The notes under the pieces: generated by a model
What the model saw: only the letters and a program-made list of their open reading frames with translations
Told to the model about the DNA's origin: nothing
Databases searched by the model: none
In this document: positions 1-64,000 of the stretch, in pieces
Numbering within the stretch: position 1 is the stretch's first letter
Layout of the letters: each line of letters begins with the position of its first letter
Position numbers and translations under genes: made by a program
From: Zelonia costaricensis
Lineage: Eukaryota; Euglenozoa; Kinetoplastea; Trypanosomatida; Trypanosomatidae
Length of the DNA stretch: 64,000 nt
Assembly: GCA_030849075.1 (NCBI GenBank)
Contig: JASAOO010003470.1
Location: 1 to 64,000, forward strand
Direction of reading: 5' to 3'

Positions 1-650
1 GGCGCCGCATGGCCGCGTGCGCGCGGCCCCACCACGCTGCGAGCACGTGTCAAAGGGGTGCGCGGCGGCCCGGGGAGGAGGGCGAGGGGCGCGGCGTACC
101 ACAGCCGCCTCCACGAGCAGAGCTGCGCACGAACACGGCACCGACGAGCAAGCGTGCAAGGGCAGCGCGACGCTACCACAGAAACGTGCAGATGCTCCGT
201 GGGCGCGAACACGACGGCGCGAAAACTGAACAGATCGGGTTGCCGTCGTGGCGTCGAGACCGGGGTTCGGGAGAAGTTCTTTCCTCTTCCCTTCCTGCGA
301 CGGCGGAGAAGCGACGGCGGCGTAGGGGCGCTGCCCTGCGTACGACCGCGTGCGAGCGGGCAGACGTGCGCCGGTGGATGAGCGAGGGTGGTCGGACGAG
401 TAGGACGGCCACAAGGTGGCAACGACGCAAGAAAGACGGAGCGACAAGACGGCGTAGGCGATCTGGTCAAAGACGAGAATCGAGGGTGCGCTCTAACAAA
501 CAGTAAAGCTGTGCAGTGCACCGCCACGTGCAGGACGCGCACCCGCAGAGTGCGTGCGGAAGAGGAGAAGGGGAAGCCGAAAGCGGCAGTGAGGGAAGAG
601 CACAAGTCAACTGTGGAAGCGCTAACCAAGTGAAGTACAGCCGTGTTGGG

Positions 651-723
651 GGGGGGGGCGATGGGGCCGGGGAGGGGAGGGGGGNGATGGGGCCGGGGAG
701 GGGAGGGGGGGAGGGGGGGGGGG
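651..723. repeat. G-rich tandem repeat with unresolved base
   Basis: A unit of about 25 bases (gatggggccggggagggg followed by more G) occurs twice in a row and is flanked by longer G runs. A single N lies at 685, at the junction of the two units. Several runs of three or more G are close together, so the plus strand could form a G-quadruplex. The N and the repetition suggest the copy number was not resolved by sequencing. Confidence 0.8.
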
Positions 724-837
724 CAGGACCCGGCGAGGAGCAGCGCCCTGCTTTGCTATCCACGGCTGCGACAGACAGCGGAGACGTTGTACACCTAAAA
801 GGGCCTCACTCAGCGAAGCGGGAGAGGCGCTCGGTGC

Positions 838-838
838 G

Positions 839-872
<34 letters not shown>

Positions 873-880
873 AAACACAG
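838..880. repeat. (CA)n microsatellite
   Basis: A nearly perfect CA dinucleotide repeat with AAAC interruptions at its right end. It lies in the noncoding left-edge spacer. Confidence 0.9.
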
Positions 881-1600
881 CCGCCTCCCTCGTGGACCAA
901 GGCGGGGTGGGGAGGGAGGGTGGCAAAAGGGGAAAGAGATGGATTAGAAGGGAGTGAGGTGCCGGTGAGGCAGGCAACAACAGCGTACGCACTCTCAGGC
1001 ACCGATCTACACACACCCACACACACGCACAATGAAGATGCTCACCCAAACAGTAAGGAGAAGATACAGCAACGCGAAAGCGGGAATCAAAACGCTGCGC
1101 GTGGCTCTCGGAGGATTCAGCGAGCCCGAAGGTGTGTAGGCGGTGGACCCCTTGCAAGATTCTATAAAGTGCTGCACGGCAGCACCGCTTGAGGTGCGTC
1201 AAGTAGGCGCGCGCACAGCACTGTGCACGGCAGTGGGGGAGGGAGGGGGGCGGGGGGTATAGAGAAAGCGAGTCGGGGCACAGCGCCACCGACGGCAGGA
1301 GGCGGCGTGGAAAGAAAAACGGAGAAGATGCTGCGTGCGTCGAGCGCGCCGGTGTGACACGTGCACGCGTGGATGGAGGCTGTGAAAGAACAGAGCTGGA
1401 AGGGAGGAAGCGCTGCGTCCGCGTGAGGGGGGAGGGCGGGGGATGGGAGGGGGCAGGCGCTGATGGAGGAGCGCGCACTGCCGTTCGGGAGGTAGGAGAG
1501 TCTGCCCGCTGCTATGTACAAGTGCGCACGCGTGCGGTGAAAATAGGGGCGTTTCCTTTCTGGAATGTTCGCTGCCACACGAATAGATGTTGATGTGGAT

Positions 1601-1606
1601 GTGTGG

Positions 1607-1633
<27 letters not shown>
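1601..1633. repeat. (GT)n microsatellite
   Basis: A GT dinucleotide repeat in the noncoding left-edge spacer, opposite in orientation to the CA tract near 840. Confidence 0.9.
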
Positions 1634-1637
<4 letters not shown>

Positions 1638-2383
1638 GGTTGGAGAGAGGGTGGACGCGAGAGGTATAGAGAGGAGGAGTCAGCGGTGCATACTGCCACT
1701 GCAGGGAGCGAGGATAGGGTCTCATGCACGGCAACGCAGGGGATCGAGGGCGGGCTCGGCGTCGCGCGGCGCCCTCCGCCCACCCAGCCGCACCACCGCG
1801 TGGGAGTGCACAACGCGGAAGAGCGAGCCCCAACGGTGCAGCACAAGAAGAGAGAAGTCGAAGTGCGGCAGCGCGATCGCCGTGCGCAGTCCACAGAGCC
1901 CGGCGTACACGGCCACAACACCCGCGCGGGTGTGCAGCGGCGCGTCACAGGGAGCGCGTAAAGCGCCGCGACACGCCGGCCGGTACGCGGTGTTGCTCCG
2001 CTGCCTGGACCCCGTCTCACCGCGAGGCAATCGAATTGTGCGAGGCGTCGCCGCCTCACCGGTGGAACACACAAAAACGGCACCGGCGACGGCGCCGCTG
2101 TGGGGCGGGGGCGGGGGCGGGGGGGGGGGGGCGAGAGCGACGCACAAACGCAAACGCACGCACAATGCAGGAGAGAGGGACGGGACGGGGACGAGCCCAG
2201 CACGGCGTCGCGAGCGGCGGAGACGTAAGGGTACGTCAGTGGTACAGGAGGCACCAGAGAAGCCGCGCACCCGGTCGCGTTGCACTCCACACCTCAGGCC
2301 GCGGACTGCACGGCGCCGCCCCCGCACACGACGGGCGGCTCTAATTCGCTTCTCTGTCAACGCCCTTGTCTCTTCCCTTCTCT

Positions 2384-4471
2384 CTAGACACCGCGAGTCG
2401 TCGTCTCGGACAGGGCGCGGCAGTACGCCGCGTACTGCTCAGGGTCCCAGTCGCTGTAGACGCGCAGCGTGTCGTTGCGCAGCCCCTCCGTGTCGAGGTG
2501 ACACTGCGGCGTGCGCTTCGCCATGCTGTAAGCCGCGGTGAGGATCTGCGTGGCCTCGGCATAGAGGTGCTCCGCGGCCAGCTCCATGCCGAGCTCCCAG
2601 AGGTACTCGGTGCAGTAGTCTGCCGGGGCCACGACACGCGAGAAATACACGGCATCCGGCACGAGCGACTTGAGCGGGACGGGACTGCTCTCCGCCGGAC
2701 GCGCCTGCCGGCACCGCAGGAGGCCGAGGCTGGGCTGCAGGTACAGCCAGGCGCCGTGGGAGCTGCGCAGGGAACCGGGCAGCAGCCGCTCCGCCGCGCT
2801 GAAGTGCCGCGCCGCCTCGCCGACGACGTCCATGACGGAGGCGGCGCCGAGGAGGCAGCAGCCGACCTCGATGTGGCACTTGGCGCGCGTGATGTGCCCG
2901 GCGCGGTCCTCGTAGACCTCCAGGATGGGCGTCACCATGTCGTACGCCTCCTTTACGTTCTCCAAGGATGGGACGCTGAACAGCAACCTCATGAAGGTAC
3001 GCTGCGCCTGTGCAGCGCGCAGAGACGCGTCGCCGTAGCGTGCCCCCGCCTGCTCCACCGCCTCGCTGGCGAGGTTGAGGGCGTCACCAACGCGATGCTG
3101 CCACATGGCGACCTTGATCTGCGTCGGCACGCAGCATGCGAGTGCGTGGGCCTCGCACGTCTGCACCGTGCGGTAAAGCGGCTCCAGCGAAGACGTCAGC
3201 TTTGGGTCGCACAGGTGCGGCGTCACGCGGCCGGCCACCAGCGACGCCCACACAACGGTGCGCTTGGCGGCAGCGGGAGCACTTCCGGTGGCCGGGGCAG
3301 AGCGGGCGCCGACGAGCCACGAGACGCGCTCGACCAGCGTGCTGCGGTGGTCGCGGCGCACCGCCAGCAGCAGCTCCACAAACGCCGCTGCGTCGTCGCC
3401 GTCGTTGCGCACGGCGTACTTGCGCAGCACGAGCTGGCGGAAGCGCTCCTCCTGCTCCGACTGTAGCGCGGCGCGGAGGTGCCGGGCGTAGCACTTGTTG
3501 ATGCCCACCTCATCCATGCCGAGCCGCTTCGCCTGCACCTCTGTGTAGAACTCCTGCTTGATGGTCCGCGCAATCATCTCAACCCCCACCACCTCCGCAA
3601 AGCGCTGCACATCGTCGGCGCTGTCACCGCCGAACTGCGCCGCGAAGGCGTCGAGGACGCCCTTCAGCAGGCACAGGTTGACACCGTAGAAGTGCAGCGT
3701 GTCGCTGAGCAGCCGGCACCGCTGCTCCACCGCGGCATCCAGCACACGGCGCAGCGCCTCGAGGACGATGGGGTTGCGCAGCACGTTCAGTGTGTCCTCG
3801 CACGTGGCCGTCACGCATGGGCACAGCGCCAGCATCTCGGCCCGCTTCAGCGGGCCACCGATCAGCGTCGAGTCATCGAGGGCAATGGTGGTGATGTTCG
3901 TGTTTGTGATGTACATGCGCCCGTCGAGGCCGCGGTAGACCTCGCACAGGATCTGATCGGGCAGGGGCGTGTTGAGGGCATCGGCGACGATCTCGAGCTC
4001 CGCGGTCACCTCCGGGTTGAACTCCACGCCGTCGCCGCACACCTTCATTGGCTCATCCCCCAGCGGAGCGAGCGCCTGGGCAAGCACCGGTGTGCCGCGG
4101 TACATGAAGAGGGCGGTGAGCGGCACCGTTAGCAGAGCGCTGCGGCTCTGCAGGACGCCTCGCAGGGCCGCGACGATGCTGCGGCCCGAGCGGGCATCGG
4201 GCAGCACGCGGTAGAAGACGTTCTTGTCGCGGTAGCACAGCAGCTCCTTCGGCACCGCGCGGGGCGCGTCGGCGTCCATCGTGACGATGCGCATCGCCCC
4301 CTGGACGACAGCCTCCTCGAAGCCGCGCTCGACGCGCCGCAGCTCCTCCTGCCGCGCCGTGGCGAGCGGCATCGTGCCGTCCTCCATCTCGAGCGCCAGC
4401 TGGTACGCCTCATTCCAGTTGGCCGCCGCGTAGGAGAAGGCGCTGCAGCACTTGACGTACACACGGTCCAT
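2384..4471 (-). CDS. Clu-like protein, short member of an adjacent pair
   Basis: The protein has 695 residues if translation begins at the ATG at 4471; the frame is open further upstream, but that part is low-complexity leader sequence. Residues about 175-192 contain CEVYRGLDGRMYITNTN, which resembles the G-x-DGR-Y motif of the Clu/eIF3-p135 domain. Residues about 257-278 (LHFYGVNLCLLKG) resemble the following Clu motif LH..GINxRYLG. The C-terminal 350 residues are helical and look TPR-like, ending in a run of WELGMELAAEHLYAEATQIL type. Clu proteins act in mitochondrial distribution and bind mRNAs for mitochondrial proteins; whether this one does is inference. The next gene upstream carries the same motifs, so the two may be paralogues. 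It is the last recognised gene of the minus-strand unit in this window. Similarity is motif-level only. Confidence 0.6.
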   Translation of the reverse strand: MDRVYVKCCSAFSYAAANWNEAYQLALEMEDGTMPLATARQEELRRVERGFEEAVVQGAMRIVTMDADAPRAVPKELLCYRDKNVFYRVLPDARSGRSIVAALRGVLQSRSALLTVPLTALFMYRGTPVLAQALAPLGDEPMKVCGDGVEFNPEVTAELEIVADALNTPLPDQILCEVYRGLDGRMYITNTNITTIALDDSTLIGGPLKRAEMLALCPCVTATCEDTLNVLRNPIVLEALRRVLDAAVEQRCRLLSDTLHFYGVNLCLLKGVLDAFAAQFGGDSADDVQRFAEVVGVEMIARTIKQEFYTEVQAKRLGMDEVGINKCYARHLRAALQSEQEERFRQLVLRKYAVRNDGDDAAAFVELLLAVRRDHRSTLVERVSWLVGARSAPATGSAPAAAKRTVVWASLVAGRVTPHLCDPKLTSSLEPLYRTVQTCEAHALACCVPTQIKVAMWQHRVGDALNLASEAVEQAGARYGDASLRAAQAQRTFMRLLFSVPSLENVKEAYDMVTPILEVYEDRAGHITRAKCHIEVGCCLLGAASVMDVVGEAARHFSAAERLLPGSLRSSHGAWLYLQPSLGLLRCRQARPAESSPVPLKSLVPDAVYFSRVVAPADYCTEYLWELGMELAAEHLYAEATQILTAAYSMAKRTPQCHLDTEGLRNDTLRVYSDWDPEQYAAYCRALSETTTRGV

Positions 4472-6069
4472 CTTCGCTGCGGCGCGCGTTGGCGGGTGGA
4501 GGAGGAGAGAGGTGGTGGTCGGCAAGAGACCGTTCCACACTGGTGACGGGCTGTCGTGGTGCGTCACACTGGGAGGAGCAAGCCGGTGAGCAGAGGCGTG
4601 ATGAAGGAGAAGGCGTGCCGTCGACTGCGTGGCGGCCGGAGTCCGCGTGGGGCGCGAGGAGGAGAAAGGGAAAAGAGGTGGACGCGGTAGCGCCTTCGAG
4701 CAGACACCCACACACACACACACACACACTGACACCAAGATGGAGAAAGAAATGAGGCAAGAGAGAGGGATGGGGACACAGCACTGAGCTTGCGCAGCGG
4801 TTGGGTGCCGCAGGAGACGCGAGGAGAAGCGGGAGCACCACGGGGGAGGCGGGCGCACCCTCACACACGCGCAGAAGAAAAAAAAAACAGAAGAAAAGGG
4901 AGACGATGAAGGGGAGTTGGACGGTTTGGGGGGTTGCGACGCCTGCGCCGGGCCTGCAGCAGACGCCGGCACGCACGCGGCGGTGACGGGCGATGGAGCA
5001 GGAACGGAGAAGGGGCGATGGTGCGGGTGCACAGTGGAGGTGGGGAGGTGGGGGGGTGGGGGCGGGGAGCCGAAGCGACAACAGCGGCGCAGGTCTACGA
5101 TGAAGGAAGTGAGAAGACAACAAGAGAACGCGAAAACTAAAAGAAAGCGCACGAGACGAGAGACGGGGCGCCGACACGGCGCGACGAGGACGAGCGCAGC
5201 GGGGCGTGATGCTTCTCTGATTTTGCTTAGGCTGTGTCCGAGGTGCAGCTCTGGTGCGCGAACGCGGAGCGGCGCGCTGTGGGTGGGGTGCTGGCGGCAC
5301 CGATGCGCGGGTGTGCGAGGGCAACACGACTGGGTGGGGCGGATGGGACGAGCGACGAGAGCGGTGGTGCAGCCAAAGGAGCTGCACGGCACGTGTGGAG
5401 TGTCTAGGGAGGTCTGTGGGATGCGGGTGTGTGTCTTGAGGGATGGGGTGTGAGGGTGAGAAGGGAAGAGCGAGATGGAGAATGGTTTGGTGCGTCTCAC
5501 GCGGGTGCCGTCCGGAGCTGCAGTCGGTGTGAGCGCGCGCAGGTGCAGCCGGGGGGAGAGAGAGAGAGAGATCGAGCCGATGAGGTGGAGCGATGAAGGA
5601 GGAGTGAGAAATCATGAAAACGCGCACGATGGGGGATAGAGAGAGAAGCAAAGCCCACGGGTCGCCACGCAGACGCCGCCGCAGCGCGCGCGCTAGCCGC
5701 GGGACGATCAGCGCTCCATAGACGAATGGCCTTGCACACCCCTAGTATCGAACAAGATTTTTGTGTCCCTTGGCAATCTCCGAAGAAGAGCACACCAATC
5801 ACGTGCCGACACAGTTCACCTCCCCCTCCCCTCTTCCCCCCTTCTCGTTTCCCTTCGAGAGGCTGCCATCACTCGACGTTGCTGGCGCCGAGGGGGCGCC
5901 GTGGTGTAGTGGCACGGGAACACAAGTTAAGGTACAGCGCGGCAGTGGTTACGAGAGCAGAGACGACGTGAGCTGCAGCGAGAACTCTCCGACACGCAGG
6001 TGCGGCACGACCGATGGTTCGAGGCCTCGGAGCGAAAAGCCGGCGACGGGTTCATGGGCGGGCCGCTCA
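4472..6069. other. Spacer between the two Clu-like genes
   Basis: No gene seen. It should contain the 3' UTR of the longer Clu-like gene and the leader of the shorter one. It holds a (CA)n tract at about 4708-4729, a purine-rich stretch at 4880-5160 (pyrimidine-rich on the transcribed minus strand) and a (GA)n tract at 5551-5570. Confidence 0.6.
4477..4515 (-). promoter_or_regulatory. Candidate trans-splice acceptor for the Clu-like gene
   Basis: On the minus strand a pyrimidine-rich tract (about 4515-4491) precedes an AG at 4478-4477, six bases ahead of the start codon at 4471. This is the expected layout for spliced-leader addition and supports the chosen start. Confidence 0.35.
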
Positions 6070-9000
6070 TCAGAAGGAGGTGTCGAGGTCAATCACCTCG
6101 TCGTCCTCCACCTCCGGGCCGAACGTGAAGACGTCCATGAGAGTGCGGTAGCCCGCTTCTTCGGCGATCATGATTTCCTCGCGGCGACGCGCCTCGTTCA
6201 GCAGAATGGCGCGGAGGTCGACCGTCGCGTTCTTCGGCTTGCGGCGTAGGGCCCGGTTGATGGCGCTGCCGAGCTCCCGCTTCGTGCGCTTCTGATTGCG
6301 CACCACGACACGCCGCCACGCCCGCTCCTCGGCCGCCATGCAGCGGCGCACAAAGGCGTAGAAGACGGCAATAAAGTCAGCCCGGATGGCGAGGTCGACC
6401 TGCTCGATGTGCCACAGCTTCACCGTGACGAGACTCGCGCGCCACTCACCAATCACGCCACGCCGCTCGACGCGGTGGCCCGTGGTGAGGAAGGACGTCA
6501 GCAGGCTCTGCCGGATGTCCCACGCGGCCTGTGCCATGGCGCGCTTCGTCTTCATCGCCAGCTCCGCCACGGCAGCGAGAGCGCTGTCAAGCTTGTCGAG
6601 GAGGAGCTGCACGCGGGAGCCGTAGGTCTGCTTCAGCATCGCCGTGTTGCGCATGCGCCGCTGCCGCTTCATCAGCTGAAACTGCTCGTCACTGCATGCG
6701 TCTGCGATGAGTACACGCGCCGTTGCCTCGCACACGAACAGGCTCTTCATGCGCTGCTGGTAGCGCACGGCCATGAGGGCGTGGTAGGCGGCAGGGTCGG
6801 CCACCCGCATCTCCCGCTCCCGCCGCCGTCGCTCTTTCCAAAGGCGCACGGCACGCCGGATCACGCAGATGGCGCTCTCACGCAGGCGGTAGCGCAGCGT
6901 GCGGTTGTTCTTGCGCCACGTCATCGCCTCCGGGCTGGACTGCGTGACCGTCTTTAGCAGCACCGCATTCGCCCGCGCCAGGACGCGCCGCGCTTCCTTC
7001 AGCTTGCTCATCAAGGTGAGCAGCAGGCCGTAGCTGGTGAGCAGCACGCCCAGCACGCGGGACTCCGCCGCGGCGGCCTCGGCCATGTGGATCGCCGTCT
7101 GCAGCACGAAGGCGCAGTCGTTGTGGCTCTCATTGCCGCCGCGGCGCTGGAGGTTCTCACTGCGGTCCAGCAGCAGGTGCAGGTAGCGGTCCAGCTCGGA
7201 CGGCTGCAGCCCGCGGGCCCGCTGGTCGCGCAGCTGCGTCAGTCGCTGCGCCATCGCCGTGTCGCCGACCTTCTGCAGGTACACGAGGAAGCGGCCGCAC
7301 GTTGTGAAGAGCAGCAGCGTCGGCTCCCCGTACTCGACGGCGTGCGCGAGGCAGCGCAGCACTGACGCATCCACCTTCGCCTCCCAGACCACCGTCGCAC
7401 GCAGCACCCAGCTCGCTGTCTCGAGGATGCAGTACGCCCCATAGTAGGCGTGCAGGCGCACCCGTTCCGTGAAGATGGTGAGGGCGCGCAGCAGCGGCTC
7501 CAGCGCCGCCCGGGCCGAGCCGCGACTGATCCACGCGCGCCCCTCCCAGAACGACAGCACCGCCGCCGCGAACCCATCGCCGAGCTCCTCCGCCTCCTTC
7601 GAGCAGCGCTGGAGCAGCCGCGTGGCCCCCTCGACATCCTCGCCGCTCAGGAGCCGCGCGGAGGCGAGGTAGGACAGGACGAAGACGCTCATCGAGGTGC
7701 TGTCAGAGGCGGCGTGGGCCAGCACCTCCCGCTCTAGAAGCTCGACCGCGTCCCGCGGCTTCTCCACTTGGAAGAGCTCCCACACATTGGAGAAGACACT
7801 CAGCGGAAACTCCACTGCCGCCACGTTGAGCGACGCCGGCGCCTGCACCAGCGACATGACGAAGCCGAGCGCGTTGGTTAGGTAAAGCAGCCCATCGGCA
7901 CCGCAGACCACCTCGACTCCCTGCACGTTCTCCACCGTGTACTGCGTCAGCCCCGCGGCACGGTACGTGTTCGTGAGCGATTCGACCAGCGCGTAGACAG
8001 CCATGAACTGCACGCCGGAGCTGTGCCCCGTCCCGCCAAAGACGAAGTGAGGGTGGTGGTGCAGCGGGATGAGGGCCTCGACGTAGTAGGCGCTGTCCTC
8101 GAGCTCCACTAGGGTGCGCAGCGGCGTGGCGATGGGCGACTGCGCGAACCAGCGGAGCCTCCGCGCCACGCGCACCTGCAGCGCGGCGAGACGGTCGCCC
8201 ACCGGCACCCGCGTGAACACCATGTTCCGCAGCACCACCGACGTCGCGCACCCCGGCACGGGCGTCGCTCGAACGGCGCCGCTGCGCATGCCGTGCAGGC
8301 ACTCCTGTGCGGCTGTCTCGAACTCGGCCTCGAAGCGGTGCCACTCATCACGCCGCACCTGCTGCTCCACCTGCTCCCACCACACCCCGAAGAGGCGCGG
8401 GTGGTGCACCTCCGCGTTCCAGTGCCGGTGCTCCTTCTCGAACAGCGCCGCGGCGCACAGCAGCGGGCGGTCGAACGTGCGAGCGAGGTAGAGCTGCGCC
8501 GTGGTGGCGATCTCTTCGGCAGTGACGGTGCCGCGGTAGATCTGAAGCAGCCGGCGCCGCACAAGGTACGCACGGCCAAGCCGCTGCACCTCGCGCGCGT
8601 TGGCCTCGTACACGTCGCGCAGCAGAGCCCGGCTGCGGTACTCGCGCCAGTGCCGCTGAATGATGACAATCGCGACGTCCACGAACTCCTCGCGCAGGCG
8701 GACTTCGATGTCGGCGATGCGCACCATCGCAGGGTGCTCGCGCGAGATGCGGCACGTGTAGCGCGGCGGCAGCGTGCGCAGCTGGTGCAGCCGCAGGGAC
8801 GCCTCCACAAACATGCCGCGCTCAATGAAGACGGCTGCGATGTTCTCGATGACGCTGAGGTGCAGCGGGGAGTACAGGCCGCACCGCTCAATCATGATCG
8901 CCTCGGCGCGGTGCAGGATGCAGCAGCAGAACAGGCCGTACCGGCGAACGTCCCAGCGGTAGTACACGAAGGCGAGCTTGTTCAGCACCTCGCCCACGCG

Positions 9001-11541
9001 GAACGCCGTGGCGCCGAGCAGCTGCTCAGACGTCTCGAGGCACTCCCACAGCCGGGCCACAGCGCACGGGAACATGTTGCGGTCGAAGAAGAGGGATCCG
9101 AAGAGCTCGCTGATGCGGGCTCCCTGCAGCGACGGCGTCATCGTAGCGAGCTCGGCGCTCCACTGCGCGTCGAGCTGCTTCACCTTGGCGTTGTCAGAGC
9201 GGACGGCGATGCTGAGCAGCCCCAGCACGGCCTGCTGGCGGTAGTGGGCGAGCAACGGCTGTTGCGCCGGCCCCAGCACGTCGGGCAGCCGCAGCGCTTC
9301 GCTGAAGAGCTCCTCCGCGGTGTCCAGCTGGCGCTGCTTGACGCAGATGAAGCCGTGGGCAAGCTTCACGTGCACCTGCCCGCGCAGGAAGTACAGGTAC
9401 GGCGGCACCCGCACCTGCAGCGCGGTCGACTGGAAGAAGAAGGCGGGCACGTCGAAGAAGACGCGGGTGGCGCGCTCGATGAGGGCCGCGCTGTCGGCGG
9501 TGCGGCCGGCGTGGGCGGCGATCAGGGCCGCCGTCGTCCACGCCTCGGCGTTGAGGAAGCGGTCTGCCATGTGCCGCCCACGCGCTTGCACGAGCCGCAT
9601 CGCCTCCCGCCACGCATCACCGAGCCGGCCGCCGCGGCTGAGGTGCCGCACGCGCAGTGGCAGCAAGAACGCTGTCGTGAAGGCAAGCGGGTAGTCGGCC
9701 TCGTCGAGCGCGAGCGTGGTGAGGAGCGCCTGGTGCTCCACCCCGAAGAGGGTGCTGTAGTTGTGCGGGGAGGGCTGGCAGAGCACCTCAGCCACGGCGC
9801 CGCGCACGACGCGCAGGCCGCACAGCTCGCACAGCCGCTTCGTGATGGGCACCACCTCGTGGCGCAGGGTGCGCCGCAGCAGCTGCTCGCACGGCCCCAC
9901 GTCCAGCGAGTCGTCGAAGCGGAACATGCCTTTGATGATCGGCAGCAGCCCGTCGTCAAAGCGGTCCGGCGACTCGCGCAGCAGCGACCCGGCCGTGCGG
10001 GCGAGGAAGTCGTTGGCCGCCTTCACCGTGCGGGCGCCGCCCTCCCGCTCGACGGCGCTGAAGAGGGAGCGGCGCACCGCCCGGGCGAGGAGCTCCACGG
10101 CGATGAGGCGCAGCAGCTGCTCCGTCGCGTCATCGACGTCCTCCCTGGACGAGGCCAGCAGTGACTGGGCCACCGTTGCGAGCAGGCACACGTTCAGGCC
10201 CGCGTCGTGCAGCCGCTTTACCAGCACCGTGTTACGGCGCTCCGGCGAGACCTCGAGTGCCGTGCCCAGCAGCGCGGCCGCCGCGACAGTCTCCCTGCGG
10301 TACATGTCCATCCCCCGTCCGCCGGACCAGGGCTGCGGGGGGTGCTGCGTGAGGTGCAGCCAGCGCCGCAGCGACAGCACACGGCCGGTGGCGGAGAAGA
10401 GCGGGGGCAACAGGCCGATGCAGTTCACCACGTACAGGCGCGCGTCCAGCCCCTCGCGCACCTCGACGCCCCTCAGCTTCCGCTGCGGTGGAGGCGGCTT
10501 GACCGCATCGCCGTCGGCAGTAGTGCCGCCAGCAGCAGCAGCAGCCGTTGCCGGCGGCGGTGGTGGTGGCGGTGATGGCGCGTCTCCGCTCGGGGCTTCG
10601 GGCCGCAGGATGTTCAGGGCGTCTTGCGCCATGTCCAGCATCTCCTGCAGCGGCGTGTTCACCACGGGGTCGCTGCGGCCGTTGCCCGTGTACTCCGGCA
10701 GCCTACTGCGCTCGAGTGGCAGGGCCGTGGCGACGGTGATGACGTCGGCGAAGCAGCGGAAGGTCGCCATCAGGGGCAGACAGAGGTGCGGCACGTAGCA
10801 GCCGAGCAACACCCGCATGCTGCGCTGCATCCACGCCCCGAGCTTCCCATCGCGCCAGACGTTCACGAGTAGGTTGCCGTGCCGCGCCCAGCAGCCCGCG
10901 GTGTGGGTGCCCTGGCCACGCGGAGGAGCAGCCGGCAAACGCCCCTCCCGGGCGAGCGACTCGACAAGGTCCTTCGCGGTCGCCTCGAACTCGAGCAGGA
11001 AGTCGCGCATCGCGTCGTGGCTCGTGTGGCCCCGGACCTCCGCGTGCAACTGCTCATCCCACAGCCACTGAAACTCCGAGTTCCACTCCCGCGCGCCACG
11101 GTCGATGAGGCCCTCGCCGGCCGCGTGGAAGGGCATGTGTGCGGTGAGGTAGGCAGGGTTCAAGGCGGGCTCGCGCACCAGCGGCGGCGGCGGCGGGGAG
11201 GGCGCCGTGCGGACATCGATGGTGGCGTCGTCGGCGTCGACGGAGCAGCGGGTGGAGGCGTGACCGCTGCGCGTGGCGTCCTCTGGGGCCTGGGTGACGG
11301 ACCCCTGCGAGAGCGGGCGCGAGATGGGCTGCAGGGCGCCGCTAGCCTTGACGCGCGTTGCTGACACGGCGGACCCCCTGGTCGGGGTCCCCGACACGGT
11401 GGTCTGCGTCCTCGTCAGGCTACTGCGCACGTGCGGGCTGACGCGGTGCGTCACGCTGGGCAGCGTTGACTGTCCGGTGCGCCGGCTCGACGCAAGTGGC
11501 GCCGTCGTGTCGCCCGTCACGGTGTCGCCGCTGTACGCCAT
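6070..11541 (-). CDS. Large Clu-like protein with IQ-type motifs
   Basis: The protein has 1823 residues; the ATG at 11541 is the first ATG of the frame, since the only earlier in-frame start candidate (11565) is GTG. The first 130 residues are Ser/Thr/Arg-rich and disordered. Two stretches, about 356-372 (GVEVREGLDARLYVVN) and about 1205-1222 (GVEVVCGADGLLYLTN), share the Clu-like G.DG..Y..N motif, which suggests an internal duplication. Residues about 440-465 (LHDAGLNVCLLATVAQSLL) match the LH..GIN..yLg motif. TPR-like segments follow, for example ENIAAVFIERGMFVEASL. Near 955-975 a sequence of IIQRHWREYRSRALLR type looks like an IQ calmodulin-binding motif, and a second basic one lies near 1555. 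A poly-Pro/Ala linker lies near 320-350. The function is unknown; a Clu-family relative is the best guess, and the large size and IQ motifs are atypical. Confidence 0.6.
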   Translation of the reverse strand: MAYSGDTVTGDTTAPLASSRRTGQSTLPSVTHRVSPHVRSSLTRTQTTVSGTPTRGSAVSATRVKASGALQPISRPLSQGSVTQAPEDATRSGHASTRCSVDADDATIDVRTAPSPPPPPLVREPALNPAYLTAHMPFHAAGEGLIDRGAREWNSEFQWLWDEQLHAEVRGHTSHDAMRDFLLEFEATAKDLVESLAREGRLPAAPPRGQGTHTAGCWARHGNLLVNVWRDGKLGAWMQRSMRVLLGCYVPHLCLPLMATFRCFADVITVATALPLERSRLPEYTGNGRSDPVVNTPLQEMLDMAQDALNILRPEAPSGDAPSPPPPPPPATAAAAAGGTTADGDAVKPPPPQRKLRGVEVREGLDARLYVVNCIGLLPPLFSATGRVLSLRRWLHLTQHPPQPWSGGRGMDMYRRETVAAAALLGTALEVSPERRNTVLVKRLHDAGLNVCLLATVAQSLLASSREDVDDATEQLLRLIAVELLARAVRRSLFSAVEREGGARTVKAANDFLARTAGSLLRESPDRFDDGLLPIIKGMFRFDDSLDVGPCEQLLRRTLRHEVVPITKRLCELCGLRVVRGAVAEVLCQPSPHNYSTLFGVEHQALLTTLALDEADYPLAFTTAFLLPLRVRHLSRGGRLGDAWREAMRLVQARGRHMADRFLNAEAWTTAALIAAHAGRTADSAALIERATRVFFDVPAFFFQSTALQVRVPPYLYFLRGQVHVKLAHGFICVKQRQLDTAEELFSEALRLPDVLGPAQQPLLAHYRQQAVLGLLSIAVRSDNAKVKQLDAQWSAELATMTPSLQGARISELFGSLFFDRNMFPCAVARLWECLETSEQLLGATAFRVGEVLNKLAFVYYRWDVRRYGLFCCCILHRAEAIMIERCGLYSPLHLSVIENIAAVFIERGMFVEASLRLHQLRTLPPRYTCRISREHPAMVRIADIEVRLREEFVDVAIVIIQRHWREYRSRALLRDVYEANAREVQRLGRAYLVRRRLLQIYRGTVTAEEIATTAQLYLARTFDRPLLCAAALFEKEHRHWNAEVHHPRLFGVWWEQVEQQVRRDEWHRFEAEFETAAQECLHGMRSGAVRATPVPGCATSVVLRNMVFTRVPVGDRLAALQVRVARRLRWFAQSPIATPLRTLVELEDSAYYVEALIPLHHHPHFVFGGTGHSSGVQFMAVYALVESLTNTYRAAGLTQYTVENVQGVEVVCGADGLLYLTNALGFVMSLVQAPASLNVAAVEFPLSVFSNVWELFQVEKPRDAVELLEREVLAHAASDSTSMSVFVLSYLASARLLSGEDVEGATRLLQRCSKEAEELGDGFAAAVLSFWEGRAWISRGSARAALEPLLRALTIFTERVRLHAYYGAYCILETASWVLRATVVWEAKVDASVLRCLAHAVEYGEPTLLLFTTCGRFLVYLQKVGDTAMAQRLTQLRDQRARGLQPSELDRYLHLLLDRSENLQRRGGNESHNDCAFVLQTAIHMAEAAAAESRVLGVLLTSYGLLLTLMSKLKEARRVLARANAVLLKTVTQSSPEAMTWRKNNRTLRYRLRESAICVIRRAVRLWKERRRREREMRVADPAAYHALMAVRYQQRMKSLFVCEATARVLIADACSDEQFQLMKRQRRMRNTAMLKQTYGSRVQLLLDKLDSALAAVAELAMKTKRAMAQAAWDIRQSLLTSFLTTGHRVERRGVIGEWRASLVTVKLWHIEQVDLAIRADFIAVFYAFVRRCMAAEERAWRRVVVRNQKRTKRELGSAINRALRRKPKNATVDLRAILLNEARRREEIMIAEEAGYRTLMDVFTFGPEVEDDEVIDLDTSF

Positions 11542-12676
11542 GACGCACCGACCTCGGCGAGACACACGTGAAAGTGATGAGGTGGCGTGCTAGGGATCGA
11601 TGGACATGAAGGGAGGAGGCGCGACCCGGAAGATGTGGAACGACGCGTGGCAACGGCAGAGGACGCGGCGCTTGCGGGTGTACGTCTGTGCCCCTGCGAC
11701 GCAACACACGCGCGCGCAGCCCACGCAAGCACACACAAGGACGCGCCTGCACTTACACAGGCGCAGACACCGGCGCACAACAAGAGATGAAGTGCAGCCA
11801 GTCTACTATACAGAAACGTCGACAGATAACACGCGGGGGCCCTCCCGCTTGAGAGGCGGCGCACTCAAGTCGACTCCCACAGTTGTGCGTGGGTGTGGTG
11901 TGGGGAGTGCGTTCTCTACCAAGACACCAACACGAGGAGTGGGTGGCACGCGGCGCGAAAACTGAGCAGCAGCGACGCCGTCCTGCGCACGCGGTTGCGG
12001 AGCGCGGCGAAAGGAAGCCGATTTGTTTGCCCCGTGCACAGTTGCAGCGGATCGACCTGCACATGACACAGGAGAACGCGAGAGATGACGAAGACAACGC
12101 CACCGCCGACCGTGGGTGAGGGGGGGAAGGGGGGGGGTGAGGGGGTCCAGTTGGAGGAGAGAGTACGAGCATCAGGGCGCCTTGGTGAGACGGCTCGCGG
12201 CTAGAAGGCGGGGCGTGAGTGGTGGAGTCACCAAGCGAGCAGTCGCGACTCGCCTCCTCCTCTGCTCCTTCCCTCCACTCCACTGCTCGCACGGAGGGCA
12301 ACGCAAGGCTGTGCGCTTTGCGTCCCTCGTCGTTGCACTGTGCGCGATTGACGCATGTGACGAGCCGGGACGCGCCAGCATCGCATGCGACGCGTAGGAG
12401 AGAGCTTGCCGGTGCGCCCTCGCACATGCGCCGGCGTGATGCCGCTATGAGTTTCCGTTTCTCTCCTTCTTCTCTTGCGTAGTCGCTGCGCGCATGAGGG
12501 GAGCCGGCCGCGCGACGCGCGGACGCACACGCGGAGCGGTGAAGCAGCCAGCCAAAGAGGCCGCACACACATAGACACACAAGAAGCGCAGAAGACACCA
12601 GAGCAACTCGCCCTTCCTACACCGCGGACAGTCGGGTAGCCACGTCTCCACTGACGCTGTCGCCTCCCCCCCCCCG
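11542..12676. other. Spacer between Clu-like and PRP31-like genes
   Basis: No gene seen. It contains CA-rich stretches near 11700-11770 and a G run at 12121-12143 (a C run on the transcribed minus strand), consistent with leader and 3' UTR sequence. Confidence 0.6.
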
Positions 12677-13396
12677 CTACAGCGTGATGTTCTGCAGGTC
12701 GTCGTACTCGTCGTGAGCGACCTCGCGCCCGCGTTTGCGTGACTCCCTCAGCAGCTGCTGCTCCCGTTCCTTGGCGAACTCGCTGCGGATGTCCTCGCGC
12801 TGCAGGAGCTGCCGCACCTGCTCCTCCTCGCTCACGCCCATCCGCACCCGCTGCGTTGCACGCGCCACGACGCTGACCGGCTCCTGTTGGGCCTCGCGCT
12901 TCTTGCGCTCCTTCACCCCACCGCGCCTCTGCCGCGCCGCCTCGCCGCGAACGTACACGAAGGGCACAGCGAGGGCCTGCGTGTCGTCTGCCGTCACCTT
13001 GCCCTCCGCCAGCAGCCGCGCGAAGGCAGCCTGGAGCTTCTCCCGTTCCCCATCGCCGAGTGCGCCGTCGGGGGCCGCGCCAGAGAGGTCCGCCTTCGCC
13101 ACCAGCGCACACTTGCGCCCGAGCTGCGCCGCGCCCTTCTGCGCTGCCTTCACATCCGTCGTGTCCACCTCGTCGGCACCACCGAAGGCGTCGCAGAGCA
13201 GCGGCGTCTTGAGCAGCAGGCCCGCGTGCAGCTGCCTGGCGCGGGCGCTGCTGGCGATGGTGCCGAAGTCCTCCGTGCCGAGCAGGCGCAGCGCCGCGTC
13301 GCTGAGCTTGCATAGCGCCAGCAGGCCGCCCGCCTTGGCCACCATCTCCGCCGCCAGCTCCGGCCCAAGAAGGGCATCGAGGTTAGGCGTCGCCAT
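12677..13396 (-). CDS. PRP31: PRP31-like protein starting at the Nop domain
   Basis: The 239-residue protein opens with PNLDALLGPELAAEMVAKAG and continues GLLALCKLSDAALRLLG. This aligns with the Nop domain of the U4/U6-U5 tri-snRNP protein PRP31 (in human PRPF31, PNLSIIIG..TAAKIMGVAGGL..L). Residues about 155-195 (RQRRGGVKERKKREAQ, then RATQRVRMGVSEEEQ) match the conserved PRP31 C-terminal block KKRGGRRYRKMKER...NRMSFGEIEE. PRP31 binds the 15.5K-U4 snRNA complex and bridges to the U5 proteins. The usual family length is near 500, and the N-terminal NOSIC/coiled-coil half is absent here. An in-frame TGA at 13406-13408, four codons upstream of the ATG, rules out a simple N-terminal extension, and no other frame in the spacer encodes the missing part. 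It may be a naturally short trypanosomatid form, a split gene or a truncated copy. Confidence 0.7.
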   Translation of the reverse strand: MATPNLDALLGPELAAEMVAKAGGLLALCKLSDAALRLLGTEDFGTIASSARARQLHAGLLLKTPLLCDAFGGADEVDTTDVKAAQKGAAQLGRKCALVAKADLSGAAPDGALGDGEREKLQAAFARLLAEGKVTADDTQALAVPFVYVRGEAARQRRGGVKERKKREAQQEPVSVVARATQRVRMGVSEEEQVRQLLQREDIRSEFAKEREQQLLRESRKRGREVAHDEYDDLQNITL

Positions 13397-13854
13397 CGCT
13401 ACCGGTCACGTCGTCCTGGAGCGCATCAAGTAGTGAGCAGGTGCGTTTTGGTGTTCAGTTGTGAGTGTCGATGTTGGACGTCAAAGGCGGGGGAGGGGGC
13501 AGTGATGTGGAGGAGTGGGCAACGACGTCGCAGCTCGGAAGAAACCGGTGACGTGGCTGAAAGTGCTTTGCAGGAGGGTGCCTCCCGTGGCGTCGTCGTA
13601 GAGAGAAAGCGGACACACACACACACGTGCGCGCGCTCTCTGGGTGACCGGACGCGACAACGGCGTGGCGGCGCGGTGGTTGGGCGATTGTGTGGTTTAA
13701 CACGGAGCCGCCACAGTGGCGGAGCGCCGCTTATGCGGGCTTACACGGGTGAAGCAAGTCAAGAGATCGTCAGCGGTGCTGGGCAACGCCCACCGCCGCG
13801 CCCGTTCCCGCAGGGTCATCAACGCGGTACGCGCCCAACACGCCGCAACGCGTC
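13397..13854. other. Spacer upstream of the PRP31-like gene
   Basis: No gene seen and no trace of the PRP31 N-terminal half in any minus-strand frame. It contains a short CA repeat at 13611-13626. Confidence 0.6.
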
Positions 13855-15213
13855 TTAGGTGGACTTCTGGCTGAGGAGCTGCTTAATCTCGTGGACGAGG
13901 GCATCGCACTCGCTCTGCAGCGCGTCGCACTCGCCCTGCGCCACCGCCAGCTCCTCCGCAGGGGTGCGTGGGCCGACGTGAGGGAAGACGCCGAGACCGG
14001 CGCGGGCCAGCGCACTCTCCGGCGCGTCTCTCCCTGCGGCGGCGGCGGCACCCTCACCTGCTCCAGCAGCCGCAGCGATGGCCTCGCACGGGAGGCGGCA
14101 CCGCGGGCTGTCGGGCAGCGCAACCCGCGAAGTGTACCAGCGCCCTCCCCAAACTGCGGCAGACACGGTCGAGCTTCGCAGCGCCGCGGGTGCCGCCGCG
14201 TGCTTCGCCGACGCCCGCGCCGCTCCCCGTATCGGGCACCGCACCCGCACCCGCGCAGCCTCTGCTGTTGCCCTGATGCCCCGCCGCTTCAGCAGCGCGC
14301 GTTGCAGGGCCGCGGACCCGTCGGGCAGCGCGGACGCCGACCATGCTGTCTGGGAGGCGAGCCGCGCGGTGCCGGCTGCCCAGTACGCCCGGCCGCACAC
14401 CTCCAGCGGAGGAGCCGGCGGTGCCCCGTGGCGGGCGAAGAGGGCCGTGAGGGAGCCATCTGCGGCATCAACGCTGAGGGTGCAGACGGAGCTGTGGCGG
14501 GGGGTGCGGCACTCGCGCTGGCCCGCTGCGCCCTCCCACTCTAGAAGACGCAGCGCCGCGGGTGTGCGGTGCTGCGCTGCGGCGGTGTGAACGGCGCCCG
14601 GCGCCGGCGTCATCGTCTGCAGTGACGTGGGCCGCACGGCGTGGTGCAGGTCGATGCAGGCCAGCGAGTGGCCGCCGACGTAGAGCTGCGTCTCGTCCAA
14701 CGAGCGGGCGAGGCAGCAGGCTGCAAAGCCGCACGACACGCCCGCGAGCACCGCACCGCTACGGGCGTCTGCGATGAGCAGACGGCCGTCGGCGCTGAGG
14801 GCAGCGAGCGAGGTGCCGTCGGTCAGGAAGCACAGCGCTACCACCGGTGCAGTGTGCCCTGCAATGCGCCGGCACTGCGCCACGCCGCCACCGCCGCCGT
14901 CGCGCAGGAGGGCCGCCAGCGAGAAGACACAGCACACGGCGTCGTGGCCGGCGGTGGCGACGAGCTGCTGCGTGCTGATGCTGATGTCGTGGACCGGGCC
15001 GCAGTGCAGCGTCGACTCCGAGAGCGGCGTCAGCGCGGCATCGTGCTCGCCGCTCTGCGAGCAGAGGAGGAGGAGGCTGCCGGCGCTCGTGCCGAGCAGG
15101 ACGGCGTGGTGGTCGAGTACGGCGATGGCGCTCGTCACGGCAGTGCCGTCCTTCACGTCCAGCACCGAGCCCACGATGCTCGGCAGAGGAATGGCTTCGG
15201 CGTCCTCTGACAT
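13855..15213 (-). CDS. WD40 repeat protein, possibly Ipi3/WDR18-like
   Basis: The 452-residue protein starts at the ATG at 15213. WD-type blades are visible at about 73-100 (GPVHDISISTQQLVATAGHD) and 118-158 (GHTAPVVALCFLTDGTSLAA followed by SADGRLLIADARSG), with weaker ones before and after. The last 35 residues (ECDALQSECDALVHEIKQLL) form a short coiled coil. A WD40 propeller followed by a terminal helix fits Ipi3/WDR18 of the Rix1 pre-60S ribosome complex, but the match is weak and other WD40 families remain possible. The central part is unusually rich in Ala, with long insertions between blades. Confidence 0.55.
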   Translation of the reverse strand: MSEDAEAIPLPSIVGSVLDVKDGTAVTSAIAVLDHHAVLLGTSAGSLLLLCSQSGEHDAALTPLSESTLHCGPVHDISISTQQLVATAGHDAVCCVFSLAALLRDGGGGGVAQCRRIAGHTAPVVALCFLTDGTSLAALSADGRLLIADARSGAVLAGVSCGFAACCLARSLDETQLYVGGHSLACIDLHHAVRPTSLQTMTPAPGAVHTAAAQHRTPAALRLLEWEGAAGQRECRTPRHSSVCTLSVDAADGSLTALFARHGAPPAPPLEVCGRAYWAAGTARLASQTAWSASALPDGSAALQRALLKRRGIRATAEAARVRVRCPIRGAARASAKHAAAPAALRSSTVSAAVWGGRWYTSRVALPDSPRCRLPCEAIAAAAGAGEGAAAAAGRDAPESALARAGLGVFPHVGPRTPAEELAVAQGECDALQSECDALVHEIKQLLSQKST

Positions 15214-15232
15214 GGAGCAGCCTGAAGAGACT

Positions 15233-15281
15233 GGCGTGTGTGTGTGTGTGTGTGTTTGTGTGTGTGTTTGTGTGTGTGTGA
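15233..15281. repeat. (GT)n microsatellite
   Basis: GT dinucleotides interrupted twice by TTTG, immediately upstream of the WD40 gene start; on the transcribed strand this is a CA repeat. Confidence 0.9.
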
Positions 15282-16217
15282 GTCAGGGAGGGAGCAGGGG
15301 ACTGTCGAGGGAGTCGCCGAGATTGTGTCAATGTGGGGCGGAGCGGTGCTTCGCCTCGGTCGCCTCCTGCAACAGCCAGTCGGTGCCTTCGTGGCGGTGA
15401 AGAAACGGGGAATGCTGTGACGTCACGGCAGTCAAGAGAGGGAGGTAGGGACGGGGAAGATGCATCAGTGGTGGTGGTTGACACGGTGGCGTGGGAGCGA
15501 TGCGTCCGCGTTTCGGGGACATCGTCACAGCGGTGCACCGGCTTGTGTGTGCGCGCGTGTGCCGAAACTGCGGCAGCTCAAGAAGGGCAGGAAGCATGAC
15601 AACGCCCTTCTAGAAACTGCCGCAGTGCTGAGCTGCATCGGATACACGCGGGGGGGACGCTCTCGCCGCTGCCATGTTCCTTACCGGCTCACCAGTCATA
15701 CCGCGTCAAGCACTCCCTCGCTGCTCGCCTTCGGGTTGGATGGGACTGGCGGACCTCGACGCGATGCACTGCGAGCGCGAGGGGCTTGAGAAGAGAGATA
15801 CGTTAGTTGTGTCGAACTCGGAGACCGAGAACGTGACGAGAAGGTGGGCTACCATGTGAGAGAGAGAGACAAGAGAGAACAGAAACGCACAACGCCCACA
15901 CACACATTCACACACACAAACAAACACAAACAACGCAATGCACAGCACAAACCCGCAATACGATCAATGCCGCAGCACGCGGTGGAGAGCATACACGTGA
16001 GCACCCCGCCACAACACAGCAGCACAACTCGCGTCGGGATCGTGGCACCGCCGCCGCACGCCGCTACCCCCACCACCAAATGCGGCGTAGCGGGCTCCCT
16101 CTCGACTGCGCGACGTCAGGGACAACACGGGCACGCACTCCGACACAAGTCGCTGCGCCTGCAGCCACGCTCGCTCTCGTGCCAGGCGGCAGGCGCCACA
16201 TGCACAGACCGCCGAGG

Positions 16218-16218
<1 letters not shown>

Positions 16219-16248
<30 letters not shown>

Positions 16249-16250
16249 CC
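16219..16250. repeat. (CA)n microsatellite
   Basis: A CA repeat just downstream of the prohibitin stop codon, hence a GU repeat in the prohibitin 3' UTR. Confidence 0.9.
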
Positions 16251-16288
16251 TTCAACACTTGACGCTACGTGCGAGCCTCACTGACGGC

Positions 16289-17095
16289 TCACCGCGGCAT
16301 GTTCATGAGCATGTTGACGTCCTTGGGCACGAAGGTCACGTTCTGCATCGGCACGAGCTGGTTCGCCACCTCCACGGCGGCCTCAATACGGCGCAGCTCG
16401 AGCAGGCCGGAGCCCGACTTGCGGATCGCCTCAGAGATGAGCCGCGCCGACTCCGCCTCGCCCTCGGCGCGCACGACGGCCGCGCGGCGCTTTTGCTCGT
16501 TCTCCATCACGACGTAGCGGTAGCGCTCCGCCTCCTGCTGCGCCACCTGCTTCTGCTCCACCGCTGTCATGAAGTCGGCGCCGAACTGGATGTCGACGAG
16601 AGAGAGGTCCTCGAGGACGAGGCCGAACTGATTCACCTTCTCCTGCATCAGCTGGTAGATGCGGGCTGAGACGGCATCGCGCTTCTGGATGAGCTCCTCG
16701 GCCTTGTACTCCGCCACTACCGCCTTGAGGATCTCGTTGCTGACGGAGGGCAGGATGCGCTCGTCGTAGTCGAGGCCGAAGGTGCGGTAGATCTGTGGAA
16801 GGCGGTCCGCCATGGGTCGGAAGAGGACGCGCAGCCGCACATTCACCATCTGCAGGTCCTTCGTGCCCGTCATGGTCTGCAGCGTGCGCGGACGCACCCG
16901 CACGTTGAAGCGCAGAATCTCGTCCAAGCCGAGGATGCGAGCCTGCAGGCCCTCACCGTACACGGAGCTCTTGAGACCGGTGATCTTGTTGTACAGGATG
17001 CACGCCTCGCCGGGGTACACAACGAAGCAGCAGCTGTACACGCCAAGCCCCGCGGCCATGGCGCCGATGGCCGCCCTCTGCAGAAACTTGGACAT
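16289..17095 (-). CDS. PHB1: Prohibitin 1
   Basis: The 268-residue protein matches prohibitin 1 along its length, which is also the usual family size. Residues about 8-28 form one N-terminal membrane segment (GAMAAGLGVYSCCFVVYPGE). The SPFH/prohibitin domain follows, with RPRTLQTMTGTKDLQMVNV and LPQIYRTFGLDYDERILPS as clear PHB1 signatures. A coiled coil covers about 175-230 (EQKQVAQQEAERYRYVV). In other eukaryotes PHB1 assembles with PHB2 into a ring in the mitochondrial inner membrane that supports membrane-protein stability and cristae. The ATG at 17095 was chosen because the open frame upstream is low-complexity leader and homology begins here. PHB2 is not in the window. Confidence 0.96.
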   Translation of the reverse strand: MSKFLQRAAIGAMAAGLGVYSCCFVVYPGEACILYNKITGLKSSVYGEGLQARILGLDEILRFNVRVRPRTLQTMTGTKDLQMVNVRLRVLFRPMADRLPQIYRTFGLDYDERILPSVSNEILKAVVAEYKAEELIQKRDAVSARIYQLMQEKVNQFGLVLEDLSLVDIQFGADFMTAVEQKQVAQQEAERYRYVVMENEQKRRAAVVRAEGEAESARLISEAIRKSGSGLLELRRIEAAVEVANQLVPMQNVTFVPKDVNMLMNMPR

Positions 17096-18915
17096 GCTCC
17101 GCTTGGCAACGCAACTGTGAAGCACACACACACACACAAACACACGCAGGCCGAGTGAGGAGAGTACGGTGGGGGAGGAGCTGGGGGTGTGTGTGGGAGC
17201 TGCGGATGTGCAACGAAGTGGAAACAAAAGGGGAAAGGGGCTAAGGGCTAATCAGCGGAGGTGCAGCGTGACGGGTGGTGGTGGACACGAAAGCAGTGGA
17301 AGGAGGCCGCGGCGCGTAAGGAAGCTGCGCGGCGCCCACGTCAGTGTCGTGTGATGAGAGCGGCAGCGGAGGGGGGTGGGGGGTGGGGCGTATCGATGTG
17401 CGAGTGGAGACGGCGGACTGGAAGAGGGGGAGGGGGTCAAGGCGCAGGCGGGTTGGAGAAGCGGCGAGAGGAGTGTGCGAGACGCCAAGGGGCACCATCG
17501 TATCAGCGGTGTGGGTGGTGGAGGAGTGTCGCGCTGGCGAAGAGCGCCGGGGCACCACCGCAGCCACTTGCGGGGTGAACTAAACTGCCCCTTGGCTAAG
17601 CCCGGTGGAGAGAGGGAGTGAAGGTTGAGGAAGAGGTGCCACGTGCGAACGCACGCGTGCGCAAGCCCCCCCCCCCCCTCCCCCTTCACCCCAAACATCC
17701 TGCGAATCTGCGCACGAGCTTTGCGCCCCCACTCGACTCTCCCCCCACCCCCTTTCCGCGCCTGCTGCACGCGTCAAGTGGAAGCCCCTTCGTGCTGCCG
17801 CAGCGAGCTCCCTGCACCGGCAACCGGCCAGGTCTGGACGCGCACCGGCGCCACGGCAGTGCAGCGAACGAACAGCGGAGGGGCTCTTGTGTGTCGGCTG
17901 CCAACTTCCGCAAGGTCCCTCACATGCTGAAGACGCCAATCTTCAAGGTCGTCGCGTCCTTCAACAAGGGGGGGGGAAGACAAGGAAGTCAAAACCGAAA
18001 GAGACGCGTAACACACGTACACGTACACGTAGAAACAAGCACACCATGGAGGTGCACCACGCACACGCCCCGCGTGGCCACACACATGCACACGCCCTCG
18101 CACCATACCAATCAACACCACAACAACACCAACGGAAAGAAACAAAAAGCGCGGAAGAGCGCAGGGCGCACACGTCCGCTGCGCGACAAGGAAAACGGCA
18201 AACCCCCGCTCGCCATGAACAGCTGGTGTATGCCGGGTTACGGGGGCTGCGGGAGTAGCGACGTCACGCACGCACGCACGCACGCACACAAGCACACACA
18301 CGCACACACGCGTGTCGCTCCTCCACATCAGCCTTATGTCCTTCCCTTTTGTGTTACTCATCTTTTCCATCGCCAGGGTCGGCGGCGTCCACGACCGCGT
18401 TCCTGTGCCTTATGACGCTTACTCACTGACCTTAGTTCGCTTACCAGTCGCTTCGTTATGTCCTCTCCACCCTCACTTGTTCTCTTCAGCTTCGCTGCCG
18501 CATTCAACCGTCGCCAGGCTCACGCCGCGTTCGCGCGAATCACCGCGAGCACAGCAGAGGCGAGTCAGCAAGAAGTGGCAATACCAGGCCCGCCTCCCCC
18601 CCCTCCTCCAGGTGACTTCATCGTGCGCTTCTCAAGCGATAAACACGCACGGACTGCAAGGAAAACGGCAGCACATCCACCGGGGAAATGACAACACACA
18701 AATCGCCAGCTCGCTGGCCCAAACAGTCGTCGTGCGGTTTCGCACCGCTGCGCTGCAGCCGGCGAGCACGCTTCGCTTGATGCGTGCGTGTGTGCCCACC
18801 CCACCCCCGCCCCCGGCGAGCACGCGTCGCTAGCTCGAGGAGCGCCCTGCGCATGCGCACTGAGTGGGGACAAGAAGAGGGAGAGAAGAGTGGGGAGGCG
18901 GGGGGGCCGTCATCC
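17096..18915. other. Long spacer between prohibitin and eIF4G3 genes
   Basis: No gene seen in 1.8 kb, one of the longest spacers. It probably consists mostly of the eIF4G3 3' UTR with the prohibitin leader at its left end. It holds a CA repeat at about 17120-17146, a C run near 17668-17680, a G run near 17970 and a GCAC/CA repeat at 18267-18311. Confidence 0.6.
18267..18311. repeat. (GCAC)n/(CA)n repeat
   Basis: Several GCAC tetranucleotides run into CA dinucleotides. It lies in the presumed 3' UTR of eIF4G3. Confidence 0.85.
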
Positions 18916-20817
18916 TTACTGGCGGAAGCGTGCCGTGTAGTCGGCGATCACCTTGGCGCACAGCCCGTCCTCGACGTCGAGCAGAAGGAACTCCTCGAGC
19001 ACCGCGGCGTCCATGAGCTGCATCTCCTGCATCGAGTGGATGATGCGGCTCAGCAGCCGCTCCAGCCCGTCCTGGGCGCCCTCGGGGTTGCACAGACTGT
19101 ACACCACCTCGAGGTCCATGCGAATCATGCCCTCCTCGTTGGTGTCCGGCTGCGGCACGTGGGCCCACGTCGACATGAGCGTGTCCACGGCAAAGTCGTC
19201 GGGGTCCTCGAGGCGGTTGTACGTCAGGCGCAGCACGTTCGCCGCGTCGAAGTACACGTCCGCGCGCGTCTCCTGCTCCGTGGAGGTGAGGCGCAGCATG
19301 CTCATGAAGCGCTCACCGAACCGCGGCACGTCCTCCAGCAGGCCGTCCTCCATCGCCGCGGCGAGGGCGCTGGCAAAGCCGTCGAACACCTCCGTGTCGG
19401 CCAGGAAGAGCCCGACGACGAGAAAACTGAACGCTTCGCGCTGGGCGTCCTTGCGGGTTGTTGTGCACGCCGAGTGGATCACCTCCTGCGCTACCGCCAC
19501 GCACAGCTCGCGCACCGTGTCGAAGATGCGGTCGCACGTGTTGAACTGCTCCACCCACTGCAGGATGACATCGTTGCTCCGCTCCGCCACCCACTCCTGC
19601 GACATGGAGGCCACGCGCAGCTCGAACGGCACCAGCGGCTCCTCCGGGGCCGGAGCGGCGGCGGGGGCGGCAGCCGCAGCGGCAGTGGACGTCGACGCCG
19701 CGCCGGACGCGGGGGCCGCGGCGCTGGAGGAGGTCGTGCCGCGCCCCTCCAGCCCCTTCCCGGGCGACGGGGCCGGGGCCGCCTTCGTCGTCGCCGCGTC
19801 GCGCCAGTTCTTTGCGCCGCCGCCGATCGCGGGCTCGGGGTGGTCGCGGCCGACCTTCTTAGCCTGCGCCGTGGGCGGTGCGGCGACGCCGTGCCGCTTG
19901 TCCTTGCCGTTGCTTGGCGCTGGGGCAGGGGCGGCCTTGACCGGCTTCGGCTTGAGACCCCAGTTGCGCTTGCGCAGATCGATGAGGTCCATGATCTTGA
20001 AGCGGATGCGTGGCGGGTACGGGCAGTCGGCCTTCTTGTTGAGCCCCTCGATCGTGACGAAGTAGCGGTCCACGGTCTTCTTGTGCAGCTTGTCAAGGCG
20101 GTCGCCGATCGTGTCGAGCAGTGCGCCAAGCAGCTCGATGTTCTCGCTGCTCGGGAACTCGGTCCCGTCGACCGGGCGCATCGTCAGGTCCATGACGGTG
20201 AACATCGTTGCGTGCGACAGCGCCGTGCACAGGAAGAGCTCGCCGATGAAGCGCATGTTCGCGCGCTTGCGGCGCATCAGGTTGGACCGCTCGAACTCCA
20301 CCTCCTCCTCGGAGCGGTCCTCCATCTTGGACAGGTCGGCAGAGAGCGTGCGGAACTCGCGCTGCGCCGTTTGGATAATTGCGTCGCGCAGCTGCGACTG
20401 CGGCCGCTCGCCCTCCTGCATCTGCTTCAGTACGCTGGCCTCGTACATGGCAAGGTTGAGGCACACGCCGGCGTACAGCTTGCTGTTCTCCGGCTCGTCA
20501 AGCGCCTTGCGGAAGATGAGGTTGACCACCATCTGCATCGTGTCCTCCGTCGCGAAGAGCTCCTTGGTGAGCAGCTTCGGCATCATGACCTCCTTGTTCT
20601 TCTCGGTGAGCTTGTTCAGCGTGCCCTGCAGCAGGCGCTGCACCCACTCCTCGGTCGTCTGCGCCGTGCCCTTCGCCACCCACGCATTCTCGCCGCGCAC
20701 CAGCTTCGTCTGCGTCAGGCGGCGGCGCCGCACCACCTCCTCAAGCGAGAAGCCCGGGTAGGGCGGCTCGAGGTAGTTGTTCCGCACGCTGCGGATCTGC
20801 TCGACTGTGAAGTGCAT
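18916..20817 (-). CDS. EIF4G3: Translation initiation factor eIF4G3 (trypanosomatid type)
   Basis: The 633-residue protein begins MHFTVEQIRSVRNNY, followed by YPGFSLEEV at residues 20-28. This is the place and form of the eIF4E-binding motif of trypanosomatid eIF4G3, whose partner is eIF4E4. A MIF4G helical domain spans about 50-290 (for example EEWVQRLLQGTLNKLTEKNK). An Ala/Pro/Gly-rich linker spans about 295-400, and a second helical domain covers about 405-633. It should act in the cytoplasm, bridging eIF4E4 at the cap to eIF4A and the ribosome. The length fits the Leishmania protein. The Phi position of the Y(X)4L-Phi motif is Glu here, so it is a non-canonical version. Confidence 0.93.
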   Translation of the reverse strand: MHFTVEQIRSVRNNYLEPPYPGFSLEEVVRRRRLTQTKLVRGENAWVAKGTAQTTEEWVQRLLQGTLNKLTEKNKEVMMPKLLTKELFATEDTMQMVVNLIFRKALDEPENSKLYAGVCLNLAMYEASVLKQMQEGERPQSQLRDAIIQTAQREFRTLSADLSKMEDRSEEEVEFERSNLMRRKRANMRFIGELFLCTALSHATMFTVMDLTMRPVDGTEFPSSENIELLGALLDTIGDRLDKLHKKTVDRYFVTIEGLNKKADCPYPPRIRFKIMDLIDLRKRNWGLKPKPVKAAPAPAPSNGKDKRHGVAAPPTAQAKKVGRDHPEPAIGGGAKNWRDAATTKAAPAPSPGKGLEGRGTTSSSAAAPASGAASTSTAAAAAAPAAAPAPEEPLVPFELRVASMSQEWVAERSNDVILQWVEQFNTCDRIFDTVRELCVAVAQEVIHSACTTTRKDAQREAFSFLVVGLFLADTEVFDGFASALAAAMEDGLLEDVPRFGERFMSMLRLTSTEQETRADVYFDAANVLRLTYNRLEDPDDFAVDTLMSTWAHVPQPDTNEEGMIRMDLEVVYSLCNPEGAQDGLERLLSRIIHSMQEMQLMDAAVLEEFLLLDVEDGLCAKVIADYTARFRQ

Positions 20818-21474
20818 CTTGTAGCGTAACCAAGAGTGGCGCAGAAGAGGCAGGACGGTGGGGGACGAGGAGGAGGAGTGGGCTGCTGTGGTGGGTCAGG
20901 GTGAGAGCGGCGGTGGGGGTGGCGCGTTTGGGGGCGAGGAGGGGGAGGCCGAGGGCTTGACGAGGGTCGTGTGTGGTTGCGTTGGGGCGGTGGGATCGAT
21001 TGGGACCTGCGTGGTCGCGCGAAGGTGGTCCGCGTGCAGTGGGCGGTGAGCTGTGGCGTGATAGCACAAAAGTGGGGAAGCTGCTGCGGAGGTGTGTGTG
21101 TGTGTGGGGGGGGGGGTGAGAAGGGGGAAGGAGGCAGGAGGGAGGAGCCGCGTGGGAAGGGCTAGCGAGGTGGAGACCACGGTGGTGGGGAGGCGATGCG
21201 GTGACGTCCATGCAGTGGCGTCCGTCTCCCGAGCCAGCCTCTCCTTCCCGCACATCGCAGGGGTCGTGCGAGGAGCGCAGAGAGGCGAGGCAGGAAGCGG
21301 GGAAGCTGCTCCACGAGCCGAAGCAGAGTGCAGCGTGTGTGTGGAGGGGTGCTGCTAGACTTTCTTCTTATGTCACGCGGTGCGTGCGGTGCTGTCGACT
21401 GCAGAGGGCACGGGGGAGAGGACCGGGCAGCAACGGCACATGAGGCACGTCAAACACACACAAACACACATGAG
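20818..21474. other. Spacer between eIF4G3 and U1-70K genes
   Basis: No gene seen. The first 180 bases are strongly G/A-rich, so they are pyrimidine-rich on the transcribed strand, as expected for the eIF4G3 leader. A (GT)n plus G run lies at 21091-21119. Confidence 0.6.
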
Positions 21475-22299
21475 TCAGCCGTTAAGGATGGCGTTGAGGA
21501 AGTCGTCGTCGTTGTCCGGCATCGCCGGAGCCGGCGGCGCCTTCGGCGTGGCCGCCGTTGCGTCCGTCGCCCCGTGGTCCGCCGCGGCCCCGTCCCCGAA
21601 GGCGGACGCCGTGGCGAGCCGCTTGGGCAGGAAGCCGCTCTCCGTGCGGCCGCGCTCGCGGTCGATGATGATGGCGTGCCCCTTCAGTCGCTTCCTGCGG
21701 TGGAACTGCTGGGCCTTGCGGGCCTCGCCGACGAGGTTGAACTCCACAAAGGCGTAGCGGCGACTCTTGCCCGTTTTGTGGTGTCGCACGATGCGGACGC
21801 TGAGGACGCGGCCGAACTGATCGGCAAAGTGCCGCACGTCCTCCTCGACGGTGTCGGGATGCAGGTTGGCCATGACGACGGTGCGGGTAGGGTCGGAGCG
21901 GACGTTGAGGTCCGTCGCGGGGTTGCGGCGCTCCTTCTCGCGCAGGAGCTGCGCGGCCCAGGCCTCCTGCCGCGAGGGGGCACGCGGTAGGCTCTCCGCC
22001 ACCGGGCTCGACGTCAGCGCAGGCGGTAAAGACTGTGCGACCGTCTCCGCCTCGTCGCAGTGCGTTGCCGCTGGCGGTGCGAGGTCGAACTGTGCGGCGA
22101 GGCGGAGGGCGGTGTGGAAGGCGCTGTGGCAGTCGCGGCCCTTGGTGCCGCCCTGCTGACGGCGGTGCAGCCGGCCGATGGCCTCCGGCGGTGGGCGGGC
22201 CTGGAAGAAGCCACGCTTCCACGCGATGTGCGCGTCGAGTCGCTGCTGAGCGGCGGCCCGCCTGCGCTGCAGCTGCGACTCCTCTTCTCCACCCTCCAT
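21475..22299 (-). CDS. U1-70K: U1 snRNP 70 kDa protein (U1-70K)
   Basis: The 274-residue protein starts at the ATG at 22299; the frame stays open to 22380, but the only start there is GTG. One RRM covers about 137-215, with RNP2-like VVMANL and RNP1-like SRRYAFVEF. Directly after it comes IIIDRERGRTESGFLPKRL, which matches the U1-70K signature VDVERGRT.KGW.PRRL and distinguishes it from other RRM proteins. The arrangement of an N-terminal helix before a single RRM also fits. U1-70K binds stem-loop I of U1 snRNA; in trypanosomatids U1 serves only the few cis-spliced introns. The protein is much shorter than the human one because the long Arg-rich tail is missing, as is usual in trypanosomatids. 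Confidence 0.88.
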   Translation of the reverse strand: MEGGEEESQLQRRRAAAQQRLDAHIAWKRGFFQARPPPEAIGRLHRRQQGGTKGRDCHSAFHTALRLAAQFDLAPPAATHCDEAETVAQSLPPALTSSPVAESLPRAPSRQEAWAAQLLREKERRNPATDLNVRSDPTRTVVMANLHPDTVEEDVRHFADQFGRVLSVRIVRHHKTGKSRRYAFVEFNLVGEARKAQQFHRRKRLKGHAIIIDRERGRTESGFLPKRLATASAFGDGAAADHGATDATAATPKAPPAPAMPDNDDDFLNAILNG

Positions 22300-24136
22300 G
22301 TCGCGGTGCAACACGCGTTTGTTGCGGCGCAAGGGAAGTGCAGAAGTGGTTCGAGCACACAGCGGGAGCAGCGGCACCACTCTCGGTCACGGAGGCGGCG
22401 ATGAAGTAGGTGTGCGGGCTGTGTCAGTGCCGTCTATGCAGTTGCGCAGTGCTGATGCGGGCGGTTTCTTGTGCGGCTATGCTGAGTGTCCCATGCAGAG
22501 GTGGAAGGTGCCGCACGTGTAGCCCGGGGGGCGGGGGGGAAAGGGGGGGGAAGGGCGAAGGATGCAGTAGGTGTGTGTGTGTGGGGGGGGGGAGGCGTGA
22601 AGAGAAGTGGAAGGACAACGGCCCACCGATGTCGTGGAGAGCGGGCACGCCACAGTTCGATCGCGCTTTGAAGGGAGGGCTGCTTCAGTGGCGAAGTCGC
22701 GTGCTGCGCGCCTGCTCACCCTGGTTCCACGCATCCTGACCGGCAATCTCGCCTCACAAGAAGCCCGTGCTGCGGCGCATGCAAGCCGAAGGCGCGGTCT
22801 CCTTGTCCAGGCTACACCACCGCCGTGTCATGACGTCGCATCGCCGTGGCCGGTGTGCTATTCGATTGGGTGCGCCTCTCCCAGGGTGCTGCACCACGGC
22901 GCCGAGGCCTGGTGGGGGTGCGCAGTACGATCGCACGACTCTGTACTCGCCGTCTTCATGGCCGTGTGTTGCTCGAGATTTGGATAGCGGTTAGATGAGG
23001 AGGCGGCAGGTACAACCGAAAGGAGCGGGGGGGGGGGTGAAGAAGCTGTCGGAGGTGCGCCTGGCGATGGGGCGGCCCATAAGACATCAGCAAGGCCCCG
23101 CGGAGAGGACAGGGCCGCCAGCGTGTGCATCGCGGGACCCGCAGAGCCGGTATCCCCGCACACACGCAGACACCATGCAGGGAGCACGTCAAACGGGCCG
23201 TGATGAGGAGGAGGTCGGCACGGACAACGAAGGCATCAAGAAACAGATAACTCAAAAGAAGCGAGAGGAATAAGATCATGACGAGCTGCCGATGCCGCCG
23301 CATGCCGCTCTAGCTTGAAAGGGTAGGGCGTGTGGACGGAGTGGGGCACTGCGCGGGGACAGGCCGGGGAAGGGGTGCGGCAGAGGACACCACCGCACTT
23401 GCGCGTCTGGATCTATTTGGACATACGCACAGGAACATGTGCACCACAGCACGGGGGGGCAACGCGCACGAAAGGGAAAGCCCCAACACAAACGCGTAAA
23501 CGTGCGCACTTGAACTCTACTCTATTAGCACATGCGCGCATCACCTCCACGCTGCTCGCTGCGCTCTCCTCTCCCCCACGTGCTGTGGAGCTGCGCGCCG
23601 AACAGGAGGGCGGTGATGGCGGAACAACAACGATCACCTCTGTGTGTGTGTGTGTGCCTGTGTGTGCGGTCGGGATGATGGGTGCTGCAGGGGTACCTGG
23701 ACGCACACACACACACACACACACATGCACAAACGGTCTTCACAGTGCTGGCGATGTTGCATCTAGCGGAGAAGAAACACAAAAACAAAGTGACAACATG
23801 AGGAACCGCGAAGGGCAATCGAACACGCCCAGCCCGCCTCACCCCCCCCCCTCCGCCCCCTCCGCCCTCCTTCGCGCGCTGCCCACCCCCTCTTAGTGGA
23901 GCACCCGTTAAGGGAGGGGCGGGGGGGAAGGGGGGGTGACACGGTGTGTGAGGTCCACTCCAGGCATCTAGGGGAAACAGAAACAAGGAGAGAATAAGAG
24001 AGACGCCAACGCAGTGCGGCAAAGGCGCGCGATGCCGCTGCTGTGCCGTTGCGCGGTGCACTCGTGTGAGCGGCTGATGCACACACACACACACACGCAC
24101 ACGCCCGTGGATGGCGCCCACACCATCAGCTCTTCG
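22300..24136. other. Long spacer between U1-70K and kinesin genes
   Basis: No gene seen in 1.8 kb. The left end is the U1-70K leader, with G runs at 22508-22556 and 22575-22592 (C-rich on the transcribed strand). The rest is probably kinesin 3' UTR and contains GT and CA tracts. Confidence 0.6.
23639..23730. repeat. Paired (GT)n and (CA)n tracts
   Basis: A GT repeat (about 23639-23668) and a CA repeat (about 23701-23730) lie 30 bases apart and are complementary, so the transcript could fold them into a hairpin. They lie in the presumed kinesin 3' UTR. Confidence 0.75.
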
Positions 24137-27100
24137 TCAGGCGGCGCTGCTGGGGGCCTCCGACGACTGCGGCCAAGCCGTCTCTCCTGAACGGGGCAGA
24201 GCCACGTAGCAGCGGAGGTGCTTGGTCGAGTTGACGATGCTGCCCTGCTGCTGGAAGTGCAGCCACAGCGCGCTGGCCCGGAACACGTCGAGTCCTGTCA
24301 AGTCCCGCATCTCGCTGGGGCTCAGCCGCAGCCGGCCAGAAGGGTGCCGCACGCGCCGCGCCTCGATCTCGTCACGTGCCCGCTGCAGTGCGCTGGCGGG
24401 GATGTGCCACGCACGGTTCACTGCCGCCTCCTCCGGCGACAGCTCGCCCGGGCCATCCGCAGCGCCTCCCCCCGCCGCCGCCTCCGCCTCGCACTCGTCC
24501 GGATGCCGCGCGTCCTCGAAGCGGGGCGAGACCCCGGCCCAGTGCGCGAGCCCCACCACCCACATCTCCAGCTCCACCCGGTCGGCGCAGATGACATCCA
24601 CGAACTTGAGCTCGCGCCCACTCGCATGGGTGCGGTAGGCGACCGTGAAGGAGGTGTACACGTCGCCCACGTCGCCGCAGCTCCCACCCTTCAGCGCGGC
24701 GAGCTTGCGAAACCGCGGCGAGGACCGGCCCAGCGTGATCTTGGCCACCGCGTCGAGGTAGACATGGCCGCCCCCGGTGAGCCCCGGGCCGCGCCGCGAG
24801 TCGTCCCAGCAGAGCATCAGGCGATCGCCCTTCTGCGACAGGTAGAACCAGCGCGAGTGCGGCCTGCCGTCGCCGTCCAGCTTGAGCAGCGACGCCCCCA
24901 TGTCCATGTACGCCGTCACCCTCGTCAGCAGCGCAGGGTCATCGAAGGAGGACACGGGCCGGCGTGTGGTCGTGGTAGTGGGGGGTGCAGCGGCCGTCGC
25001 GAGGGCGTCCGCGGCGGGGGCGAAGTCCCCGGCCGCACCGCCCGCCGACGCCTCCAGTTGCCGGCATACACTCCAGTACTTGGGCAGCGCCTTGCGCCCG
25101 CCCACGGCGTTCGTGACATCCGCCAGCACCCGCGCCGGTCGCGCCCCGGGCGACGGCTGCCGCGGCTGCCGCTGGCGCCGCGTGGACTGCACCACCGCGT
25201 TGCCCGCCATCGCCAGTACCGCCGCCCGCACCCACGTCGCGACGGAGCGCGACGTGGACGGCGCCGAGGACGAGGCCGCCGCAGTCGTCGTCGCTGCTGT
25301 GCCGCTGCGACTGCGCGAGGCTGTGACAGTGCGAGCCGCGCGGGCCGACGGGGACGGCGACGGCGTCGAGAACGGGAAGGCGCCGGACGTGAGAAGCCCC
25401 ACGAACGTCAGCCGCAGCTGCGCGAGCTCTTCTGCCTTGGCGAGCACGTCTCGCTGCCCACCGTCCTCGTCTTCTTCCAGCGAGGCGGCGTCCGCGACCG
25501 CCGCCTCCACCGTTGCCAGGCTCGACTCCGCGTCCTTCACGCGCTGCAGCTCCGCCGCGCTCGCCTTCCGCTGCTGAGCGGCTGCCTGCCGCGTCTCCAC
25601 GGCGGCCATCGCCGCTGCCTTGGCAGTGCGCAGCTGCTCGCCCATGACACCCTCCGCGTCGGCCAGGTCGGCACGCAGCTGCGCACCCGCCGCCTCCTCC
25701 GCCGCCGTCGCCGCGTGCACGTCAGCGCGGCGCTGACTGTAGAGCTTCAGCCGGTCGCGGCACAGCTCACGGCACCGCGTCTCCGCAAAGCGCTGCAGCT
25801 TCGCCTCGCGGCTCTCCTCCTCGTGCGCGAGCCGCTCGCGCAGCCGCCCGCAGAGAAGGCGCAAGCGGCTCGCCTTGTCGGGCCCCTGTGGCAGCGGTGT
25901 GTGGTGTGGGAGCTGCGAGAGGGGGTGGCGGTCTGTGAGCGCGGCAACGCGTGGCAGCAGGCCCGTTGCGTGCTCCTGCTGAGCCTGGAAGATTCGCGCC
26001 TCGGCGAGGAGGGCGTCATGCTCGCGCAGGGACCCGAGGTACGCGGCCTGCAGCGCCGCCTGCTGCGGCGTGGTGCTGCCCGTGTCAGACGCCGGCAGCC
26101 CCTTCATCCTGTCCGCGAAGTAGAGCGACGAGAGCGTCTCCTCGCACGTGACGGCGGTGGGGCTCACGTTGGCAACGAGGACGATGCGGGCGCGCCGGGC
26201 GGCGAAGGTGTCGCGCAGCATCATGGTGAGCTTGCTGTCGCGGTACGGCACGTGGGCGGAGCCGCGGTAGAGGTGGTGGACGACGTTGCCGAGGGCGGTG
26301 AGGGAGGCGTTGATGCGGCGCAGCTCGTCGAAGCCGGTCCCCTTCACGTCGGCGTGCTTCGCCTTCTCGCTGCCGGCGAGGTCGGCCACGGTCAGGCTGC
26401 TGAACATCACGGGCACGTCTCGCGTGCGGAGCAGGGGGTTAGCCGCTCCCTCAAAGCACGCGCACCGCAGGGGACGACTGCCGCCACGCTGCTGCGGCGC
26501 CGCTCCTCCATCCACCGCGGTGGCCGCGGCGTACTGTGCCTCGCGCAGCGCGCAGCACTCGGCCAGGCTGGGAGGAAGCGGGCAGGAGGCGCTGATGGGG
26601 GTCTGGAACACCTCGATGGTGAAGAGAGCGTGCGAGCGGGACGATGTGTCGTTCGCCGACGTCGCCCGCTGCACGCGCCGCGACGCGGCACGCTTGTAGA
26701 CGAGACACGCATCGGCCAGAGAGTTCAGTGGGGCGTGGGTGAGGTGAGGCAGGTGCAGCGCATCACGCGTCATGATCGGCTGCAGCGGACGCCCCGCCGC
26801 CCCCTCGCGCAGGAGGTCGCGGATCTCGTCCATGTAAATCTCCGTCGCCGTGATGCCGAGCACGACATGCCGCTCCCCCTTGACCCGCACCCTCTCCGCA
26901 AAGTGCAGCATGTCCTGAATCGCGCGCAGGAGCAGGCCCGTATCGGGCCCCACCACGTGCGTGGCGTCCGCCGCTGTCGTTACCGCCGCCGCCGCCGCTG
27001 CTGCGGTCTTGCCGAGCACCGTGAAGGTCTTGCCGCTGCCCGTCTGCCCGTACGTCAGGATGGAGGCGTTGGTGCCCGCCAGCACGCCGTCCACGCCGTC

Positions 27101-27355
27101 CACCGCGGCGGCCTCGTACACGTCCTCCTGCGTCGCCTCGCTGTCCAGCACGTGGTCGTAGGCGAAGTGCAGACCGCCGCTGCCCTTCCCGGCGCGGCAG
27201 TGCGTGAGGCGCAGCGAGCGGTCGGATGTGGGCAGGCACACAACCTCCTCGTACCGCTCGCTCTGCTGCAGGGGGTTGAGCGGGTTCGCCAGCTTGGGCC
27301 GCACACGCACCGCTACCGTCACGCGCGCCTGTCCATCATCAGTGCTGTCTGCCAT
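24137..27355 (-). CDS. Kinesin with N-terminal motor and C-terminal PH-like domain
   Basis: The 1072-residue protein starts at the ATG at 27355, right before the motor. The motor domain (about 10-390) shows the P-loop GQTGSGKT near 103, switch I NDTSSRSH near 236, switch II DLAGSEK near 321 and the YRDSKLTMMLRDT block, so it should be an active plus-type N-terminal motor. An insertion of about 60 residues rich in Cys/Ala/Gly lies between switch I and switch II. Coiled coil follows (about 430-620), then a low-complexity stretch. About 808-945 forms a PH-like domain (RWFYLSQKGDRLMLCWDDS; VELEMWVVGLAHW). In other kinesins such a domain binds lipids or cargo membranes. The kinesin family is not assigned; it may be one of the kinetoplastid-expanded types. 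Confidence 0.9.
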   Translation of the reverse strand: MADSTDDGQARVTVAVRVRPKLANPLNPLQQSERYEEVVCLPTSDRSLRLTHCRAGKGSGGLHFAYDHVLDSEATQEDVYEAAAVDGVDGVLAGTNASILTYGQTGSGKTFTVLGKTAAAAAAAVTTAADATHVVGPDTGLLLRAIQDMLHFAERVRVKGERHVVLGITATEIYMDEIRDLLREGAAGRPLQPIMTRDALHLPHLTHAPLNSLADACLVYKRAASRRVQRATSANDTSSRSHALFTIEVFQTPISASCPLPPSLAECCALREAQYAAATAVDGGAAPQQRGGSRPLRCACFEGAANPLLRTRDVPVMFSSLTVADLAGSEKAKHADVKGTGFDELRRINASLTALGNVVHHLYRGSAHVPYRDSKLTMMLRDTFAARRARIVLVANVSPTAVTCEETLSSLYFADRMKGLPASDTGSTTPQQAALQAAYLGSLREHDALLAEARIFQAQQEHATGLLPRVAALTDRHPLSQLPHHTPLPQGPDKASRLRLLCGRLRERLAHEEESREAKLQRFAETRCRELCRDRLKLYSQRRADVHAATAAEEAAGAQLRADLADAEGVMGEQLRTAKAAAMAAVETRQAAAQQRKASAAELQRVKDAESSLATVEAAVADAASLEEDEDGGQRDVLAKAEELAQLRLTFVGLLTSGAFPFSTPSPSPSARAARTVTASRSRSGTAATTTAAASSSAPSTSRSVATWVRAAVLAMAGNAVVQSTRRQRQPRQPSPGARPARVLADVTNAVGGRKALPKYWSVCRQLEASAGGAAGDFAPAADALATAAAPPTTTTTRRPVSSFDDPALLTRVTAYMDMGASLLKLDGDGRPHSRWFYLSQKGDRLMLCWDDSRRGPGLTGGGHVYLDAVAKITLGRSSPRFRKLAALKGGSCGDVGDVYTSFTVAYRTHASGRELKFVDVICADRVELEMWVVGLAHWAGVSPRFEDARHPDECEAEAAAGGGAADGPGELSPEEAAVNRAWHIPASALQRARDEIEARRVRHPSGRLRLSPSEMRDLTGLDVFRASALWLHFQQQGSIVNSTKHLRCYVALPRSGETAWPQSSEAPSSAA

Positions 27356-28090
27356 GGCGTAGCCCTGGAGCGGTGGAGGGGGGGGAGGGAGAGAAGGGGA
27401 GGGGGGCCGTGATGGGTATTGTGGGGCGCACCTTCTGTGTGACTGAGCAGGGCCGTTGGTGACATGACACAGACGGAGGAGAGTGGGGGATCGAGCATGA
27501 AGAGAGCGTGCGCTACGCTGCGAGGGGGGACGCGGCGACCAGCCGTAGGAGCGGCCCCAACCGCACACAGAGAAGTGGGCCGGCGCATCCGCATCAGAGC
27601 TGTGGCGCAGCTGCCGCCATATGCATACACGTGCTCAGAGACGCACGAAAACGTCCTGATGCGCGCCTTTCCCTTCGCGCTCCCCGGGTGGTGGACGCTG
27701 ACTTCGCCGCCCCTCTCGTGCCGTCGTCACGACAAGCGCAGTGCACCCTCGGTGCGGCGGGAGGGGCATGTGTGCCTGATGCTCGCCGCGCGTGGGCGCG
27801 AACCGGTTCTGCAGGGTGCCTGCGTACGGCACAAGAACGGACATGAGATTCACACAAGCGCACGTGTAAGAACCGCAAGAGGTGGGGGAGTGTGTGTTGG
27901 GGGAGGTGAAGACGGAGAGAGCACACTGGCCGATTGACGCGTACCACAACACAACCAATACGCGCCTCCGCGGGAGAGAAGAGAGCCGGGCGAAGGCGCA
28001 TGCAAGGGCAAGAGGGACAGAGACGTGCAGTCGCCGCGTGCGTGCCGTCTGCAGGGACCTGCAGCAACGCAATCCACGTCTCCCGCCGCC
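27356..28090. other. Spacer between kinesin and Mdm12-like genes
   Basis: No gene seen beyond the acceptor described at its left end. The remainder is presumed 3' UTR of the Mdm12-like gene. Confidence 0.6.
27365..27406 (-). promoter_or_regulatory. Candidate trans-splice acceptor for the kinesin gene
   Basis: On the minus strand a 35-base pyrimidine tract (27406-27372) is followed by AG at 27366-27365, about ten bases before the ATG at 27355. It supports the short start rather than the upstream open frame, because the upstream residues would be removed by splicing. Confidence 0.5.
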
Positions 28091-29128
28091 TCACGGGTTG
28101 AGCTCGATGGTGATGCCATCGGCCATGAGGCGCTCGATGAGCGGCCGCAGCATGTTCTGGATGTGCTCCTCCACCTTCTTCCCCGCCCCTGGCACGGCCC
28201 CCAGGTTCGACTCGATCTTGTAGTGCTTGATCGGGTCCCCGAAGAGCTGCACCTTCACCCGCCGGCGCTTCACCACAGCACGCTTGTTAGCCAGGTCGAT
28301 CAAGGAGTGCCGCGGGGTGCCGGACATCACCGAGCTCGAGCTGACGCTGCCGCGTGCCCCACTGCCACCCGCCGCCGCGGTGTCTGCACCAGTTGCCACC
28401 GCGCCGCTGACCCGTGGAGAAGTGAGGATGGGCGGAGCGGCAGGTGCCGGTGCCCCCTGCGCCGCCTCAGGAGGTCGCATCGCACGCCGCCCGCCGGCGC
28501 CGAGCAGCACGCCGTAGCCGGAGCTCGGGTAGCCACCCACTCGCGGGCTGCGGCCGCCGCTGGACTGCGCAGCTGAGAAGAGCGCCGACGTGCTGCTGCG
28601 CGGCGGGCGCCCGAGCGAGGGCAGCGATGGCACGTCGCCGCCGGTGCGGGTGCTGCCGGTGAGGCCCATGGCGGAGTCGGGCCGCAGCAGCCCAGCGTCC
28701 CCGCCGCTGCTGACGTCGTCCACGTCTTGGAAAAACTCGATCGAGGCCACGCCGTCGATGCACACGTCGCGCAGCGTCATCTCCAGCGGGCAGTAGAAGG
28801 GCATCGCGAGGTTGAGGTCGCTGCTCAGGGTGGAGTTGGCGCCGACGGTGTCGACGTTCACCTGCAGCCCGCGCAGCTTCAGCGCGAACTCGCCGTCGTA
28901 GCGCACCTTCACCATGAGCGCCGTATGCTCGAGCGAGAGCTCGCGAATGCCCGTCAGCATCACCTGCGGCGGCGTGCTCCCAATCTCGGGCAGCTCCACG
29001 TGGACGACGCCGCGCACGAGCTTGCTCTCCCCCTTGGCCATTGCGCCGCGGATGGAGGACTCCAGCGCCGACCGGATGGCCTCGCGGTCCTCCAGACTCC
29101 AGCGCTGCGGCCAGTCCCAGTGCAGCAT
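28091..29128 (-). CDS. Mdm12-like SMP-domain protein (ERMES candidate)
   Basis: The 345-residue protein has no signal peptide or membrane segment. Its first 135 residues follow the pattern of Mdm12: a start of LHWDWPQRW / AIRSALESSI type, then LPEIGSTPPQVMLTGI, then VKVRYDGEFALKLRGLQVN and MPFYCPLEMTLRDVCIDG. Its last 55 residues (QLFGDPIKHYKIESNLG, then GKKVEEHIQNMLRPLIE) match the Mdm12 C-terminus (...IKVESEIG...GKVE.FI...). A 150-residue Ser/Gly/Pro-rich insert separates the halves. Mdm12 is the soluble SMP (lipid-binding) subunit of ERMES, which tethers ER to mitochondria and transfers phospholipids. The match was made by eye on motif spacing, so another SMP/TULIP protein is possible. Confidence 0.6.
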   Translation of the reverse strand: MLHWDWPQRWSLEDREAIRSALESSIRGAMAKGESKLVRGVVHVELPEIGSTPPQVMLTGIRELSLEHTALMVKVRYDGEFALKLRGLQVNVDTVGANSTLSSDLNLAMPFYCPLEMTLRDVCIDGVASIEFFQDVDDVSSGGDAGLLRPDSAMGLTGSTRTGGDVPSLPSLGRPPRSSTSALFSAAQSSGGRSPRVGGYPSSGYGVLLGAGGRRAMRPPEAAQGAPAPAAPPILTSPRVSGAVATGADTAAAGGSGARGSVSSSSVMSGTPRHSLIDLANKRAVVKRRRVKVQLFGDPIKHYKIESNLGAVPGAGKKVEEHIQNMLRPLIERLMADGITIELNP

Positions 29129-29738
29129 CCGTTGTCCCCCGGGGGTGGGGTGCGGAGGGGGGGGGGAGGCAGGTGTGTAGGGTATGCGAGAACTGAATCG
29201 CTACTCCGCCTCGGCGGGGTGGGTTCGAGGGGGCTGCGCGCAGGCGCGGCTGCACTTTCTGGGGTGAGGGAAGCAGCTGGTCGTCGCAGCAGCAGCGGCG
29301 GCAGGAGGGGCTGTGACGTAACGGGGAGGGCAAGTGAGATGCTGATCCGATGGTTGCAGCGGGGGGGAGGAGAGGTGACAAGGCAAGGCGGCGGAACTCA
29401 GTGGAAAGCGGCTGTGTGCACGTGCCTCGACCGCCCTCGCCACACTCCCCTCAGCCGCGCCTCGATGCTCCGCCATCGCCGCAGGAGACGAGTACGGCGC
29501 AGCATGGGAAGCCCGGGGGGATGGCGGAGGAGAGCCCCTCCCCCTCACCCCATCGTGAGACGGTGATCCGTTTGATTTGTACTTACGTGGGTCTTAACGA
29601 GCCGCCACATCCGACGGCAGACACTGTGAACAGAGAAAAAAAGTGGCACAAGCGCCACCGACACACACACACACACACACACAAGTGCTGCTCCGCTGCG
29701 GTCGCACGCCTCCCTTCGCATGCCTCGCTGTGCACAGC
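29129..29738. other. Spacer upstream of the Mdm12-like gene
   Basis: No gene seen. A G-rich stretch at about 29138-29170 (C-rich when transcribed) lies just upstream of the Mdm12-like start, and a CA repeat lies at 29660-29683. Confidence 0.6.
29660..29683. repeat. (CA)n microsatellite
   Basis: A perfect CA dinucleotide repeat about 60 bases downstream of the stop codon of the PPR-like gene, hence a GU repeat in its 3' UTR. Confidence 0.9.
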
Positions 29739-31805
29739 TCATACACTGCGTTCGCCCGGATACCGGCCAAAAGGAATGACGCTGCCCACCATGCTGCCCA
29801 CGTTCTCGGAGCTGCGCGGCTTCGTGTGCTGGCCATAGCGGCGCAGCATCGTGTCGCGCGGCCGCAGCTGCCACGCCGCCCTCAGCTGGCGCAGCCGGTG
29901 CGGCGGGGTCTCGGCGATGGTCGTCTCCGCGTCCTCGCCGAGGGTGCCCGACGGAGCCGCCGCCTGCGCCGCCTCGGTGCGGCTGGCAAACGCGTCGAGC
30001 TCTGCCGTGGTGCCGTGTGCCTCCTGGCAGAGCCGCAGACACGTCAGCGTGTCGTCGTTCACGTCGATGGCCAGCAGGGCGTACAAGCGAGCAACGTCAG
30101 CCGTCATACTCCGCGAGCCGTCCGCGGACTGCGCATTGGCCAGCAGGAGGGAGTTGAGGATGCGCGTCGTGAGCGGCTTGCCGAAGCTGACGAGCTTCTT
30201 GATGCGGCTGAAGGCACTGCTCACCGCGCCGACGTGGGCGGCCAGCTCCATGCACTGATCGTAAATCTGCACAATGTTGTCCACGACGCTGCCGACCTCT
30301 TCGAGGCGCTGCATCATCGCCTCGCACGCCGTGTACATCTCCATGGTCGGCGCCGCGCACGTGGCGCAGGCCTGCAGCAGTAGCAGCGTCATCTCCGGTG
30401 TTGGGTTGACGTCGCCGTGCACGTAGTGCTGCTGATACACCGCCAGCGCCAGCTCCCCGTCCGCCTGCACCGCGCAGTACAAAAAGGCGGTGGTGTACAG
30501 CAGGTAGTCGGCCGTCAGGCCGCGCGGCGCCAGCTGGCCAAGCACGTCCATGACGTAGTCGCCCATGCCCGGCACGTGGCGGATGGCGTAGAGTGCCCAC
30601 TGGTAGCACTCCAGCGAGGCGCGTATCTGCGCCCCGTCCGCGAAGTGCAGCGCCTCCAGCACAAGCGTCGGCTTGTTCAGCATGCTGCACATCCGCATGT
30701 ACGCCTCCAGGCACGCGCCGTCGCGCTTCAGCGCGTAGAAGTCGAAGAGCGACCACGCATCGAGGCCGCGCGCCGCATACCCGTCCCACGTCGCCGGGAC
30801 GCCCTCCACCTCGGCCAGCGCACTCGCAGACGACGACGAGGCCTCGCCCGTCTCTGCCGCCTGCAGCTCCTCGGCGGCAATAGAGACGAGAAGTATCGTG
30901 TTGGCCAGCATCGACGGACGCGGCCGCAGGTGGCGCGAGATGACCTCTGCCATGATGGCCATGCCATGGGCGGGCTTGCGGCACGCAACGCACAGCTCCA
31001 GCACCGCGTCGTACAGGTAGGTTGTCACGGTGAAGCCCCCGACCGCGTCGTCGGTCGAGTCCGCCGCCGCCGCCTCCAGCTCGCGGGCGCGCTGCAGGTA
31101 CACGTCCCAGCCCTTCTCCCACTGCTTGCACACTGCGCAGCACCGAATCATCTCCGCGTGCGTCTCCGGCCCGACGTCGACCGGCGGGATGTTCGTGACG
31201 ACAAGCCGCTCAAATATTTCCTCGGCGCACTCGAAGCTGGCGGCGCGCTTCGTGTCGCCCAGCAGCGTCAGCTGGTCACGCTGGTAGCGCAGCAGGGCGG
31301 CGCAGCTCTTGTCCGGCAGCGGCACGCGCTGATAAAGGAAGTCGGTGAGGAGGCGGTTCGGGGTGGGCAGCATGCGGGCGTGGCGAACGAGCTTGTCGAT
31401 GTCCAGCAGGTGCATGTCGCGCTTGAAGTAGCCGTACCGCGCGTAGCGGAGGTTCTTGGCAAGGGTGGTCTGGTTGAAGATGTGCTTCATGTGCGGCCGG
31501 TCCGGGTCCACCCACACCCGGTACGCCTTCTCGAAGCCCGGCTCGCCACCGAAGAGGCCCATGGCGGAGGTCGTGAGGGCGGGCCGGTGCAGCTCCTTGT
31601 ACGCCGCGCTCTGAATGTGCGCCTGCAGTGCCCGCGCGGCTGGGGCCGCGTCATCGATCCACAGCGCCGGCTCTGCGGCTCCGCCCTCGTCCGCCGCTGC
31701 GGCACGTGCTGCTGTGGAGTCCTGTCCGTGCTCCTGCAGGAAGCTCGTGGCAGACGCCACCGCCATGGAGGCGAAGCAGCGTGCCACGGCCGTGTGGGAC
31801 AGCAT
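29739..31805 (-). CDS. Probable mitochondrial PPR-like helical-repeat protein
   Basis: The 688-residue protein starts at the ATG at 31805; the frame upstream is open but low-complexity. The N-terminus (LSHTAVARCFASMAVASATS) is rich in Ala/Ser with Arg and without acidic residues, as in a mitochondrial presequence. The body is all-helical with repeat-like units of about 35 residues, for example TYLYDAVLELCVACRKPAHG followed by RPRPSMLANTILLVS, which has PPR spacing. Proteins of this kind in trypanosomatids act on mitochondrial RNA or in mitoribosome assembly, but I do not recognise the specific gene. Nothing catalytic is visible. Confidence 0.65.
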   Translation of the reverse strand: MLSHTAVARCFASMAVASATSFLQEHGQDSTAARAAAADEGGAAEPALWIDDAAPAARALQAHIQSAAYKELHRPALTTSAMGLFGGEPGFEKAYRVWVDPDRPHMKHIFNQTTLAKNLRYARYGYFKRDMHLLDIDKLVRHARMLPTPNRLLTDFLYQRVPLPDKSCAALLRYQRDQLTLLGDTKRAASFECAEEIFERLVVTNIPPVDVGPETHAEMIRCCAVCKQWEKGWDVYLQRARELEAAAADSTDDAVGGFTVTTYLYDAVLELCVACRKPAHGMAIMAEVISRHLRPRPSMLANTILLVSIAAEELQAAETGEASSSSASALAEVEGVPATWDGYAARGLDAWSLFDFYALKRDGACLEAYMRMCSMLNKPTLVLEALHFADGAQIRASLECYQWALYAIRHVPGMGDYVMDVLGQLAPRGLTADYLLYTTAFLYCAVQADGELALAVYQQHYVHGDVNPTPEMTLLLLQACATCAAPTMEMYTACEAMMQRLEEVGSVVDNIVQIYDQCMELAAHVGAVSSAFSRIKKLVSFGKPLTTRILNSLLLANAQSADGSRSMTADVARLYALLAIDVNDDTLTCLRLCQEAHGTTAELDAFASRTEAAQAAAPSGTLGEDAETTIAETPPHRLRQLRAAWQLRPRDTMLRRYGQHTKPRSSENVGSMVGSVIPFGRYPGERSV

Positions 31806-33161
31806 ACCGAGACGTGGACGTGGGTGCAGAATGTGGGGAGGGGCCTCGGTCACAAAAGGCCTTGGTGGGGGGGGGGGGGGACTTGGTGGGGAGGGAGGCG
31901 GATGCCGCAGTGCCCCGCGTTGCTTTCCGTCGTCGCGAGAAAAGGGGGCGAAGTGAGGAGGGGGCGAAGTGAGGAAGGGAGGCAGGGTGGCCACGAGGCG
32001 GCGGCCCCTCGCGGGTTGGTGGGGGAGGGAGGGGGAGGGGGGTGCGGCAAACAGAGAAAAGGGGGAGTTGGCGAGGAGGGTGAATGCGCGGGGGTCGGAG
32101 GGACACACACGCAACGCTGGAGAAGGGTCGCCACCCCCACCCCCTTCTCCGTGTTGGCGTTGGCCACAGTCGAGGTGCGCCTGCTTGTGCACCAGAGGGC
32201 CTGCATCGTCGTGCCTTTTTCTCTTCGAGTCAGCTAGCAGCAGCGGGGTGCGGCGGCTATGGGGAAAAGAGGGGGCGCGGCCCACACACGTGTCGCTGTG
32301 ACACGCACCGCAGACCCGATCGACCTCCCACGAGCAGAGATGTCTGATGCGAGGCGCGCGAGGGTCGTGCAAGGCCACCCGCACCCTCCACACGCACACC
32401 ATGACAGATCTCCCTCTCTCTCCGGCTTTGGACATCACGCACGCGTACTGCAGCACACAAGGCAGGCGCGTGCCTCTCCTGCTTCTGAGTTGTGGTTCAC
32501 TAAAGCTCTTGGTTGGGTCGCCCTCCAAGGGGGAGGGAGGGAGGAGGTGGTTGTAGACTTGCCACCAACGCGTGCAAGCGGGCACATGTTATGTACATCA
32601 GCGTAAAGGCGAAAAGAAAACGCAGCTGCGCCGTCGCGCTACGGTGGGACAGGCAGGGGGGGGGCAAAAGAAGGCATCGCAGCCTGGAACGCATCGTACG
32701 TGCAGGCGCGGTCTTGACTAGAGCATACATACACAAAACGCACGTGCCCATTCACACGTCCGCAGAGTCGCGCAACGGTGCGCGCAGCCGCAGCGTTGGC
32801 CGCGCTACATCCAGTCGGGACGCGCAGCATGGGGGGTCCACGCTCCGGAGAGGGCGCGGCGCGACCCAAGCAAACACACACACACACACACGCATACGCA
32901 TATGCACGCGCATATCCACACGCCAGAAGCAGAAGACGTCTGAGGAGGAAGGCAGCGGAGCAGCTCGCACGCAGCGCCGCAAAGGACTGCGCCAACGGCA
33001 CTTACAGTCAAGAGACGCAAAGCGAGGCGGAGGCGGCGCAGCCCCCGCAGCAGCCACACGTCGACGTCGGTGGTACGCCCACAACGAGCAGAGAGACCCC
33101 AGAGCCACCCATGCACGCCCGCGGACGCAGACGCAGCCGTGCACGCACGAGTGCACGCACG
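31806..33161. other. Spacer between PPR-like and CFAP57 genes
   Basis: No gene seen. G-rich stretches at 31866-31900 and 32025-32060 (C-rich on the transcribed strand) are the expected leader of the PPR-like gene. A CA repeat lies at about 32875-32895. Confidence 0.6.
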
Positions 33162-36100
33162 CTACGCGCCGGCGGTGGGAAGCGGCAGGCCCTTTGCCTT
33201 GAGCTGCGACTCGAGCTGCTCCACAATCGCACGCAGGCGCCCCATTTCCGCCTGCTGCACGCTGATCTCGCGCGCGTACTCCTCGTTGTAGACGGAGACA
33301 CCGCTCGGGTCGGTGGGTCGGATGACGCCGGCCTTGGCCGCCAGCGTCCGCGCCTCCTTGCGGAGGTCGTTGATCTCGCGAATGAGGATGACGTTCTCGG
33401 TGGTGATGCGCTGCTTCTCCATGCGGTGGTTCTCCTCGTCCTTGGCGATCTTCTTCTTGAGGCTGGCGAGGTTGCCCTCGAGGTGGTCGCGCTCGCGGTG
33501 GTAGTCCTTCACCTCATCCGTGGCCGTCCGCGCCGACGTGAACTGCCGCTGGTTCGCGACGCGGCGGCCGTCGGTGTAGTTCTCGTAGAGAGCCATTGCC
33601 ATCGCCTTGAGCCGCTTCTTGTCGTGGGAGGTCTGGTACTCGTTGAACGTGTCGCCAATCTCGGCCCACATCCGCCCCTGGAAGGACTTGGCCTCCGCGA
33701 TGCGGCCCGCGATGCCGTCCAGCTCCTTCTGCTGCGCCGCGCGCTTCTGCCGCAGGCTCTTGATCTGCAGGACGAGGTGCTCGTTGCTCGACTCGTACTG
33801 GCCCGTCTCCGCCTCCATGTGCTCCAGCTTCACCTTGGAGGCGCTGATTTCGTTGTCCTTGGGCTCGATCTGTGTCTTGAGCTCCTTGCGCTTGTACTCC
33901 AGCACGAACTTGAACTTCTCCAGCTCCTGGTTCTTGGTGCGCAGGTCTTGGATGCGGCGGTCCTTCTCGGCAATCGTCTCACCACGCTCACGCAGCTCGT
34001 TCGTCAGGGCCTCGATGTCGCGCTTGGCCGACTCGATATGCGACTCAAGCACCGTCTGCTGCCGCAGCTTCTCCGTGACATCGGCCATCTTGGCCTCCAG
34101 CTCGGCCCGGTTCAGGTTCTCCTTGGAGATGAGGGCGTTGTTGGCCGACTGCAGCGCCGCCGCCTCCTCCTCCTGCTCGCGGAAGCGCTTCTCGTAGTAC
34201 TCCTTCGCCTTGACGATCTCCGTGTCGTTGTCCTCTTCGATCATCGCGCACATCGCCTCCGTCTCCGTGTCGTTGCGCTCCTTCTCCGCGGCGACACGGT
34301 GCTGCTCCTCGTCCAGCGCGTTGAACTCCTTCTGCTGCCGCTGCTTGTCGATGTGGTGCTGCGCGTCGGCCTCGGCCTGCAGCGCAGCCTTCTCGCGCGT
34401 GTGCTTGGCGTCCTCCTCGGCGATGAGGTGGCGCAGCTGGTCGGCGCGGCTGGACAGCGACTCGATCTTGCAGCGGTAGTCCTCCTCCGTCTGCTGCAGC
34501 GTGTGGGCCGACTTCTGCTCCATGTCGGCCATGAACTCGGTGAAGCGGATGGCCTGCTCGCCCTTCGCCGCATCCAGCGTCGCAATCTCAGCCCGCTGCT
34601 TCTTCATCTCCGCGCGGTAGTCGCGGTCCAGCTGAGCGATCTGCTCCTCGTGCTGCCGCTCCTTCTTGAGCAGCTGCTGCTGCATCCGCTGCCGCAGGTC
34701 CTTCACCTGCGTCGTCAGGTTGCGCAGCGTCTGCATCGACGCGTCGAGGTCGCGCCGGTCCACGAGCAGCTCTGTCGTGTACTCGAGCTGCTTCACCGTG
34801 CCCCGGTGCGGGGCGACGATGTCCCAGAAGACGACCATGCCGTCGTCGCCCACCGTGATCAGCATGCCCTCGTCGTACGAGATGGCGATGTCGGCGACGA
34901 CGCCGATGTGCGTGACGTGCGTCTCGATCGTGATGTCGCGCTGCGCCGTCACGACGCGCGGGTTGCCGTGGTGGCCGTCAGCGCCGCCACCGCCGACGAC
35001 GCTACCCGCCGCGCCGGCGCCCGCCCCGCCCCCGCCCCCGGCCGCGCGGTCCACCGCCTGCCCGTTCAGCTTCTCGCCGAGGTACGTGTTGTAGACGCGC
35101 ACCGTGCCGTCCTCGCAGCCGCCGAAGAGAAGCTTGAGCGACTGGCTGACGAGCATGCACCGCATCGACGCGTCCGGCAGGTTGTACTCGACCGTCTGCA
35201 GCATCGTGGACCGGTCAATCTGTCGCATCTTGCGGTCGTTGCCGGCGGCCCACACGGTGAGCACGTCGGCGGCTGCGCAGTGGTACGTGACCGCCTTGGT
35301 GACATTGTCGCGCACCTTGTGGAAGTCGCACAAGCTGAACTCGAAGACGGCGCCGTCGGCGCCGGAGGAGACGAGGCGGGTGTCATCCGGTGGCACGAAG
35401 TTGAGGCTGCGCACCTTGCTGTTGTGCCCGCGCAGGTGGCCCAGCAACTCGCACGTGTACGTGTAGTGCACGTGGATGATGGTGGAGTTGGCGACGGCGA
35501 AGTACTGGCCGCCGTGGCTGAAGCTGCACGCCGCGCAGTTGCGGATGGTGAGCCGCTTGAACTCGCACAGGTCCTTCTCGTATATGTTGAAGACGCGTAG
35601 GGAGTCGGTGAAGCCGATGATCATGTGCAGCCCGGACGGGTGCATCGCCATGCTCACAATCTCCTCGTGGAACTGCTTGCGCATCTCCACGACGTTGGTG
35701 ATGCTGTTCCACAGGAAGACGCTGCCGTCACGGCCGGCGGTCGCCACGAGGGGGCGCTGCACGCACGTGTCGACGGCGACGACGCCGCTGGTGTGGAAGG
35801 GCTGGCCGACGGGCTGGAAGACCATGTCCTCCGCCTTGGTGAAGTCCGCGTTGGGGACGTTGAGGGCGTAGATCTGCTTGGTGCTCGTCAAGAACGCCAG
35901 CAGCTCCTCCGCCGGCGGCGGCGTAAAGGTGAAGGCCCGGATGACGGGCACATCCGCCCCGATCTTCGACGCGGTCGTCAGATCGGTGGCGGTGCCGTAG
36001 CTGCCGTCCGCGGTGAAGCGGAAGGTGCGCACCTTGCGGTACATCTCCTTGCTGCGAGTGCGCTCAAAGAGCGTGATGAGGCCCATGTCGCCGCCGCACA

Positions 36101-36896
36101 CGAACCCCTTCGTGTACGACGCCAGCGCGGTGATGGCGATGCCGTCCGACGGGGACAGCGGGAGGGGGTGCTTGTACTGCTGCTGCTCGAAGAGGAGGAG
36201 ATCGCCGTTCTCGGTCGAGACGACGAGGCGGTGCTCCTCCTCGATCAGCCACGTGTGGGCCAGGTAGTGCACCTCCGGCGCCTCCACACCACCGCCAGCC
36301 GGGAAGAGGTGGCCCTCGGAGTAGGAGAAGAACTTGACGCAGCCGCGCCCCGTCACGCACACCAGCGCCGGGTCGTACGAGGAGATAGAACACTGCTTGA
36401 GGTGGCGCTGATCCTTGGCCACCATCGTGTTCTCGAGCGCCGAGTCGTGGGCCAGCATCTTGTGCTTCTCCACGTCCCAGTAGACCAGCTTCCACTCCGG
36501 GAAGCCGCCGAGGGCGACGAGGTAGCGGCCGTCCTGCGAGAAAGACAGCGACACGAACTCGTTGGAGCCGACCTCGGAGAGATGCAGCACCGACCGCCGC
36601 CGGATGCGGGGCGAGGCGGCCGGGTCGAAGAGGTAGATGACGATGTACGGCGTCTTGCCCGACTCAGCGACGGCGAGCAGCCTCCGGCTCGGGGCGAGGG
36701 CCATGGCCGTCACCCCCTCGCAGCCTGGCGTGCACGGCACCAGCTCCTGCGTGCCCTGCTGCGTGTCCAGCAGCACGAGGCTCTCCCCGGCTACCCAGAC
36801 GATGAAGTCCTCATCGAGGTAGTGCACGCCGTCCTTGACGTCCTCGCACACGCCAAACACCATCCGGCGCTCTATCATGCGCGGGTTCTGCGCCAT
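33162..36896 (-). CDS. CFAP57: Cilia- and flagella-associated protein 57 (WDR65)
   Basis: The 1244-residue protein starts at the ATG at 36896, where homology begins (MIERRMVFGVCEDVKDGVHY, like the HIFGLRSHV..NI.YFDE opening of WDR65). The first 700 residues form two WD40 propellers; one clear blade is GHNSKVRSLNFVPPDDTRLV followed by SSGADGAVFEF. A Gly-rich insert (around 580-610) sits in the second propeller. Residues about 705-1230 are a nearly continuous coiled coil (for example LRNLTTQVKDLRQRMQQQ). Domain order and length match CFAP57, an axonemal protein of inner dynein arm g/d and the regulatory complex. It should localise to the flagellum. Confidence 0.92.
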   Translation of the reverse strand: MAQNPRMIERRMVFGVCEDVKDGVHYLDEDFIVWVAGESLVLLDTQQGTQELVPCTPGCEGVTAMALAPSRRLLAVAESGKTPYIVIYLFDPAASPRIRRRSVLHLSEVGSNEFVSLSFSQDGRYLVALGGFPEWKLVYWDVEKHKMLAHDSALENTMVAKDQRHLKQCSISSYDPALVCVTGRGCVKFFSYSEGHLFPAGGGVEAPEVHYLAHTWLIEEEHRLVVSTENGDLLLFEQQQYKHPLPLSPSDGIAITALASYTKGFVCGGDMGLITLFERTRSKEMYRKVRTFRFTADGSYGTATDLTTASKIGADVPVIRAFTFTPPPAEELLAFLTSTKQIYALNVPNADFTKAEDMVFQPVGQPFHTSGVVAVDTCVQRPLVATAGRDGSVFLWNSITNVVEMRKQFHEEIVSMAMHPSGLHMIIGFTDSLRVFNIYEKDLCEFKRLTIRNCAACSFSHGGQYFAVANSTIIHVHYTYTCELLGHLRGHNSKVRSLNFVPPDDTRLVSSGADGAVFEFSLCDFHKVRDNVTKAVTYHCAAADVLTVWAAGNDRKMRQIDRSTMLQTVEYNLPDASMRCMLVSQSLKLLFGGCEDGTVRVYNTYLGEKLNGQAVDRAAGGGGGAGAGAAGSVVGGGGADGHHGNPRVVTAQRDITIETHVTHIGVVADIAISYDEGMLITVGDDGMVVFWDIVAPHRGTVKQLEYTTELLVDRRDLDASMQTLRNLTTQVKDLRQRMQQQLLKKERQHEEQIAQLDRDYRAEMKKQRAEIATLDAAKGEQAIRFTEFMADMEQKSAHTLQQTEEDYRCKIESLSSRADQLRHLIAEEDAKHTREKAALQAEADAQHHIDKQRQQKEFNALDEEQHRVAAEKERNDTETEAMCAMIEEDNDTEIVKAKEYYEKRFREQEEEAAALQSANNALISKENLNRAELEAKMADVTEKLRQQTVLESHIESAKRDIEALTNELRERGETIAEKDRRIQDLRTKNQELEKFKFVLEYKRKELKTQIEPKDNEISASKVKLEHMEAETGQYESSNEHLVLQIKSLRQKRAAQQKELDGIAGRIAEAKSFQGRMWAEIGDTFNEYQTSHDKKRLKAMAMALYENYTDGRRVANQRQFTSARTATDEVKDYHRERDHLEGNLASLKKKIAKDEENHRMEKQRITTENVILIREINDLRKEARTLAAKAGVIRPTDPSGVSVYNEEYAREISVQQAEMGRLRAIVEQLESQLKAKGLPLPTAGA

Positions 36897-36913
36897 GGCT
36901 GACCTCCGTGGCG

Positions 36914-36936
36914 CTGGTACAAGAGGGAAAAGAGAA
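36914..36936 (-). promoter_or_regulatory. Candidate trans-splice acceptor for CFAP57
   Basis: On the minus strand a pyrimidine tract (36936-36920) precedes AG at 36915-36914, 18 bases upstream of the ATG. It supports the chosen start and a very short 5' UTR. Confidence 0.45.
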
Positions 36937-38386
36937 CTGTGGTTATTGGCGCGTGTACGTGTGTGTGTGTTTAGGAGGTGTGGGTGTGTGGGGAGGGGAG
37001 GGGCAACAGGCACACGGCAGCGCTGGGGCTCTGCAGGGGGGCGGCGCGTGCAGCAGTGGCGGCGGTAGCGGCCAGAAACGAAGCAGGAGGAGGGCGAGCC
37101 CCGGCAAGCAAATGTAGGAACGACAAGAAGCACCGGCAATGGCGATGACGGGAGCGGCTCCGTCTGCTGTGAAGCTGAGCTCGCCGTTGAGCGCGTCAGA
37201 CAAGCGGCGCGCAGAAGGAGTCGTGGTGTGCGAGGTGAGGAGAACGGGGGGGACGGAGGGGAGGGAAGTGTAGCGGCAACGTGCACCGTCGCGATCACGA
37301 GCCACGGCGGGGAGGGCCGCGCGCTGCTATAGAGCGGTTGCACGCGAGGGGGGAAGGGGAGTGCGAGGCACGGCAGAACGAAGGGGCGGCACCGCACTCG
37401 CACACAAGAATAACGTTCAACGCGACGCCTCGTTCGTTCTGGCGCTCGTTGCCCTCGATGCAGCGCTTCCTCGGCGCAGCCCTGGCCGAGACAGACAGGG
37501 CGATCCCGGCGCGCGTTTGCCGGCTCGGCTCCCCACAGCACGCTCGCGAAGATGTGGAGCAGTAGCAGCTCGCTCTGCTTCCATGTGCGTGGCATGTATA
37601 CAGGTGCGTGTGTGCATTGCGCCGGGTTTCGCTTTCTATGACGACGGCGGCCCACAGGGCGTCTACGATTCAACCAAGAACGAAAAGGATGAAGGACGTG
37701 GCAACCAGCGCGCACCCCCACGCGTGCACAGACACGCCCTTGCCCACATCAGCCCGCACACTCGGACGACGCTCCTCCACGCAGGTACGACCCAGCGCCA
37801 GGCTGCGTGGAAATGGCGTTCGACACGGGGATGGGATACGAGCGAGACGGGCGGAGAACAACCCGATGGTGGTGTCGGAGGAAGAGCGCCGTGCAGCTCC
37901 GCAGCAGGACGTGGGAAGGGGTGTGGCACATGAGGTCGCCTGAACAGGAGCCCCCTGACGCTCCTCCCGCCGCGCCGCGTTTTACTGACGCGCGCTCGGG
38001 GAAAGGGGCGGAGGGGGGGGGGCGCGAGCGCAGAGCGCGCAAGTTCTATGGAGGAGGGGGAGGGGGGAGGGGGAGGGGGGGGGGCAAAGAGGCACACCTC
38101 CCCACAGGTCCACCCACACACACACACACACGCGAAAGAAGGAAGGGATGACCACACGAGCATGGGCATAGTCCGGAGCCGCCGCCCCAGCCGGCACGAT
38201 GACGGGGGAGGGGGAGGCACGCGGCAGTGCAGCCACGTCTACTCACGGAGCTCCGACCACGAGACGCGAGGGAGGATGGACACGGACACGGGGGGGGGAG
38301 AGGGCTGACCAACGCGCCGTCCAGCTTAGCGCACACGCGAGGGCTCGCCGTGAGAACGACTTGTGGAGAGCTCCTATGCCACACAT

Positions 38387-38388
38387 CA

Positions 38389-38422
<34 letters not shown>
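38387..38422. repeat. (CA)n microsatellite
   Basis: A long perfect CA repeat about 60 bases downstream of the POLA stop codon, hence a GU repeat in the 3' UTR. Confidence 0.9.
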
Positions 38423-38479
38423 ATCGGAAGCCGACCTCTCGCTGGCTGACACGCGCGTCCCACACACATGCACGCCGTC

Positions 38480-41400
38480 TCAGATGGCGGAGAAGAGGGC
38501 GTCGATATTCACGAAGAGGTGGTCGATGCGCTTGTAGATCGTGTCCGCCGCGGCGTTGAGCGGGTCGACCGGGTCCGCCACCTCCTGCACCGCGGGGTCA
38601 GCCGCCTCGGCCAGCGTGTACAGCCGCCGGTCCACACCGAGGCAGCGGCGGGCCTGGTAGTAGTGCGCATCCTTCACCCGCACGGCGCACCCCGGGGCGT
38701 GCGGGATGTCGAAGAGGGCGCGGTAGTAGGTGAACTGCGTCCGCACGGCCCGGACCGCCGCGGCGGTGCCGCCGCACTGGTAGAACTGCCGGATAATGCC
38801 GTAGCACGTCTGCGTGAAGCAGTTGGCGACGTAGTCGACCGGCAGCGACCTGCGGCAGCTGACGCACACGTATAGGTCAAAGCGGTCCTGCTGCCGTGCG
38901 GGGTCGGCCAGCACCTCGGCCACGCGGGTGTGCGGGTTGATCGGGGTTATCAGGCGGCAGTGCGTGCACGCCACCTGCAGCGGCAGCGCCGTCGGGAAGC
39001 ACTCCTCGAGGTTGCGGCTCTGGAAGAGGGAGCTGTGCGAAAAGTCGTTCATCGCGTCTGCCGCCTCCTCCTCCGGCTTGGCGCCGGCGTTGTACGCGAT
39101 GCCCATCGCCTCGCTCAGGTGCGCGTTCGAGAAGCCCTGGATGTGCTCGCACAGCCGCATCACTGGTGGGTAGATCTGGGCCGACAGGTACCACTCGGCG
39201 TCGATGTGCAGCTGGTTGTTCTGGCGCACCTCCTCGACGTGGTAGGCCTTGTCGCTCAGCCGGTCGCCGGTGCAGATGACGTACGGGATGAGGTCGCCGA
39301 CACGCACCAGCTCCTTGCGCTGCTTCATGCGCAGTGCCACCGTGGCGTGCGGGAAGCTGTTACCGCGGTACGCCTCCGGCTCCTTGGTCAGGCTCTTCGA
39401 GATGACGAAGTCGTCGAGGGTGTAGCGGCCGCCACGCACCTGTTCGGCGACGTCGCGCATGTAGTTCATGACGTAGTCCAGGATGTCCTCGCTGCCCTCA
39501 GCGTTCAGCACGCGGCTCAGCACCGAGTCGCTCACCCGCTTCGAGAGCGGGCACCAGTCGCGCCGCACCATGTCCAGCCCCTTCACCTCCTTCTTGTACG
39601 TCTTGCCCTCCTCCTGCCAGTCCGTCACTGTCAGGGCCGCGTACTTCTTCTTCTTGAGCAGCAGAATGGCTCGGAAGACGCCGTCGATGTCGATCTCGAG
39701 GCTCTGGTAGCGCTTGTTGATCTTCGCCTTGAGGTCGAGACCGAGGTCGCGCACGGCGCGGATGTCGTTCTTGATGCCCGTCTGAATCATGACCGAGTCG
39801 GTGTCACCGTAGATGACGCGCAGCGACGGGTTCAGCTGCGGGATGAGGTCGACGGTGCTTTGCAGCGCCAGGCGGCCCTGTCGCGTCACGAGCTCGGCGA
39901 GCGGCTGTGCGTGGAAGCGGGAGAACTCGAAGCCGAGGCAGCCGTACATGCTGTTCGCCGTCAGCTTCAGTGCCTTCTGCCGGATCTCGAGCAGCGCCAG
40001 GCTGTTCGCGTCCCGCTCAGACTTCATCAGCCGCTTCACCTCACGGCGGCTGTCCACGAGGCTCTTGATCACCTTGGGCAGCACGCACTTGTGCAGGCAC
40101 GGCGCGGAGAGGCCCGCCGCGGCGCAGGCGGCACAGACCAGCTTCTCTGGCGGCGGCACATCGACTTCGCGGCCCCCCTCCCGGTCCACCGTGGTGAAGC
40201 AGATGTTGAACTCCTGGATCAGCGACGGGTACAGGGAGTTGAAGTCGAGCAGGAGGATGTAGTCGGAGTAGAGGCCGCACTTGGGGTCGAGCACCATGCC
40301 GCCCTGGTACTTGGCCTTGCGCTTGCCTTCCTCCTCCTCCTCCTCGTCACGGCCGCGCTTGAAGTCCTGCACGTAGCGGTCCGGCGTGATGAACTTGAGG
40401 TCGTGAAAGGTGTGCAGCAGCAGGTACTCGATGCGCTCCGAGCGGGCCCCGAAGAGGGTGCGGCTCCACAGATTGCCGGCAATCGTCGCCAGTCGCTTCG
40501 TCAGCCGAATCACGTCGAGGTGCGAGACGACCGCCGTCGACAGCACGGCGCAATTGCACACCTGCAGCAGCACGTCGTAGATGTCGCACGACGTCGCTAG
40601 CGTTGCCGGCGTCAGCACCGATGTACCGGGCTCGAAGTTGTTGCTGCCCTTGGTGATGCCCTGCAGCTGCATCTGCTCCGCCAGGGACAGCAGCTTGTAG
40701 TTCACCGTCTTGTAGTGCTCGCGCGCCAGGGAGTAGGAGTCGACGACGAGCCGGCCAATGCACGTCTCCTTTGCCTGGTTGACGTTCGTCGCCGCCCCCT
40801 GCAAGCGGGGCAGTCGCTTCAAATCGAGGCGGCCAATGGTCGACCAGCCGGCGACGTTCAGCTCCTGGTAGCGGCGGAGAAGCGTGTCAAGGGTGAAGCC
40901 GAGAAAGTTGTGGCCGAGCATCATGTCCGCGTCGACCTCACCCAGCTGCTGGGCGAGCCACTCCAGCAGCGCCCGCTCGTTCGCGAAGCGCCGCACACCC
41001 GGCAGCCCTTTGGCGTTGCAGTAGCTCTCCAAGTCGATTGGCAGCGTCGTGTCCATGGTGGCCGGCCGGACGCCGGTGAGGATCCTGTCCGGGATGTAGC
41101 GCACCGTGCTCTCGATGTTGACGTCCTTGTAGACGGCGACCGAGGCGACGAGGATCTCGTTGCACGCGCCCCTGCTGTCCAGCTGCGCGTGCAGCTGGAT
41201 GCTGGCGAGCGTGAAGGGTGGAACGGCGAGCTTCGCGTCTTCGACGCGGATGCTCTTGGGCGACTCCACGCTGAACTCGAGCGCGCAGTGCGAAATGTGG
41301 CTTGTGGAGGCGGCCAGGCCGCTGATGCGCAGGTAGCTGGGGCCCTTGAGCTTGCGCTTGATGAGGAAGAGCTCGAGCAGCGACGACGTGGCGCCCATGA

Positions 41401-42526
41401 CGATCTGAATGTGGCGGAACGGCCCCCGCGTGTTGAGCGGGGGGTAGCGTCCTGGGTAGCGCAGCTTCGCCCACAGCGTCTTCTCATGCGGGATGCCAGG
41501 CTCCTCGAAGGCGTAGTAGCGCTCGACAAACTTGATGCGACGCTGCTCGATGCCCTGGTTGCGGCAGATGTCGTTGATCTCCTTGACCACGTCCTGCTGC
41601 GAGGAGCCGTCCTTGGGCAATAGAAACATACTGCGGTACATGTTGCGCACGCGCACGCAGCACGATGGATACGTGGTGCGCCCGTTCCGCTCCACCGCCA
41701 TTTTGCCAAACAGAAAAAGCGAGCCCGGGTCGACGGACAGCGTGTAGGGTTGCTCACGCGCGTCGAACCAGTAGAAGAGGCCTTCCGACATCTCCTCCGA
41801 CTTGCACGACACCGTTGGGGCGGCTGTCGCGGTCGTGGTCGCGGTGTCGGCCTGCGGCGTGAGCTTAGCGGCGAGCTCGATGGCCTGCCTCGGCTTTTCC
41901 TCGCTACGGTAGCCGGTGCCCTCGCTAGGCGCGCTCGGCTTGGGGCGCGTTGGCTTCGCCGTGCGGTCGCCCTCGAACTTGAGCGACTCGTCCTCCAGCG
42001 CGATGACGGTCGCCGTCTTCAACTCCTCCGCTGGCTCACGCTTCGGCTTGGCGCTGCTGGGAGCGGGCGCCGCCTCCGCCTTCGCCAAGCGCGCCAGGAA
42101 CTCGTCTGCCGTCAGCGCCCTCTCCTCGCCGTCGTCATCGTCATCCTCGTCCGAGCCGCTCCGGGCCTGCAAGAAGTGTGACACGTCAATGTCGCCTGTC
42201 ACATCCACCTCCTCCTCCTCCACGTGGTACCGCTTCAGCAGGCGCTCCATGTCCATGTCACTCATCGACTGCGGCAGCGTCTGCTGCTTCGACTTTGGTG
42301 GCGGCTTCGCCGCAGGGGTCGCTTTCTTCAGCTTCTTGCTCGCCCTCTTCGCAGACGGCAGTTGCGGAAGGTCAAGGTCGCCGGAAGCGGGCACGACCTC
42401 GTCGTCGTCCGACTGGAACACCTCCTCTCGGAGCGACCGCCATTGGTCCTCCTGCGTCTCGCCGAAGTTTGGGGCATCCGCCCGGTGCGGATGGCGGCGC
42501 GAGGTTGCCTCGTCCGGCGCCGACAT
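38480..42526 (-). CDS. POLA1: DNA polymerase alpha catalytic subunit
   Basis: The 1348-residue family B polymerase has the motifs in order: region II DFNSLYPSLIQEFNICFTTV near 760-779, region III KLTANSMYGCLGF near 854-866 and region I YGDTDSVMI near 906-914, the last with both catalytic Asp. The continuation EFNICFTTV is specific for alpha. The exonuclease-like domain lacks an obvious intact DIE triad, as expected for alpha. Residues 1-230 are acidic and disordered. Two C-terminal Cys clusters (CTHC near 1187, CVSC near 1221, then C..C near 1236-1251) bind zinc and, in other eukaryotes, the B subunit. It extends primers made by primase at origins and lagging strands in the nucleus. Length fits the Leishmania protein. 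Confidence 0.97.
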   Translation of the reverse strand: MSAPDEATSRRHPHRADAPNFGETQEDQWRSLREEVFQSDDDEVVPASGDLDLPQLPSAKRASKKLKKATPAAKPPPKSKQQTLPQSMSDMDMERLLKRYHVEEEEVDVTGDIDVSHFLQARSGSDEDDDDDGEERALTADEFLARLAKAEAAPAPSSAKPKREPAEELKTATVIALEDESLKFEGDRTAKPTRPKPSAPSEGTGYRSEEKPRQAIELAAKLTPQADTATTTATAAPTVSCKSEEMSEGLFYWFDAREQPYTLSVDPGSLFLFGKMAVERNGRTTYPSCCVRVRNMYRSMFLLPKDGSSQQDVVKEINDICRNQGIEQRRIKFVERYYAFEEPGIPHEKTLWAKLRYPGRYPPLNTRGPFRHIQIVMGATSSLLELFLIKRKLKGPSYLRISGLAASTSHISHCALEFSVESPKSIRVEDAKLAVPPFTLASIQLHAQLDSRGACNEILVASVAVYKDVNIESTVRYIPDRILTGVRPATMDTTLPIDLESYCNAKGLPGVRRFANERALLEWLAQQLGEVDADMMLGHNFLGFTLDTLLRRYQELNVAGWSTIGRLDLKRLPRLQGAATNVNQAKETCIGRLVVDSYSLAREHYKTVNYKLLSLAEQMQLQGITKGSNNFEPGTSVLTPATLATSCDIYDVLLQVCNCAVLSTAVVSHLDVIRLTKRLATIAGNLWSRTLFGARSERIEYLLLHTFHDLKFITPDRYVQDFKRGRDEEEEEEGKRKAKYQGGMVLDPKCGLYSDYILLLDFNSLYPSLIQEFNICFTTVDREGGREVDVPPPEKLVCAACAAAGLSAPCLHKCVLPKVIKSLVDSRREVKRLMKSERDANSLALLEIRQKALKLTANSMYGCLGFEFSRFHAQPLAELVTRQGRLALQSTVDLIPQLNPSLRVIYGDTDSVMIQTGIKNDIRAVRDLGLDLKAKINKRYQSLEIDIDGVFRAILLLKKKKYAALTVTDWQEEGKTYKKEVKGLDMVRRDWCPLSKRVSDSVLSRVLNAEGSEDILDYVMNYMRDVAEQVRGGRYTLDDFVISKSLTKEPEAYRGNSFPHATVALRMKQRKELVRVGDLIPYVICTGDRLSDKAYHVEEVRQNNQLHIDAEWYLSAQIYPPVMRLCEHIQGFSNAHLSEAMGIAYNAGAKPEEEAADAMNDFSHSSLFQSRNLEECFPTALPLQVACTHCRLITPINPHTRVAEVLADPARQQDRFDLYVCVSCRRSLPVDYVANCFTQTCYGIIRQFYQCGGTAAAVRAVRTQFTYYRALFDIPHAPGCAVRVKDAHYYQARRCLGVDRRLYTLAEAADPAVQEVADPVDPLNAAADTIYKRIDHLFVNIDALFSAI

Positions 42527-43402
42527 GACTTCTTCTGTATGCGCGTGTAGGTTGTATGGCTTTATGCGGGGTGTGTCAGATGACTGAGTGATCTATGAGT
42601 GAACAGTGCGCTTCTCGGACAAGCGAACAAAAGAGGTAGACTCGCGCACACAAGGCAAAAAAAAAAACGCAGCGTAAAGGGTCCGCGTTGCTGTCAAGGG
42701 ATAAGACCTCCGCGCTGAGGTGCAGAAAAAACTGAAGGTCGCTTGCTGCAAGCGGCATCGAGGCCACGATGCACAAAGTGAGTTGCGCGAATGCAGCACA
42801 AGGAAGTTGGCAGGATGGAAGAAAGGGTAGGGAAAGACTGGTGTAGAGTGGTCGTGCGCGATGCACCATATCGGCTGGACAGCCAGGGGGACTTCACGAG
42901 CCGACGGCCGCCGACGCGATCAGACGGCGGAACCGAGGCGGTGACACCGTCGTTCACACGATCTCGTGCTGCTTAGCTCTCGAACAGACAAACCTCCTAC
43001 TCTAGCGCGCCAGCTCGACTGGCCACGGGCACCAAATGGGTGCTTTGCGCACCTCCTTCTTTTGTTAAACTTGATAGCCCAAAGATGAAGCCACATCGCT
43101 GCTCTGTCGAGCAGCAAACGGGGGAGAGGACGGCATTTTAGAAGCTTTGCGAAAGGAAGCCGCGCCCTCACAGAGGTCAAGACAAAGATACAACGAGAGG
43201 GGAAAAAACAGATGGGACGGAAGCGACCACAGAGAATCAGCAAGGCGCTGCGAAACTAGGCGGCGGCTGTTCTTAGCAAATGCACCGGTTGAGCACAAGG
43301 GGAAAAAGAAGGGTGTTTTTTTTTTTTGCCTTGAACGCGCGCCTGCGCAGCGCTCTGGTGAGTAGAAGAATCCATCGAACCATCCGTCACAGATTTGCTC
43401 CG
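42527..43402. other. Less GC-rich spacer between POLA and ERO1
   Basis: No gene seen. It is visibly less GC-rich than the spacers to its left. An A11 run lies at 42657-42667 and a T12 run at 43316-43327. A purine tract at about 42810-42837 is a possible POLA pyrimidine tract on the minus strand. Confidence 0.6.
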
Positions 43403-44698
43403 TCACGACTCCTCCTTGCACACAGTGCCGAGGCGCTGTGCGTTGCGCACGGAGAAGGCCAGTTGGCGTGCAAGATTCACCAGTGTGACCATCTCCGACC
43501 GGTCAAGCGTGATGGCGTCATTTTCAGGGTTCATGATGATCTTCATGGCGACAGCGATGCCCTTGGTCTCGAGCTTGCCCCAGATGCGGCACTTCTCGCA
43601 CGTGACGCAGTCCATGAGCCGGGTTACGTTGAGCATGACAGCCTTGAACTGAGGAATCAGCGAGCGGCCCTTCTCTGACTCCAGGAAGGAGCTCTCGTCG
43701 AACGTTGGAGTGCACAGGAGTCGTGCGTCAAAGAGCTCGTTGATGTTCTTGTGGAGCTCGAGGTCTGTCGGGGTTGGCGTGCCGCCGGCGCCGGTGTTGA
43801 AGATGCTGACATCGCTCGTGAAGAACGGCTTCGCCTTGGCCAGGGCCCGCAACGTGAACTGGTACAGTATATACAGATTGCCCACGAAGTCCGGGAACGG
43901 GGCAACGCGCTTGTTGTACATCTCGCAGTTCGGGAAGAAGGAGATGCTCGGATTGTTGTAGATGCCGGTGGAGTGCTGCGGGGAGCGCAGTTCAGGGTCC
44001 TTGTAGTAGCTTGTGCAGACGTGCATGTTAATGGACATGTGCAGCCCGCTGAGAAGCGTCCGCAGGATAGACAGCTCCTGGCAGGTGCCTTCTTCGCCGG
44101 AGGACGACAGGCAGTTTTCGGCGTAGATGGCGCGCCAGACCTGGGTCGCGAGGGGACCGGAGTAGCCGGTGTTGCCCTCCGGGTTGGAGGCGAGGTCGAC
44201 GTACTCGGCCCCGTCATCCGTCTTGAGCCAGTCACCCCAGTCGTCGAGGTTGCCTGGCTTGGCGATCGACTGCTTGACGCTGCCGTCCGGCGTGTTCAAG
44301 TCACTCATGTCCTCGCTGGCGCGCAGCGCCTCAGGAATGGAGTTCTCGTCGCACTTGCACACATCGCACGTGTTCTCGGCACTGGTGCACAGCAGGCTCA
44401 CGGCCCAGTAGGGGCAGGCTTTTGCGCTGTTCACCTTGAAGTAGCGAAAGTACGGCGAGACGGTGATGCGGTTCAGCACGTCAAGAAGCGACGTCGTCCC
44501 TTCGTCGATTTGCGCCGGTGACGAGTGGCAGTAGCCGTAGTCCAGCTTTGTTGTGTCGAGGACAATGCGCGGCTTTGAATCAACGGTGGCGGCAGGCTCA
44601 TCAAGCGGCCGCGAAAAAGTTGGTGCGTCGCAGGTGAAGAGCAGGAAGGCGACCAGGAACGCGCCAAAGGCGAACTTGAGGCTCGTCTCAACGCTCAT
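43403..44698 (-). CDS. ERO1: Endoplasmic reticulum oxidoreductin 1
   Basis: The 431-residue protein starts at the ATG at 44698. An N-terminal signal anchor covers about 8-23 (KFAFGAFLVAFLLF). A Cys-rich shuttle region lies near 108-116 (CDVCKCDENSIP), followed by EYVDLASNPEGNTGYSGP, diagnostic for ERO1. The inner active site CVTCEKCRIWGKLE lies near 363-376, like CVGCFKCRLWGKLQ of human ERO1. ERO1 is the FAD enzyme that reoxidises protein disulfide isomerase with oxygen in the ER lumen. The shuttle cysteines are spaced more tightly (CxxCxC) than in the human enzyme. It is the second gene of the minus-strand unit, and a 40-residue protein with a matching signal anchor is encoded just upstream. 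Confidence 0.95.
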   Translation of the reverse strand: MSVETSLKFAFGAFLVAFLLFTCDAPTFSRPLDEPAATVDSKPRIVLDTTKLDYGYCHSSPAQIDEGTTSLLDVLNRITVSPYFRYFKVNSAKACPYWAVSLLCTSAENTCDVCKCDENSIPEALRASEDMSDLNTPDGSVKQSIAKPGNLDDWGDWLKTDDGAEYVDLASNPEGNTGYSGPLATQVWRAIYAENCLSSSGEEGTCQELSILRTLLSGLHMSINMHVCTSYYKDPELRSPQHSTGIYNNPSISFFPNCEMYNKRVAPFPDFVGNLYILYQFTLRALAKAKPFFTSDVSIFNTGAGGTPTPTDLELHKNINELFDARLLCTPTFDESSFLESEKGRSLIPQFKAVMLNVTRLMDCVTCEKCRIWGKLETKGIAVAMKIIMNPENDAITLDRSEMVTLVNLARQLAFSVRNAQRLGTVCKEES

Positions 44699-45367
44699 TG
44701 TGAAGGCGTTGGTGCGCTTGTGCTTGTTCTCGCGGATGTGCTGACGCGCGCGGAGACCACCTGTGTAAGTGGGGTAAAAGTAATGTGAACTTTGGTTGTC
44801 AAACGAGCAGCAGTCAAAAGCAAGTGAAGGCGGAAGCACAGATCACGAGGCTGCGCCAAGTAGTGCAGCCGCATCGGCTCACACACACTGAAGAGGAGCA
44901 CTCAAAACGCCCAACCATCAAAAGTGCTCACGAGTGAGCTTTCCTTGCATGGTGAGGCCGCAACGCTGCCCTTGGCGGTGCCGCAGGGATGCCGTCAGAA
45001 AGGCGTCCGCGCCAACACGCTGCACATGGCAGGTAGTGGCGCCGAGGGGAAGAAGGCAGGCGCTCTGCAGGTAGCCACCACACGAGGCGCGCCTTGCCTT
45101 CTCCCCGACTCTCAGTTCTCTTTCTGCATTGACCGTCACAAACACAAAAACCCACTTATGTGTCGTTGAAATCCGCTTACACAGGGGACCACTTGTCACT
45201 TCGCCGCCAGGAGCTCGCTGAAGCTGGCCGGAGCACCGGTTGCGCTGAAGTGGCCCCTCCAACTCTGTTCTTCAGCCGTGGAAACACGGCAGCAGTGGTG
45301 GGGAATGTACCCCCAGCCCCTGCAGACTTCTGCTATGGGAGGAGTTAGAGGGCGTAGGCGCTGTCTC
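44699..45367. other. Spacer between ERO1 and the 40-residue gene
   Basis: No further gene seen. No additional ERO1-like coding sequence was found in the minus-strand frames, so the upstream small gene is not simply the head of a decayed full ERO1 copy still visible here. Confidence 0.55.
44761..44786 (-). promoter_or_regulatory. Candidate trans-splice acceptor for ERO1
   Basis: On the minus strand a pyrimidine-rich stretch (about 44786-44767) precedes AG at 44762-44761, some 62 bases upstream of the ERO1 ATG. It supports the internal ATG at 44698 over the open frame further upstream. Confidence 0.4.
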
Positions 45368-45490
45368 TTACATGAACTTGCCGGCGGCCTTGCCGGCCTT
45401 GATCGACATCTTCGGTGGCTCGTACGTAGCCACAAAGAACGCCACCAGGAAGGCGGCGAAGAGGCACTTGAGGGCGATCTCAATATCCAT
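45368..45490 (-). CDS. 40-residue single-span membrane protein resembling the ERO1 signal anchor
   Basis: The frame runs from ATG at 45490 to TAA at 45370-45368 and encodes 40 residues. It opens MDIEIALKCLFAAFLVAFFV and ends with a basic Lys/Gly tail (AGKAAGKFM). Residues about 9-22 form one membrane helix. Aligned without gaps, 13 of the first 26 residues are identical to ERO1, including FLVAF. The first 78 bases share 50 identities with ERO1, so this could be a duplicated signal anchor. A good trans-splice acceptor lies 20 bases upstream, and this is the first gene of the minus-strand unit. Function unknown; probably an ER or other endomembrane microprotein. A chance ORF is possible but the acceptor and the similarity argue against it. 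Confidence 0.6.
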   Translation of the reverse strand: MDIEIALKCLFAAFLVAFFVATYEPPKMSIKAGKAAGKFM

Positions 45491-45509
45491 CTTGACGAGT
45501 GATGTGGAG

Positions 45510-45566
45510 CTTGGGCAGCAAGGCCAGAGAGGCGCAAAGGAAGGGAAGGGAGAGTGGTAAGAAGGC
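45510..45566 (-). promoter_or_regulatory. Candidate trans-splice acceptor for the 40-residue gene
   Basis: On the minus strand a long pyrimidine-rich tract (about 45566-45525) is followed by AG at 45511-45510, giving a 5' leader of about 20 bases before the ATG at 45490. Confidence 0.5.
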
Positions 45567-46317
45567 GATAGATGTTGCGGGTGTGCGTGTGCGAGCGGGA
45601 GAGGCTGTGAGAAGAGATTACCGTTTTTTTGTGTTTTTCAAGAGGAGGCGAAAGAGGGAGAGGCAGTGGGAAGGAGGAGTGAAAGGGCCGCGCATGCGCA
45701 TATGAGCGGGGTGCTCGTTGCAGGGCAGCGAAGCCGCACGCACTTGCAGCGTGGACAACAGCGAGGCAGGTGGGGAAAGAAGCAGTGGACCTGAAAACAC
45801 ACGAGGCCGACCCGTTGTTCCCGGGGCATCACCGCAAGGGGCGTAGCGAAAGCGTCACCTGTTCACCATCTTGATTGCCTGTTGGACTTACTAGCGCCGG
45901 ACTGCTAGGAAGGTGGCCACCCGCTTCCACGTTTCTCCTCCCTCTGCTCCTCCCCCCCTCACGGCGCCCCTTCTCGTCTCTTCAGCGCAAGCCTCTCTTT
46001 ATTCCCCTCCCCCCCCCTCCCTTCAGCCACAGCGTGCCCCCCCCTCCACCACTTTCCGCTCTGACGTGACGTCACCGGCGTTTGACCCTGTCACCCAGCC
46101 GCCACACCACATCGTCAGCATCTTCAAAAGCAACGCCGGAGTAATTTGTCCGCTGCGCGCACTCGAAAAACTGGGCAACTCGCAAACAAAAGCGACCTTT
46201 GTTGGCTTCGATGAGCCAGTGAAAGAAGCTGGGGATGCAGCTGCTCCCAGGTGAATCGTGCTGCTGGACGCGCCATCCTTCCTTGCTCTCGGCAACTTTT
46301 CGGGTACCCCCCTATCC

Positions 46318-46349
46318 ACGCTTTCCTTTTTCCGCATTCTTTTCTCAAG
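46318..46349 (+). promoter_or_regulatory. Candidate trans-splice acceptor for the 111-residue gene
   Basis: A pyrimidine tract (about 46318-46345) runs into AG at 46348-46349, about 31 bases before the ATG at 46381. A second candidate is the C-rich tract at 46003-46024 with AG at 46025-46026. Confidence 0.45.
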
Positions 46350-46380
46350 TCTCGCGGCGGTGCCCACAAGCCGCCAGCTG

Positions 46381-46716
46381 ATGACTTTCAAGAACTACTT
46401 CACGGCAGCGGCGCGCAGGGCCCCGGCTCGGCTCAGAGGCCGCTCCGACGGCCGCCTCACTGGTACACAGTTTAACCAGCGAGTCCGCAAGTCGTTCCAC
46501 GAGCGCACCATGCTAGACGAGCTGAACAACGGCTTTGCGCGGCACAAGCACAATGCCTTCGACTCAAGCAGGGTGCACAACGAGCTCCGCGCGGCGCGAA
46601 TCGGCTCCAACTACGCGCAGCTACCCTCACGGAAGGTGTTGCAGCAAATAAAAGCAGACAAGCGGGAGCAGCGACGGCTTTCCTCACCTAGTCGGCGGTC
46701 CCCACCGTTTGGCTGA
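46381..46716 (+). CDS. Small basic protein of unknown function
   Basis: The 111-residue protein begins at the ATG at 46381; the frame upstream contains no ATG. It is strongly basic and predicted helical (for example RGRSDGRLTGTQFNQRVRKS and VLQQIKADKREQRR). The N-terminus FKNYFTAAARRAPARLRGR could act as a mitochondrial presequence. I do not recognise a family; a mitochondrial ribosomal or RNA-binding role is a guess from charge alone. It is the first gene of the plus-strand unit. Confidence 0.65.
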   Translation: MTFKNYFTAAARRAPARLRGRSDGRLTGTQFNQRVRKSFHERTMLDELNNGFARHKHNAFDSSRVHNELRAARIGSNYAQLPSRKVLQQIKADKREQRRLSSPSRRSPPFG

Positions 46717-47420
46717 AATGCGCACGCGTAACGGTGCAGCCACCCTTCACAGCGCCCCCACTGTTCCCTGCTTGGCACGACGGATTGCTTCGCTGTGGCG
46801 ATGCCTCTGTCGTTGGCGTCTTTTTTAGAGGTTGACACAGCGCCGGTTGGCGCAATCACTGGCGAAAAAAAAAAAAAAAGATGCTCGCTCTGTGAACCCT
46901 CGTGCCGCGTCTACCGCTAGCGGCAAACTCTCTTTGTGACACACGGCGGACAAGCAACCTACTTTCCAAGGCGAAGAAAAAGCGCACGACACGCAAAAAA
47001 ACCTCGAGCCCGTGTCTGGCCGCTCATTCACTCCCTTCTCGAAAGATCGCGCGGCTTTTCTTGCGGAAAAGACTGACAATTTCCACCGGCAAAAAGCTGC
47101 GGGCAGCTTTTCGGCTGCTTCACTTCTTTTGTGCGCACTCACCGCGTGTTTTCTCTGTCGCTCTTCCCACTCTATTTCCGCTTCGCATTCACCCTTTTTT
47201 TCTTGCGAGCTCTTGAAAGGTCAGCTAAGCCTTTTTCTTGTTTCAAGTGCGAGACACAGATCATAGAATTTGCGGCCCCCGCACGGCTGCCCGACATAGA
47301 AGCGTCGAACGGGCGTAGCTTCGTTGGCCGTTCCTAAAAAAAAAAAAATAGGAGAGAGCCCATTTCACACCGCGATCAAGCACTGAACACACAGCATAGA
47401 ACGAAGACGCAAGAAAAGCG
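46717..47420. other. Spacer upstream of the TIMELESS-like gene, with A-tracts
   Basis: No gene seen. Runs of 15 A (46865-46879) and 13 A (47336-47348) occur. A pyrimidine tract at 47231-47243 with AG at 47246-47247 is a possible trans-splice acceptor for the next gene. Confidence 0.6.
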
Positions 47421-50400
47421 ATGGCGACGGAGGCAGTGAAGCGGCAGATTCTCCTGGCTGTGGATGCGTTGACAATTCCACAAAACCGGGTCCCCTCGTC
47501 CACCAGCATTGGGGAAGCCTGCGCTGCAGCCAAGCTGCTCCGCAACAGGCTACTCCGCGAGCACACTCGTGTGACGGAGCAAATCGAGGCGCTCCGCGAG
47601 CGCCAACTGTACGACGAGGTGAGCGATGACGACGTCAATTACGACGACGACGACGCAGAGGTGCGCCTAGCCGGTGGCGACGTCAGCCGGTCCGAATTTG
47701 TGCTCTTGTGTGAAATGATGGTGGCAGAAAAGCTGGTGATTCCGCTTCTGCTGGCACACGGCATGAATTTCGGCGATACGCTCCTCCCACAACTGCTGAA
47801 GTTGCTGGCGGTGTTGTTACTGCCGGTTCCGCGGTACTCTGCGAACGAAGTCTTGCAGAAAGACCTGCTACAGAAAATCAAAACGCGCTGTGGCACGGAC
47901 GAGTTCTTTGCGTTGCTCGTCCAATGTGTGGCGCCGATCGCGGAGAAGAGGACGTCCGGCGACCTGCAGCGCGACGACGTTGTTATCCTCGAAATCGTTC
48001 TTACTTTAATTGCGCACTTGCTCGACGGCAGCCCCCCCGAGACGGAGAGGATTATCGGCGCTTTCTGCCGCAACCACGGTGTCGAGCTTCTCCTCGTCGT
48101 GATCAACCAAAACTACTCGCGGGTGCAGAGCACGAGCGCGGTCCAACCTGCCGCGGCACCAGATCACACTGAAAATCACACCGACGACACGCAGCCTGGC
48201 GAGCAGGCAGCCGCAATCGGCTCTAGTGTGCCTCTAGCTGAAGAGGAAGTCGACCTCGAGTCCGACGGCGTGGAGAGCGAAATTGATCTGGGAGGCGACG
48301 ATGACAGCTCCAGCACCGCGTCGGAGGCCCCGAACGCCATGACCGCCGCCCTCGACCGCGAATTTCAGCAGCAGGTCCACTCTCTCCTGGAGAGTGACGA
48401 GCAGCTGTGGAAATGGAACTGCCTGGCGCTGGCGTCTATTTCGAGCGTCATTTGGTGCGTGCCGGCTGAGGAGCTCGCCCAGCTCACCCTTCTTGGGCAC
48501 ACAAGCGACGCGACGCCGGACCGGCTGCTGTCGGCGCTGCGCAACGCACAGCAATTCCGCGACTGCAAAAAGGCCAGTGACAGGTGGCGCTTTGTGGCGC
48601 GCAGCCGAAACGGCGCTGTTACGTCCAACGGAATTCTTGTTCGCGGGTCTGCCGGCGGCACGACCGGCGGACATGCAATCGGAACCGTGTACTCGTTGCT
48701 TGGCTCGCGCCGGAAGGACCCGCTGGAGGCGATGAAGGATGTCGACTTGCGCAAGCGTGGCCGTTTCGTGAAAGGCATGTTTCAAGGTGCCACGGCGCAG
48801 TGCAACCTACCGCTGCCGACAAAGATACAGCTCTCGCAGCAAAATAGCTCGTTTTTGTGCTTCGGCTTCGAGCCGCTCAGCTCGATGACCTTTGCCAAAC
48901 TGCAGCAAATCACCGCCGGAGTCGAGCGCGCGACAAGGGAGCACAAGGAGGTGCTGGCGGGGTACAAGGGCTCTGGTGAAACGGTCGAGGTGACGTCGCC
49001 GCTCGACACCGCCACGTACCAGAATTTGCGCTGCGTTCTGCATTACATGACGATCTGCCGGTGCACGCTTCGTTTTGTTCGAATTCTGGCGGAGCAGCTG
49101 AAATCGGAGCAGCAGTCGTTTCTCGCCATGTTTCCGCAGCACTGGCAGAGTGTCTCGGCAATTATCTCGCTCGACTACCTCGAGCTCGGGTTTTCTGTGC
49201 TGCGCGCCTTTCTCGACTGCAAGGACATTCGCCGCCGCGAGGACGTTACCAACGTGGTGGGCTACCTGGCGGAGGTTCTCCTTCTGCTGAACATGCTGCT
49301 GCAGGGCGACATCGCCGCCGACCCCGCCGTCGAGGTCGCTGCTCACGCCTTGGCGTCCTCGGTCTTGTACAAGGAAGACAACATCAAGGTAGTCTTTGGC
49401 CTGCTGTCCGAGTATTCCAGCCGAGTGATTGCGGCTCGTAAAGCGCAGGTGTTCACGCTTTTTACGTTTGCTGTGTTTCAGTTGATGGAGAAGTGCAGCT
49501 ACAAGGGGAATTTGCTGCTTCCGAAGCGCGCACGGCGGCAGAAGGAGAGTGCGGTTGTTGAGGCAGGGGAGGCAGCAGACATGGGCGGCGTCGGTCTCGG
49601 CGACGGGGACGACAACGAGAGCGTCGATTCCGCGGCGCTGGACAATGTGCAGGATGAGATGCTACGTGATATGGCCGACATGATCGACGACAACGGCAGC
49701 GACGAAGAGGGCGAGGCGGAAGCCGTGGCGCAGGAAAAGGAGGCGCCTGACGGCGTCGAATTGTTTGAAACAAAATTCGAGCCGCTGCTCGGTGATGCTT
49801 CGGTCGACGGCGGCAACGCTGCTGCCTCGGAGCGGGCCGTTTCGGAAGGGCGGCCGCCCTCCATCGCCTCCAGCGGCCGCACAGCGTTGTCGACGCTCAG
49901 CTCAGAGCGGGAGGTGGCGGTCGGTGGTTTTTTCCAGCGCCTTGCGTCGCCCAAGAACATCAGCCTCGTCTACTCAGCCCTACGCCACTGGCGCATCAAC
50001 GACGTCGATGTCAACGTTGCCGTAACCTTTTTGATGGACAGTCTCGTGCGCAACAACTGCGAGAGCGTCTTCTTCAATGTTGCTTTTCTCTTGGTCATGC
50101 GGGAGGTCCTCATCGGCGGTGAGAAGACGCACGCCCCGCTGTACGCCGTCTGCGACCGTATTGTCTACAGCTTTTTCAACCCACCGCTGGCCAAGGCGCA
50201 GGACGCACGCGCAGCGGCGACGTTCACCAGCGAGGCGGAGCGCGGCATGCTCAGTGGTGCGCAGTCGTACCTGGGCTTTGAGGTGGCGCTGCGCTGCTCA
50301 CGCGCCCTGTTCAACTTCAGCACCATGGACTACACATACCTAGAGGAAAAGGGAATGGCGCATTTAATGAGCTACACGGCAATTCCACTTCCCGGCGACG

Positions 50401-50894
50401 GGGCTGACGCTGGCGTTGACGAGTACGACGAGGCACTGGCGGCGGTGTCGGCTGCTTCCGACTCCCCTGCCGGCAAGCCGCGGCGCCATCGCCGCAGTGC
50501 CGCAGCGGCGTCGCACGTGGCACTTTCAGAAGAAGAGGAGAACTCTGCGCCTGAGTCGGAGGCCGAGGACGACCGTGCGCCGCTGTCACACAGCGAAAGC
50601 CCCGCCGCGGAGGGGTCTGGCAAGGACAAGCCGAAGCGCGCGAAGCGGCCTCGCACGCGCCGTCCGGGCGAAGACAAGAAGAAGAAGCGGCGCCAGCGAA
50701 AGGAAGCGGAGGCAACTATTGCAGACGCTGCCAACGCTGGCGGCGTGCAGCAGGACGAGGTGGCTTGGAGCGGCGGGTGCGTTGACGACGCTACCGACTC
50801 CGCTGCGGCGGCGGCCATGGCTTTGGCTGTTGCCGCGACCGCTCCGTTTCCGGGTACAATGGAGGAGACGCTTGTTGTGGAAGACGCCCAGTAG
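47421..50894 (+). CDS. TIMELESS/Tof1/Swi1-family replication fork protein
   Basis: The 1157-residue protein starts at the ATG at 47421. The N-terminal region has the TIMELESS pattern: SRSEFVLLCEMMVAEKLVIP, then LPQLLKLLAVLLLPVP..., then LLQKIKTRCGTDEFFALLV and VVILEIVLTLIAHLLDG. Acidic inserts lie near 65-80 and 275-300. The second conserved part, about 855-915 (NISLVYSALRHWRINDVDV), corresponds to the TIMELESS C-terminal helices. A Lys/Arg-rich stretch near 1070-1095 should be a nuclear signal. In other eukaryotes this protein pairs with Tipin/Csm3 in the fork protection complex. The partner is not in the window. Base composition is less GC-rich than in most other genes here. Confidence 0.8.
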   Translation: MATEAVKRQILLAVDALTIPQNRVPSSTSIGEACAAAKLLRNRLLREHTRVTEQIEALRERQLYDEVSDDDVNYDDDDAEVRLAGGDVSRSEFVLLCEMMVAEKLVIPLLLAHGMNFGDTLLPQLLKLLAVLLLPVPRYSANEVLQKDLLQKIKTRCGTDEFFALLVQCVAPIAEKRTSGDLQRDDVVILEIVLTLIAHLLDGSPPETERIIGAFCRNHGVELLLVVINQNYSRVQSTSAVQPAAAPDHTENHTDDTQPGEQAAAIGSSVPLAEEEVDLESDGVESEIDLGGDDDSSSTASEAPNAMTAALDREFQQQVHSLLESDEQLWKWNCLALASISSVIWCVPAEELAQLTLLGHTSDATPDRLLSALRNAQQFRDCKKASDRWRFVARSRNGAVTSNGILVRGSAGGTTGGHAIGTVYSLLGSRRKDPLEAMKDVDLRKRGRFVKGMFQGATAQCNLPLPTKIQLSQQNSSFLCFGFEPLSSMTFAKLQQITAGVERATREHKEVLAGYKGSGETVEVTSPLDTATYQNLRCVLHYMTICRCTLRFVRILAEQLKSEQQSFLAMFPQHWQSVSAIISLDYLELGFSVLRAFLDCKDIRRREDVTNVVGYLAEVLLLLNMLLQGDIAADPAVEVAAHALASSVLYKEDNIKVVFGLLSEYSSRVIAARKAQVFTLFTFAVFQLMEKCSYKGNLLLPKRARRQKESAVVEAGEAADMGGVGLGDGDDNESVDSAALDNVQDEMLRDMADMIDDNGSDEEGEAEAVAQEKEAPDGVELFETKFEPLLGDASVDGGNAAASERAVSEGRPPSIASSGRTALSTLSSEREVAVGGFFQRLASPKNISLVYSALRHWRINDVDVNVAVTFLMDSLVRNNCESVFFNVAFLLVMREVLIGGEKTHAPLYAVCDRIVYSFFNPPLAKAQDARAAATFTSEAERGMLSGAQSYLGFEVALRCSRALFNFSTMDYTYLEEKGMAHLMSYTAIPLPGDGADAGVDEYDEALAAVSAASDSPAGKPRRHRRSAAAASHVALSEEEENSAPESEAEDDRAPLSHSESPAAEGSGKDKPKRAKRPRTRRPGEDKKKKRRQRKEAEATIADAANAGGVQQDEVAWSGGCVDDATDSAAAAAMALAVAATAPFPGTMEETLVVEDAQ

Positions 50895-51599
50895 CACTTT
50901 GCAGGATCGGCGACCAAGGTCGGCGGGGAAAAAACAAGATGAGCTAGCCTGGCGGAGACGACTCCTTTGCTTTGCCCCGGCGATTGCCTCCTACCGCCCA
51001 ACGATCGCGCCTTTCGTCAACGCCGCGATCGACTCTTGTTGGCTGCAGTGCGCATTTTCTTTTTTCTTCTTTCTTCTGCCTCCTCTATTGACCCGTATAG
51101 AAGACCCCTCTCATAGACGCTGCGGCACAAACGTGCCCATGACAAGCAACGCAACGACCATACTTGTAGCTTTCGGTTCTGCCTCTTCGCTGCGCGGACG
51201 TGCTTTCTCTCACAATGGAGGGACTCTCAAGCCTGTCGTTCTTACATGCATGTACGTGTATACATGTGTGTGTATGTGTCCCTTGTTTCCCTTTCTCTTT
51301 CTCTCTACCGCTCTCACCATCACGCCGCTCATCTCCTTTCCCGTGCCGCACCCAAACGCCCTTCACGCACATGCACACGAAGCAACAGCGCCGCCTCACC
51401 AAACTCGGCCACTCGCGCTACCCTCATCTTTCCCCTTTCTTTTTTTTTTTTTGCCCCCTCTCGCTCTCTCAACAGCGCCACACGCCGACCTCCTGTGTAT
51501 CCGGCCGATCCTTCGCCTTCTCAGCGTGCAGGGTTTTGTGGCGCGCGCGCAGAGCGGCCTGCAGCGTAGTGACTACCGTCGGGCAGCGCACTCTTCCCG
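50895..51599. other. Spacer between TIMELESS-like and CxxC genes
   Basis: No gene seen. Pyrimidine-rich blocks at 51057-51085 and 51285-51310 and a strong acceptor region further right are typical of a plus-strand leader. Confidence 0.6.
51424..51475 (+). promoter_or_regulatory. Strong trans-splice acceptor for the CxxC gene
   Basis: A 47-base pyrimidine tract containing T13 (51440-51452) is followed by AG at 51474-51475. The ATG at 51600 is the start of the next coding frame. Confidence 0.65.
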
Positions 51600-51941
51600 A
51601 TGTCCCAGAAGACGCAGGAGATACTGACGCAGGAGGAGATCAACCTCCGCGTCCGCCAAGGCCTGCAGAAACGCAAGAAGTGCGCCCTCTGCACGCAGAC
51701 GTTCTACGTCAATGAGCTGCCAGGCGCCATCACGCACAAATCCATCCTAGAGCTCCGCCAGAAGTGGGGCATGGATGTGCGCCGTGGCGACCACATGCCG
51801 CCGCCGTCGCAGCTGTACAAACGGGAGGAGATTTGCATCTTTTGCATGCAGTTCTTCGACACGACTGGCTCGATGCAGACGCAGCAGAAGCTCCTCGCCT
51901 CCACGCGCGACGGCATCTCGCCGGCGTTGACGCTACGGTAA
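51600..51941 (+). CDS. Small protein with two CxxC pairs (zinc-binding candidate)
   Basis: The 113-residue protein has CALC at residues 28-31 and CIFC at 79-82, each followed by an aromatic run (TQTFY; MQFFD). This symmetric pattern suggests one zinc site built from two knuckles. His46 and His65 lie between. The N-terminal 27 residues are helical and charged. I do not recognise the family with certainty; the even composition suggests a conserved, expressed protein. No membrane segment or signal peptide. Confidence 0.7.
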   Translation: MSQKTQEILTQEEINLRVRQGLQKRKKCALCTQTFYVNELPGAITHKSILELRQKWGMDVRRGDHMPPPSQLYKREEICIFCMQFFDTTGSMQTQQKLLASTRDGISPALTLR

Positions 51942-52823
51942 GCGCGCCGGCCGGCACTGCGGTCCCTCTTCCTTTGCTGGCCATCTCCGTTGCTTGTCGT
52001 GAAGGGTGTCCCGCGTGCTCTCCTTCTCTCCGTGCTCCCACGCCGCTGTGGGGGTGCGTGGATCGCGATGTCGTGGATGTAATGTAGTGGTCGCCGCGCC
52101 ACACGCGCCTTTCCCTTTTGTTCTCACCCGTTCCTTTGCCGCCGCCCCCCCCCCCTCCGCACCACGCCTGTAATGATGCGAGGCGGAACGTGCGTATCAC
52201 GCCGCGCCTGCCCAACGGTGCCGGCGCAGAAGAAAAAAAAAAAAGGCTGTAGAATACAACAAAGAGCAAAGCACGGCTTTTTCAGCGCCCTTGATGAGGT
52301 CCTGCAGCGCCGGCGTATGTTGCCATCCGTCATCGCGCCACGCGCGTGGCAGGCCGAGAACGAGCGGTGTGCTTCTGCACGGCTCCTTCTCCTCTCCTGC
52401 TGGGCGTGCGCCGCCGGGACACAGAACGGCGTGCCACACGCGCTGCTGATGTTCGTCGCGCGTCGCGCTGCAGTGACGCGTGCAGTGTATCCAGCAGCCG
52501 TGACCAGTAGCGTCTCTGAGCTCGTTCTCGTGTAGGCGCACACCATGAAGCGGCTTCAGCGCCGACGCCGTGCACGGGGTACGTGTAAGTGCATGTCCCT
52601 CCCTTCACTGTTTCCCTCCGCTTTTCTCCGTGCCTTTGCAGTAGCGGGTTCCGGCACACGCCACCACCCCAGCTTCGGCGCTCTTTGCGTGCGCTCCCTC
52701 ACACACACCGTCCTTCGCGGCGGTGGCAGCACTTCCTCTTCTCGGCTCTCCTTCCTTGTCACTGCGGCGCAGCGTGGCACAGTGTGGAGGTCCTCTGCCC
52801 CCTTCTGCAGGGTTGCGCACGCG
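51942..52823. other. Spacer and leader upstream of the giant gene
   Basis: No separate gene seen. An A12 run lies at 52233-52244. From 52545 the frame of the giant gene is open with an ATG, but the pyrimidine-rich content and acceptor sites suggest this is leader sequence. Confidence 0.55.
52731..52772 (+). promoter_or_regulatory. Candidate trans-splice acceptor for the giant gene
   Basis: A pyrimidine-rich tract (about 52731-52761) precedes AG at 52771-52772; a second AG at 52809-52810 follows a short CT-rich stretch. Use of either would remove the upstream ATG at 52545 and leave the ATG at 52824 as the start. Confidence 0.5.
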
Positions 52824-55800
52824 ATGTCGCTCGCGTCGCCGTCGCCGGGAGGGGATCGGTACGCGGGAGACAACGGCGGTGCTGCGAGCGACGCGGCGAT
52901 GATGACCGCTGCTGTCGTGGCCGCCGCCGCCGCTGCGGCCGCCCTCCCCCCGCCCCCGCCACCGTCGTGGGTGTGGAAGCCCCGCTCAAAGCTCGTCGGC
53001 GAGGATGGCCGAGCTCGGCATGCCCCGTCGCTGCTGCCGCTGCGCCGCTTCGGGGCAGCGCAGTGGCACCGCCGCTTTCTCTTCGTTGACCAGCATCTGC
53101 TCTGCTACGGCAAGGAGAGGGGCCGGCGCGACAAGCAGGTGCCCTTCGAGCTGATCGAGTCTGTGCAACGCGAAGCGGCCGAGGCGGTGCTGCGCGAACA
53201 CGCGCCGGCGGAGTTCGCTGGCTTTGTGTGGCGCCTGGCCATCCGCGGCCGCGTGCTGCTCTTCTGCTCCGAGTCGGAGGACAGCGTGCAGGCGTGGGTG
53301 GGCTACTTGGCAGCGCTGCTGCGTGTCATGCGGAGTGCCGCGGCGCCGCAGCAGGCCGCGACGCACCGTCTGGCGACGGTGCCCTCCTCCCCCTCGTCCT
53401 CTCCTCCCAGCCCCTCTTCCACAACACTGCCCAGTGCCACAGCAGAGCCCGGCGCGCGGTCGGGGGACGCGCCGCTCGCGAGCAAGCAGTCGCCGCGTAC
53501 TGTGTCGCCAGAGGGGGCTGAGGATGCGGTGGATGGGGCCGGCGGTGGCGGCAGCGACGCCGACGACGCCCTTGACGCCTCCTCGGACGACTCAGAGGGC
53601 GAGGACAGCGGCAACGATGGGGACGCTGCCGCCACCCCGACACACGACAGCGCAACACTGGGTGCAGCTCCCGGCGCTCCTCACGCCCCACCAGATGCGG
53701 AGCAGCCCAGTCGCCCCCTCCCCCGTGGGCTGCGTCTCGCTCGCGTCCTCCTGCCCCTCGCGGCGACGCCGCACTCGCACATTGGTTATCGTCTGCCTGC
53801 CCTCGCGCCGTACTTCCGGTCCGGCGACGACGTCAGCAGCGTCGTCTTCTCGCGTGCGATGGAGAAGGTCGGCAAGCGCGACAACGCCCAGCCGCGCGAG
53901 GTGGTGCTCACTACACGGCACCTCTACCTCTTCAGCAAAGCACGCATCGGGTCCGGGCTGCAGCTGCGCTGCATCGACACGCGCGACATCACCGGCGTCA
54001 TGGAGAGCGCGACCGACGCGACGCTGCTCGCCGTGCTTGTGCCTACGTTTCACGACGTTCTTCTCAAGGTGGTGCCGCAGAACTCGTGCGTGCCGGGGCC
54101 GCCGGCCGAAGTGAAGCGGCAGCTCGTGGCGCACCTCTACCGGTCCCACTGCGACATCCAAACCGACCACCGCTTCCTCTTCCGCGAGTCCGCAAACGTA
54201 GCCCAGGCGATACGACGCACTGAGGACGCGCGGCACCCCGCCATCACCGTCTGCGGCGGGGACCAGATGCGCGCCGGCGAGCATGCAGCCCTGCTGCCCA
54301 TCTTCGCGAGGCACGCCGATGAGGCGGTATACTGGTCGTCGATGGTGCGCCAGGTGCTCGCAGACCGCCAGCCGCAGCTCCGCGCGCTCGTCGTGACGGA
54401 GGGCTCCGTCTACTCGCTCGCCGACACCCTGCAGAAGGTCGTGCGGCGCACGTGCCTCAGCGACCTACTGGCGGTCGAGTACGACAAGGACGCGCAGACG
54501 GTGCTGCTGCAGTGCCGCGCCGTTGACGTGCTCTTCAACGTACAGTCCAGCGTCGAGTTCGACGACCTCCTGCGCGTGCTGCCGGCCGCCGTCGCCGCGG
54601 GCTTTGGACGCGCACTGCGCACCACCGCGTCGAAGCAGCTCTACTCGCACGCGAAACTCGACGCGCTGGCCACGGTGCGCGAGGCCGGCCGCGCGGCGGC
54701 AGATGGCCGGGACGGCGGCAGCCGCACTCTCTCGCCAGCATCGCGCCGCCGCCGTGCAGGACTGCACTGGCCGCGGCTTCACATGGGGGGCGGTGGTGTC
54801 AGCGGAGGCAGAGGCGGCGGTGGCGGCGGGGGTGGTGCCGCGCGGCTTCTACAGGCCATCAGCGCGATGGACGACGGCGACGATGACGGGGTGGAGGGGG
54901 CGGGGGCAGGGGGGCCGTACCGGCACGGGCTGCAGGGCGACTACCGCGACACCCAGGCGATACGCCGCTTCTGTGCGCAGTTCCGCTTTGTGGAGGAGGT
55001 GCTGCAGGACTACGACGACGTCGTGGAGCTGCTCCGGCAGCACGCTGTGGGAGCTGCGGGGTCCGACTGGGACGCGCTGCGCTTGCGCCACACCCCACTC
55101 CCCACCAGCGCGCCGACCGGTCCCATCTGCTTCTCCGCGGCGTGCCGCCTGCTGGAGGCGAAGGAGTGCGCGATGCTGGCGAAGCCCGCTGCACACGAGC
55201 TAGACGACGCGGTGGTGTTGGGCATGGGCACGCGGCGCGCCGTGTGCGTCACCGCCGCGGGCTTCGTTTTCCTGTGCCACGGCGTCGCCGCCGTCGCCGC
55301 CGCGCGCGTCAGCCCAACGTCGCCGTCCCTGCCGCCGCGGCGGAGCGGCTCCGTCGTGCGCGGCCAGGCCGCCCGCGGCCCAGACGCAGAGACCGGCGAA
55401 CGCGTTCTCGCCGAGGTTCCGTGGTCGGCCGTGGCCGCCGTCGTGCGGTGCCACCGGCGCCAAGGGAGCTCGGTGGCCATCCTCACCAACCGCACGCACC
55501 CCGCCGACTTCCTCGTCCACCTCGACAGTCCGGCGACGATGCTGCGGCTGGTCGCGGCGGCCGCCGGGTGCTACGCGGCGAGCCGGCCACGCTCGCCCCA
55601 CGAAGCCGCGCTTCTGCCTCCGGTGTACGCGGCGCCCCGTGCCCAGAACCTGGCCGCGGCGCTCAAGAAGACGCTGTACGACCCCTTCCCGACCGTCGCC
55701 CTGCGCTACACGCCAACCACCTTCGCCAGCGACCGGCTCCGCATGGCGTTTGTTCCCGACGTGGCCGACGCGCTGCGCCGCTTCGGCGACAACACTGTGT

Positions 55801-58800
55801 ACTTCTCTGGTGTCGCGTGGCGGGTGCGGTCGGCAACGCTGCGGCGGTGCGGCGGGCAGCTCGAGTCGGACCCCGGGGCCGACATGCGGCGCCACAACAA
55901 CCACCTCTACAAGTCCCTCATCCTCGTCGTCACCAACGCGGCGGTGTACCACTGCACCAAGGGCGGCTTTGAGATCGTGCGGCGCACGCTGCTGACGGAC
56001 ATCACCGGCATCACGACGGGGCTGGACGACCCCGACACGGTGCTACTTACCGTGCCGGCGGAGTACGACATGTACGTGCGCGTCGGGGGCCGCGGGGCGG
56101 AGCTCGTGGCCCGCGTGCAGGAGGCGTACCTGGAGTGGACGAGCTACGGCCACTACCGCCCACACGAGGCGCAGGGCAGCCACACCGCCGCCGCGTACGG
56201 GCTGCCGGTGCACCGCGTTGCGTTCGTCGCGGCGCACGCGGCACTCACAAAGCCGGCTCACTTCAACGACTTGCAGGCCAGCCGCTCCGCCGCGGACTGC
56301 CTGCACCGCACGCGGCGGTGGCACCTGCAAGCCCTGCGGCGCGCCATCGCCGCTGTGGCGCGTGCGCAGGCCGTGGCGGCCCGCCGCGAACGTCGCCCAG
56401 GCGCGGCGGCCGTGACGTGGAGCCGCGTGCAGGCCCTTCTGGCGGAGCGGCAGTCGCTGCTGTACTTCATCCAGCGCCGGTGCTTCCGCTTCGGCCTCAC
56501 GAGCGAGGTGTGCGAGGAGATGCAGCATGCCCAGCAGCTGCTTGACGCTCACGCCGCGATGGAGGCGGCCGCCGCGGCGCTGCTGCAGGCCACACGCACC
56601 GGGGACGCCGAGGCGGTTGAGGCGGCGCTGCGGAAGGCCGGCGCCGTGCCGGAGCTGCGCTTGCTCGTCGAGGAGGAGGCGCGGCGGTACGAGCGGTACT
56701 GCGCCCGTCATGAGTGTGTCGTGTCCATCCTCGCCGTCGTGGAGCGCTACCGCTACCGCCCTGTCCACTGCGTGTCGCTGCAGACGCTGGAGGCCGCCCT
56801 CCTCGACCTCTTCGCGGAGGCGCGCGGCATGGGCTTCCCGGCGGAGTTTGTCCGACACGCCGTGCGGGTGGTGCGGGTGCTGACGCAGCGGACGCAGTTG
56901 CAGCGGGCCGTGCGTGCCATGCCGAACTGGTCGACGGCGACGGCGCCGGGGGGCGGCAGTGGCGCACTTCTCCTGCAGCAGGCGGCGTGGGAGGTCGGCA
57001 TGACGTGGCCGCCGCCGCCGCTGCCCGAGTCAGCCCGAACAGACGATGGCGGCCGGCTGGTGACGCGGCGTGAGATGCACTGGGCCCACGCGGCGCTGGC
57101 GCGCGCGACGACGTCGGGCGATGCGGCCCTCGTGCGCGGCGCCCTGACACTTGCACGTCTTGTGCTGCAGGTTGGCGCACGCGAGGGTTACGGCGCCGCC
57201 GCCCACAGCGACGACGACGCGGCTGCGGTGACCGAGCTTCGGCGACTGCTGGACGAGACACGGGCCAGCTGTGTGGACCGGGCCGAGGAGAAGGAGCACC
57301 TGCACCGGCAGCTCCACGCCTTGGTCGCGACTCGGCAGCAGCGCCAGCGGCAGCGCGCATGGACACCGGAGCAGCTCACCGCGATGCTGTCGCAGTGCGC
57401 ACAGCTGGAGGCGGCGGTGACGGCGGGTCCTGCGGACGTGCAGGCCGATGCCGCAGCGGTGCTGGCGCTGGAGCGGCTGCTGCTGACGACCGAGGCGTAC
57501 CGGCTGGGCCGGCTACGCGCGCTGCAGCGCCGCGACGGCGCAGCGGCACGGCGCTACGAGCGGGCACTGGCGCGGCGGGCCTCGGTGGTGGCGCAGGCGG
57601 CGGCCCGCCAGCATCGGCGCGAGACGGCCCAGCAATCGCGGCGGCTCGCCAAGTCACTGGCCTTGTGGCGCGCGCAGGTGGCGGAGATGACGGCAGCGAC
57701 GGAGGCGGTGCTGAGGGCGCCCGACGCGGAGACTGACGAGAGCCTTCGACTGTGCATCAAGCGGTGCGTGCACCTCGAGCGCTGGATCGCCGACGCGGCT
57801 GCGCGCTACGGCCTGCAGGGCAGCGCAGGCCACCGTCCTGGTCTCGACAGGGCCTCGACAGATGCTACACCACATGCAGAGAGGGCTGTGCGGGCCGTGG
57901 CGGAACTACAGAGCACGCTGCAGGCCGCGGCCAGTCGCGTTGAGCGGGTCCTTACGCAGCGGACGAGGCCACCGCGGCGCAGTGTCGGCGCTGCCGCTGA
58001 TCCTGCTGCTGCTCGACTCTCAGAGGACAGCGCCGGTGCGGCCGCAGCGGCAGAGACGTTGACGCCAGCCACTCTTCCGGCAGAGGCGGAGCGGCTCCTC
58101 GCCGCGCAGGACACCGCGGGCCTCGTGGCGTTTGTGCAGGCGCACGAGGGCAGCGGCGGCCGCGCAGACCCTGCGACCTCCGCCATGCTGGAGGCACTGC
58201 AGCTCCGGTGGCGCGAGGTGCGCTGTCAGCGCCGCTGGGTGGCCGCGCTGCACCACCGCTTGCACGCCGCCGCCGTGCTGCGCAGCCGAGCCCTGCTGGA
58301 GCGGGAGCTGGAGCGGGCGGCGGCCGTGTCGTTCAGCGACGCAGCGGTGGTGACGGCCAGGCGGCTGCTGGCGGTGATGACGAGAGAGAAGACGCCGATG
58401 GAGTCCAGCAACGCAGCGCGCGAGGCGTCCACCTCACCGACGCCGCACCCCACAAACGCCGCGGTTGCGACGCTGCCTTCTGATGACGCGGCGCTCGCCG
58501 CACCCCCCACCCCGCCACCACCGCCCCACCCGGCCATGGCGGACATGCACCGTGCGACAGCGGCACTCACGCAGGCGGCGGATGCAGCTGCCGCGAGTGG
58601 CCCGCTCCCTGACACACCGGCGCTGCTGCGGCAACTGAGCCACGCCATCACGGCCTTTGTGGAAGGCGCGGCTGCAGCACGGGTGCCCCCCACTGTGGCC
58701 TCCACGACTCTCCGCGTGGACGGCGCCGCGGCGCGCGTCGGTGCGTACGTGGCGGCGTGGCGGGCGGTCTTGGTCCACCACGTGCGGCCCGCCGGCCTCG

Positions 58801-59990
58801 TGCTCAAGACGCCTCGCACCGCTTGGGACCTCGTGCGTGCCGTGGGTGAGGCGCGCACAGACGACGGTGTGGTGGCAGCACCGTACGTCCACCGCGTGTC
58901 AAGCGACTTCCAGCGACTCTACCGCGGCGGCGGCGACGGTGCGGCGGCGCAGCTGCGCACAGACACGGTGCTGCTGGCGCTCCTGTGCATCTCTCACCGT
59001 CTGACGTGCGTGCTGGACGGCCTGGTGCAGCTCGGAGACGCCGGGCGGCGCGAGCTGCTGCTGCCGGAGTCGGCCCTCGCCCAGCCGGGGCCCGTGCGCG
59101 CGCTGCTCACCGCCGCCGCCGTGTGTGACACGCTGGACTGGGGGACCACGAGCGTGCAGGCACTGGCCGTGGAGTGCCTCTTCCCCTCTGACGCACCCGC
59201 GGCCCCGTCCCCACCGCCGCCGCCGGCTTCTCACGTTGCCTCCGCCTCGTCTGCCGCCTCGCCGCCTCCACCACCGACCCTCCCGCCGGCCGAAGCGGAG
59301 GCCCACGAGTCTGCGGCAGCGCGGCGCACGGAGGCGTGTGCGCGTGCCGCGGAAGGGCTGCAGCGCGCGGTGCGCAGCGTTGCCGACTTCTTCACGGCGC
59401 ACGTGGGTGCGTTCGGTGGAAGCGGCGATGCGGCCGCCCTCTTCGACGAGCGCCGCTGCCCCGCTGTCGGCGACCTCGTGGACCGCAGTGTGCTGCCGCC
59501 GGTGCTCGCCCTGCTCACGTGTGGCCTCGTGCGCCGCTACCAGCTCGTGCGCACCCGCACCCTGTGGACAGTCCTGGTGGAGCTGCGGGGCTACCTCGCC
59601 TCCAGCTCACGCACCCTCGTCGGCGCGGAGGTACACTCGATCATGGAGCTGGTGGAGGCGCTGACCGACACCGCGGCAGAGCGCAGTCGCCGTGTTGCTC
59701 GCTTGCGCGACCTGCCCGAGGAGGCGCTGGACGACGTGCGGGTCCGCATGTTTCTGCGGGAGTGTGTGAACCGCCGCCAGCTCTACCCGCTTGTCGCCAC
59801 GCTATTCCCCGCACCGGCGGGCAGCGAGGGCTGGTGCGGCAGTGAGTCCGGCACTCTCTGGACCCTGTACGACCCGGCGCAGTGCGTGCTCTACCCGCCG
59901 CAGGACCCCGCCACCGCCCCGCTGCACGCGCTGCTGAGGCGACTGTCCGCGCTGCCCTTCGCTCTCGTTGTGGACCGCGAGCTGCGCTGA
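52824..59990 (+). CDS. Giant protein with repeated PH/TH1-like modules
   Basis: The chosen start gives 2388 residues; an in-frame ATG at 52545 would add 93. Residues about 51-170 form a PH-like domain (WHRRFLFVDQHLLCYGKERG, ending in VQAWVGYLAALL). Acidic low-complexity sequence follows to about 310. At least three repeats resembling the TH1 domain of class I myosin tails lie near 330-470, 475-595 and 939-1105. Each contains a DD.V.FS/DEAVYWS/NTVYFSG opening, a strand such as REVVLTTRHLYLF, RALVVTEGSVYSL or LILVVTNAAVYHC, and an RRTLLTDITGI type segment. A fourth degenerate copy may lie near 712-919. The rest (about 1105-2388) is Ala/Arg-rich helix. TH1 and PH domains bind acidic lipids, so membrane association is inferred; no motor or enzyme domain is seen. 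Confidence 0.7.
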   Translation: MSLASPSPGGDRYAGDNGGAASDAAMMTAAVVAAAAAAAALPPPPPPSWVWKPRSKLVGEDGRARHAPSLLPLRRFGAAQWHRRFLFVDQHLLCYGKERGRRDKQVPFELIESVQREAAEAVLREHAPAEFAGFVWRLAIRGRVLLFCSESEDSVQAWVGYLAALLRVMRSAAAPQQAATHRLATVPSSPSSSPPSPSSTTLPSATAEPGARSGDAPLASKQSPRTVSPEGAEDAVDGAGGGGSDADDALDASSDDSEGEDSGNDGDAAATPTHDSATLGAAPGAPHAPPDAEQPSRPLPRGLRLARVLLPLAATPHSHIGYRLPALAPYFRSGDDVSSVVFSRAMEKVGKRDNAQPREVVLTTRHLYLFSKARIGSGLQLRCIDTRDITGVMESATDATLLAVLVPTFHDVLLKVVPQNSCVPGPPAEVKRQLVAHLYRSHCDIQTDHRFLFRESANVAQAIRRTEDARHPAITVCGGDQMRAGEHAALLPIFARHADEAVYWSSMVRQVLADRQPQLRALVVTEGSVYSLADTLQKVVRRTCLSDLLAVEYDKDAQTVLLQCRAVDVLFNVQSSVEFDDLLRVLPAAVAAGFGRALRTTASKQLYSHAKLDALATVREAGRAAADGRDGGSRTLSPASRRRRAGLHWPRLHMGGGGVSGGRGGGGGGGGAARLLQAISAMDDGDDDGVEGAGAGGPYRHGLQGDYRDTQAIRRFCAQFRFVEEVLQDYDDVVELLRQHAVGAAGSDWDALRLRHTPLPTSAPTGPICFSAACRLLEAKECAMLAKPAAHELDDAVVLGMGTRRAVCVTAAGFVFLCHGVAAVAAARVSPTSPSLPPRRSGSVVRGQAARGPDAETGERVLAEVPWSAVAAVVRCHRRQGSSVAILTNRTHPADFLVHLDSPATMLRLVAAAAGCYAASRPRSPHEAALLPPVYAAPRAQNLAAALKKTLYDPFPTVALRYTPTTFASDRLRMAFVPDVADALRRFGDNTVYFSGVAWRVRSATLRRCGGQLESDPGADMRRHNNHLYKSLILVVTNAAVYHCTKGGFEIVRRTLLTDITGITTGLDDPDTVLLTVPAEYDMYVRVGGRGAELVARVQEAYLEWTSYGHYRPHEAQGSHTAAAYGLPVHRVAFVAAHAALTKPAHFNDLQASRSAADCLHRTRRWHLQALRRAIAAVARAQAVAARRERRPGAAAVTWSRVQALLAERQSLLYFIQRRCFRFGLTSEVCEEMQHAQQLLDAHAAMEAAAAALLQATRTGDAEAVEAALRKAGAVPELRLLVEEEARRYERYCARHECVVSILAVVERYRYRPVHCVSLQTLEAALLDLFAEARGMGFPAEFVRHAVRVVRVLTQRTQLQRAVRAMPNWSTATAPGGGSGALLLQQAAWEVGMTWPPPPLPESARTDDGGRLVTRREMHWAHAALARATTSGDAALVRGALTLARLVLQVGAREGYGAAAHSDDDAAAVTELRRLLDETRASCVDRAEEKEHLHRQLHALVATRQQRQRQRAWTPEQLTAMLSQCAQLEAAVTAGPADVQADAAAVLALERLLLTTEAYRLGRLRALQRRDGAAARRYERALARRASVVAQAAARQHRRETAQQSRRLAKSLALWRAQVAEMTAATEAVLRAPDAETDESLRLCIKRCVHLERWIADAAARYGLQGSAGHRPGLDRASTDATPHAERAVRAVAELQSTLQAAASRVERVLTQRTRPPRRSVGAAADPAAARLSEDSAGAAAAAETLTPATLPAEAERLLAAQDTAGLVAFVQAHEGSGGRADPATSAMLEALQLRWREVRCQRRWVAALHHRLHAAAVLRSRALLERELERAAAVSFSDAAVVTARRLLAVMTREKTPMESSNAAREASTSPTPHPTNAAVATLPSDDAALAAPPTPPPPPHPAMADMHRATAALTQAADAAAASGPLPDTPALLRQLSHAITAFVEGAAAARVPPTVASTTLRVDGAAARVGAYVAAWRAVLVHHVRPAGLVLKTPRTAWDLVRAVGEARTDDGVVAAPYVHRVSSDFQRLYRGGGDGAAAQLRTDTVLLALLCISHRLTCVLDGLVQLGDAGRRELLLPESALAQPGPVRALLTAAAVCDTLDWGTTSVQALAVECLFPSDAPAAPSPPPPPASHVASASSAASPPPPPTLPPAEAEAHESAAARRTEACARAAEGLQRAVRSVADFFTAHVGAFGGSGDAAALFDERRCPAVGDLVDRSVLPPVLALLTCGLVRRYQLVRTRTLWTVLVELRGYLASSSRTLVGAEVHSIMELVEALTDTAAERSRRVARLRDLPEEALDDVRVRMFLRECVNRRQLYPLVATLFPAPAGSEGWCGSESGTLWTLYDPAQCVLYPPQDPATAPLHALLRRLSALPFALVVDRELR

Positions 59991-60304
59991 CGGCTTCATG
60001 AACACGGCGACGATCACACGGACACGTACCGAGCCAACGAACACGAACAGCGACAAAGAGAAACACACGAAGACTCACTTGCGAGCGGCGCCGTATTCCA
60101 TGGTACCTCTCGCGATGGTGCAAGCCCGCACACGACTGACCCCCCCCCCCCACCCCCACCTCCCTCGCTGCCCCCTCCTCCGCCCCGTCCACCCTCGACT
60201 GCCGCGCTTTCTGAGTTTTGCCACAACGAGAAGGAAAACAAAGGAAGCACACACACACACACACACACACAGACACAGACACAGAGCAGCTGCAGCGGGC
60301 GTGA
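59991..60304. other. Spacer with C run and CA repeat
   Basis: No gene seen. A C-rich tract at 60137-60200 with AG at 60214-60215 is a possible trans-splice acceptor for the next gene, and a CA repeat lies immediately upstream of its start. Confidence 0.6.
60247..60283. repeat. (CA)n microsatellite
   Basis: A CA repeat ending in CAGA units, about 20 bases upstream of the next start codon and so probably in the 5' UTR. Confidence 0.9.
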
Positions 60305-61963
60305 ATGCTCCGCCACGGCAGCCGCTGGCTGGCGAAGCGGACGCCCGGCTACGTCTTCTGGCGCCAGCGCTCCCTCACCGAGCTGGAGCACTCCAAGCGG
60401 AACTACCTCCTCTCCGAGCGCCCCGTCGCGCTGGGCGAAATTGCGCGGCGCATGGCACGCGTCAAGTCCCGCTACGAGGATACGCGTGACTTCCACGAGC
60501 GCAACTTGCTCCGCGGCGAGTACAAGTACTTCACCGGCAAGCTCTGCGACCTGCGGGCGGCGCGGCTGGGCGACATGGTGCTCGTGCTACAGTGCGCCGC
60601 CTTATTCGGCTTCTGGGACGCAGGGCAGGTGGAGCGCATCCTTGGCGAGCTCTTCTTGCAGCTCGAGTCGATGGAGGCTGTCGAGCTGGTGGCGCTCTTC
60701 GCGTGCATGCCGCAGCTGCGCCGCCACGAGACCCCGCTGTACCCCCGCGTAGCCGCCGAGCTCGTGCCTCTCGTTGCCGACCTTACCCTGGAGGAGTGCG
60801 CCACGGTCTGCCGCGCCTGCACCGCGGAAACCCCGGCGGCGCTGACGGAACGTGTGCTGCGCGAGCTGGCCGCACACGTCGGCGAGTTGACGCCTGCGCA
60901 GTGCGTGGAAGTGCTCGACACGTGGGCTGTGGCGCCGGCGGTTGTACAGCAGCGCACTCGCGACGGCATCGAGCGCGTGCAAGAGCGCGCCGTGGACGGC
61001 GTGGCCGAGCTCGAGTGCATGGACGTGGCAATCCTATACACGTGCCTGCAAGGTGAGGCCATGTCGGAGAGTCTTCAGCGGCGCCTGCTGAGCGCCTTCA
61101 CGCGCGACCTGCCCCGCACCTGCCCCCGCTCCACCGCGATGCTCTTCACCGCCGTCCGCGGCACGCACGCGCTGGCGCTGGAGCTGGCCCAGCAGATGGC
61201 AGACCGCGTACTCTTCCTCTCCACAGACTTCACCCCGGCGGAGCTGCTCGCCGTGCTCAGGGTCTACGTCGAGGGCCTCACCTCGCTGTGCGCCGTGGCG
61301 GCCGAACTGCGCGCCGACAAGGCAATCACCGCTTCGCTGGCAGCGACGGCGCCGCTGCCAGCACCTTTGGCCGGTGTGCTGGGGGCTGCCGCTTCGCCGT
61401 CGCTCGCGGTGCTGACCGTTGCCGGCGCGTCTTCGCGGCAGCGAGTGCTCGAGGTGGAGCAGGCGGGGCACAGCCTGGCGACGCTGCAGCGGGTCAGTGA
61501 CGGGCTTGCGGCGCAGTTGGTGGAGATGCTGGACAGCGCGTCCGCGTTCCTCTCCAGCACATCGCAGCTTGAAATCGTGGAGCTCTTCGTAGAGGCAGCC
61601 GCGCAGCTCTACACGGGCGAGGGCACGGCGCGTGCGGCGACAACAGAGCTGCTGCAGTTGCTGCCGCAAGCGCGGCGTGCTCTGCAGCTCGTGTCGAGCA
61701 AGCTGATCGCGAACATGAAGGCTCTGTCGCTGGAGGAGCTGCTCGCACTACTGGAGCAGGCAAATAGCCTCGGCAACGCGGCGCTGCAGGACGCGGTGGT
61801 GGCAGCTGCGGTGCAGGAGCTGATTCAGCGCGACATCGACGGCCTCAGCCCCGAGGCCGCCCTGCAGCTGGAGCAGCGGCTGCGGTCCCTCACGGAGCTG
61901 CGCGCCGAGCACCAGCGCCGCCTCTCCGCCGCCCTCATCCCCAAGGTGCGCCGCTTCGTGTGA
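60305..61963 (+). CDS. Probable mitochondrial helical-repeat protein
   Basis: The 552-residue protein starts at the ATG at 60305. The first 25 residues (MLRHGSRWLAKRTPGYVFWR) are basic without acidic residues, as in a mitochondrial presequence. The rest is all-helical with short repeated units such as VELVALFACMPQLRR, TPAQCVEVLDTWAVA, TPAELLAVLRVYVEG and SLEELLALLEQANS, each roughly 36-40 residues apart. This resembles the octotricopeptide/FASTK-like helical arrays of kinetoplastid mitochondrial RNA-processing and mitoribosome proteins. No RAP domain or catalytic motif is seen at the C-terminus. Specific function unknown. Confidence 0.7.
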   Translation: MLRHGSRWLAKRTPGYVFWRQRSLTELEHSKRNYLLSERPVALGEIARRMARVKSRYEDTRDFHERNLLRGEYKYFTGKLCDLRAARLGDMVLVLQCAALFGFWDAGQVERILGELFLQLESMEAVELVALFACMPQLRRHETPLYPRVAAELVPLVADLTLEECATVCRACTAETPAALTERVLRELAAHVGELTPAQCVEVLDTWAVAPAVVQQRTRDGIERVQERAVDGVAELECMDVAILYTCLQGEAMSESLQRRLLSAFTRDLPRTCPRSTAMLFTAVRGTHALALELAQQMADRVLFLSTDFTPAELLAVLRVYVEGLTSLCAVAAELRADKAITASLAATAPLPAPLAGVLGAAASPSLAVLTVAGASSRQRVLEVEQAGHSLATLQRVSDGLAAQLVEMLDSASAFLSSTSQLEIVELFVEAAAQLYTGEGTARAATTELLQLLPQARRALQLVSSKLIANMKALSLEELLALLEQANSLGNAALQDAVVAAAVQELIQRDIDGLSPEAALQLEQRLRSLTELRAEHQRRLSAALIPKVRRFV

Positions 61964-62836
61964 GTGCTGCCGCTCGATGCGCACGCGTCAAGCCGCGCAT
62001 CGCTCTCCTCGGCCGTCAACGAGGGATGGAGAGAGAGAGAGAGTCCTTCTTCACAATACTGTTGCTCATGCCCGCAACGCCTGTGTGTGCGCGTGCGTGT
62101 GTGGGTGTATGAGCACCTCTCCTGCACATCTCCACCTTCGCCTTCCCCCCCCCTTCTCTATGCCACCGCTGTGAAGGGGGGGGGGGAGGGGAGGGGAGGG
62201 GAGGGGCATCAGGTGCGCCCTAATGCAATACGTCGATAACACACGTCCGTCTCCCTTATCGTCTCACGCTCACTGTCTGGGTGCTGCTCGACGGCGATGC
62301 TCGCAGGCGCGGCTCGCGGAAGGCGATACGCTGCACACTTGTGTGTGTGTGTGTGACACGTGTGGAGTGCGCCCGTCGCTGCCGCCGCCCGTTCCCCAAT
62401 CCCCCTTCTGCCTCATCTCGTTGCACGTGCGTTGGCTCTGCCCATCCCCCCATCCCCGCATCCCCCTCCACGCGTCCTTCCCCACCACAGGAGCTCCTCC
62501 CTCCCCCTTCCCGTGCTGCCGCCCGTTTTCAGCCCAGACTGGCGCACTCGCGGGGCACACCTCCCACTCCCGCTCTAACGTCCCCCCGCCTCGCTGCACC
62601 TCGGCCCCTCTGCCCTCCCCCGCACTCCCGTGCCCACACGCACATACCGCTGCAGACGTGCGTGTGTGCACGTGTTTCTCTCTCTCTTAGCCATCTACAC
62701 CCACGCAACTATTCCATTCCTCCAGCTCCTGCGCGCACGCCGTCACCAAGCACAGCATCACTGAAGGAGTTACACCCCCCCCCCCCCACACACACACAGA
62801 TTCACAGAGGTACGCACACGCAGCCACAGCGACGCC
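61964..62836. other. Spacer with G-rich block and acceptor
   Basis: No gene seen. A G-rich block at 62176-62206 (four GGGG runs separated by A) lies on the coding strand, against the pyrimidine bias elsewhere. C-rich stretches and a CA repeat precede the next gene. Confidence 0.6.
62674..62690 (+). promoter_or_regulatory. Candidate trans-splice acceptor for the TraB-like gene
   Basis: A perfect CT tract ends in TTAG at 62687-62690, 146 bases upstream of the ATG at 62837. Confidence 0.55.
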
Positions 62837-63889
62837 ATGGCGTTCCTGCGCAACCGCCTGCTGCGCTCCACCTACGACGAACTCGTCGTGGTCGGGAGCC
62901 GCTGGACGCGTGTGCTGGCCGTGTCGGCCACGGCGGCAGAGGTGGGCCCGCCGCACGTGCAGAGCCACCTGGCACACCCCCGCATCACCATCATCCCGAC
63001 CCTGCACGTGGCGAGCATCACGTTCTACGACCGCGTGCTCGAGTACGTGGACCAGGCCGTGCAGCGCAACAAGGACACCCTCGTGCTGCTGGAAGGCATC
63101 TGCGACAGCTACGCGGCGGAGAAGCAGCAGATGCAGGAGTACCAGGACATCATGAAGAACGCGGAGTTGCGACAGACGATGCTGAGCAAGGCGGACGAGA
63201 ACACGCTCTACTCGCCGCAGGTGATGCAAGAGATTTGCCAAGAGCTCGACGTGCGCTACGACCTGCTCCAGTCGATGGAGTCCACCGTGCGGCTGCAGGA
63301 GTGCTACCTGAAGCCGAAGCTGGCGGCGAGGTGCGGCCTGAACCTGCGCAACAACGCGGATCTCGACATGCACGAGGTGCAGCGCCTGCTGGAGGAGGAG
63401 TCGGCGCGACTGCACGCGCTGGGGGAGCAGCTGCCGTCGAGCATCCCGGTCAGCCAGCTCGGCGCCTTCCCCATTATCCGCAAGCACCGGGAGCGCAAGG
63501 TGGCGCAGGTGGCGCGGGAGCTGTGCACGCGATGGTTCGAGCAGGAGATCGACGGCGAGGTCATCATCCCATGGGGCTACTTCCACTCGCAGGCCATCAT
63601 CCACTACATACTGGAGGCAAACAAGGCCGAGGCTGCTGCGACGGCGGCGGTGGCGTCCTCCTCCTCCGGAGGTGGCAGCGCGGCTGTAGGCTCCTCTGGC
63701 GCCGCCAGCGGGGCCGCGGAGAAGTCAAGCAGTGAAGCGGGCGCAGGTGGTGGCGGTGCAGGCGCGCCCGCGCCACCGCGCCTCGTCTTTGTCGAGGCGG
63801 ACGAGCTCCTGGCGAAGGTGCCCTTTTCGGTGCCGAAGGAGCTGATCGAGCCCGTGTCGGGGAGCGGGGACACGAACGCGAAGGGGTAG
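62837..63889 (+). CDS. TraB-like protein, probably mitochondrial
   Basis: The 350-residue protein starts at the ATG at 62837 and is complete. The N-terminus (AFLRNRLLRSTYDELVVVGS) may be a mitochondrial presequence. Residues about 48-90 (ITIIPTLHVASITFYDRVLE followed by DTLVLLEGICD) resemble the opening of TraB/PrgY proteins, with the GTxHV-type His and the downstream Glu of the L.E motif. The middle is helical (LYSPQVMQEICQELDVRYDL), and IPWGYFHSQAIIHYILEANK near 233-252 looks like the conserved end of the domain. A Ser/Gly/Ala-rich tail follows from about 255. TraB relatives include predicted metalloproteases and the mitochondrial TRABD proteins; activity here is unproven and the family call is tentative. 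Confidence 0.5.
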   Translation: MAFLRNRLLRSTYDELVVVGSRWTRVLAVSATAAEVGPPHVQSHLAHPRITIIPTLHVASITFYDRVLEYVDQAVQRNKDTLVLLEGICDSYAAEKQQMQEYQDIMKNAELRQTMLSKADENTLYSPQVMQEICQELDVRYDLLQSMESTVRLQECYLKPKLAARCGLNLRNNADLDMHEVQRLLEEESARLHALGEQLPSSIPVSQLGAFPIIRKHRERKVAQVARELCTRWFEQEIDGEVIIPWGYFHSQAIIHYILEANKAEAAATAAVASSSSGGGSAAVGSSGAASGAAEKSSSEAGAGGGGAGAPAPPRLVFVEADELLAKVPFSVPKELIEPVSGSGDTNAKG

Positions 63890-64000
63890 CCGGCAGACTC
63901 GCGCCATGTGGGCCCCTGTGCGTGGGGCTGGTCGGCGCATGCCACGGCACGGGGTGCCCTCGTGCTGTTGTCGCGATGACGTCGTGTGCGCGTCTGCCCC
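63890..64000 (+). other. 3' UTR at right edge
   Basis: Short noncoding end of the window downstream of the TraB-like gene. Nothing recognisable. Confidence 0.6.

Follow-up and report, generated by a model that had tools for sequence, protein, structure and literature searches.

The 40-codon frame found on the minus strand ahead of the ERO1 gene is an unannotated partial paralogue of ERO1, the enzyme that makes disulfide bonds. Its origin by duplication of about 29 codons from the 5' end of ERO1 is well supported by its homology to the ERO1 anchors of other species. The explanation preferred here, which is held with somewhat more confidence than doubt, is that the frame is a genuine trans-spliced gene missed by annotation, consisting of the copied anchor and a separate lysine-rich tail of 11 residues, and that its product is a single-span microprotein of the endoplasmic reticulum (ER). 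The frame lies in a window of 64,000 bases (the whole stretch of DNA analysed) on a contig of 70,730 bases, in a genome of 28.7 Mb in 755 contigs; the GC content is 66%. The features of the locus are:

45368..45490, minus strand: probable gene of 40 codons, paralogous to the N-terminal anchor of ERO1, sequence MDIEIALKCLFAAFLVAFFVATYEPPKMSIKAGKAAGKFM (homology, codon use)
45404..45490, minus strand: codons 1-29, homologous to the anchor of ERO1, with a hydrophobic core at about residues 9-22 (BLASTP, genome and profile searches)
45368..45403, minus strand: codons 30-40 and the stop, a lysine/glycine-rich tail without visible ERO1 counterpart (11 of 11 codons G/C-ending)
45510..45511, minus strand: predicted spliced-leader acceptor AG with a 19-base leader (from the sequence alone)
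45515..45567, minus strand: pyrimidine-rich tract preceding the acceptor, limits approximate (seen in the sequence)
45491..46380: divergent strand switch (orientation of the frames taken as genes)
44699..45367, minus strand: spacer of 669 bases between the small gene and ERO1, with five ATGs but no convincing trace of the ERO1 body
44761..44762, minus strand: candidate acceptor AG for the ERO1 mRNA with a 62-base leader (likewise read only from the bases)
44612..44698, minus strand: anchor of the window's ERO1, codons 1-29, with F in place of the family's C9 and D in place of its E24 (alignment)
43403..44698, minus strand: ERO1, 431 residues, the parent gene (Pfam PF04137, E 2.5e-89; orthologues)
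38480..42526, minus strand: DNA polymerase (PF00136)

Translation of the minus strand from 45490 to 45368 gave 40 residues followed by a stop, so the complete frame of the preliminary description is correct. The frame's own pyrimidine tract and acceptor were also found as described, with the AG at 45511-45510 after the tract; the leader is short as claimed, but its exact value is 19 and not about 20 bases. The start context is CAAG-ATG-G. The hydrophobic stretch covers approximately 14 residues. The frame contains a single cysteine and had no Pfam match, the oxidase domain included. It is not an ERO1 enzyme, as the PF04137 oxidase domain with its active-site cysteines is absent.

DNA polymerase, ERO1 and the small frame follow one another on the minus strand, and the frames 46381-46716 and 47421-50894 are located on the plus strand. 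Judging by these orientations, the minus-strand unit begins, as far as likely coding frames are concerned, with the small frame. The plus-strand frame 47421-50894, the first long gene past the strand switch, had a weak TIMELESS match of 15.8 bits (Pfam cut-off 25). A large WD40 protein (PF00400, E 1.2e-20) is encoded at 33162-37595 on the minus strand, with 86.7 bits for the EML-like beta-propeller PF23414 (cut-off 90). Besides the acceptor listed for ERO1, five further AGs are present 18-91 bases ahead of its ATG. The body of the window's ERO1 is ordinary and was 79-86% identical to 12 foreign ERO1s (P0008 left out). In a tree of the ERO1 body it grouped with Novymonas and then with Leishmania, with modest support of 67 and 69, so the host was taken to be a leishmaniine trypanosomatid.

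The gapless alignment first described between the small frame and ERO1 (start 44698), with 13 identities in the first 26 residues and 50 identical bases of 78, was reproduced. BLASTP against the window's ERO1 gave 14 identities in 29 residues and an E value of 2e-7 for this single comparison. Over the 29 codons, 20, 20 and 15 of 29 bases were identical at codon positions 1, 2 and 3. The pair is weak when the whole genome is searched (28.7 Mb, six frames), with E values of 0.105 and 0.115, two first-look candidates being scored each time; in the same searches, with these two candidates scored, the frame and ERO1 were each the other's sole second match. Unrelated signal anchors that match the peptide equally well, a concern raised at the outset, were not seen, and beyond ERO1 nothing was found genome-wide at E<=10 for the two first-look candidates scored.

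A search of the protein database listed 51 relatives of ERO1 at E<=1e-20. An anchor profile was built from the N-termini of 13 leishmaniine ERO1s, P0005-P0017. Omitted from it were P0004, which is 97% identical to the window's ERO1, and 37 more distant proteins, P0018-P0054, whose starts showed no visible alignment in this region; P0018 was included in the anchor tree. Searched against 3737 open frames, each 25 residues or longer, from 200,730 bases, the profile of foreign anchors gave 53.8 bits for the small frame (E 1.6e-15) and 29.4 bits for the window's ERO1. The next-best frame reached just 6.1 bits, which argues against many unrelated anchors matching. Three of the 13 foreign anchors were used as genome queries, and the small frame was the top match for all three: E 1.3e-7 for P0011, picked as the visibly closest (ERO1 7.5e-4), 5.9e-5 for P0013 (ERO1 not reported) and 4.6e-4 for P0006 of Novymonas (ERO1 0.0173). 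The best scores of shuffled controls were 10.4 bits in 5000 full shuffles and 17.7 bits in 5000 shuffles preserving the hydrophobic pattern, against 56.6 bits observed. This significant homology makes the small frame an ERO1 anchor paralogue. The duplication of the anchor is well supported by the genome searches with foreign anchors, the profile and the shuffles, more strongly than was stated in the preliminary description.

All 13 foreign anchors were closer to the small frame (12-19 of 29 residues) than to the window's ERO1 (10-17 of 29), with margins of 1-6 residues; the margin was a single residue in three of the 13 rows, and the 13 anchors are mutually related. Eight columns, namely M1, E4, K8, C9, L15, F18, T22 and E24, hold the same residue in 12 or all 13 of the foreign anchors. 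The small frame has kept all eight and the window's ERO1 six. The two residues lost by ERO1, C9 and E24, are both present in the small frame; 12 of the 13 foreign anchors have C at position 9, and all 13 have E at position 24. The ERO1 of Porcisia likewise has F at position 9, so the loss of C9 in the window's ERO1 need not signal a hand-over of function.

Codon use was scored against 17 frames taken as genes. The small frame scored 0.70 bits per codon and ranked second among the 134 intergenic ATG frames with a length of 25 residues or more. The first and third places are taken by apparent genes (239 and 113 residues), and the fourth frame scored 0.138. When the 17 reference frames were divided into 348 pieces of 40 codons, 77% of the pieces scored below the small frame. 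The score is noisy at this length, because the first 40 codons of ERO1 itself scored 0.02. Third positions were G or C in 35 of the 40 codons (P 0.0005 against intergenic composition) and in all 11 codons of the tail (P 0.006). The claim of a real coding frame is well supported by the homology and the gene-like codon use. The top-ranking 239-residue frame, at 12677-13396 on the minus strand, matched the Nop/snoRNA-binding domain PF01798 with an E value of 9.8e-12, and is perhaps a Prp31-like protein. The 113-residue frame at 51600-51941 on the plus strand contains two CxxC pairs; no Pfam match was found for it at E<=0.01.

The same 40 residues, tail included, were found in the protein database on a contig of 7897 bases, which is not the contig of the window. 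P0004 (source lgn), which differs from the window's ERO1 at 11 of 431 residues, is likewise listed with a contig of 7897 bases. We infer that the identical 40-residue protein and P0004 share one contig of a close relative, in which the frame was predicted independently. Compared with this relative, none of the 40 residues of the small frame has changed, versus two changes in the first 40 residues of ERO1. At ERO1's average rate approximately one change is expected in 40 residues and the probability of none is 0.36, so the complete identity is compatible with constraint but does not prove it. For it to favour constraint, silent divergence would have to be much higher.

No further copy was found in the protein database at E<=10, where only the frame itself was returned, either with the frame as the sole query (1 candidate) or with a profile of 16 rows, made up of the frame and 15 ERO1 N-termini (307 candidates). 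The gene may therefore be restricted to one narrow lineage. Frames of 40 residues are frequently left out of annotation, so this silence of the database is weak evidence of absence. Pfam held no family for the small frame, and a search of solved structures gave two matches with a best E value of 0.21, both to designed proteins. Viral contigs queried with ERO1, and not with the small frame, gave one pattern match and no confirmed relative. The literature was surveyed by titles and the openings of abstracts, and nothing was found there on small genes ahead of ERO1 or on copies of its anchor.

The more distant ERO1 P0018 has a start partly like the leishmaniine anchor (AVFLMASYEP), so the anchor is taken as ERO1's own and the small frame as the copy. 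In the best tree of 29 anchor sites, the small frame was placed beside lgn11 and then the window's ERO1, with support values of 36 and 62, on a branch of about 0.41 changes per site. The AU test rejected none of three placements of the small frame (p 0.70, 0.43 and 0.32), so the tree gives no age for the duplication. Among the matches listed for the spacer and the strand switch there was no convincing second ERO1 body, and neither spacer nor flanks contained convincing ERO1 DNA. The strongest was an inverted match of 26 bases, about 85% identical, between 46114-46139 in the strand switch and 43785-43810 in the ERO1 coding sequence (E 0.001), which is probably due to chance. Shared 5' flanks of the frame and ERO1 were not significant, as 59 of 1000 and 125 of 2000 shuffles were equal or better. 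A reading of the frame as a cis-spliced first exon of ERO1 was set aside, since the G/C-ending codons reach the frame's own stop; moreover, cis-spliced introns are very rare in trypanosomatids.

The main rival to the preferred explanation is that ERO1 begins with a signal peptide that is cleaved off, in which case the copy would export a lysine-rich luminal or secreted peptide of about 18 residues and no anchor would exist. A hydrophobic core of just 14 residues or so is typical of signal peptides, and a cleavage site could have its -3 and -1 residues at position 20, which is V, F or A, and at position 22, which is T in all 13 foreign anchors. T is uncommon at -1, however, and a signal peptide has no need of the conserved E4 and K8-C9. 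This explanation is considered rather unlikely. It is improbable that an incomplete tandem duplication left the frame as a decaying relic, without function and open merely by chance. In favour of a relic, the frame is known from a single genome and, apparently, a single close relative, is just a fragment of its parent and has no convincing remains of the ERO1 body beside it. Yet a relic would hardly keep eight of eight conserved anchor positions despite a divergence of about 0.41 changes per site, nor have G/C-ending codons that extend through a tail not visibly derived from ERO1 (11 of 11, P 0.006), and the database copy is identical, tail included.

The frame could also belong to a long 5' leader of the ERO1 mRNA and tune ERO1 translation as an upstream reading frame, with a peptide sequence that matters little. 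It is on the same strand and immediately upstream of ERO1, with no called gene in between, and upstream frames with footprints are reported in L. donovani: the available text of a Ribo-seq study describes 70 added genes and 304 putative upstream frames in 264 transcripts (PMC10454037). Against this, candidate acceptor AGs for ERO1 lie only 18-91 bases ahead of its ATG, the 669-base spacer contains five further ATGs, and a frame indifferent to its peptide is not expected to retain the ERO1 anchor sequence and gene-like codons. We regard this role as very unlikely. Chance or convergence between two hydrophobic starts is disfavoured and hardly credible; the direct pair is weak genome-wide (E about 0.1), but foreign anchors reached E 1.3e-7 and the profile 1.6e-15, 5000 pattern-keeping shuffles peaked at 17.7 bits against 56.6, and the agreement includes the polar positions E4, K8, T22 and E24.

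According to the preferred explanation of a trans-spliced gene for an ER microprotein, the mRNA would receive its own spliced leader, and the product would enter the ER by its ERO1-type signal sequence with the hydrophobic stretch of about 14 residues and remain in the membrane as a single-span protein. The product is probably an ER-inserted microprotein. The net charge of residues 23-40 is +3 in the small frame, -3 in the window's ERO1 and +1 in the two foreign ERO1s computed. A positively charged flank tends to be cytosolic (the positive-inside rule). The lysine-rich tail may face the cytosol, opposite the enzyme domain of ERO1, with the topology turned round.

Once in the membrane, the microprotein would bind whatever meets the ERO1 anchor on its conserved side (E4/K8-C9/T22/E24). 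The most likely role, although a doubtful one, would be that of a partner or competitor of ERO1 acting through this side. Such a role would account for C9 and E24 being kept in the copy and lost from ERO1 of the same genome, a pattern which suggests that the copy, and not ERO1, may now serve what selected these residues. The evidence for the functional step is this retention of residues, and the C9/E24 pattern is the sole pointer to a functional link. Membrane residence of the product and a location shared with ERO1 are putative, as is any regulation of ERO1. A further and unlikely possibility is that a second job of the anchor has moved in trans, so that the duplicated anchor bears the E4/K8-C9/T22/E24 surface and the ERO1 anchor, freed as a mere targeting signal, has lost C9 and E24. 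If true, ERO1 would act in two parts, the enzyme and a membrane subunit of 40 residues.

In T. brucei, according to the available text of PMC8630539, growth depends on ERO1, and silencing of ERO1 stops growth and sets off spliced-leader silencing. As a stand-alone copy of the ERO1 anchor, the small gene is a candidate, open to testing, for a membrane partner or regulator of ERO1, and it illustrates how a targeting sequence can turn into a gene. A gene of only 40 codons could be detected by querying the raw genome with N-termini from other species. Compared with the leishmaniine ERO1 family (PF04137), the first 29 residues are homologous to the N-terminal signal/anchor without gaps and all eight conserved residues are kept; unlike ERO1, the small frame lacks the oxidase domain, has one cysteine and ends at 40 residues with its own lysine-rich tail.

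The microProteins (miPs or siPEPs) are described, in the available text of PMC8302217 and PMC3794426, as small single-domain proteins that heterodimerise with larger targets and act in a dominant-negative manner. The small frame resembles those described there in being one segment (29 of 40 residues) related to a larger protein of the same genome, ERO1. Unlike the examples given in these texts, which are mostly transcription factors, the shared segment here serves membrane targeting, and any binding to the parent is putative; the concept fits the small frame in form, not yet in mechanism. In T. brucei, the available text of PMC3942054 reports 42 high-confidence unannotated small proteins of 49-219 residues, drawn partly by conservation in kinetoplastids; seven small proteins were essential there, several of them with a predicted membrane span. 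Like these, the small frame escaped annotation; unlike the set as reported there, it is shorter, can be traced to a parent gene with a name and is not known to occur widely. If it is confined to its lineage, it would show a gene being born by partial duplication, at an early stage.
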